From Parcubacteria group bacterium GW2011_GWC2_42_12 (GTDB lineage Bacteria; Patescibacteriota; Patescibacteriia; Patescibacteriales; GWC2-42-12): a DNA stretch of 43,623 bases. The stretch lies in the NCBI GenBank assembly GCA_000997945.1, contig LCCP01000001.1, forward strand, positions 1-43,623, given 5' to 3'. The notes beneath the pieces are model-generated. The model saw only the letters and a list, made by a program, of their open reading frames with translations, was not told the DNA's origin and did not search any database. The translations under genes and the position numbers were made by a program. This document shows, one piece after another, positions 1 to 43,623 of this stretch (position 1 is the stretch's first letter; each line of letters opens with the position of its first letter).

Positions 1-1
1 C

Positions 2-142
2 GCTTGGGAGCTAAAAGCGATTGATAATAAAAAATTCGCCGAATTGGCGGCGCTCTTGGTTGAAATCGGTCGAATGCTGGGCGGCTGGCAAAAACAGCTC
101 ATAAAAGAAACTCCCCCTATTACAGGAGGAGTGAGAAGATAG
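2..142 (+). CDS. avd: C-terminus of an Avd-like DGR accessory protein (partial, cut by window edge)
   Basis: Frame 2 reads AWELKAIDNKKFAELAALLVEIGRMLGGWQKQLIKETPPITGGVRR* ending in TAG at 140-142. The '..L..EIGRMLGGW.K' ending resembles Avd four-helix-bundle proteins, and it abuts a TR. Confidence 0.75.
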   Translation, partial: AWELKAIDNKKFAELAALLVEIGRMLGGWQKQLIKETPPITGGVRR

Positions 143-147
143 TAGCG

Positions 148-270
148 GGAACGAACGAACCGATTGTTGCCGTTGAAGTTGTTGTCGAGGTAATTGAAGT
201 TGAGCACCCACCGCCGGCCATTCCAGTTGAAGTAAGCCACGCGGCGGTTACGGTTATCGTCGAGCAAAAT
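148..270 (-). repeat. DGR template repeat (TR)
   Basis: 123-bp non-coding near-copy of 629-751 (offset 481). 17 of 18 differences are at T on the + strand, i.e. A on the TR strand. Reads as Asn-rich (AAY) codons on the minus strand. Confidence 0.9.
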
Positions 271-489
271 TATGCAAAGTATCGTCCAGTCCACCACCCC
301 TTGAATACTCTTAGGGTTGTATTTTATTCGGGGCCTTTAGCCCGCCAATACTTTGCACCGAGTATCTTCTTTTTCGGATTTACTAAAAATACTCTACCGG
401 AAGCCGTGGCCGCCGATACTCTAATTCTTAGCAATACGAGATGCGGTTGCCTGAAGCCGTGGCCGCAAGCATAATGCCCATCTGCTGGC

Positions 490-495
490 ATTATA
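490..495 (-). promoter_or_regulatory. Candidate -10 box (TATAAT) of a dedicated TR-RNA promoter
   Basis: Minus strand TTTTTTGATATAATGCC, just downstream of the target-gene terminator and about 220 bp upstream of the TR. Confidence 0.4.
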
Positions 496-516
496 TCAAA
501 AAATCAAAATTTTAAA

Positions 517-560
517 CATAAAAAAGACCCGCATCCAGACTTGAAGCCTAAATGCGGGGA
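517..560 (-). terminator. Rho-independent terminator of the DGR target gene
   Basis: Minus strand CCCGCAT...ATGCGGG stem (528-534/552-558) followed by a T run. Confidence 0.75.
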
Positions 561-604
561 AATGCGAAGTGCCGAGGGGCCAGAACCCAAGAAGGACAAA
601 GGGC

Positions 605-1240
605 TCAAGCAACCGAGGGCAACTCGCTGGAACGAACGAACCGATCGCTGCCGCGGAAGTTGCGGTGGAGGTAACGGAAGTAGAGCACCCACCGCCGGCC
701 ATCCCAGTAGAAGTAAGCCACGCGGCGGCCACGGCCACCGTCGAGCAAAACTGTGCGCGGCATAATGAAGTAGTGCTTGCCACGAGACTCAACCGGGAAA
801 ATTTCCTTTCCCTCTTCCTGCTGCTTAAGCTTGGCTGCAGCAAACCCCAAACTGCCGTAAGCGTTGCCCTTGCGAGCGAGCATGGTGTCGCCGCTAATGT
901 AAGTTTCACCCGCCTGAACCGGGCCGGAAGAATAATCCAGATTGGCGAGGTTGATGTCGCCTTCCGGATCGTCCTTCGTTACCTGCCAACCGCTGGGAAC
1001 CAGACCGGAGTTTTGAGCGCGAACCGGGGTGACAATACCGCTGGCTTTCTTGGCGAATCGGACGAGTAGAGCGATCATCTCGTCTTCCAGCTCCGTACCC
1101 GGATAAGCCAAGGCGACTTGGAACAGAGCGGTGTCTATTCCGGCTTTGCGAGCGGCCGCGTTAATGCGGTCGCCGAGTTTTGCGACCTGCGGGTCGGAGG
1201 GTCCATTTACCGATGGGGTTAATGTATTCATTAGCGTCAT
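605..1240 (-). CDS. DGR target (variable) protein, VR at C-terminus
   Basis: ORF 605-1285; likely start at MTLMNTL (1240). The C-terminus ..RRVAYFYWDGRRWVLYFRYLHRNFRGSDRFVRS carries the VR. Confidence 0.85.
   Translation of the reverse strand: MTLMNTLTPSVNGPSDPQVAKLGDRINAAARKAGIDTALFQVALAYPGTELEDEMIALLVRFAKKASGIVTPVRAQNSGLVPSGWQVTKDDPEGDINLANLDYSSGPVQAGETYISGDTMLARKGNAYGSLGFAAAKLKQQEEGKEIFPVESRGKHYFIMPRTVLLDGGRGRRVAYFYWDGRRWVLYFRYLHRNFRGSDRFVRSSELPSVA
629..751 (-). repeat. DGR variable repeat (VR)
   Basis: Aligned to TR 148-270 without gaps; substitutions confined almost entirely to TR adenines. Confidence 0.9.
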
Positions 1241-1500
1241 CTTTCTATTTGTTTGGTTGTTGTTTTTTACCGCGACGACCATCATCGCAGCTTACAGAAA
1301 ACTTATTTCAAATTTCCTAAAAGCCACGATGATCACCAAAATATTGGCTAAATTTAAGGTACGAAACTAAACCTTATTATATACCATAAAATTTAATTTA
1401 TGTCCAGCATTTTAGGTAATTTATGCTAATATTAAACAAAAAGTCAAAAATAAAAGACGGAACTTAACCGCCCTTATTTTTATGGTTATTTTATACAAAA

Positions 1501-2034
1501 TTAAAATCTCTTTAACCACTTTAAAATCACGAAGGCGATCAGGCCGCCTAAGACCGCCGTGGCTAATTGCGGCCAGCTCATCATATTGGCCACCGCCGCG
1601 GCCAGTTCCTTCTTTAAAAGCAATTTTGTTATCCAGTTCACGCTTAAATACAAGAAAACAAATTTTAAAATTGCGCCTAACATAACCCCCAGCCAATAAC
1701 CTTTGCCGCTGTTTTTGGCTTGGTTATAAAACCAATCAATAGTTAAAATAAAAATGGCGTTACTAATCATAATAAACGGTACGACCGGAGCCAGGATTGC
1801 GGGCAAGAGCCCGCCGGCTAAAGCCATTAAACTGGGAACTAGAGCCACGACTAAAGCGCTCCTGATGCCCACTAAAAACAAAACTAAAATCAAAATCGCG
1901 TTGATGATCGGGCCGGTCAACCATTGCCAATGAATAAAAAACGGCAAAGCCGTAGCTAGGCCGGCCAAACCGACAAACTGCGTTAAGCTCTGAACATTAA
2001 CTCTTGCTAATGTTTCTTCTTTGATAATTTCCAT
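1501..2034 (-). CDS. Multi-pass membrane protein (ECF S-component-like), hydrogenase-adjacent
   Basis: 177 aa, several hydrophobic helices, same strand as hydA. Confidence 0.55.
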   Translation of the reverse strand: MEIIKEETLARVNVQSLTQFVGLAGLATALPFFIHWQWLTGPIINAILILVLFLVGIRSALVVALVPSLMALAGGLLPAILAPVVPFIMISNAIFILTIDWFYNQAKNSGKGYWLGVMLGAILKFVFLYLSVNWITKLLLKKELAAAVANMMSWPQLATAVLGGLIAFVILKWLKRF

Positions 2035-2059
2035 AAAAAATAATTTATTGGCTTAACTT

Positions 2060-2166
2060 GCTGGACAAGGATATTGGTTTTGAGCGCATACGAAATTGTA
2101 GTAATTTTTGTAATCAAAAATTACCCAAATTTCGTCTTAAGTGAAAAACCAATATCCTTGTCCAGC
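2060..2166. repeat. Long hairpin, 22-bp perfect outer arms plus inner palindromes
   Basis: GCTGGACAAGGATATTGGTTTT (2060-2081) / AAAACCAATATCCTTGTCCAGC (2145-2166). Confidence 0.9.
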
Positions 2167-2200
2167 GATTTTTAATAATATAATTATTTTAAAATCATAC

Positions 2201-4027
2201 CTAACTCCTCTTCTTGTATTTCGTATATAAAACTTGATTTTCCAATTTGCCTTTGGTTTTAAACCAGCGTAAAACTTCAACCGCTTCTTTATTATCATGC
2301 GCTCTTCTAATCTTACTCTTAGCGTCGATCTTATATAACGCCTCTAACCTTTTCTTTCTAATCGCCGCCGTGGTGGGAATCGGCTGACCGCCGCCGCCAA
2401 TACAGCCATCCGGACAAGCCATCACTTCAATATAGTCATAATCCCGCAAATTATCCAACGCCGATTTAATATTACCAATGCCATTTACTACCGCCACTCT
2501 GAATTTTTTATCGCCCATCATCAGCTCCGCTCTTTTTACGCCGGCTAAACCACGCACCTCCTTAAATTTAATCCGAGAATTACAAAATTTTGTTTTTAAC
2601 TTTTCCGCTTTAGTAAAACTGCGGCAAACCGAATCTTGCGCCGTTTGCGTTAAATATTCAGCCGTCCTTAAGGCCGATTCCATCACTCCCCCGCTAGCGC
2701 CATAGATGACCGCGGCCCCGCTAGCCGCGCCCAGAGGATTATCGGCCGGCAAGGGCTTTAAATCCATAAAATCAATCCGATTCTTTTTAATCAAATAAAC
2801 TAACTCACGGGTAGTTAAGCAATAGTCAACCGGCCAATTGCCGCCAATTTTTAATTCTCGGCGGCTAGCTTCAAACTTCTTGGCTGTGCAGGGCATGATG
2901 GAAACGACCATGATATTTTTTGGCTTGATTTTCATCTTCTCGGCCCAATAAGTTTTGATAATGCCAGCGCTATGAATCTGCGGACTCCTCGCCGTCGTTA
3001 ATTTGGGTATTAAATCCGGCCGAAAAAATTCCACATATTTTATCCAGGCCGGGCAGCAAGAAGTAAACATGGGCAAGCCGTTCTCCATAACTCCAGTTTT
3101 TAAACTGGGACTAGGGAGACCAAGACGAAATTCTTTCATTCTCCCAATTAATTCTTCGGCTTCAACCATGGTAGTAATGTCGGCGCCGAAATTCACGTCA
3201 AAAACATAATTAAATCCCAATTTTTTTAAGGCCGCCACTACCTGGCCGGTCATGACTTCGCCGCCTTTAGCGCCGAACTCTTCGCCAATACTAACCCTGA
3301 TTGACGGCGCGAATTGCGCTACCAATATTTTAGATTTATTTTTTAAAGCTTTTTCCACCAATGACCAATGGGCTTGCTCTTGCGCCGCGCTGACCGGGCA
3401 ATATAAGGCGCACTGACCACAATAAATACAGTCAGATTTCTTTTTCCGCTTGTTGATTAAAGCGAAGCCATCCCTCTCGGTCACGGGCACGACTTCTTGC
3501 GTAATTCCTTTGCCCCTAAGTTCTAAATAATTTATTTTCTGTAAAGTATTGCAGGCTTCCACGCAATTACGGCAATCAATGCATTGGCTGCCGTCGATTT
3601 CCACGGCGTTGGCAAATTTATAGATTTTTCTCTTGCTCTTGCGATCTTTAAAAGTAGTAATTTCAATCTTATGCTTATCGGCCAACTCTAAGAGCGCGCA
3701 ATTAAAACGCCGGATGCAAGTCGGGCATCTTTCAATATGTTCGGCGAAGATCAATTCAATATTTAAATTGCGCGAACGTTTAACCCTGGCCGTGTCGGTC
3801 CTGATAATCAGGCCATCACAAACTTCAGTTGAGCAGGAAGTAACTAGATTTTTACAGCCGGAAATTTCCACCACGCAAATCCGGCAATTGGCCTTAACCG
3901 GAAAATCATCATGCTGGCAAAGGCCGGGTATAATCACGCCATTCTCGCGCGCCACCTGCATAATGGTTTTACCGGACTGACAACTTATTCCCTTGCCATT
4001 TAAATTTATTTTAATCTTTTTACTCAT
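2201..4027 (-). CDS. hydA: [FeFe] hydrogenase catalytic subunit with N-terminal 2Fe-2S and 4Fe-4S domains
   Basis: L1 TSCCPAW, L2 MPCTAKKFE, L3 EVMACPDGCIGGGGQP; N-terminal ferredoxin cysteines; CIDCRNCVEAC and CIYCGQCALYCP. Confidence 0.95.
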   Translation of the reverse strand: MSKKIKINLNGKGISCQSGKTIMQVARENGVIIPGLCQHDDFPVKANCRICVVEISGCKNLVTSCSTEVCDGLIIRTDTARVKRSRNLNIELIFAEHIERCPTCIRRFNCALLELADKHKIEITTFKDRKSKRKIYKFANAVEIDGSQCIDCRNCVEACNTLQKINYLELRGKGITQEVVPVTERDGFALINKRKKKSDCIYCGQCALYCPVSAAQEQAHWSLVEKALKNKSKILVAQFAPSIRVSIGEEFGAKGGEVMTGQVVAALKKLGFNYVFDVNFGADITTMVEAEELIGRMKEFRLGLPSPSLKTGVMENGLPMFTSCCPAWIKYVEFFRPDLIPKLTTARSPQIHSAGIIKTYWAEKMKIKPKNIMVVSIMPCTAKKFEASRRELKIGGNWPVDYCLTTRELVYLIKKNRIDFMDLKPLPADNPLGAASGAAVIYGASGGVMESALRTAEYLTQTAQDSVCRSFTKAEKLKTKFCNSRIKFKEVRGLAGVKRAELMMGDKKFRVAVVNGIGNIKSALDNLRDYDYIEVMACPDGCIGGGGQPIPTTAAIRKKRLEALYKIDAKSKIRRAHDNKEAVEVLRWFKTKGKLENQVLYTKYKKRS

Positions 4028-4048
4028 ACGAACATAAAACAAATTGCC

Positions 4049-4143
4049 TTGGCTAAGCTTGTTTAAATTTTCGAACGAGGACTGTTTGAGGCCGCCACAG
4101 GCGGACGAGTTCCGCAGGAGAAAATTTAAACAAGTTTAGCCAA
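4049..4143. repeat. Long hairpin with conserved core (CGAGGACTG...GTTCCGCAG)
   Basis: 23-bp arms with one mismatch (4049-4071/4121-4143). Confidence 0.85.
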
Positions 4144-4171
4144 AGCTCTCGAATCCTTAGAGATAAATATA

Positions 4172-5197
4172 TTACATCGCTTTACTTTTCGCCTCCATCT
4201 CCGGCAAAACATTTTCCATAAAACTTTTGATCGGTATAACCACCGAGCTGCCCAGAGCGCAAAAAGAAGTATCGGCCAAATTGTCCAACAAATTATTAAA
4301 CAAAGTCCAATCTGCCTTTTCCGCCAAAAAAATTTCGCGCAGTCGATATATCCCCTCGCGGCAAGGAGTGCATTGACCGCAAGACTCATCAATAAAAAAA
4401 TCGAGCCAACCGGCAATAATTTTTTTATAATTATTTTTAGCTAAGCTATAAATCGTGATTGAGCCGGCGCCCTCTACCGGCCTTTTTAACTGCCGGCTAT
4501 TTAGCGCTTCGCCTGACATATCGCCCCCGACTAAAACAAAAAAATGAAAGCTCGGATAGTTTTTAGTTTGCTTGAGCGTTTTTTCAATGGTAAAACTAGC
4601 TGGTAGTTCATAAACCCCTTCATACGGGCAGTCTCCGGCTATATCATAAAATCTCTTATTGTCATACTGGCCGGAATTAACCAAGCTAATATTATAGAAA
4701 GTTTCAACATTATTTACGAGCGTTGGACATCCCCAGAGGCCGGCCGTCACCGGAAAGGGTGGCTTTAATCTAGGTTCAATTCTTTTACCTTCAATCGCGT
4801 TTAAAACCGCGCTTTCTTCGCCGCCGACATAACCGGACTGGATGGGCTTAACAAATATTTCAATGGCCGAGTCTTTGATCAGCGCGGCTAATTTTTTATT
4901 ATACTTTTTGTTATAACTATAATTCAAAAATAAATAGCCTTTTTCTGCCAAAAAAAAATCAATGGCAATTTTCAGGCCAGCAATTACTTTTTCCGCGTAA
5001 TTTTCCAAAATATAGCCATCCTTGGTTAACCCCGGTTCGCCTTCGGCCGCATTACAAACGACATAGCATTTTCTTCCGCCGACTTCTTTATCCGCCAAAG
5101 CTTCGGCCACGGCGGACCACTTCTTGGCCACGGAAAACCCCGCGCCGCCGCGCCCGACCAAATTGGCCTTCCTAATTTTGTCTAGAATCTTGTCCAT
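4172..5197 (-). CDS. NADH-binding (NuoF/HydB-like) hydrogenase subunit
   Basis: GRGGAGF, AAEGEPGLTKD, GGEESAVLNAIEG, ESCGQCTPCREG motifs. Confidence 0.9.
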   Translation of the reverse strand: MDKILDKIRKANLVGRGGAGFSVAKKWSAVAEALADKEVGGRKCYVVCNAAEGEPGLTKDGYILENYAEKVIAGLKIAIDFFLAEKGYLFLNYSYNKKYNKKLAALIKDSAIEIFVKPIQSGYVGGEESAVLNAIEGKRIEPRLKPPFPVTAGLWGCPTLVNNVETFYNISLVNSGQYDNKRFYDIAGDCPYEGVYELPASFTIEKTLKQTKNYPSFHFFVLVGGDMSGEALNSRQLKRPVEGAGSITIYSLAKNNYKKIIAGWLDFFIDESCGQCTPCREGIYRLREIFLAEKADWTLFNNLLDNLADTSFCALGSSVVIPIKSFMENVLPEMEAKSKAM

Positions 5198-5224
5198 AAA
5201 TAATTAATTTTCATTTTTACTGCC

Positions 5225-5348
5225 AAATTAAAAAAATAAAATTTCCAATTTGCAATTTTCAATTCTTAATGAATTTTCAATGCTCTAATTTTCAATTGAA
5301 AATTGGTCATTGTTTGAAAATTGCAAATTGCAAATTGAAAATTTTATA
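5225..5348. repeat. Degenerate AATT/CAATTTTC hairpin repeat
   Basis: CAATTTGCAATTTTCAAT... / ...TTGAAAATTGCAAATTGCAAATTG arms. Confidence 0.7.
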
Positions 5349-5365
5349 TACTCCCAAAAAATTAA

Positions 5366-6418
5366 CTAAATTAACCGATTCTTTCCAATATACTCGCATA
5401 GATCCGCTAAGCGGCAGGAATAGCCCCACTCATTATCATACCAAGAAATAATTTTTAACATGTCGCCGTCGATGACTTTGGTTAAAGGCAAATCCACGAT
5501 CGCGCTGGCCTGATTACCGATAAAATCGGACGACACCAACGGCTCCTCGGTCGCCGCTAGATAACCCTTGTAGTCGCCAGTCGCGGCCTTTTTCAGCGCC
5601 TCGTTAACGGCTTCAACCGTCACCGGCTTTTCTGTAATATAGACCGTATCGCAAAGCGACACGACCGGCGTCGGCACTCTAAAAGACAAACCGTCAAATT
5701 TACCGGAGAGCTCCGGTATGGTCTTAATCACGGCTTTAGTCGCGCCGGTGGTGGTGGGCACGATATTGACGGCCGCGGCGCGAGCGCGGCGCAAATCCTT
5801 ATGCGGCCCGTCCACTAAATTCTGATCAGCCGTATAAGAATGAATCGTGGACATGATGGCTTTTTTAATGCCAAAATTATCCGAGATTATTTTCGTCACC
5901 GGCGCCAAGCAATTAGTCGTGCAAGAAGCCAGGGAAATAATTTTATCATATTTATCTAGATCTTTTTCATTAACCGACAAAACAATAGTTTTAATGCCGT
6001 CATCCTTGGCCGGCGCGGACAAAATAACTTTCTTGGCTCCGGCTTGTAGATGTTGTTCGGCGCCAGCCGCGTCCAAAAATCTTCCGGTACACTCCAGAAC
6101 TATGTCCACTTTCATTTCGCGCCAAGGCAGCTTAACCGGTTCTTTCTCGGCCAAAACTTTATACTTTTTCCCGCCAACCACTAAATTATCAGCTTCAAAA
6201 CCGACCTTCTTTTCATAAATCCCATAGCAACTATCATATTGGAGTAAGTGCGCTAGCGTCTTGGTGTCGGTCAAATCATTGATAGCTACGATGTTAACCC
6301 CGTCAAATTGCTTCGCACCGGCAGAGCCGGATTTGACGAGGTGAACGCCTTTCTTGTTTAACAGCGCTTTAAAAGCGGCTCGGCCGATCCGGCCGAAGCC
6401 GTTAATGGCAACATTCAT
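5366..6418 (-). CDS. gapA: Glyceraldehyde-3-phosphate dehydrogenase
   Basis: INGFGRIGR, SLASCTTNCLAP, WYDNEWGYS. Confidence 0.95.
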   Translation of the reverse strand: MNVAINGFGRIGRAAFKALLNKKGVHLVKSGSAGAKQFDGVNIVAINDLTDTKTLAHLLQYDSCYGIYEKKVGFEADNLVVGGKKYKVLAEKEPVKLPWREMKVDIVLECTGRFLDAAGAEQHLQAGAKKVILSAPAKDDGIKTIVLSVNEKDLDKYDKIISLASCTTNCLAPVTKIISDNFGIKKAIMSTIHSYTADQNLVDGPHKDLRRARAAAVNIVPTTTGATKAVIKTIPELSGKFDGLSFRVPTPVVSLCDTVYITEKPVTVEAVNEALKKAATGDYKGYLAATEEPLVSSDFIGNQASAIVDLPLTKVIDGDMLKIISWYDNEWGYSCRLADLCEYIGKNRLI

Positions 6419-6553
6419 ATTGTTTTCAAGTTAATAATTATGAAATTATTATATCATAAATAAGCCCCCTTTAACAAAGGGAGTCTAAATAAAACAAAAA
6501 AACAGCTCTAAACTGCTTAAAATAAATACCTATTTTTTTCTTTAGTTCACCGT

Positions 6554-6630
6554 TCGTGAGATTGCCGCGCCTGCTCGCCTCGCTGAAATTCCGGCAAAGC
6601 GGTCCGGTAGGCAGGCTCCTCGCAAAGACA
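6554..6630. repeat. Partial REP/MITE-like copy (GTGAGATTGC...CTCCTCGCAA)
   Basis: Resembles one arm of the TCATTGCGAGGAG family. Confidence 0.6.
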
Positions 6631-6651
6631 AATCAATTTTCTTACTTCTTC

Positions 6652-6708
6652 ACCCCGTCAAATAATTTTGCATCTGCAAAATTAGCGCGAAGCGCTATTT
6701 GACGGGGT
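6652..6708. repeat. Palindromic element ACCCCGTCAAAT...ATTTGACGGGGT
   Basis: Perfect 12-bp arms with inner palindromes. Confidence 0.85.
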
Positions 6709-6715
6709 AAACTTC

Positions 6716-7524
6716 TTAATTCTTAATTCTATTCGCCTCCACCTCAACCGCGCCGCCGGGCTCGCCGTTGGCCGCCTCAAAATAAACGCTGACCGTCTGT
6801 TTTAAAATATGGTGGGCCACCACTCGGCCTTTCCTGCCCTCGAACTTAATTTCGCTGTCCAGGGGCGGAAGTTTCTCGGCTAGTTTCTTATAGCCGGCTT
6901 CTTCAAAAGATAAGCAGCACATCAGGCGGCCGCAAATGCCGGAAATTCTCTCCGAGCCGCGATGCGCGCATTGCTGCAGCCTAAAAACCGCCCGCAACAA
7001 AGCGGCCGGCCGCAATGGCCAAAATCGCCGCAGAATCTGGCTTCATCGCGAATGCCGATTTGCTGCAACCTTATACTCCGGCCGAAATGCTTAGTTAAAT
7101 CTTTTACTAGATCCCTGAAATCAACCCGGGAATCGGCAATAAAGGGGAAAGTAATTCTTAGATTATCAAAAGAATAATGCACATCCACTAATTTCATTGG
7201 CAGTTGATATTTTTCAATAACTCCCTTGCAATAGGCAAAATCATTTTTCTTTTGCCTGGCGTCGGGCAGTTTCTCAAAATCAGCCGCTGCCGCCTTTCTT
7301 ATAACTTTCTTTACGGCCACGGCGGCCGGATCCGCGGAGCCGGCCGTTGCTTTTTTGGCTGTTTCATCCATGGCCGGCAAATCAATAAAACCCATTACCC
7401 TGCCCAATTCCAGACCCAATTCGGTCTTAACAATAACTTGATCGCCAACGCCCAAAGCCAAATCGGCCGGATCAAAATTATATTTTTTATCCCAAGAGGC
7501 AAATTGTACCTGAACTACTTTCAT
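6716..7524 (-). CDS. PSP1/RicT-like protein, split by an apparent frameshift near 6981-6990
   Basis: MKVVQVQFASWDKKYNFDP... (start 7524) to CGRPLCCGRFL, then QQCAHRGSERISGICGRLMCCLSFEEAGYKKL in a different frame. Confidence 0.75.
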
Positions 7525-7539
7525 ATGATAATTCTCAGG

Positions 7540-7646
7540 GGCAAGCGGCTGAAATAAATAATTTTTGAAGCGAGGACTGACCGTTCGGCCGACCTTTTCT
7601 CTGTTCATATCCGTAGCGAAAAAATTATTTATTTCAGCCGCTTGCC
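7540..7646. repeat. Long hairpin with conserved core (GAAGCGAGGACTGACCG...TCCGTAGCG)
   Basis: 27-bp perfect arms (7540-7566/7620-7646). Confidence 0.9.
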
Positions 7647-7674
7647 TATCGGTTACAAAAAACTCTATCATTAT

Positions 7675-8472
7675 TTACAGACTATACCTGATAAACTTTT
7701 CCACTTTCACTTCGCCTAAAATATCCTGAACTTTCTTTTCATCATCTTTAATATACTCCTGTTTAACCAAGCAAACTTCTTCGTAAAATTTATTTAACTT
7801 ACCAATCATAATTTTATCAATCATCTTCTCCGGCTTGCCTTCTTTTACGAGTTGCGCTTTATAGATTTCTTTTTCTTTATTTAACTCTTCGACTAAAACG
7901 TCTGCCGGTCTGATATATCTTGGATTAGCGGCGGCAATCTGCATGGCTATTTCATAAGCGATATCGCTTTGGCCTTCTTTATCGAGCGCCGCTACTACGC
8001 CGATTTTTCCGCCCAGATGCGAATAAACCGCTACCGTACCGGCTGAATTTAGCATCTCATATTTCTTAATAGCCAATTTCTCGCCGATGACGCCGCTTAA
8101 AGCGTCAAGAGTATCTTTAACCGTAGGGCCGCCCATGTTTAAAACCATTAGTTCGGCCAAGTCTCTCGGCTGTTGAGCCATGATTAATTTCATGATCCGC
8201 TCGGCAAACTCTTGAAATTTTTCATTTCTAACCACGAAATCGGTTTCGGCGTTTATTTCTACGATATAACCGGTCTTAGTGTCGCCGCTTAAAGCAACTT
8301 TAATTAGGCCTTCGCCGGCCTCGCGGCCGCTCCGCTTAGCCGCCTTAGCCATGCCTTTTTTCCTTAAAATTTCCAGGGCTTTTTCAATGTCGCCGCCGGC
8401 TTCTGCCAAAGCTTTTTGGCAATCAACCATGCCGGCCCCGGATCTTTCGCGTAATAATTTTAATTTCTCCAT
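7675..8472 (-). CDS. tsf: Elongation factor Ts
   Basis: RERSGAGMVDCQKALAEAGGDIEKALEILRKKG; NAETDFVVRNE. Confidence 0.95.
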   Translation of the reverse strand: MEKLKLLRERSGAGMVDCQKALAEAGGDIEKALEILRKKGMAKAAKRSGREAGEGLIKVALSGDTKTGYIVEINAETDFVVRNEKFQEFAERIMKLIMAQQPRDLAELMVLNMGGPTVKDTLDALSGVIGEKLAIKKYEMLNSAGTVAVYSHLGGKIGVVAALDKEGQSDIAYEIAMQIAAANPRYIRPADVLVEELNKEKEIYKAQLVKEGKPEKMIDKIMIGKLNKFYEEVCLVKQEYIKDDEKKVQDILGEVKVEKFIRYSL

Positions 8473-8480
8473 AATATGAA

Positions 8481-8636
8481 GCTGTCATTGCGAGGAGCGC
8501 CTTTAGCCCCGGGCTTGACCCGGGGGACGAAACAATCTCACGGACAAGAAGTTTAAGCTAAAATGGAAAATTTTGTTGCAATTCGCTATATGTGAGATTG
8601 CTTCGCTCCACTTCGTTTCGCTCGCAACGACAGAGC
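8481..8636. mobile_element. MITE/REP-like element (TCATTGCGAGGAG family)
   Basis: TGTCATTGCGAGGAG..CAATCTCAC / GTGAGATTGCTTCG..CTCGCAACGACA ends. Confidence 0.75.
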
Positions 8637-8643
8637 TGTATTA

Positions 8644-9348
8644 TTATTTATTTTCTTTATTCGCGCTCATGGCCCTGCCTTCTAGAATCGCCTCTTTTAC
8701 TAATTCCATTACCAGCTTAATGCCCTTGGTCGCGTCGTCGTTAGCCGGAATTATATATTTAACTCCGTCCGGATTAACATTAGTATCGCAAACCGCCACC
8801 ACCGGAATCTTTTTCTTGATGGCTTCGGTAAAAGCGGTTTTTTCTTTTTTAATGTCCCAGATGAAGATAACATCAGGAGTTTTTGTTAAACTTACCAAAC
8901 CGCCGACATTAGTTTCCAGCTTAGCAATCTCGCGGTCAAAATCCAGCCGTTCTTTTTTAGTGTATTTATCCAGCTTGCCGCTGCTCCTTTTTTCCACTAA
9001 ATCCTTGAATTTTTTAACTAGGTTTCTGATGACGGCAAAATTGGTTAAAAAGCCGCCCAGCCAGCGCTCGCTTACATACGGCATGTTTATCTCCATCGCG
9101 ATTTTCTTCAGCGCGTTCTTAACCTGCATCTTAGTGCCAACCAATAAGATTGACTTGCCTTCGCTGGCCTGCTTCTTTAAATATTCCAAAGCTAGAGCCA
9201 GCTTGGTTTGAGTTTTCCTTAAATCAACGATGTGGATGCCCTTTCTTGAACCAAAAATAAAAGGCTCCATTTTCGGGTGCCATTTTGAAGTGCGATGCCC
9301 AAAGTGCATACCGGCCTTAAGCATCTCTTCAATTGAAGGTGTTTTCAT
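8644..9348 (-). CDS. rpsB: 30S ribosomal protein S2
   Basis: MLKAGMHFGHRTSKWHPKM; RWLGGFLTNF. Confidence 0.95.
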   Translation of the reverse strand: MKTPSIEEMLKAGMHFGHRTSKWHPKMEPFIFGSRKGIHIVDLRKTQTKLALALEYLKKQASEGKSILLVGTKMQVKNALKKIAMEINMPYVSERWLGGFLTNFAVIRNLVKKFKDLVEKRSSGKLDKYTKKERLDFDREIAKLETNVGGLVSLTKTPDVIFIWDIKKEKTAFTEAIKKKIPVVAVCDTNVNPDGVKYIIPANDDATKGIKLVMELVKEAILEGRAMSANKENK

Positions 9349-9364
9349 AGTTTTTTTCCTTTTC

Positions 9365-9465
9365 TCCAGCCCCAGTTTTTGCGGAAAAAAATAAATTAAC
9401 TTCTATTTAAGCTGTTTGGACATTAATTTTTAGTTTATCGTTTTTCCACGAAAACTGGGGCTGGA
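9365..9465. repeat. Hairpin in rpsB leader (TCCAGCCCCAGTTTT arms)
   Basis: 15-bp perfect arms 9365-9379/9451-9465. Confidence 0.85.
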
Positions 9466-9740
9466 TTAGCCTCTACTTCAAATCGCCCCGTCCGCCAGCC
9501 GGCGGATGCGAGACAAGGAAATTTATGAAGTAATGAGAGATTAATAAATTATTTAAAATAGCTACATCAGCTATTAAAATAGATTATAACATTATTTTAA
9601 ATCTGTCAACTAAAATTTCTTAACCTGTTAGAAAATATTTTCTAACTGGGCTTGCCAAAAATTATTTCTTATGTTAATCTAAAATCTGTTGAATATAATA
9701 GCTTGAAAATTTCATTGAGGATTTTTCGTTCTTTTAGAAT

Positions 9741-9813
9741 GGCGCGCGAAATGGCTGAAACGCCGGATCCCTCTCTAACAAGCAGGTTTCGGGTTCAAAT
9801 CCCGACGCGCGTC
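9741..9813 (+). other. tRNA-like sequence (possible degenerate tRNA)
   Basis: Acceptor GGCGCGC/GCGCGTC pairs and T-arm TCGGGTTCAAATCCCGA is intact, but the anticodon arm and D loop are atypical. Confidence 0.4.
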
Positions 9814-9822
9814 GATCCTAAT

Positions 9823-10006
9823 TTTTGGGTAGTTTGGGATAATCCCGAAGGCAAACAAAGAAACCATCGCGACAGGTTAGCACGCGTTTGCCTCATGTGG
9901 CATGTAGTCATGTGGCTACCCAAAATTCAGCAACGGTGATTCGTGTGACATCCAACCGTTCTCGCCGAAAAAATCTAAAGAACGGAGCTTGCCAGTCTCA
10001 CCGTTG
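9823..10006. other. Structured intergenic region, candidate ncRNA
   Basis: Stems TTTTGGGTAG/CTACCCAAAA and CAACGGTGA/TCACCGTTG with nested CCGTTCT/AGAACGG. Confidence 0.35.
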
Positions 10007-10252
10007 CCTTAATTTCAGGCAAGAGTATTGATGTCGAACTGTCTGTCGTAGTAAACGGCGCTTGGCCGCCCGGGCATGTACGATGGATAACCGCCACTTG
10101 CTCTTGCCTGTTCCATTCGCGAGCGTTGAAAAGCAGACACTATGTCCTTAGGACAGGGTGCGCAACATGCGAGGACGAAGTAGTTTGATTCAGCGCTCGC
10201 CTCCTCTATAAAATTTTCAAGCCGAAAAATCGTAAAAATTATTTTATATTTT

Positions 10253-10543
10253 ATGAAGAAAGACCTCCATCCCAAATATTATTCGGAAGCCAAAGTAACT
10301 TGCGCCTGCGGTAACGCGTTCACCACCGGCTCAACCTTGCCGGAGCTTAAGGTAGAAATATGTTCAATCTGCCATCCCTTCTACACCGGCAAACAAAAGT
10401 TAATTGATAGCGCCCGCCGCGTGGAGAAATTTAAAGCCAAAGTTGAAGCCAAAGCCAAAACTAAAACTACCCATAAGAGCAAACGAGCCAAACTCGTGGC
10501 CAAAACCAAAGCTAAAGCAGATAGAAAAACCGAAAAAAAGTAG
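10253..10543 (+). CDS. rpmE: 50S ribosomal protein L31 with Lys/Ala-rich tail
   Basis: [42 protein letters not shown]. Confidence 0.95.
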
Positions 10544-10548
10544 CCATT

Positions 10549-10617
10549 TAAAACGGTTATTCTTTTCGTTGTGCTATAATATGCTTATAGCATAGCCGGA
10601 GGAATAACCGTTTTTTA
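10549..10617 (+). terminator. Rho-independent terminator after rpmE
   Basis: AAACGGTTATTC...GAATAACCGTTTTTT. Confidence 0.75.
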
Positions 10618-10618
10618 A

Positions 10619-10762
10619 TGTCATTGCGAGGAGGAGCGACAGCGACGACGCGGCAATCTCTGGTTAAAAAGTACTAAAAATTTGAGCGGTAATAAAATTA
10701 TTAAAATATTTTGACCAGAGATTGCTTCGCCGTCTTGAGTACAAGGACGGCTCGCAATGACA
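10619..10762. mobile_element. MITE/REP-like element (TCATTGCGAGGAG family)
   Basis: TGTCATTGCGAGGAG...CTCGCAATGACA terminal inverted repeats. Confidence 0.8.
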
Positions 10763-10771
10763 ATGATAATT

Positions 10772-11806
10772 ATGTATTCGGCTATTAAACAAAAATTTAA
10801 AGATTTAGAGAACCGGCTAAGCGATGCGGCTGTAATCTCCGACCCGAAAAAGCTTAAAGAAATCTCCAGACAGTATAATGGGCTCAAAGAGATGATTGGG
10901 TTAATTTTAAAATTGGAAAAAAAACAGATCCAACTAAGCCAAAATGAAGAAATGATTAAATATGAGTCCGACATCGAGCTAGTAAAAATTGCCAAAGAGG
11001 AAATTCTAGGATTAAAACGGCAAAGCGAAGAATTAACCAATCAAATTGAAGCCGAACTCCACCCGGCCGACCCGAATGATAAAAAGAACGTCATTATGGA
11101 AATTAGGGCGGGCGCGGGCGGCGATGAATCGGCTCTATTCGCCGCCGAACTATTCCGGCTGTACTCAAGATTCGCCGAACGGCAGGGCGCCAAACTGGAA
11201 ATCCTCTCAACCAACCGCATCGGCATCGGCGGCTACAAAGAAATTATTTTCTCCATCGCCGGCCAGCATATCTATGGCGACCTGAAATATGAAGCCGGCA
11301 CGCACCGCGTGCAAAGAGTGCCGGAAACGGAAAAAGCCGGCCGCGTCCATACTAGCGCCGTAACCGTCGCGGTCATGCCCGAAGCCGAAGAAGTTGATCT
11401 GGAAATAAAACCGCCAGACATTAAAATTGACACTTTTTGCTCTTCCGGGCCGGGCGGACAAAGCGTTAATACGACTTATTCGGCTGTCAGAATCACCCAT
11501 CTGCCAACTAATTTAGTCGTTACCTGCCAAGACGAAAAATCACAGCATCAAAACCGTGAACAAGCCCTGCAAATCTTACGTTCTCGGCTCTTAGCCAAAA
11601 TGGAGGCAGAGAAACGCGCCAAGGAATCGGCCGAAAGAAAACAACAAATCGGTACGGGCGATCGCAGCGAAAAAATTCGCACTTATAATTTCCCCCAGGA
11701 TCGCTTTACCGATCATCGCCTGAAACAGAATTGGCACGGCCTCAGGAGGATTATGGACGGCGATATTGGGGAAATTATTAAAGCGCTTAAAAAAGTGACG
11801 AAATAA
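10772..11806 (+). CDS. prfA: Peptide chain release factor 1
   Basis: GGQ motif [23 protein letters not shown]; followed by prmC. ORF from 10757; start probably MYSAIKQ. Confidence 0.9.
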
Positions 11807-11928
11807 TCAAATAAAGTTAAAAGTGTAAATATCAAAATGTAAAATGACAGTGTAAAATTAAAAGTTAAAATAATTTTACATTTTTAATTGTCATTTTTAT
11901 TTTTGCATTTTTCATTTTCAATTATTCC

Positions 11929-12903
11929 ATGACTATATCAGAATCTCTTAAGTTGGCCTCAAGCCAATTAAAGACAGGCCACATTAATAATCCGCATCTT
12001 GAGGCGGAAATTTTATTATCCGCTGTTTTAAAGAAGCCGCGCGAATTTATTCTGGCTCATGGAGAAGTACTACTGTCAAAAAAACAAATCACCAAATACC
12101 AGCGACTGCTTAAAAGACGGTTCGAGAGCGAGCCGATCGCTTATCTAATCAAACATAAAGAATTCTACGGACTGGATTTTATAGTCAACAAAAATGTCTT
12201 AATCCCCCGCCCGGAAACGGAATTACTGGTGGAAGAAACATTAAAGCTCATAACTCGTAGCTCGTCAACCTCGGCAAGCCGAAGGCCCGCTTCGACGCGT
12301 CGAAAACGAGGCGAGCGAGACGGGCAACCAGCAACTCTAATTGATGTCGGTACTGGTTCAGGTTGTATTATCATTACTCTGGCGAAATTATTGGGTCAAG
12401 AATTAAGAATTATGAATCATGAATTATGGGGAATTGATATTTCGGCTAAAGCTTTAGCCGCGGCTAAACAAAACGCCAAAATCCACGGAGTCGGCAAAAA
12501 AATAAAATTCCTCAAAGGCAATTTACTAAAACCAATTATTGATAATTCAAAATTCGTAATTAGTAATTCTAAATTCGTAATTCTGGCTAACCTGCCTTAT
12601 GGCTGGCCGGCCTGGAAAAATAATTACTCCCTGAATACTATCGGCTTGAAATTTGAACCTAAAATCGCGCTGTTTACTAATAAGCAAGGACTGGGGCTTT
12701 ATGAAAAATTATTTCGACAAATTAAGGGGTTGCGAGCCGCGAGTTGCAAGTTACGAGATATCCGCGTCTTATGCGAATTCGATCCGCGGCAAACCACGGC
12801 CATCAAACGACTTATCCAACGCGAACTACCTGAAGCTTGCTTGCAAATAAAAAAAGACCTGGCCGGTCTTAATCGTCTAGCAATTATAACTTTATCTTGC
12901 TAA
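11929..12903 (+). CDS. prmC: Release factor glutamine methyltransferase
   Basis: IPRPETELLVEE; DVGTGSGCI; ANLPYG (NPPY-like). Confidence 0.9.
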   Translation: MTISESLKLASSQLKTGHINNPHLEAEILLSAVLKKPREFILAHGEVLLSKKQITKYQRLLKRRFESEPIAYLIKHKEFYGLDFIVNKNVLIPRPETELLVEETLKLITRSSSTSASRRPASTRRKRGERDGQPATLIDVGTGSGCIIITLAKLLGQELRIMNHELWGIDISAKALAAAKQNAKIHGVGKKIKFLKGNLLKPIIDNSKFVISNSKFVILANLPYGWPAWKNNYSLNTIGLKFEPKIALFTNKQGLGLYEKLFRQIKGLRAASCKLRDIRVLCEFDPRQTTAIKRLIQRELPEACLQIKKDLAGLNRLAIITLSC

Positions 12904-12934
12904 TGAACGGATAACGTTAAATCCGGCTTATCGC

Positions 12935-13414
12935 CTATTGAGTTGTGGTATTAATTCCGGCAGTGCCAGCTTTGGAGGTTGATTCTAGAAAGTAGCTGAT
13001 TTTATATTGAGTAGTATCGTTGGAAAAATAAAAATAACAAAAATTCGTCTGACCAGCGGTAACTACGCCATTAGCATCATGCGCTGGCTCCATCGCTGGC
13101 CAAAGCGGATCTACCGGTATGTTCACCAACACGCCATCGTCCAATAATGCTTTTCCCACATAAACAGTACTATCATCGGCTGTTAAACACTCGCCGGAGA
13201 TTGACAGCGGATAACCGGTTGGAGAATCATTCAAATACATCACCAGGGCTTTCTTGATGGTATTAATATCCTGCGCCCTAACCGCGTCTCTGGCGCCCAT
13301 TCTGGCGCCGTTGAAAGCTACTACGGCCAAAGTTGACAATAAACCGATAACCGCGATAACTACTAACAACTCAATCAAAGTGAAGCCCTTAACCCTGATT
13401 AATAACTTATTCAT
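12935..13414 (-). CDS. Type IV pilin/pseudopilin-like protein
   Basis: Prepilin motif KGFTLIELLVVIAVIGLLSTLAVVA. Confidence 0.9.
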   Translation of the reverse strand: MNKLLIRVKGFTLIELLVVIAVIGLLSTLAVVAFNGARMGARDAVRAQDINTIKKALVMYLNDSPTGYPLSISGECLTADDSTVYVGKALLDDGVLVNIPVDPLWPAMEPAHDANGVVTAGQTNFCYFYFSNDTTQYKISYFLESTSKAGTAGINTTTQ

Positions 13415-13520
13415 ATTATTGTTGATTACGCCCCTAAATTACAGTTTCCCTGGGGTAATTTTAATAACCTGTCATTATTATACCAGTTTTAAAATTATAG
13501 TAAAAGGGCCGGCTAATTAT

Positions 13521-13560
13521 AATAAAAAGTCGCTCTGAATTCAGAACGACTTTTTATTAT
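13521..13560. terminator. Bidirectional terminator hairpin
   Basis: AATAAAAAGTCGCTCTGAATTCAGAACGACTTTTTATT. Confidence 0.75.
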
Positions 13561-13578
13561 ATCAAGTCGGCGATAAAG

Positions 13579-14274
13579 TTATTTCTTTGCTTCCGCGGGT
13601 TTAGCCGGCTTATCTCCTGGTTTGGCTTCTTTCTTAACTTCTGGCTCTTGGCCCTCGGCTACTGGCGCGCCTTCGGCCGGCGCGGCTTCAACCGGCTTCG
13701 GCGCTTCCACTTCAACCTTAGTTTCAACCACGCCAATCACGGCTTCGTTAGTCGCGCTGGCCAATTCTACGCCTTGAGGCAGGATTAAATCATGCAATCT
13801 GATAAATTGATCAAAATTTTCTAATTTAGAAATATCAGCTTCAATGTGGCTGACCAAGTCTCCGGGCAAGCAGCTAACTTTAACCATATCCATATTCTTC
13901 ACCAAGGTTCCGCCCAAATCCTTCACCGCCTTGGCTTCGCCGACAAAATGCAAAGGAATTTCCGCGGAAATCTTCTTGGTCATATCCACCCGATAGAAAT
14001 CAATATGGATAATATTATCAGTCAAACCGTCTCGCTGAATGTCTTTAACAATAACTTTAACCTCAGGATCGCTGCCAATCGACAAATCAACCAGGTTAAA
14101 CTCGCCGGCTATGCGGAAAGCTTTGGCAAAATCGTGTTTTTTCACTTTGATGCTCTTATTGACCGCGCCGGAACCATAAATAACCGCCGGAATAAAACCG
14201 CTCTCTCTAACGGCCTTGGGCTTACCATTAGTTTGATTGCGCGGTTCGGCTTTCAATTGTACTTTAGTTTTCAT
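13579..14274 (-). CDS. rplY: 50S ribosomal protein L25/TL5 (CTC)
   Basis: L25 N-domain (GFIPAVIYGSG..IHIDFYRVDMTKKI) plus acidic/Pro-Ala tail. Confidence 0.9.
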   Translation of the reverse strand: MKTKVQLKAEPRNQTNGKPKAVRESGFIPAVIYGSGAVNKSIKVKKHDFAKAFRIAGEFNLVDLSIGSDPEVKVIVKDIQRDGLTDNIIHIDFYRVDMTKKISAEIPLHFVGEAKAVKDLGGTLVKNMDMVKVSCLPGDLVSHIEADISKLENFDQFIRLHDLILPQGVELASATNEAVIGVVETKVEVEAPKPVEAAPAEGAPVAEGQEPEVKKEAKPGDKPAKPAEAKK

Positions 14275-14286
14275 GCAATTGTCTTA

Positions 14287-15396
14287 TTAATAATTTATTT
14301 TTGATCTAATAGCTATGCTTTCTATAACGCCGACTAACATCAAACTGGAAACCAGGCCGCTGCCGCCATAACTTAAGAAAGGCAAAGAAATTCCCACAAC
14401 CGGCAAGATGCCCAGGTTCATACCAATATTAATAAACATTTCAATAAAAATCAAGCTCAGGGAGCCCAAAATAAAAAAAATGCCAAAGTCATTATTAACT
14501 CTTTTTAGGTGATAGAGGCAGCGATAAAAAAATATACCAAAAAACAATAAAATTAGCAAGACCCCGGAAAACCCGAGCTCTTCGGCCACCACGGCGAAAA
14601 TAAAATCCGTCTGGGCTTCGGGCAGAAATTTCAACTGTGATTGCGAGCCAAAACCCAAACCGCGGCCGATTAAACCGCCGGCGCCAACGGCAATAATCGC
14701 CTGCGAGACATTATAGCCTTGATTCAAAGGATTAAAGGAAGGATTTAGAAAAGTCACGATTCGCTCTTTTTGATAATCCTGCAAGGCGAAATACCAGGCG
14801 CCGGAAAAAACTACAGCCAGAATCAAGCCGATAATCAAAAAATATTTTCTGTTAAAACCGATTAAAACAATCAGGGACAGCCAGGTTAAAAATAAAATAA
14901 AAGCCGAGCCGAAATCGGGTTGAGCTAAGACTAAAATGATGAACAATAAAACGCCGCTACCGGAAATCAACAAGCGCTTGAATTCTTCGGTTTTAGGCGA
15001 AGCCGAGGAAAAATATTTTGCCAAAAACAAAACTAAAATAAATTTTATGAATTCCACCGGCTGAAGATTAAAACCGGCCAAACTATACCAACCCTTAGTG
15101 CCGCGGATAGTTTGCCCAAAAAATAAAACCCCAATTAATAAAACCAGTCCCAAAACATAAAGATGCTTGCTATAGCTTCTTAAGCTATGATAATCCGAAC
15201 CGGCTAATAAAAAAAGCAGTATCACGCCTAAAATAACAAAAACAATCTGTTTCTTAAAATTTAATAAATCCAGTTGTGAGCTGCCAAGCGCCACGCTATA
15301 AATTTCCGCCAAACCGAAACAAACCAATAGAATAACAGCGGTAAAAAGAATCCAATCAAAATTTTTGAAGTAGAGTATTAGCTTGTTGAACATCAA
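14287..15396 (-). CDS. rodA: Rod-shape-determining protein RodA (SEDS family)
   Basis: GTKGWYSLAGFNLQPVEFIK; PEAQTDFIFAVVAEELGF; LPFLSYGGSGLVSS. Confidence 0.93.
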   Translation of the reverse strand: MMFNKLILYFKNFDWILFTAVILLVCFGLAEIYSVALGSSQLDLLNFKKQIVFVILGVILLFLLAGSDYHSLRSYSKHLYVLGLVLLIGVLFFGQTIRGTKGWYSLAGFNLQPVEFIKFILVLFLAKYFSSASPKTEEFKRLLISGSGVLLFIILVLAQPDFGSAFILFLTWLSLIVLIGFNRKYFLIIGLILAVVFSGAWYFALQDYQKERIVTFLNPSFNPLNQGYNVSQAIIAVGAGGLIGRGLGFGSQSQLKFLPEAQTDFIFAVVAEELGFSGVLLILLFFGIFFYRCLYHLKRVNNDFGIFFILGSLSLIFIEMFINIGMNLGILPVVGISLPFLSYGGSGLVSSLMLVGVIESIAIRSKINY

Positions 15397-15409
15397 TCTA
15401 AATTACCAA

Positions 15410-15512
15410 TGACAAATGTCAAATCAATGTCAAATGACAAATTTTAAATATGCTTTTGACATTTAGGTTTGAAATTCTATTTGTCATTAGAAATTGGTCA
15501 TTTGTCATTTTA
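15410..15512. repeat. Degenerate ATGACAAATGTCAAAT hairpin repeat
   Basis: Inverted ATGACAAATGTC / GACATTT..TTTGTCAT words. Confidence 0.6.
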
Positions 15513-15514
15513 AG

Positions 15515-16483
15515 TTACTTCTCCTGCCCGACTCCGCCTTCATACTTAATGTAAATATCATCTTTCATGATATTAATCTCCGGAACTATTTCCACTCTAT
15601 CAACCTGGCCGATATCGCCAGGCCAGCTCAATTCCACAAATCTTTTCTGTCCGGACATGAAATCATTTAAAATATAATGGTTGATATTGGCCAGTTCTCC
15701 GCTCCTGAAAAGCAAAATAGTAAAACCGGTTTCCCAAAAATTAAAAGCCGTATTATTAATCGCGTTAAAACTCAACTGATTTAAATTTAATTTCTCGGAC
15801 AAGGGGCTCAAGCCGGCCGGCGTAAATTTTATATCGGCGCTAGAAATAGCCAAATGTTTTTTATAGTAATCATGCCAATCCGGAATTTTATGCGGACTAA
15901 TCCTCTGCCACTTAATATTTTCCATCACTAGCGCCGCGGACGGCGGCGGGGAGTCAAAATCCTGGGCCAGGGCAAAAAGATATTTCGGTTCCAGGGGCAA
16001 AATATAACTATGTTTTTTCTCCGTTTGACGCCCTTCGGCTATAAAATAGTAATCAAATTCCACCCACCAGGCCGGATTGTCATTCCTAATTTGGGCGTAA
16101 AGATCATATTTTTTATCAGTTGATCTAAGAACTCCGACCGGGCTAACAACCAATTCTCTAGCGCTAATCTGCAAAATATAATTATGTCCAATATTATTAA
16201 TTTCCACCAATTGCTTGGCCAACAACTGATCTTCGGCCATGCCGCGGGCAAGGTAATAGGCAAAGCCGTAAATAGTATAAGTCCAAGAAACCGCGGCCGT
16301 TAAAATCAAAAAACCGTATAAAATCCTTCTTAATAATTGCTTATGTTCAACATACCATAAGCCGGCTTCCAATTGCTTAGTCGTAATGCCTTCTGGCCCG
16401 GTATAATTTCTAGTTGCGGCCTCTAATTTATTTCCTCTGTCTTTTTCTCCGCCGGCTGGCTGATTATTTTGCATGTTATTCAT
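15515..16483 (-). CDS. Hypothetical membrane-anchored protein
   Basis: 322 aa, one N-terminal TM segment. Confidence 0.7.
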   Translation of the reverse strand: MNNMQNNQPAGGEKDRGNKLEAATRNYTGPEGITTKQLEAGLWYVEHKQLLRRILYGFLILTAAVSWTYTIYGFAYYLARGMAEDQLLAKQLVEINNIGHNYILQISARELVVSPVGVLRSTDKKYDLYAQIRNDNPAWWVEFDYYFIAEGRQTEKKHSYILPLEPKYLFALAQDFDSPPPSAALVMENIKWQRISPHKIPDWHDYYKKHLAISSADIKFTPAGLSPLSEKLNLNQLSFNAINNTAFNFWETGFTILLFRSGELANINHYILNDFMSGQKRFVELSWPGDIGQVDRVEIVPEINIMKDDIYIKYEGGVGQEK

Positions 16484-16630
16484 GCCTTTATTTTAACATA
16501 AACAAACCTTTTACACCAAATTGCGTTAAATATTTATCTATTTCCCCTCTTGTCAGTTACCCTTTTTTTTGCTAAAATTAAGGTATGAAAATAAGCCCAA
16601 AATGTCGGCTTGATTTTTATGTTTAAGTAG

Positions 16631-18754
<2,124 letters not shown>

Positions 18755-18762
18755 TTTTTACA

Positions 18763-18800
18763 CATAAAAAACAGCCCCAATTTGTGGAGCCGTCTTTTTA
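18763..18800. terminator. Terminator between convergent gyrB and thrS
   Basis: AAAAAACAGCCCCAATTTGTGGAGCCGTCTTTTTA. Confidence 0.6.
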
Positions 18801-18808
18801 TTTTAAAT

Positions 18809-20632
18809 CTACTTTCTAGTCTTTATCTTATCCGTCACTTCTGCAATAAATTCTTTCTTACCAATTTCACGCGTTTGCTTCTCTCCCCTATCTCTAACCG
18901 CTAACTTAGCTTGTCCTGAGCCTGCCGAAGGGTCAGAGTTCATCTCCCGATCGCCGACCACTAGCATATACGGCACTTTCTCGCCCACGGCTTTTCTAAT
19001 TTTATTGCCCACGGTTTCGTCCGTCTCGTCAACTTCCACTCTGATATTATTCTCTTTAAACTCAGCCGAGAGCTTACGACAGAATTTCACGTGAGTCGCG
19101 CCCACGGAAACTATTTTCACTTGCACTGGCGCGAGCCAAACCGGAAACGCGCCGGCATAATGTTCAATGAGAAATGCCATGGTTCTTTCAAAGCAGCCGA
19201 TAGAAGAGCGATGGATAACAATCGGCTCATTTTCTTTTCCGTCTCTATCAACATACTTCATAGCAAATCTTTTTGGCATAACAAAATCATATTGCACGGT
19301 AAAAGCGGTCTCTTCCTGGCCGTTTATTTTCTTCATCTGCACATCAATTTTCGGCCCGTAAAAGGCCGCTTCTCCCTCGGCTTCAAAATAAGGCGCCCCG
19401 ATTTTTTTCAAAGTATTTCTTAAAACACCTTCGGCGTTGTCCCAGGCCACGTCATCTTTATAATATTTTTTATCATCATGCCTATCCCCTAAAGACAGCC
19501 GATAGCGATAATCTTTAATCTTCTCTAGACCGAATATTTTATTGGAATAATCTATCAAATCTAAAACATTTTTTATTTCAGTTTCGGCCTGGTCTTTAGC
19601 GCAAATAATATGAGCATCGGCCAGGCAAAACATTCTTACGCGCGTCAGACCGGACAGTTCCCCGCTTTTTTCATACCTAAACTGAGGTGAAATTTCGGCT
19701 AGCCGTACCGGCAATTCTTTATAGCTTCTGGGTCGGGAATTATAAAGTTCAAAATGATGAGGGCAGGTCATCGGCCTTAAAATCAATTCTTCTTCGTCCA
19801 CTTTCATGATCGGATACATCGTATCTTTATAATAAGGATAGTGGCCGGATTTTTTAAATAATTCCACTTTGGCGAGTGATGGTGTTATCACATGCTGGTA
19901 ACCTCTTTTAGTTTCTTCTTCTAAAACATATTTTTCCAACTCTTTTCTAATTACCGTGCCTTTGGGCGTGAGCAAGGGCAATCCCTTGCCGACAATTTCT
20001 GAAAAAACAAATAAATCCAGGTCTTTGCCTAATTTTCTATGATCCCGCTTCTCGGCTTCGGCCATCATTTTCACGTAATTCTCCAACTCTTGTATGGTTA
20101 AAAACGCCAAGCCATAAATCCTTACGAGCATTTTATTTTTCTCGCTGCCGCGCCAATAAGCGCCGGCCAGCTTATCCAGTTTCCAACTGCCATTTTGCAC
20201 TTGGCCGCTTGATTTTAGATGCGGACCGCGGCATAAATCTTCAAACTCGCCTAATTTATAATAACTCACTACTTTTTCTCCCTCTTTTTTCAAATCTTTC
20301 ACCAGCTCCAGTTTGTAAGCTTGTCCGCTCTTTTTCTCACGCGCCAAAGCTTTAGCTACCGGCAATTCAAATCTTTCAAACGGCAGATTGGCTTTAATAA
20401 TTTTCTTCATCTCTTCCTCAATCCTCGCCAGATCGTTTTCACTAATTCGTTCTGTTCGTTCTTTATTCGCTTTCTTCGTGTTTTCTTCAAAGTCCAAATC
20501 ATAGTAAAAACCATTGTCCACGGCCGGGCCGATAGCGAATTTCACTTTCGGAAACAATTTTAAAACCGCCGCGGCCAGGACGTGCGACAAAGAATGCCGC
20601 GTCATTTCTAATTTGTCATTTTTTTCTGGCAT
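18809..20632 (-). CDS. thrS: Threonyl-tRNA synthetase, no N-terminal TGS domain
   Basis: RHSLSHVLA editing motif; MTCPHHFELY; RLAEISPQFRYEKSGELSGLTRVR. Confidence 0.95.
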   Translation of the reverse strand: MPEKNDKLEMTRHSLSHVLAAAVLKLFPKVKFAIGPAVDNGFYYDLDFEENTKKANKERTERISENDLARIEEEMKKIIKANLPFERFELPVAKALAREKKSGQAYKLELVKDLKKEGEKVVSYYKLGEFEDLCRGPHLKSSGQVQNGSWKLDKLAGAYWRGSEKNKMLVRIYGLAFLTIQELENYVKMMAEAEKRDHRKLGKDLDLFVFSEIVGKGLPLLTPKGTVIRKELEKYVLEEETKRGYQHVITPSLAKVELFKKSGHYPYYKDTMYPIMKVDEEELILRPMTCPHHFELYNSRPRSYKELPVRLAEISPQFRYEKSGELSGLTRVRMFCLADAHIICAKDQAETEIKNVLDLIDYSNKIFGLEKIKDYRYRLSLGDRHDDKKYYKDDVAWDNAEGVLRNTLKKIGAPYFEAEGEAAFYGPKIDVQMKKINGQEETAFTVQYDFVMPKRFAMKYVDRDGKENEPIVIHRSSIGCFERTMAFLIEHYAGAFPVWLAPVQVKIVSVGATHVKFCRKLSAEFKENNIRVEVDETDETVGNKIRKAVGEKVPYMLVVGDREMNSDPSAGSGQAKLAVRDRGEKQTREIGKKEFIAEVTDKIKTRK

Positions 20633-20653
20633 ATGTTTTATTTATCCTCGCGC

Positions 20654-21208
20654 CTAGGCGCGGGGATTTAATTTATTATAATCATCTTTTGTTATACTCA
20701 TGATAATCTCATCAATAAATTTCCCATTTTTCTTTATCGCTTGCCTTTTTATGCCTTCAACTCTAAAACCGCACTTTTCATAGCATCTCTGACCTCTGGG
20801 GCTAAATTTAAAAACACCTAATTCTATTCTATTTAATTTAAGTTTGCCAAAACAATATTTTAAAACCGTTTTTAAAACATCCGTGCCTAAACCCTGACCC
20901 CAGTAACTTTTATCACCAATAAAAATTCCCCACATGGCTTTGAAATGTTTCTTACTATCAATATCATGAAGTCCTGTAGTACCTATATGTCCGCCGTCCT
21001 GCGTATAGATTGACCAATTCATTTTAGCTTTGTGGCCTAAAAATTGCTTGATTATCTTTTTCTCCTTCTCTAAAGTCAAACCTCGGCCGTCAATGATCAA
21101 GAATTTATTAACTTGGCCGTCTTTAATCCAGCGCAGGTAATGAGCCGCTTCTTTTATATTGATCGGCCGCAAAATAACTTTCTCGCCTTTTAAAATTGGC
21201 GCTTTCAT
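20654..21208 (-). CDS. GNAT acetyltransferase (RimJ/RimL-like)
   Basis: GDKSYWGQGLGTDVLKTVLKYCFGKLKLNRIELGVFKFSPRGQRCYEKCGFRVEG. Confidence 0.85.
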   Translation of the reverse strand: MKAPILKGEKVILRPINIKEAAHYLRWIKDGQVNKFLIIDGRGLTLEKEKKIIKQFLGHKAKMNWSIYTQDGGHIGTTGLHDIDSKKHFKAMWGIFIGDKSYWGQGLGTDVLKTVLKYCFGKLKLNRIELGVFKFSPRGQRCYEKCGFRVEGIKRQAIKKNGKFIDEIIMSITKDDYNKLNPRA

Positions 21209-21231
21209 ATATTATTGGCTATAATTATGTA

Positions 21232-21346
21232 GGCGATGGTGAGGTTAGTTGTTTTTCAAGCGAGGACTGCTTGACCCAGCTCCAGTTTCTTAAATTGGGG
21301 CTGGGGAGTTCCGCAGCGCAGAAAAACAACTAACCTCACCATCGCC
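21232..21346. repeat. Long hairpin with conserved core, containing a nested palindrome
   Basis: 25-bp perfect arms 21232-21256/21322-21346; core AAGCGAGGACTGCTTGA..GAGTTCCGCAGCG. Confidence 0.92.
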
Positions 21347-21365
21347 TTATTGCCTGGCTCTATTT

Positions 21366-21715
21366 TAAAGCCCCGTCTCGGCGCATTACAAAATAATGCA
21401 CCGGGACGGGGCTTTACTTACCTCGTGGTTCCACCCAGTTTCCCAGCTCCAGTTTCTTAAACTGGGGCTGGACGCTCAATAAAATTCGGCTTAGCCCCGC
21501 ATATACGGGGTCCCGCTACCCGCAGGACTATATTTGGTAATATAGCAATCGCCTTAGTAACAATAATAGATTGTGCCAGTTAGTCTATTAAGTCTTGGCT
21601 AAATTTGTTTATTTTTGAAGCGAGGACTGACCGGCCGGCACATAAAGAATTTCATCCGCAGCGAAAAAATAAATAAATTTAGCCAAGACTACGGCAATTA
21701 ACTAGCACAATTCAT
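21366..21715 (-). promoter_or_regulatory. T-box-like leader upstream of the GNAT-thrS pair
   Basis: Minus strand CTGGGTGGAACCACGAGG (T-box core 21421-21436) followed by terminator GCCCCGTC..GACGGGGCTTT (21367-21415); upstream stems present. Confidence 0.65.
21592..21692. repeat. Long hairpin with conserved core in the T-box-like leader
   Basis: GTCTTGGCTAAATTTGTTTATTTTT / AAAAATAAATAAATTTAGCCAAGAC; core GAAGCGAGGACTGACCG..TCCGCAGCG. Confidence 0.85.
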
Positions 21716-21753
21716 TAACAATATTATATTTTAATCAAACCAAAATGTCAATC

Positions 21754-23094
21754 TTATTTTTTAATCACAATCTCAATCCGGTCAACCAGATTCGGCATCT
21801 TTTTTATAAATGAGGGGAAAAATTTTATTTCATAACCGGCCACTTCGGGCAGACTCTTTAAATAAACGTTAACCTGCTCTAAGTTTAAACCGGCTAAATT
21901 ATTTTTTTTAATAATCCCGGCGCTATTTTTTAGCGTCACTTTAGCGGCAAAATTAACATTAACCGATGCCGTGCCTTGCTTTAAATCAACCTCACCAAAA
22001 CTATAACTCATGTCCGGCCGGCTTAACTCCAAAATCTCTCTGTCATCGGCGAGGGAAACGGACAACTTCTGCTCGGCTTGCCGAAAAACGTCATTATCCT
22101 TAAAAGCCACCACCGTCACCAGGGTTTTCATTTTAATGGTAAACTTTTCTCTTTCTTCGCCAACCTTGCCCTGGACTTCCTGATTGATTGAATTATTATC
22201 CACTTGCAAAATTGATTGGTCATATTCGGCATAGGCATAAGCAATTTCCTTTTTGGCATTAGCCAAGAGGCCATTCTTTAATTCGCTAACCGCGTTATCA
22301 ATATCGCTCTGTTTTATAGTGTACTTTATTTTTTCACTATATTTCATCGGCTCTTGGCTCTGAGCGTAAATCTTATCCTGAATGCCGGCCCAAAGGCCGG
22401 GAATGGTAAACTGGCTCGGACCGATGGCCATACTGGCGCTTGGCTCATCGGCATAAACCGCGACTTCCACTTGACCGCCAGCCGGAACATTAACGGTGTT
22501 CTTCAATCTAAAAAGTTTATTATCCTGACTAAGCAACCGAGTGGTCGCCACTAGCGGCTGATTTTTCAAGTAATTATTTATAATCGTAACTTTACCGCTT
22601 ACTTCCTCGCCTAAAACTTCTTTGCCGCTTGAGGTGAAAGTACGCGCTTGTTCCACCGGCACCTGTCTAACTACGCCTTGAATCTCGCCCTGGCTCATAT
22701 CTTGATTATTATCTTTATCAACTATCCCCAGACTCAAACTATCAGTAATTTTTTCTTGAGTCGGTATAATAACCAAAGTAACTTTAGCCAAGCCAAAATA
22801 TAGGACGGCCGCAACCAAGACGATGGTCAAAGCGATAAAACTAAAAGCAAACTTGCGATAAATATTTTTGGCTTCACCCTTTTTTACATTTGGCGAACTT
22901 TCCTCAACTTTAAGTTTTGACTTGGGCATGACTGATCTTATATTCAAATTATCTTTTGCTTTAAAAATCGATTTATCCGCCTTGGTGAAATTTTTCGCTG
23001 TCTTCCTCGGCATTTTCTTTTTAGGTTTTGGCAAATCTTCTTGTTCTTGAATTGAAGTTAAGAAATTTGTTTCTGGCATATATTTTCCTCGCAA
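21754..23094 (-). CDS. Conserved membrane-anchored protein (possibly baseplate J/gp47-like)
   Basis: Charged N-terminus, one TM, large extracytoplasmic region; LKNTVNVPAGGQVEVAVYADEPSASMAIGPSQFTIPGL. Confidence 0.55.
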   Translation of the reverse strand: MRGKYMPETNFLTSIQEQEDLPKPKKKMPRKTAKNFTKADKSIFKAKDNLNIRSVMPKSKLKVEESSPNVKKGEAKNIYRKFAFSFIALTIVLVAAVLYFGLAKVTLVIIPTQEKITDSLSLGIVDKDNNQDMSQGEIQGVVRQVPVEQARTFTSSGKEVLGEEVSGKVTIINNYLKNQPLVATTRLLSQDNKLFRLKNTVNVPAGGQVEVAVYADEPSASMAIGPSQFTIPGLWAGIQDKIYAQSQEPMKYSEKIKYTIKQSDIDNAVSELKNGLLANAKKEIAYAYAEYDQSILQVDNNSINQEVQGKVGEEREKFTIKMKTLVTVVAFKDNDVFRQAEQKLSVSLADDREILELSRPDMSYSFGEVDLKQGTASVNVNFAAKVTLKNSAGIIKKNNLAGLNLEQVNVYLKSLPEVAGYEIKFFPSFIKKMPNLVDRIEIVIKK

Positions 23095-23229
23095 CCTGCC
23101 TACCGGTAGGCAGGCTCACGACTCGCAACTCGCAACTGACTAAGAGTTGAAAGGTTTGAGCTATGAGTTATGAGCTATGAGTTATGAGATTTATTATACC
23201 AAATTTTCATCTTGCCGTCTAATATTAAA

Positions 23230-26200
23230 CTATTTTAAAATTTTATCTATCTCTTCAATTAAACCCTGGCCGTAATTAATCTTAAAATCGGTTTCCACCA
23301 AATTAATGGCGCCGCCGGAATTTAATCTAAAAAACACTTTTTTATCCCCACCATTCTTAGTCAAAACTTCTTTTATCTTAGATAAAATTTCCGGCTTAAC
23401 ACTTGATTCTAAACTTATGAATAATTTATCATCTCTGTAAATCAAACATTGGGAGGCCGGCCTCGCTGCAACCACTGGCGCGGATTTAGCAGAACTAATT
23501 GTGCTTTTGGCGGCCCGTGGATAGAATTTGTTTGTTCCATCTCCGCCGCCATTGGTTCTAAAACCGGAACCTAGAGCCGATGGCTTAGCCGTTGCCACAA
23601 ATTTATTGACGATTTCAACCGTGGTTAGAGAGGTTAACTCAATAATTTTATTGCAAAGTAATTTTAACTCCTGATCTTTATCTGATAATTTGCCTTGGCA
23701 AAGCACCACCTTGCCTTCCTGCCAAATTAAATTATTTTCTTTTAAGAGACTGGGGAAAACTAAAATCTCCAGACTACCGGTCAAATCTTCGAGTCTAACA
23801 AATAGCATTGGTTCGGCGGAGCGGGTCATAATTTTTTTTATTTTGGTTATCACCCCGCCTAAAGTAACTTGATAATCGTTTAAATGGCCAGCTAACTCGG
23901 TCGCCTTAAGAACCGCTGAATTTAAAATACTCTGATAGTCAGAAAAAGGATGATCGCTGATATAGAGGCCTAACAAATCTTTTTCCCAGGCCAGTTTTTC
24001 GGCTCTCGTCGCCGCCGGCGCTGGCGCCAGCTTAAGCTGGCGTTTAAAATTCAAACTCGGAGTATCCATAAACAAGCTGGCTTGGTTATTATTTTTCGCT
24101 TTGGCAACTTCATGGTTAAACTCCAAAATATTTTCCATGTTGCCAAGGAGCTGGCCGCGTTCGCCAAAATTATCCAAACCGCCGCTTTTAATCAAACTCT
24201 CTAAAGATTTTTTATTTAAATCTTTATCGCAAATTCTTCCCAACAAATCAGTGATATTTTCGTAAGGCCCGTTCTGCTTGCGTTCTTTAATTATCTCCTC
24301 GGCAATATGGTCGCCGATATTTTTTATGGCTTTAAGACCAAAGCGGATAGTTTTAGGAACTTCGTCTTGACTAACCGTCAAGTTTTTTTCCGTGCCGCTC
24401 GTCACCACGGTAAAAGATTCGTATGATTGATTAATGTCCGGCGGCATAACTTCTATGCCCATATGGCGGCATTCATCAATTTCAATGGCAATGCGATCGG
24501 TATTCTCTTGATCGGCGGTTAGAAGCGCGGCCATAAATTCGGTCGGCCAGCGCGCTTTTAAGTAGGCGGTTTGATAACCAATCAAAGCATAACAGGCGGC
24601 GTGGCTCCGATTAAAGCCATAACCGGCAAACGGCTCAATAAAAGCAAAAATCTTCTCCGCCTGCTGACTGGCAATTCCGTTCTTCACGCAACCGTCAATA
24701 AATTTTTCTTTTTGTTCGGCTAGCAGTTTAGCTATTTTTTTGCCCATGGCCTTTCTTAAAACATCAGCTTCGGCCATAGTGAATCCGGCCAGATCTCGGA
24801 CAATCTGCATAACTTGCTCTTGATAAATTGCCACACCGTAAGTTTTACTTAAAATGGGCTCAAGCTTAGAATGAAGATACTTGGGTTTCTTCCGACCCTG
24901 CTTGCCGTTAATATAGTCAGGAATCCACTCCATGGGACCGGGCCGGTATAAAGCTACCATGGCGATAATGTCTTCAAACTCCGTGGGTTTTAATTCGCGT
25001 AAGTACCGCTTCATGCCGCTAGATTCAAACTGGAAAACGCCGGTAGTTTCGCCGCTTTGAAATAATTTATAGGCCAAAGAGTCATCTTGCGGAATCTTAT
25101 CAATGTCAATTATCAAACCCCGAGTATTCTTTATAATTTTTATGGCCGATTCAATAATCGTTAAATTTTTTAAACCCAAAAAATCCATTTTTAAAAGTCC
25201 TAGGTCTTCAACCGGGTGCATGGAGAACTGCGAGACGATAGTGCGATCCGACGAAGAAGCGTATTGCAGCGGCACATACTCGGTTAGGGCATCCTTGGTA
25301 ATAATCACCGCGCAAGCGTGCGTTGAAGCGTGGCGCGCCACGCCCTCTAATTTTTTCGCGTAATCAATTACCCGCCGGACTGCCTCGTCATTCCGATAAA
25401 GCTCTCTTAGCTCGCTAACTTCGTCCACCGCTTGGCTGATTTTAGAAAATATGGGAATCATCTTGGCTAATTTATCACAAAGCTCATAAGGATAATTAAG
25501 CACTCGGCCGACATCGCGAACGGCCGCTCGCGCCGCCATGGTGCCGAAAGTAATGATTTGCGCCACATGGTCTTTACCGTATTTGGCTTCCACGTAGCGG
25601 ATAACTTCGTCCCGTCTAACATCAGCAAAATCCATGTCAATATCAGGCATGGAAATTCTGTCCGGATTTAAAAACCGTTCAAACAGTAAATCATATTTGA
25701 GCGGATCAATATTAGTGATGTTCAATAAATAGGAAACCAGCGATCCGGCGGCCGAACCCCGGCCTGGTCCGACCACGATTTTATTTTGCTTAGCCCAGTT
25801 GACGAAATCGGCAACAATTAAAAAATAGGATGTCCAGCCCATTTTATTAATTACCCCTAATTCATAATCCATTCTCTCTTTGATCTTTGGTTCAATCTGA
25901 TCATAATTCTTACCAAAACGGAAAATCAAACCTTGACGGCAAAGATTGGTCAAATAAGCTTCAATTTCCTGGCCGCCTGGTACGGTAAAGCATGGCAGCT
26001 GGATCTTGCCTAATTCTATTTCTAAATTGCATTGCTCGGCGATCCTCTCCGTATTGGCTAGGGCTTCGGGCGTATCTTTAAATGCTTCGGCCATTTCTTT
26101 AACCGGCCGGAAAGAATAATCGCCGCCCAGCATGGTCAGCCGGTCTCGATCTTCTTTTTTCTTTTTTGTTTGCAAGCAAAGCAAGACATCCTGCGATTCA

Positions 26201-26844
26201 TCATCGTCTTTATTCAAATAGTGGATGTCGTTAGTAGCCACCAAGGGAATATTTAATTCGCGCGACAAGGCGATTAGAGCTTGGTTAACTTTTTGCTGAT
26301 CCGGCAAATTAGGATGACTTTGCAACTCCAAATAAAAATTACCTGGCCCGAATAATTCGTTATATTCCAAGATTCTTTTTTTGGCTTTATCTAATTTTCC
26401 CGCCATAACGAGGCGCGGAATTTCCCCGGCCAAACAGGCGGTCAAAGCCACAAGGCCATCTTTATATTTATTTAAAATCTCCCAATCAATTCTTGGTTTA
26501 TAATAAAAACCTTCCAGATGCGCGATGGAAGTTAATTTAATTAAATTCTTAAAGCCAATTTTATTTTTTGCCAAGAGCACCAAGTGATAATTCTTTTCAT
26601 CGTCTTTAACGCTTTTTTCCAGCCGCGACCCGGGCGCCAAATAAGTTTCCACGCCGATAATCGGCTTCAGGCCCGCCTTTTTGCACTTCTGATAAAACTC
26701 AATTGCGCCATACATGACGCCATGGTCGGTTAAAGCCAAGCTGGTCGAGCCCTGATCTTTGGCTTTTTGAATCAGCTCGTCGATTTTCGTTAAACCGTCA
26801 AGCAAAGAGTAGTGGCTATGAACATGAAGATGAGTGAATTTCAT
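23230..26844 (-). CDS. dnaE: DNA polymerase III alpha subunit
   Basis: PHP domain HLHVHSHYSLLDGLTK; PDIDMDFADVRRDEVIRYV; GYGFNRSHAACYALIGYQTAYLKA. Confidence 0.96.
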   Translation of the reverse strand: MKFTHLHVHSHYSLLDGLTKIDELIQKAKDQGSTSLALTDHGVMYGAIEFYQKCKKAGLKPIIGVETYLAPGSRLEKSVKDDEKNYHLVLLAKNKIGFKNLIKLTSIAHLEGFYYKPRIDWEILNKYKDGLVALTACLAGEIPRLVMAGKLDKAKKRILEYNELFGPGNFYLELQSHPNLPDQQKVNQALIALSRELNIPLVATNDIHYLNKDDDESQDVLLCLQTKKKKEDRDRLTMLGGDYSFRPVKEMAEAFKDTPEALANTERIAEQCNLEIELGKIQLPCFTVPGGQEIEAYLTNLCRQGLIFRFGKNYDQIEPKIKERMDYELGVINKMGWTSYFLIVADFVNWAKQNKIVVGPGRGSAAGSLVSYLLNITNIDPLKYDLLFERFLNPDRISMPDIDMDFADVRRDEVIRYVEAKYGKDHVAQIITFGTMAARAAVRDVGRVLNYPYELCDKLAKMIPIFSKISQAVDEVSELRELYRNDEAVRRVIDYAKKLEGVARHASTHACAVIITKDALTEYVPLQYASSSDRTIVSQFSMHPVEDLGLLKMDFLGLKNLTIIESAIKIIKNTRGLIIDIDKIPQDDSLAYKLFQSGETTGVFQFESSGMKRYLRELKPTEFEDIIAMVALYRPGPMEWIPDYINGKQGRKKPKYLHSKLEPILSKTYGVAIYQEQVMQIVRDLAGFTMAEADVLRKAMGKKIAKLLAEQKEKFIDGCVKNGIASQQAEKIFAFIEPFAGYGFNRSHAACYALIGYQTAYLKARWPTEFMAALLTADQENTDRIAIEIDECRHMGIEVMPPDINQSYESFTVVTSGTEKNLTVSQDEVPKTIRFGLKAIKNIGDHIAEEIIKERKQNGPYENITDLLGRICDKDLNKKSLESLIKSGGLDNFGERGQLLGNMENILEFNHEVAKAKNNNQASLFMDTPSLNFKRQLKLAPAPAATRAEKLAWEKDLLGLYISDHPFSDYQSILNSAVLKATELAGHLNDYQVTLGGVITKIKKIMTRSAEPMLFVRLEDLTGSLEILVFPSLLKENNLIWQEGKVVLCQGKLSDKDQELKLLCNKIIELTSLTTVEIVNKFVATAKPSALGSGFRTNGGGDGTNKFYPRAAKSTISSAKSAPVVAARPASQCLIYRDDKLFISLESSVKPEILSKIKEVLTKNGGDKKVFFRLNSGGAINLVETDFKINYGQGLIEEIDKILK

Positions 26845-26854
26845 AATAGGATAT

Positions 26855-26882
26855 TGTCATTCCCGCGCAGGCGGGAATCCAG
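26855..26882. repeat. TCATTCCCGCG-AGGCGGGAATCC palindrome
   Basis: Short REP-like hairpin, also at 29436 and 42617. Confidence 0.7.
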
Positions 26883-27025
26883 GGGTATGATTAGCGTACA
26901 CAAATATTTTTCCAAAACTAAAAGAGAATGTCTGATAAAACCAAGAATTTAATAATAGCAAAGGCACAACCTAAGTGTGCCTCCTTTGATTATTATAATA
27001 TAACACTTTTTAGCAAATTGGCAAA

Positions 27026-27063
27026 CAAAAAAGACAAAGTATTTATAGCCTTGTCTTTTATAA
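27026..27063. terminator. Bidirectional terminator hairpin
   Basis: AAAAAAGACAAAGtatttatagcCTTGTCTTTTATA. Confidence 0.7.
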
Positions 27064-27086
27064 TTTATATGACTAAAAAACTTCTT

Positions 27087-27563
27087 TTAATTTAACTGCT
27101 TGTTCGGCGCAAGTTTAATTATAGGATTGCTCTTATCAGGAAGTTTATATCCTTTGTTTAATATTTTTTCTCTATTTATATCATCTAAAATTTCTTTATA
27201 AGTATCTGCGAACATCGTATTCCGCCGAAAAGCAGCTATATAATAACATGATAATTCATATTGATCTTTAGTAACTGTTTCATCTGAATAAATATATTTA
27301 AGAGAACAATTACTATCATGAGTGATAATCTTTGAAGAAAATTTAAATACTATTGACTCTTTGCTAGAGCACCCAAAAAGAGCAATAAAACAATGGGATG
27401 TATAACCCAAGCCAGTAGTTGCTCTGCCTTTTAACAATAAATTATCATAATCAAAATAATCTCCATCATATAAAGTATATATACCAATACCAAAATAGAA
27501 TAATGTTAATAAAATTATCGCAACAATAAAATAGATAAATAATAATTTGAAAACTTTTTTCAT
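27087..27563 (-). CDS. Small hypothetical protein with N-terminal TM segment
   Basis: 158 aa ORF; KLLFIYFIVAIILLTLFYFGIGIY. Confidence 0.5.
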   Translation of the reverse strand: MKKVFKLLFIYFIVAIILLTLFYFGIGIYTLYDGDYFDYDNLLLKGRATTGLGYTSHCFIALFGCSSKESIVFKFSSKIITHDSNCSLKYIYSDETVTKDQYELSCYYIAAFRRNTMFADTYKEILDDINREKILNKGYKLPDKSNPIIKLAPNKQLN

Positions 27564-27581
27564 ACTTTTTATGATAATAAT

Positions 27582-28457
27582 TTATTTTATTTTTGCCACC
27601 ATTTCGCCTAATTCTTCGTCGCTATAGAAATAAATAATCACTTCGCCGCCCTTGCCGCGGCGTTTGATTACTGCTTTGGTGCCAAAAAATTGGCGAAAAG
27701 CGAATTCCTTGTCTTTATCCGCGTAATTAATTTTAATTCTGGCCATCTTAGTCCCGCCCATTATTCTCGTCTCTTTAATGGTATCATCAACCGTCATCTC
27801 GTTGCGCAAAATTTTCTTATATAAAGCAAATTGCTTGGCTTCGTCCTCGAGGCCGACAATTATTTTAGCATGGCCCTCGTTAATCCTGCCCTGAATTAAA
27901 GCCGTTTGTATTTCCTCCGGCAAATTTAGAAATCTTAGAGTATTGGTTACCACCGGCCGCGACCGTCCTACTCTAGCCGCTAATTCATCCTGGCTTAAAT
28001 TAAATTCATCAATCAGTTTGCGATAAGCGATGGCGGTTTCAATGGAATTCAAATCTTCTCTTTGCAGATTCTCCACTAACGCCAATTCCAATTTTTGCTG
28101 TTCATCGGCTTCTCTAACTATGGCTGGCACGGTCGCCAATCCCGAGACTTTGGCCGCCCGTAAACGTCTTTCGCCAGCGATTAACTCATAGCGGCCGTCT
28201 TTTTGCGTGACAATTAGCGGCTGAATGATGCCGTACTGTTTAATTGATTCAACTAATTCATTTAACTGATGCTCATTAAAATTCTGGCGCGGTTGCCTGG
28301 GATTAATCCCGATCTGCTCCGGTTTTAACTGCAAAACTTTCCCCCTGTCGTCAACGCTGGTCACATTAATCACGGCGTCGCCGGCGGAAGTAACGGCAAT
28401 TTTTTTAACTTTTTGCGGAATCAACGAGGATAATCCTCGGCCAAGACTGTTGGACAT
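27582..28457 (-). CDS. parB: Chromosome partitioning protein ParB
   Basis: NPRQPRQNF; ELIAGERRLRAAKVSG; HTH GRSRPVVTNTLRFLNLP; INEGHAKI. Confidence 0.95.
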   Translation of the reverse strand: MSNSLGRGLSSLIPQKVKKIAVTSAGDAVINVTSVDDRGKVLQLKPEQIGINPRQPRQNFNEHQLNELVESIKQYGIIQPLIVTQKDGRYELIAGERRLRAAKVSGLATVPAIVREADEQQKLELALVENLQREDLNSIETAIAYRKLIDEFNLSQDELAARVGRSRPVVTNTLRFLNLPEEIQTALIQGRINEGHAKIIVGLEDEAKQFALYKKILRNEMTVDDTIKETRIMGGTKMARIKINYADKDKEFAFRQFFGTKAVIKRRGKGGEVIIYFYSDEELGEMVAKIK

Positions 28458-28467
28458 ATTATATCAC

Positions 28468-28592
28468 TGTCATTGCGAGCGACCGGAGGGAGCGAAGCAA
28501 TCTCACATATTTGGTGTCTCAACTAAAAAGTCTATTATTTACCAACTTGATGTTCGTGAGATTGCTTCGTCGCTACGCTCCTCGCAATGACA
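28468..28592. mobile_element. MITE/REP-like element (TCATTGCGAG family)
   Basis: TGTCATTGCGAG..GAAGCAATCTCAC / GTGAGATTGCTTCG..CTCGCAATGACA. Confidence 0.8.
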
Positions 28593-28653
28593 AATTAAAA
28601 ATTATTTATCCTCCAAAGCGTTAGCGAAGGGGGATAAATTTAAAAATTATTTT

Positions 28654-29424
28654 CTACCATCTTCTCTCTAAACCAATCACTTCCCTAGCCAATTTTTCAT
28701 ACGCCCGGCCGCCCTTGGATTTCGGATCATAATACAAAATGGAACGGCCGAAACTTGGCGCTTCAGCCAACTTTACACTTCTCGGAATAATACTGCGAAA
28801 AACTTTATTGGGAAAATATTGGTAGAGCTCATTCATAACCGAAGCGGATAAACGATTGCGCCGGTCAAACATAGTGATAACCGCGCCCATAATACCCAAC
28901 TCGGGTTTTAAATTATTTTGTACCAAACCGATAGTATCTAAAAGCTGGCCCAAACCTTCTAAAGCAAAATATTCGCTTTGAATCGGTATTAAAACTTCGT
29001 CGGCCGCCACCAAACTATTAACCGTTAAAAGTCCGAGCGAGGGCGGCCCGTCAACAATAATATAGTTATATTCATCTCTAATCTGATTTAAAATTTGCGC
29101 TAGTTTAAATTCCCGATTTTCCAGATTAACTAGCTCAATGCCGGCGCCGGCCAAAGCAATCGTGGCCGGAGCGATCTTATAGCCGTCCTGCAAAGTATAT
29201 TTTATCACTTCAAAAATCGGCTTATGACCGATTAAAGCTTCATAAATGCCATGTTCCAAATTTTTGTGATCAATACCCAGACCGGAGGTGGCGTTGGCTT
29301 GCGGATCAATGTCCACGAGCAGTACTTGCTTCCCTAGATAGGCCAGATAAGCGCCCAAATTTAAAGCCGTGGTGGTTTTGCCCACCCCGCCTTTTTGATT
29401 GACGATGGAAATAATCTTACCCAT
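28654..29424 (-). CDS. parA: Chromosome partitioning ATPase ParA/Soj
   Basis: NQKGGVGKTTTALNLGAYLA; VDIDPQANATSGLG. Confidence 0.95.
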   Translation of the reverse strand: MGKIISIVNQKGGVGKTTTALNLGAYLAYLGKQVLLVDIDPQANATSGLGIDHKNLEHGIYEALIGHKPIFEVIKYTLQDGYKIAPATIALAGAGIELVNLENREFKLAQILNQIRDEYNYIIVDGPPSLGLLTVNSLVAADEVLIPIQSEYFALEGLGQLLDTIGLVQNNLKPELGIMGAVITMFDRRNRLSASVMNELYQYFPNKVFRSIIPRSVKLAEAPSFGRSILYYDPKSKGGRAYEKLAREVIGLERRW

Positions 29425-29435
29425 TTGTTGTTCTT

Positions 29436-29487
29436 TGTCATTCCCGCGACCTGCCCCGAGCTTGCCGAGGGAAGGCGGGAATCCAGG
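29436..29487. repeat. TCATTCCCGCG...GGCGGGAATCC palindrome
   Basis: Same REP family as 26855, with internal TGCCCCGAGCTTGCCGAGG. Confidence 0.65.
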
Positions 29488-29606
29488 AATGCTTTTATTC
29501 TAATATTATAACTCATTTCTCCCCTCTTTGACAAACCGACAAAAAAACTTTATGATAATAACAGAATAAAACTAGCTTTAGCTGGTTTTTATTTAACTTA
29601 AAACTA

Positions 29607-29690
29607 GCCGCTGTGGTGAAATTGGTAGACGCGCACGACTCAAAATCGTGTGGGAGCGATCCCATGTCGGTTCGACTCCGACCAGCGGCA
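29607..29690 (+). tRNA. tRNA-Leu (anticodon CAA)
   Basis: GCCGCTG/CAGCGGC acceptor, CACGA-CTCAAAA-TCGTG anticodon arm, long variable arm, GTCGGTTCGACTCCGAC T-arm. CCA not encoded. Confidence 0.95.
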
Positions 29691-29695
29691 CAAAA

Positions 29696-29726
29696 GAGCT
29701 AAATCCAAGGAGGTTTGGCTTTTTAT
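29696..29726 (+). terminator. Terminator after tRNA-Leu
   Basis: AGCTAAATCC-AAGGA-GGTTTGGCTTTTT. Confidence 0.65.
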
Positions 29727-29785
29727 GTACCTTTTAACAAACTAGTCAAACAACATCAACCACACCAAGAGAAAGAACGACAATC

Positions 29786-31120
29786 ATGAACGCAAAAGTA
29801 CTATTGGTCGGTAGCGGAGCCAGAGAGCATGCCCTCGCGGCAGCTCTGGCAAGATCAAAATCAAGACCAAGCATTTTCGCTTGGATGAAGCAACGCAACC
29901 CGGGTATCGCGGCCTTGGCGGACGAGGTAAGGGTCAACGACAACTATCACGATGTTATCGGGTTCGCCAGAGATTGCGAAGTTGGCCTGGCAATCATCGG
30001 TCCGGAAGGCCCGCTCCGCTACGGCCTGGCTGATGCCTTGACAATGTTAGGCATCCCCACGGTCGGACCAACGCAAAGACTGGCGCTGATTGAAACAGAA
30101 AAGTCTTATGCCAGAATATTGCTGGAAAGATACCGCATCTCCGGCAATCCAAAATTCATGGTCTTCACAACCATAAGCGGCGTCAGGAAATATATTGAAG
30201 AAAACGAGCCGGTGGTTCTAAAGCCGAACGGATTGACCGGCGGTAAGGGCGTGGTGGTTCAAGGCGAACATTTCTCCTCTATGACCGAAGCGCTGGCCAT
30301 CTGCCGGCAAATTCTGATCAAACACCAGGCCATGGTGATTGAGGAGAAGCTCCAAGGCGAGGAATTCTCTCTGCAATGTTTCTGTGACGGCACGACCATC
30401 ATTCCCTGCCCGCCGGTCCAAGATCATAAACGCCGGCTAGTCGGCGATCATGGATTGAACACTGGCAGTATGGGATCATACACCTCGGCCAACCACCTAC
30501 TGCCGTTTTTAAAGTATCGCGAACTGCAGCAAGCCACCGATATCGTGCGGCGAACCATCCAGGCCTTGCAACTGGAAACCGGCGAACCCTACCGAGGCAT
30601 AATCTACGGTGGATTCATGCTAACAGCCCAAGGCGTCAAACTGATTGAGTTCAACGCTCGTTTCGGCGATCCGGAAGCTATCAATGTTCTAGCGCTTCTG
30701 CGCACCGATTTTCTGGACATCTGCCGTAGAATCGCCTGTCGCGAGAAATACGGTGGGCTTAACCAATTGGACATCAGATTCAGAGGCCTGGCCACGGTAG
30801 TCAAATACGTAGTGCCGGTCAATTACGGTCTGCCCAAAGAACAATGGGTAGCGACAGTATCCGATCTCCTCCAGATCGGTGACCTGGGTAAAGCCGCCCT
30901 CTACTACTCTTCCGTACACAGCGATCAAGCCGGACTTCACCTTACCAAATCCCGCGCCGTGGCCGTTCTGGGCATGGCTCCTGAATTGAGCGAAGCGGAA
31001 GGTATCGCGGAACGAGCCGCCTGCGCCATTATCGGCGCCGTTGACCACCGGTCGGACATCGGTACGGCCGAACTAATCGCCAGAAGGGTGCAACACATGA
31101 AAGAATTGAGGAGGCAATAA
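29786..31120 (+). CDS. purD: Phosphoribosylamine-glycine ligase
   Basis: VLLVGSGAREHALAAAL; KPNGLTGGKGVVV; EFNARFGDPEA. Confidence 0.93.
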   Translation: MNAKVLLVGSGAREHALAAALARSKSRPSIFAWMKQRNPGIAALADEVRVNDNYHDVIGFARDCEVGLAIIGPEGPLRYGLADALTMLGIPTVGPTQRLALIETEKSYARILLERYRISGNPKFMVFTTISGVRKYIEENEPVVLKPNGLTGGKGVVVQGEHFSSMTEALAICRQILIKHQAMVIEEKLQGEEFSLQCFCDGTTIIPCPPVQDHKRRLVGDHGLNTGSMGSYTSANHLLPFLKYRELQQATDIVRRTIQALQLETGEPYRGIIYGGFMLTAQGVKLIEFNARFGDPEAINVLALLRTDFLDICRRIACREKYGGLNQLDIRFRGLATVVKYVVPVNYGLPKEQWVATVSDLLQIGDLGKAALYYSSVHSDQAGLHLTKSRAVAVLGMAPELSEAEGIAERAACAIIGAVDHRSDIGTAELIARRVQHMKELRRQ

Positions 31121-31140
31121 GCATCCCACGAAAAATTCAC

Positions 31141-31180
31141 GAGGGTTTCGCGCTACTTAGCCGAAACCCTCTCTTTTTTT
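31141..31180 (+). terminator. Terminator after purD
   Basis: GAGGGTTTCG...CGAAACCCTCTCTTTTTTT. Confidence 0.85.
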
Positions 31181-31337
31181 AAAAAATTTTCTTCTTGCCT
31201 TTTTCTTTAATTTAAGGTAATTTAGTGGTATGAACAAGGAGGACCGAGCCCGAAGAAGGCTTGGTCTTTTGGACATTTAACAACCCCGATAACGGGGATA
31301 ACAAACACCACACAAATTAAAGAACAGGAGCAAGACT

Positions 31338-32639
31338 ATGATAAAACGCTACAGCACCCTGGAAATGACCAAAACCTGGTCAGAGGAAAGCAAGTACGCC
31401 GCCTGGTTGCAAGTTGAGCTGGCGGTTTTACTTGCTAAAGTGGCAATGGGCATAATTCCCCGGGAGATCTATGACCGAATTGCCGAGCAAGCCAAATTCT
31501 CCGTGGATAGGATCCACGAGATTGACGAAGAGATCCATCATGACTTACTGGCCTTTGTTCAAAGCGTGCAGGAGAGTCTGGATCCTGATTTGCGGCGCTA
31601 TTTCCACGCTGACCTAACCAGCTATGACACGGAAGAACCGGCCACTTCGCTTTTGATGATTAAAGCGATTGACTGCGCGCTGGAGTCTCTGCGAGCGCTA
31701 GCGGCGCAGATGTTGGAAATCGCCAAACAACATCAAGGCCTAATCAGGATTGAAAGCACGCATGGACAACATGCCGAACCGTCAACTCTGGGACTGGTGT
31801 TTCTCTGGTGGCATGATCGCCTAGCTGGCCAGGTAGAATTCATCAACCTGGCCAGAGAGCAGATGCTCTATACCAAAATCAGCGGAGCGGTCGGCACTTA
31901 TGCCGGCAAACTTTCGCCTGAGTTGGAAGAAAAAGCTCTGTTATCGCTCGGCCTGAAGCCGGCCAAAATCACCGGACAGATTATTCTGCGCGACCGCCAT
32001 GCTCATGTCATGACTGCCCTGGCGGTCCTGGCTGGAGTTATGGAAAACATCTCCCTGAACATCAGATTGCTCGGCCAAACGCAAATCTGTGAAGTCCAAG
32101 AGCCGTTTGGCGAGAAACAAATGGGTTCGTCGCGCATGCCACACAAGAAGAATACCATCTTAACGGAAAATCTCTGCGGTCTGGCCAGGGTGGTCAGACA
32201 TAACGCCGGCATCGCTTTGGAAAACATCCCAACCTGGGGCGGCCGAGATATCTCCCAATCCAGCGCCGAAAGAATTATTTTCGCCGATTCGTTCCAGCTG
32301 GCGCATTTCATGCTGAAACGATTGGCGAAAATTATGGCCGGATTGGTCATCAATAAAAAAAACATCGAGAGAAACCTGAAATTCACCCGTGGCATTATTT
32401 TTTCACCGGATGTCAAAGAAGCTCTAATGGCCAAGGGTATGAGCCCGCTAATCGCTTACCGCACCGCTCAAGAAGCGGCGTTTGCGGCCATGGATCGCGG
32501 CGCTAATTACATTGATGTGCTGTCAGAAGATCCGGAGGTAACGAGTATTTTACCTCAGGCCGACCTGGCAGGCATCTTTTCTTACGACAACAAACTACGA
32601 CATGTCGGAGACATCTTCGCCAGATTCCAAACCTCCTAA
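31338..32639 (+). CDS. purB: Adenylosuccinate lyase
   Basis: EIDEEIHHDLLAFV; signature GSSRMPHKKNTI. Confidence 0.93.
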   Translation: MIKRYSTLEMTKTWSEESKYAAWLQVELAVLLAKVAMGIIPREIYDRIAEQAKFSVDRIHEIDEEIHHDLLAFVQSVQESLDPDLRRYFHADLTSYDTEEPATSLLMIKAIDCALESLRALAAQMLEIAKQHQGLIRIESTHGQHAEPSTLGLVFLWWHDRLAGQVEFINLAREQMLYTKISGAVGTYAGKLSPELEEKALLSLGLKPAKITGQIILRDRHAHVMTALAVLAGVMENISLNIRLLGQTQICEVQEPFGEKQMGSSRMPHKKNTILTENLCGLARVVRHNAGIALENIPTWGGRDISQSSAERIIFADSFQLAHFMLKRLAKIMAGLVINKKNIERNLKFTRGIIFSPDVKEALMAKGMSPLIAYRTAQEAAFAAMDRGANYIDVLSEDPEVTSILPQADLAGIFSYDNKLRHVGDIFARFQTS

Positions 32640-32681
32640 ACCAATCAACAATATCCATCAACGAAAGAAAGACAACACAAC

Positions 32682-33587
32682 ATGCAGACAAACGAAATAA
32701 TGCTCCAATGCGACTTCCCATCGCTTACCAGACTAAGTAGTGGCAAGGTCAGAGAAATGTTCGACCTCGGCGACAGAGTACTCATGGTTGCCACCGACCG
32801 CATCTCGGCCTTTAATGTCATCATGTCTCAAGGTATCACCGACAAGGGCCAGATCTTGACCATCATGTCGGCGCTCTGGCTCAACCTGCTAAGCAGACGG
32901 GCCGGAATCATCGCCGACCACCTCATCACCTGCGACCCAGATGAATATCCGGCAGTCTGCCGGCCTTACGCCGAGGCATTGAGAGACCGCAGTATGCTGG
33001 TCTGGAAGGCCGAACCCTTGCTCGTGGAATGCGTGGTTCGCGGCTACTTGGCCGGCTCGGGCTGGAAGGAATACCGAGAGACAGGCGCGGTTTGTGGAAT
33101 TCGGTTACCACCCGGACTAAAGGAATCGGCCGAACTGCCGGAGCCGATCTTCACGCCGGCGACCAAGGCCGAAACCGGCCATGACCTGAACATCACCTTC
33201 GCCGAGATGGTGACTATCGTTGGCGAGAGATTGGCGGTAACTATGAGAGGCGCCAGTCTGGCTCTCTACAAAGCAGCGCAATTATACGCCAGAAGAGCCG
33301 GCATCATTATCGCCGATACCAAATTCGAGTTCGGCCTGCGCAATGGACAGCTCATACTGATTGACGAAGTCTTAACCCCGGACTCGTCCCGCTTCTGGCC
33401 AGCCGACCAATACGCGCCCGGTAAGAGCCAACCCAGCTTCGACAAGCAGTTCCTGCGGGACTATCTTGAAACCCTGGATTGGAACAAACAACCGCCGGCG
33501 TCGGACCTACCGCAGGAGGTTATCGAGCAAACTGCTCGAAAGTACCGTGAAGCGCTCCGGAGTCTAACCGGGGTGCTAACCGAATAA
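32682..33587 (+). CDS. purC: SAICAR synthase
   Basis: GKVREMFDLGDRVLMVATDRISAFNVIM; VRGYLAGSGWKEY; IADTKFEFG. Confidence 0.95.
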   Translation: MQTNEIMLQCDFPSLTRLSSGKVREMFDLGDRVLMVATDRISAFNVIMSQGITDKGQILTIMSALWLNLLSRRAGIIADHLITCDPDEYPAVCRPYAEALRDRSMLVWKAEPLLVECVVRGYLAGSGWKEYRETGAVCGIRLPPGLKESAELPEPIFTPATKAETGHDLNITFAEMVTIVGERLAVTMRGASLALYKAAQLYARRAGIIIADTKFEFGLRNGQLILIDEVLTPDSSRFWPADQYAPGKSQPSFDKQFLRDYLETLDWNKQPPASDLPQEVIEQTARKYREALRSLTGVLTE

Positions 33588-33609
33588 GAGAGGGCAACAA
33601 AAACAACAA

Positions 33610-33648
33610 AGGACACGGCTTCAAACGAAGTTCGTGTCCTCTTTTTTA
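33610..33648 (+). terminator. Terminator after purC
   Basis: AGGACACG...CGTGTCCTCTTTTTT. Confidence 0.8.
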
Positions 33649-33663
33649 AAAAAATAATCTAAC

Positions 33664-33857
33664 TGTCATTGCGAGAAGTGAGTGCAACGAAGTGGAACGA
33701 ACGACGAAGCAATCTCGCATATGACTATACCACATTAAATTCTGCCATTATTATATTATGACTATTTTTTGCCGTTCGTGAGATTGTCATGGCTACGCCA
33801 GATCTCGCGTAGCGACGACCGCGCTTCCCCGCAGATGCTGGGTCGCTCGCAATGACA
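33664..33857. mobile_element. MITE/REP-like element with internal 23-bp insert
   Basis: TGTCATTGCGAG...CTCGCAATGACA ends; contains TCATGGCTACGCCAGATCTCGCG (33787-33809). Confidence 0.78.
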
Positions 33858-33866
33858 AGCGGCATT

Positions 33867-36083
33867 TTACTTACTTAACTCTTTTATTTTCTTCTCCACC
33901 TCCTGATTCCCCTGATCTAATTCCAAAACTTGCTGATAATATTTTAATGCTTCCTTAGTATCGCCTTTGGCTTCATAAGCCACGGCCAAACTGTATAAAC
34001 TATTGGCCTGCCGCGGAGCCATGCTTAAGACTAATTTAAATCTATCTATGGCTTTATCAATCTCGCCATGATTATAATAATATCTGCCTAGCTCGTAATA
34101 AACTTCCTCATCATAAACCTGGCTGGCCAGTTCATTTAATAAAACCAAGGCCTGGTTGTCTTTCTTGCCGCTTAAATAGATCTTGACTAAACCAAACTTA
34201 GCTTCATAATAATCGGCTTTAAGCTCCAGGGCTTTATTAAAATATTTTTCCGCGTTAACTAAATCATTAAAATTTAAATATTGCTTGGCCAGCTCGGTAG
34301 CTAAGACCGGATTAGTCGGTTCCAGATCCAGGGCGCCGCTAAAATATCTTGCCGCCCAGGGTTCACTGCCGATGGTTAATGGTTTAATGTCGCGATAAAT
34401 CATAGCCAGAGTTTCTTTCGGTAAAACCGAATTCGGCGCTAAAGCCAAGGCCGACCGGGCCATGCCGATAGCCCGGGTAATGCTATCTTGAATTTTAACA
34501 TTATCTATTTGCCCGGAGGGTTTCAGAGCCTCGGTTCTGGCCTGATTTAGATAAAGTTTAGCCAAACTTAGCCGGTAATTATAGCGATAGGGATTTAATC
34601 TTATCGCCGTCATTAAACTAGTTTCGCTATCCGATCCGCGCGCGGCGATTAGGTCGGCCGCAAAAAATTTAACTTCAAAAGCCAAGAGCGTAAAAATACC
34701 GGCGCTTAAAATAAATAAAATTAAAATAAACAACCTATAAAATAAAACTGTCTGATGTAAATCTATAATTTTTTCTTTAAACAGGGGTTGATGGCTGCTT
34801 TGCCAAAAAGCCATGATCAAACCGAGCGTAAACCAAAAAGTAAAATTTAAAACCGTATTGGTTAAAAAGAAAAGCTGAGAAAAAAACAGCAAAATGAAAA
34901 TGGTGAATAAAATAACCATTAAATTATAATTTTCATCCGCCGCCGCTCCTTCTGCCTGCCGCTTGGCTAAATATTTTTTAATTAAAACAATATTTAGATA
35001 AAAAACTAAACAAATTACTAAAAAATATGCTAAGAAAGTCAGTAGTCCGGCCGTGGCTAGCATTTCCAAAATATGCGAACGGCTCTTATCAAATCTGATC
35101 TGCCAAAAAGCGCTGGAGTTGAATTCGGCCGGTCGGAAAAGCGAAAAGTCCTCGGCAAATGTGCCCGGACCGCTGCCTAGGGCCGGATATTTTTCAAAGG
35201 TTTCCTTAGTGATAATCCAGGATTGACCATACCCCAACAGAGCTTCTTTAGGCAGTTCTCGCCCTAGAATCGGCTTGGCCAAATTTATGCCAGGCAGGGC
35301 GAGCATTAAAACAGCCATGAATATTACAACGGCCGGAATTAATAAATAGTAATTTAATATTTTTTTAAAACTAAGCCCGGCCGCGAGCCAGCGGAAAATA
35401 ATTATTAGACCGGCTCCTAGAAGCAGCGAAACCCAACTTAAGGAAAAATCGATCAAAGTTAAAATAATTAAAAACATTACCAGACTAACGCTAAAAACAA
35501 TCTGGTCAAACTTCCTTAAACCGCCATTAAGCAAGAAGCCAGCCGCAGCCACAGACATAATGGACAACAAAACCGCCAAACTAAAAAGCGAGGCGCTGGC
35601 CGCTCCCAACCAACCTAACCTGGCCGCGAGCGACCAACAGGCGACGATCAAGGAAGAATAAAGCAACAATCTCAACAAACCAATAATTTTTTTAGCGCTA
35701 TCCGCCGCCCCGGTATTAATTATCAAAAAATAAAATATTACCAGACTTAATAACCCGAGCCAACTATCGGAAAATCTGCCAACCTGGCCGAAAAAGGACG
35801 AAAATCTATCCAGCCCAAAAACGGCGGCCGCAGCGGTCAGCAATAAAAAAAGCCCAACCGGTAAATTCAAGAGGTTAATTTTAATCTTAGCTTGCCCCGC
35901 CGCCGCGACTTTACAAAACCATAATAAGAGGGCCAACGGCGCGAGGAGCCAAAGCAAAAACTGCTTGTTAAATTCAAAATGTTCGCTGGTCCAAGGCAAA
36001 AAAAATAAAGGCAGGAGAAAGATAGTGCCCTTGATGATTATATTTATAATTTTTTCTAATTTAACGGCAATAGTATCTGACAT
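33867..36083 (-). CDS. O-antigen ligase/polymerase-like membrane protein with C-terminal TPRs
   Basis: Multiple TM segments; GQSWIITKETFEKYPALGSGPGTF; TPR repeats at C-terminus. Confidence 0.8.
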   Translation of the reverse strand: MSDTIAVKLEKIINIIIKGTIFLLPLFFLPWTSEHFEFNKQFLLWLLAPLALLLWFCKVAAAGQAKIKINLLNLPVGLFLLLTAAAAVFGLDRFSSFFGQVGRFSDSWLGLLSLVIFYFLIINTGAADSAKKIIGLLRLLLYSSLIVACWSLAARLGWLGAASASLFSLAVLLSIMSVAAAGFLLNGGLRKFDQIVFSVSLVMFLIILTLIDFSLSWVSLLLGAGLIIIFRWLAAGLSFKKILNYYLLIPAVVIFMAVLMLALPGINLAKPILGRELPKEALLGYGQSWIITKETFEKYPALGSGPGTFAEDFSLFRPAEFNSSAFWQIRFDKSRSHILEMLATAGLLTFLAYFLVICLVFYLNIVLIKKYLAKRQAEGAAADENYNLMVILFTIFILLFFSQLFFLTNTVLNFTFWFTLGLIMAFWQSSHQPLFKEKIIDLHQTVLFYRLFILILFILSAGIFTLLAFEVKFFAADLIAARGSDSETSLMTAIRLNPYRYNYRLSLAKLYLNQARTEALKPSGQIDNVKIQDSITRAIGMARSALALAPNSVLPKETLAMIYRDIKPLTIGSEPWAARYFSGALDLEPTNPVLATELAKQYLNFNDLVNAEKYFNKALELKADYYEAKFGLVKIYLSGKKDNQALVLLNELASQVYDEEVYYELGRYYYNHGEIDKAIDRFKLVLSMAPRQANSLYSLAVAYEAKGDTKEALKYYQQVLELDQGNQEVEKKIKELSK

Positions 36084-36089
36084 GGCTTA

Positions 36090-36205
36090 ATTTTCAATTT
36101 CTAATTTCTAATTTCTAAACAATGATTTAATTTCTCAATTTTTTAATTGAAAATTTTAGCATTGAAAATTGTTTGAAAATTGAAAATTGAAAATTGAAAA
36201 TTTTT
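36090..36205. repeat. Degenerate TTGAAAATTGAAAATTG hairpin repeat
   Basis: Tandem AATTTCTAATTTCTAATTTC opposite GAAAATTGAAAATTGAAAATT. Confidence 0.65.
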
Positions 36206-37267
36206 TCAGGCTTCTTCCGCCATTGCCTTCCTCCCACCCTCTTTGCTGTCAAAAATGTCTTTAATAAAAACGGCTACGGCCGTGGTAACGGGTATGGAAA
36301 GAACCGCGCCGACTACGCCGGCTAATTTAAAGCCGGCCAGCAATACCAAAATGCTGATAAGCGGATTTAAGCCCACGGCTTTTTCCATTATTTTCGGATA
36401 AAGAAAATTAACCTCAATAAAATGAATAATATAAAATAAAATTGCGGCAAAAACCGCTAATAACGGCGTTTGAGTAAAAGCGATAAAGACCGCCGGGATT
36501 GAACCTAGAACCGCTCCCATATAAGGCACAAAAGAAAATAAACCGACCATAATCGCTAAAATCAGAGCATAGTTTATCCCCAAAATTACCAGTCCAAGAT
36601 ATGTCATAATGGTCATAGTTAAGCCCAAAACCAGCTGGCCGTTTAACCAATGGCCCATTTTTACCTGCATCCGGTTAATTAACTGCATCATATAGGGCTG
36701 ATGCTTGGCCGGAGCGATTGACCAGATTAATTTCTTGATAGCGCTTTCTTCCACTACCATGTAAAAAGTCAAAACCAAAATTAAAACAAAGGAAAAGATT
36801 CCGCCAAAAATATTAGCCACCGTCAAAAATATTCCCGAAGCCGTGGTGGTTAAATAATCGGAAATAAAATCCAAAGACCCTTGAAATTTATCTGACAAAC
36901 CATATTTTAAGGAATAGTCTTTTAAATCGCTAAATTTCGCGTAGACGGATTCAGAATAACTGGGAAAGTTATTTGCCAGATCATTAACTTCTCTAATGAC
37001 TATCGGGATGGCCAAATATAAAATTAGAATCAAAACTGCCAAAGCGGCCGCGTATAAAACCAGTACGCTAACCGAGCGGGGTATTTTCTTTTTCTTAAGC
37101 CAGTCCACCCAAGGGTCTAGAGCGCTGGAAAAAACCAGGGCCACGAAGAAGAGAATCAAAATATCGCTGATTAAATATAAAAAATAAAGCAAAATAAAAA
37201 TCGCGATAGTCTTAAAAATCGTGGCGCTGGTGATATTTATATTGATAGGGCGTTGATTGAACTCCAT
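36206..37267 (-). CDS. AI-2E family transporter/permease
   Basis: LFFVALVFSSALDPWVDWLKKKKIPRS; GLFSFVPYMGAVLGSIPAVFIA. Confidence 0.85.
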   Translation of the reverse strand: MEFNQRPININITSATIFKTIAIFILLYFLYLISDILILFFVALVFSSALDPWVDWLKKKKIPRSVSVLVLYAAALAVLILILYLAIPIVIREVNDLANNFPSYSESVYAKFSDLKDYSLKYGLSDKFQGSLDFISDYLTTTASGIFLTVANIFGGIFSFVLILVLTFYMVVEESAIKKLIWSIAPAKHQPYMMQLINRMQVKMGHWLNGQLVLGLTMTIMTYLGLVILGINYALILAIMVGLFSFVPYMGAVLGSIPAVFIAFTQTPLLAVFAAILFYIIHFIEVNFLYPKIMEKAVGLNPLISILVLLAGFKLAGVVGAVLSIPVTTAVAVFIKDIFDSKEGGRKAMAEEA

Positions 37268-37384
37268 AATTTTCGCCTTGCCCCCTTTAACAAAGGGGCC
37301 CGCCTGCCACTGCGAGGCACGAGCGGGCAGGGTTAGGGGGATTTATACATTTTCATTTTACCATAAAATAAGCATTGGGCAAAA

Positions 37385-37446
37385 TAAAAAAAGCGCCTGG
37401 CGGATTAACTCGTATGTTCTCACCACGAATTATCCCGTCAGGACGC
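37385..37446 (-). terminator. Terminator of the 37455-38528 gene
   Basis: Minus strand AGCGTCCTGACGG...CCGCCAGGCGCTTTTTTTA. Confidence 0.75.
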
Positions 37447-37454
37447 TGTGTTGG

Positions 37455-38528
37455 TTAGGCCAACAAGCGCGCCGCTATGGCACGCACATGTTGCGCGCCC
37501 GTTTCGGGCATCTGAGCGATAAGCTCTGCCGCCGTCTTTTGCGGGAGGGGCATCATCCCGGATTGAATTCCGGACTGGCAACCGCCTGCCAAGCTCCGTC
37601 GCGCCAAGATCAGCAGAGCCGTAGCCCTAAGCTCGTTGGTTTGTTCAGTGTCGTTAGCGACACCGGTCAGAGCCGCCTCGGCCTCCTGATTATCATCACT
37701 GTCCAGATATGCCGCACGAACGAAGCGCGCGCCCGGTTGCCAGGCCTGGCCCAGCTTTTCGGATGCGGCCAAAGCCATGGCCACCCAAACATCCAAGGCA
37801 GGATGATTCCACCGATTGAGCCAAACGAGGGCTTCAATCATGTGAATAGACACATTGCCCTGACCCCAGCTCACTTCCAGCGGAGTGCCGCGCACGGCTT
37901 CAACCAGCGGATTAAATCTTTGCTCCAAAGCAGTAAAAGCCGTGCCCATCGCGGCCTGATCGCCATCAACCATGGCTTGCTTGAGCAGGTACACCCGCTC
38001 GAGAAAATAACCGATGGACTCACCCGGCTTGTCGCCGTTGACTTGGGCGATTTCGGCCGACTGCCCTTGCAGTTTGGCGCCCTCGGCGAACATCTCATAA
38101 GCGTCATAGAAGACGCCTTGATGGTAAGCGAAGAGCGATCGGCATCGCTCCTTGCGCGAACCGGCCGGCAATGAACTGATGTTTGCCTCCAGCTCTGCGA
38201 TGACCGCGGACAATTTGCTCTTGCGCTTGGAGCTCACGGGCAGAAGCCGTTCGCCTCGGAAGATAGCGAGTCGAAGCAACGCGATAATCTCCGAGGATTC
38301 TCCGCCACTGGCTCGGTATTGGGCCAACGCCAGTTCAACAATCTCGGCATAAGCGGCCGGATCATTTTCTTGACCCACCACGAAGGCGTCAAGGTCCTGC
38401 AGAAGCTGATCTGCGCGCCACCCGGCACGCAAATTCTTTGAGTCAGATTCGGTCGGGTCTACCCTGGATCGGCAAACTACAAAGTCAGCCAAGAGTTCAA
38501 TGTCAAATCTACTGAATGTTCTTTTCAT
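37455..38528 (-). CDS. Hypothetical soluble helical protein
   Basis: 357 aa, Ala/Leu-rich, own terminator; preferred over the overlapping + ORF. Confidence 0.7.
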   Translation of the reverse strand: MKRTFSRFDIELLADFVVCRSRVDPTESDSKNLRAGWRADQLLQDLDAFVVGQENDPAAYAEIVELALAQYRASGGESSEIIALLRLAIFRGERLLPVSSKRKSKLSAVIAELEANISSLPAGSRKERCRSLFAYHQGVFYDAYEMFAEGAKLQGQSAEIAQVNGDKPGESIGYFLERVYLLKQAMVDGDQAAMGTAFTALEQRFNPLVEAVRGTPLEVSWGQGNVSIHMIEALVWLNRWNHPALDVWVAMALAASEKLGQAWQPGARFVRAAYLDSDDNQEAEAALTGVANDTEQTNELRATALLILARRSLAGGCQSGIQSGMMPLPQKTAAELIAQMPETGAQHVRAIAARLLA

Positions 38529-38730
38529 TTGTTTTCCTTAATGGGTTTTTGGTTGGTTGTTGTTCCGCCAGCTGGCGGATTGGCGCTTTGGTTAAACTGA
38601 ACGCCAAATTCATGAAAATAACTAATTATTCGCATAAAATTGGCGTTCAATTAAAACACTATAAAAAGAGCGAATTGATTTATTACCATAGCATATTTTT
38701 TAATTCCTGTCCAGCATAAAAAATTTGACA

Positions 38731-38761
38731 ATAAAAAGACGCGGGAATCACCCCGCGCCTT
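38731..38761 (-). terminator. Terminator after groL
   Basis: Minus strand GGCGCGGGGTGATTCCCGCGTCTTTTTAT. Confidence 0.75.
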
Positions 38762-38809
38762 CTTCTTATTGTATTTTCCAAATTCGAAATTCTAAATTCC
38801 AAATTCCAC

Positions 38810-40528
<1,719 letters not shown>

Positions 40529-40673
40529 TTATACATAAATTGCCATCAACATTCGCACAAGACCTCGCAATAAAATTTATTAATTTTACATTTTCAACTG
40601 TCACGCCCAGTGAAATTCGCTTTGCGACTATTTCACGGGGTCAATTTTACATTTTGATTTTTGCATTTTCAAT

Positions 40674-40985
40674 TTACTCAAGTATCCCTAAGATATCACT
40701 TTCGCTAATTATTAAATATTCCACGCCGTCAACTTTTATTTCGTCCGGCGAGTATTTTTTGAACATTACTTTATCCCCGACCTTAACAGACATTTTAGAC
40801 GACTGGCCATTATCTAAAAGCTTGCCCGTGCCCACGGCTACGACTTCGCCTTTTTCCGGCTTTTCTTTGTCTATGGTATCAGGCAAAACAATGCCCGATT
40901 TAGTGATCTCGTCTTCCGTTATTGGTTTAACAATAACATGATCGCCTAATGGTTTTAGTTTCATATTGTTAGTATCATAACTCAT
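40674..40985 (-). CDS. groES: Co-chaperonin GroES
   Basis: KPLGDHVIVKPITEDEITKSGIVLPDT; KVGDKVMFKKYSPDEIKVDGVEYLII. Confidence 0.95.
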   Translation of the reverse strand: MSYDTNNMKLKPLGDHVIVKPITEDEITKSGIVLPDTIDKEKPEKGEVVAVGTGKLLDNGQSSKMSVKVGDKVMFKKYSPDEIKVDGVEYLIISESDILGILE

Positions 40986-41008
40986 AGCGCATAATTCATA
41001 ACTCGATT

Positions 41009-41055
41009 TGTCATTGCGAGGAGCCCGTAATCGGGCAACGAAGCAATCTCACGAA
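41009..41055. repeat. Half-copy of TCATTGCGAGGAG repeat
   Basis: TGTCATTGCGAGGAGCCCGTAATCGGGCAACGAAGCAATCTCACG. Confidence 0.75.
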
Positions 41056-41101
41056 TAATTATTACGCGCTCAAGTTTTATTAATTATTAATGCTTTACCT
41101 T

Positions 41102-41128
41102 TTAGCACTTAGGCACTTAGAGTGCTAA
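41102..41128 (-). promoter_or_regulatory. CIRCE element (HrcA operator) upstream of groES-groL
   Basis: TTAGCACTT-N9-GAGTGCTAA, one mismatch from consensus TTAGCACTC-N9-GAGTGCTAA. Confidence 0.92.
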
Positions 41129-41193
41129 CTATTATAGTATTTTAGCTATCATTAAAGCGCTTGTCAAGTATCTATAATTTTGGCTTATTTTAA

Positions 41194-41226
41194 ATAAAAA
41201 AATCCGTCAGCCCTGGGCCGACGGAA
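41194..41226 (-). terminator. Terminator after the carbonic anhydrase-like gene
   Basis: Minus strand CCGTCGGCCCAGGGCTGACGGATTTTTTTA. Confidence 0.8.
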
Positions 41227-41246
41227 ATGATGAGACAAAAACCAAG

Positions 41247-42023
41247 TTATTTGGCTATGAAGCTGTCAACAGCCACTCGACCATGAAACTGCTCGGCTGC
41301 TTTTTCGGCAATTTCCGTTAACGCTTCAAGCTGCTCCTCGTCCTTGGCCGAGATTACGACATAGAGAGGTTTTTCTTTAGTAAACCTGTTCCCAAAACCA
41401 TGGTCGCCTAAAGCGATGCTGGCCAGCGTCTCTATGTCGGCTTGCATACGCTCCTCACTCATACCCAGAGCCGGCCCACTATAGATGAAACCTGCCGGTA
41501 ATTCCGGCAACGCTTCAGGATTAGCCATGCCCGTGCCGTCAAAATAAATCGCCCGCTCGTTGTGAACTTCTCCAGACATATCGCAGACTTCAGTATGGCC
41601 GCATTTCGCGCCTAATTTTCTTGCTACCCCTTCAGCGTGATATTTGGCCAGATCCTCCGCGGTTTTAACGCCTATGGGCAAATGTTCAGGTGGTGTATTC
41701 CTAAGCGCGAGAGTAGCAGCGCCACAATTTGCGTGGCTATATACCTCGTCTACTCCTCCATCCTTAAGCATTCTGATACATTTTTCTTGGTCAGTTTGTA
41801 ACGCCAAGATGCCGTCACCCGGCAGACCTAAACGATGCCCTCGGCACCTACCGTCAGAACAACCTAAAACCTTAGACCTTTTTTCAAAAGCCCGCTGGTA
41901 ATCCAGCCGTTCCATAATGTCCGCCACTTTCTCCCCCTCCCTTAAGCCGCTGATAAACGGCGACTGCTCTGACTTTTTCCAGAGCTCATCGGTTTCGTGT
42001 TGGTGTTCGTGATCAGTATTCAT
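41247..42023 (-). CDS. Beta-carbonic anhydrase-like protein
   Basis: Zn-site-like CSDGR (C-x-D-x-R) and SHANCGA (H-x2-C). ORF extends to 42179; likely start MNTDHEH at 42023. Confidence 0.55.
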   Translation of the reverse strand: MNTDHEHQHETDELWKKSEQSPFISGLREGEKVADIMERLDYQRAFEKRSKVLGCSDGRCRGHRLGLPGDGILALQTDQEKCIRMLKDGGVDEVYSHANCGAATLALRNTPPEHLPIGVKTAEDLAKYHAEGVARKLGAKCGHTEVCDMSGEVHNERAIYFDGTGMANPEALPELPAGFIYSGPALGMSEERMQADIETLASIALGDHGFGNRFTKEKPLYVVISAKDEEQLEALTEIAEKAAEQFHGRVAVDSFIAK

Positions 42024-42089
42024 AGTTTTTCTTTCTCCTCCTTGTTCTATATGATTATGTCCCATATTATTTAAAATTATATTATTACT

Positions 42090-42146
42090 GGACTTACGCG
42101 GTTGATTAGCAGTTGGCTGAAAAATATTTTTTAAGTGCGTAAGTCC
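42090..42146. mobile_element. 57-bp MITE-like inverted-repeat element
   Basis: Perfect 10-bp ends GGACTTACGC...GCGTAAGTCC. Confidence 0.6.
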
Positions 42147-42151
42147 TGTTA

Positions 42152-42592
42152 TTATTGAATATTTTTTAATTTCCGCCATCTCTTAACCGCCTTGGTTCGA
42201 GCCAGTTCTCGTTCGAGCGACGCATTGATTTCCGCGAAATTAACTTGCTCGCCCGATCTGGCTTGCTTTTTCAGCTCCTCGGCGCGCAGACGCCCTTCCT
42301 CGGCTCGAGCCAAATCTATTTCTTCGGCCCGCTCGGCCGCATCCGCCAGAATCACCACTTTGTCTTTTAGCACTTCTAAAAAACCGCCGGAAATGGAAAT
42401 AATTTCATCCTCGCCATTTTTCTTTTTGATATGAATCACGCCCGGCTGGAGACTGGAGACCAGCGGAATATGGTTAGGCAAAACCGTAATCTCCCCGGCT
42501 CGGGTAGGCAAGGTAATCTGCAAAATTTCTTCTTTCAGCACTACTCGTTCAGGGGTAACGATTTCAAATTTTATTATTTTATTTTCTGACAT
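42152..42592 (-). CDS. atpC: F1 ATP synthase epsilon subunit
   Basis: FEIVTPERVVLKEEILQITLPTRAGEITVLPNHIPLVSSLQPG. Confidence 0.92.
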   Translation of the reverse strand: MSENKIIKFEIVTPERVVLKEEILQITLPTRAGEITVLPNHIPLVSSLQPGVIHIKKKNGEDEIISISGGFLEVLKDKVVILADAAERAEEIDLARAEEGRLRAEELKKQARSGEQVNFAEINASLERELARTKAVKRWRKLKNIQ

Positions 42593-42616
42593 AATATTAT
42601 ATTATCATCAACTTAT

Positions 42617-42729
42617 TGTCATTCCCGCGTAGGCGGTCATCGCTGCGCGAGATCTGGCGTAGCCATGAGAATCCAATCGTGAGCAGTAAAAAATGTGTTT
42701 CTGGATCCCCGCCTGCGCGGGGATGACAG
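42617..42729. mobile_element. Composite REP element between atpD and atpC
   Basis: TGTCATTCCCGCG...CGCGGGGATGACA ends; contains the same 23-bp segment as 33787-33809 in inverse orientation. Confidence 0.7.
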
Positions 42730-42735
42730 TGCAAG

Positions 42736-43623
<888 letters not shown>

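Follow-up and report, generated by a model that had tools for sequence, protein, structure and literature searches.

A Patescibacteria diversity-generating retroelement with a structured leader in front of its template repeat and a probable stand-alone template RNA gene

Of the natural machines for programmed adenine hypermutation, diversity-generating retroelements (DGRs) are the best known, and most of what is understood of how they work comes from a single phage. The Patescibacteria (CPR), a group of ultra-small bacteria, provide the locus studied here: the first 43,623 nucleotides of contig LCCP01000001.1 (C1) of Parcubacteria group bacterium GW2011_GWC2_42_12, hereafter the window, open with an apparent DGR cut by the contig edge.

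An ungapped scan for adenine-biased repeats pairs a template repeat (TR) with a variable repeat (VR), both on the minus strand (Table 1), that differ at 18 of 124 positions, with 17 of these differences falling on TR adenines. Given 29 A in the 124 nt of the TR, the chance of placing at least 17 of 18 differences on A is 2.4e-12 (hypergeometric). A general repeat search returns the same pair (145-275 and 626-756, 85% identity). An earlier sequence-only reading of the locus had reported this gapless alignment, counting the 17 differences at T of the plus strand, and it is reproduced here with boundaries shifted by 1 nt. In the target frame 10 of the 11 AAY codons are altered (to G, G, Y, D, Y, R, R, R, S and D), a single AAC is unchanged and the sole non-A change converts GAC to CAC, the same numbers as had been given for the Asn codons. 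The target ORF is open through the VR (605-1285, minus strand, 226 codons), so that the VR forms the C terminus of the protein, again as proposed; the likely start is the codon at 1240 (MTLMNTLTPS), judged from its equivalence to the start in the related locus L035. Pfam and NCBIfam profile searches gave no match for the target protein, and a structure model (pLDDT 68.5) in which a C-type lectin fold was sought gave no significant match in the PDB. In L035 itself (3486-4007) the target has a stop early in the VR and the allele looks truncated.

Table 1. Positions of the DGR features in the window
Feature	Position	Strand	Basis
Avd C-terminal 46 residues, antisense to template RNA, rest beyond contig edge	2..142	+	PF22296/NF033474; 91% to L035 Avd
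Intrinsic terminator of template RNA, overlapping the avd end	102..132 (hairpin 110-132, T-tract 102-109)	-	hairpin and T-tract search
Clamp 3' strand (TATCTTCT), in TR 3' flank	134..141	-	pairing tests across loci
Template repeat (TR)	148..271	-	adenine-biased repeat scan
Leader core (model R1), three-way junction P1/P2/P3	270..383	-	112.4 bits; covariation over 58 loci
Clamp 5' strand (AGAAGATA), directly before conserved ACUYGG	363..370	-	pairing tests across loci
Leader hairpin H2, H1-type loop motif, flanked by AGAGU	395..418	-	alignments; sub-threshold Rfam RT-7 match
Leader hairpin H1, loop motif GRYYAMGGYT	449..470	-	alignments of about 65 loci
Promoter-like -10 box TATAAT of template RNA	490..495	-	box upstream of H1 across loci
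Terminator-like hairpin and T-tract after target gene	519..558	-	14 pairs, CCCGCATTTAGGCTTCAAGTCTGGATGCGGG then TCTTTTTTAT
Target gene, diversified protein with C-terminal VR (probable start)	605..1240	-	ORF list; L035 start at equivalent codon
Variable repeat (VR)	629..752	-	adenine-biased repeat scan

At the left edge the plus strand encodes AWELKAIDNKKF...GGVRR*, the end of an Avd, which scores 22.9 bits against PF22296 (bAvd) and 25.2 bits against NF033474 (Avd) over the last 28-30 model positions; as a fragment it stays below cut-off, and the full-length Avd proteins of L035 and of contig C16 of the same genome exceed that of PF22296. The neighboring Avd that had been suggested is therefore present. 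L035, from a Parcubacteria group bacterium, is the nearest relative of the window cassette (91% identity in the Avd fragment, 72% in the target) and keeps an intact reverse transcriptase (RT) at the expected place. The RT of the C1 cassette was not found in its own assembly (1.03 Mb, 48 contigs) using PF00078, the C16 RT and the L035 RT as queries, C1 ending inside avd. On C16 the same genome carries a sister DGR with all its parts (target, TR, antisense avd and RT; locus L006). It also has a second RT, split over a 97-nt overlap of contigs C31 and C14, and a third, of which a C-terminal piece opens contig C9 (C9:2-226, L103); none of these RTs can be assigned to C1. The C9 fragment might be part of the window cassette, but it is only 63% identical to the L035 RT whereas the Avd ends are 91% identical, and for this reason no continuity of C1 with C9 is claimed. 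The C16 and L035 RTs are RVT_1 proteins with the motifs LGNLTSQ and YADDF. The C31/C14 element (C31 8217-9254 and the start of C14; L008 and L007) has a single repeat copy, its target frame entering the TR site directly, before a terminator and antisense avd; the R1 leader described below is absent, the locus looks as if VR and TR had recombined, and an (AG)n run lies in the RT near C14:180-200. Adenine-specific TR/VR variation, a C-terminal VR, an Avd, the Patescibacteria genome, the complete sister on C16 and the intact RT of L035 together bear out the identification as a DGR, and on this sequence evidence a genuine chromosomal DGR of a Patescibacteria bacterium is supported.

One GTDB scan with the C16 RT as query gave 80 loci, nearly all labelled Patescibacteria, and about 100 related copies were compared in total. 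Adenine-specific TR/VR pairs were found by the repeat scan in 68 of 83 sequences, the TR being the downstream copy on the RT strand, ~350 nt after the VR; among 38 further loci, 655 of 679 TR/VR mismatches fall on TR A. The order target with VR, ~350-nt leader, TR, terminator, antisense avd and RT is kept in 66 of 67 related loci, as counted by HMM searches for avd and RT behind the TR with the window left out. The single exception, L067, carries two DGRs.

VR and TR are separated by a conserved structured RNA made up of two hairpins with YAMG-type loops, an ACUYGG joint and a three-way junction; the outer stem of this junction, P1, closes at the first TR base. Over 58 loci, 20 of the 23 pairs of the leader core show compensatory (double) changes, and 96.8% of its cells are paired, compared with 76.2% after shuffling and 34-49% after sliding of the partners. 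The evidence for the fold is this covariation, the thermodynamic stability of the whole window RNA being unremarkable (z -1.2). The covariance model R1 built on the core scores the C16 leader at 112.9 bits, close to the window. Among 290 Patescibacteria genomes, 48 contain R1 sites, and every one of these 48 also has a relative of the C16 RT. Outside the genome of the window an RT lies downstream on the same strand in 52 of 61 R1 sites (median 536 nt, 51 of them at 479-593 nt).

No Rfam family matches the leader at its gathering score in the window or related loci, and RF03022 is found neither in the window nor in 24 related loci. Below threshold, RT-16 reaches 23.8 bits in the window (gathering score 50) and RT-7 matches H2 (360-425) with 28.1 bits (E 8e-5, gathering score 116.8); across 40 genomes about ten R1 sites are overlapped by RT-16 matches, none of which reaches the gathering score. 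The H1 loop motif is also found in the BPP-1 spacer, RT-15 and RT-7. The R1 model finds cassettes even where no RT is nearby. R1 leader sites of this kind include L104, L105, L106, L107, L108, L109 and L110. Of these, L106, L107 and L110 have full adenine-specific TR/VR pairs, and the sequence retrieved around them shows neither RT nor Avd, a pattern consistent with a self-contained RNA unit that could be served in trans. In L092 leader and TR are duplicated ~5.9 kb apart (4318-4898 and 10240-10820), with an RT seen by the first copy only.

The leader strand directly before the ACUYGG joint is complementary to a strand in the 3' flank of the TR (consensus AAAUGAAGA and UCUUCAUUU, respectively), a pairing that we term the clamp. 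The two strands change together, reading AGAAGATA/TATCTTCT in the window, AAGTGAAGC/GCTTCACTT in L077, AAAAACAGA/TCTGTTTTT in L054 and TCCAAAGAAA/TTTCTTTGGA in L095. Native pairing exceeds 20,000 of 20,000 swaps of strands among loci (z 9.0), a test that takes no account of kinship; since the swaps leave relatedness in, the argument is carried by the specificity of the register and by repetition out of sample. The signal peaks at its own register only, with 7.5 of 9 pairs against ~5-6.4 at shifts of at least 10 nt, and it repeats in 38 loci of other genomes that were fetched afterwards (z 5.9), where at least 8 of 9 pairs form in 18 of 37 compared with 0-4 at shifts of at least 10 nt. Some loci have no clear clamp. 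A local hairpin in which the clamp strand would pair with its own surroundings instead was rejected as a general feature (score 10.3, compared with 9.5 in shuffles). With the clamp at one side and closure of P1 at the other, the RNA would hold both ends of the TR.

Read on the minus strand, the window presents the target terminator (528-558), a perfect TATAAT, H1, H2, the first clamp strand, the core, the TR, the second clamp strand and a terminator, in that order. Of 44 loci that allowed the test, 40 have a -10-like box upstream of H1, against 20.7 in shuffles with a box counted anywhere in the 70 nt, and the boxes cluster 31-36 nt from the H1 loop. Behind the TR, a terminator-like hairpin with T-tract occurs in at least 55 of 68 loci at a median of 12 nt (~15 nt in the window) and in 28 of 38 independent loci; about 10 of the 68 have no clear terminator. 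Because the RNA appears to stop here, a spacer of the BPP-1 kind 3' of the TR is absent in R1 loci. The covariation of the leader, its own -10-like box and the clamp thus suggest that the template RNA has a gene of its own, in which the folded domain precedes the TR.

Taking the adenine-specific variation, the gene order, the leader fold, the clamp, the positions of terminator and -10 box and the 5' placement as established by sequence comparison, we consider it highly probable that the window carries a chromosomal Patescibacteria DGR in which a stand-alone ncRNA gene of ~380 nt supplies the template RNA, and that it works as follows. The RNA would start after the -10 box located between target gene and H1 and would fold into the two hairpins and the three-way junction that ends at the first TR base. 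Once the TR is transcribed, its 3' flank would pair onto the leader, leaving the TR as a loop with both ends held, and transcription would stop within the 3' end of avd. The RT-Avd complex would bind the leader, cDNA would begin at a nucleotide of the ACUYGG joint beside the clamp, and the TR would be copied with random bases opposite A, the cDNA then replacing the VR in the target gene. The binding, the starting point and ongoing activity of the window copy are what we infer.

That the C1 copy is instead decayed or without an RT of its own, either a fossil or driven in trans by the RT of C16 or C31/C14, appears unlikely. It would fit the lack of a visible RT beside the cassette, the leader-TR-VR cassettes of L106, L107 and L110 with no RT or Avd nearby and the rearranged look of the C31/C14 copy; yet the Avd end is intact, the VR lies in an open frame and the leader is preserved, as are clamp, terminator and -10 box, while L035 keeps its RT and C1 simply ends inside avd.

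A second alternative, which we regard as distinctly improbable, is an ordinary BPP-1-like DGR in which recruitment of RT-Avd and priming of cDNA fall to a 3' spacer located between TR and RT, the leader serving as no more than a regulatory 5' UTR. It draws on the known systems. In BPP-1 the order is avd, TR, a 144-nt spacer and brt, with RF03022 fitting the spacer at 104.7 bits; according to the summary in a recent paper, the spacer recruits RT-Avd, and biochemistry has located priming at an internal adenine within it (PMC12875486). BalMu-1 and ACA1 likewise have their recognised RNA domain, RT-14, just 3' of the TR, the ACA1 match being slightly below gathering score. In the window and its relatives, however, a terminator follows the TR after ~12-15 nt and antisense avd comes next, the covarying structured RNA stands in front of the TR, and the RT-16 matches in about ten R1 sites overlap that leader. 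The window shares with BPP-1 the adenine-mutagenized TR/VR, the Avd, a structured RNA adjacent to the TR and a hairpin loop motif (GCUACGGC), and its relatives C16 and L035 share the DGR-like RT, but in BPP-1 the domain is 3' of the TR and avd lies in sense upstream of it. The labels "BPP-1 type" and "textbook" used in the sequence-only reading therefore do not suit this layout. Finally, a duplicated coding sequence diverged by ordinary mutation, to which the mere presence of two 85% identical repeats might point, deserves practically no credence and is refuted by the mutation spectrum, 17 of 18 changes lying at A in a bias that recurs in more than 100 loci.

The placement of the domain in front of the TR is also seen outside the Patescibacteria, so that a 5' layout unique to the CPR was ruled out. 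In the Pseudomonas phages Cruim01 and LPPA56 an RT-15 RNA at gathering level lies directly 5' of an adenine-specific TR, as in R1 (L117, RNA 2711-2903 and TR 2901-3004; L118, RNA 2677-2867 and TR 2866-2965). RT-15 and R1 have in common the hairpin loop, CUGG before the outer stem and closure of the outer stem at the TR, whereas the phages have no R1 match, a sense avd, a TR that runs into the start of the RT and no terminator after the TR. An Asn-rich, TR-like repeat comes immediately after an RT-7 RNA in G073, with no VR to confirm it. RT-7 and RT-16 overlap H2 or R1 sites, but with all Patescibacteria matches below gathering score these loci are not members of the families as drawn. A clamp in the RT-15 phages was not above shuffles in the region tested, and in L117 an 8-nt complement straddling the TR end was spotted by eye only. 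For BPP-1 itself, a 7-bp pairing of the TR tail (AUCACCU) with AGGUGGU in the spacer just before A56 was equalled by shuffled tails in 149 of 300 cases and is kept as a lead only; among seven other phages of the 3' type only phiARM81mr stands out, weakly (21 of 300).

With the RNA 3' of the TR in BPP-1 and RT-14 and 5' of it in R1, RT-15 and RT-7, there appear to be two topologies of DGR RNA. On an RT tree, a branch with support of 98/85 splits all RTs of the 5' type, L067b (the second DGR of L067) and G073 included, from the phages of the 3' type and ANMV-1, and the R1-group RTs are supported at 100/100; the bootstrap is rough, the branches are long, and L067b, labelled 3' in the run, and G073, labelled "other", were both re-read as 5' afterwards. 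In L067b a stretch of 174 nt lies between avd and TR, and the cassette has a 9-bp clamp at roughly the distance seen in the R1 group. The two DGRs that adjoin in this Patescibacteria contig (4023-5966 and 7652-9677) are unlike, one having R1 and an antisense avd and the other a sense avd and a TR abutting the RT. In our reading, rather than by a statistical test, the BPP-1 spacer has its modules (hairpin, priming region, small hairpin, AUACA and terminal stem) in an order that resembles that in the CPR leader, a likeness suggesting that the template was relocated relative to one ancestral domain. We give about even odds to a wider reading in which DGR RNAs are of two permuted types, with the recruiting and priming domain either 3' of the TR (BPP-1, RT-14) or 5' of it with the TR end clamped back in retron-like fashion (R1, RT-15, RT-7); as these types divide the RT tree, a single relocation of the template would have split the family, and the 5' type would prime from its leader.

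The likeness to retron msr-msd RNA, in which a structured 5' domain is followed by a template whose end pairs back onto that domain, concerns RNA layout only; the window has the protein and repeat content of a DGR, and the sister RT scores 54.7 bits of the 235 needed against the retron St85 RT model, and no membership is claimed. Knowledge of Patescibacteria DGRs goes back to 2017 (Paul et al., cited in PMC12875486), and a DGR clade restricted to this phylum has been described (Roux et al. 2021, PMC8144416). Clade 2 of that study resembles the present group in its Patescibacteria-wide RTs, chromosomal location and targets without recognisable domains, a likeness of features rather than of tree placement, and a search of that paper by terms returned nothing on RNA architecture. 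No account of a 5'-leader template RNA gene with clamp and terminator was found in the papers that the search covered, and we provisionally regard the RNA gene as new and the DGR itself as an already-known kind of element. A phylum-wide class with a compact, separately transcribed template RNA and its control domain in front would redefine the DGR RNA and would account for the orphan Rfam families RT-7, RT-15 and RT-16. Such a class would also offer a simple two-part RNA, a leader with a swappable template, and would make the priming of cDNA directly testable in vitro.

Elsewhere in the window (2036-2190), between a membrane-protein-like ORF and a hydrogenase-like ORF, lies a long inverted repeat with 46-nt arms that are 76% complementary and 63 nt apart, together with a second, nested pair.
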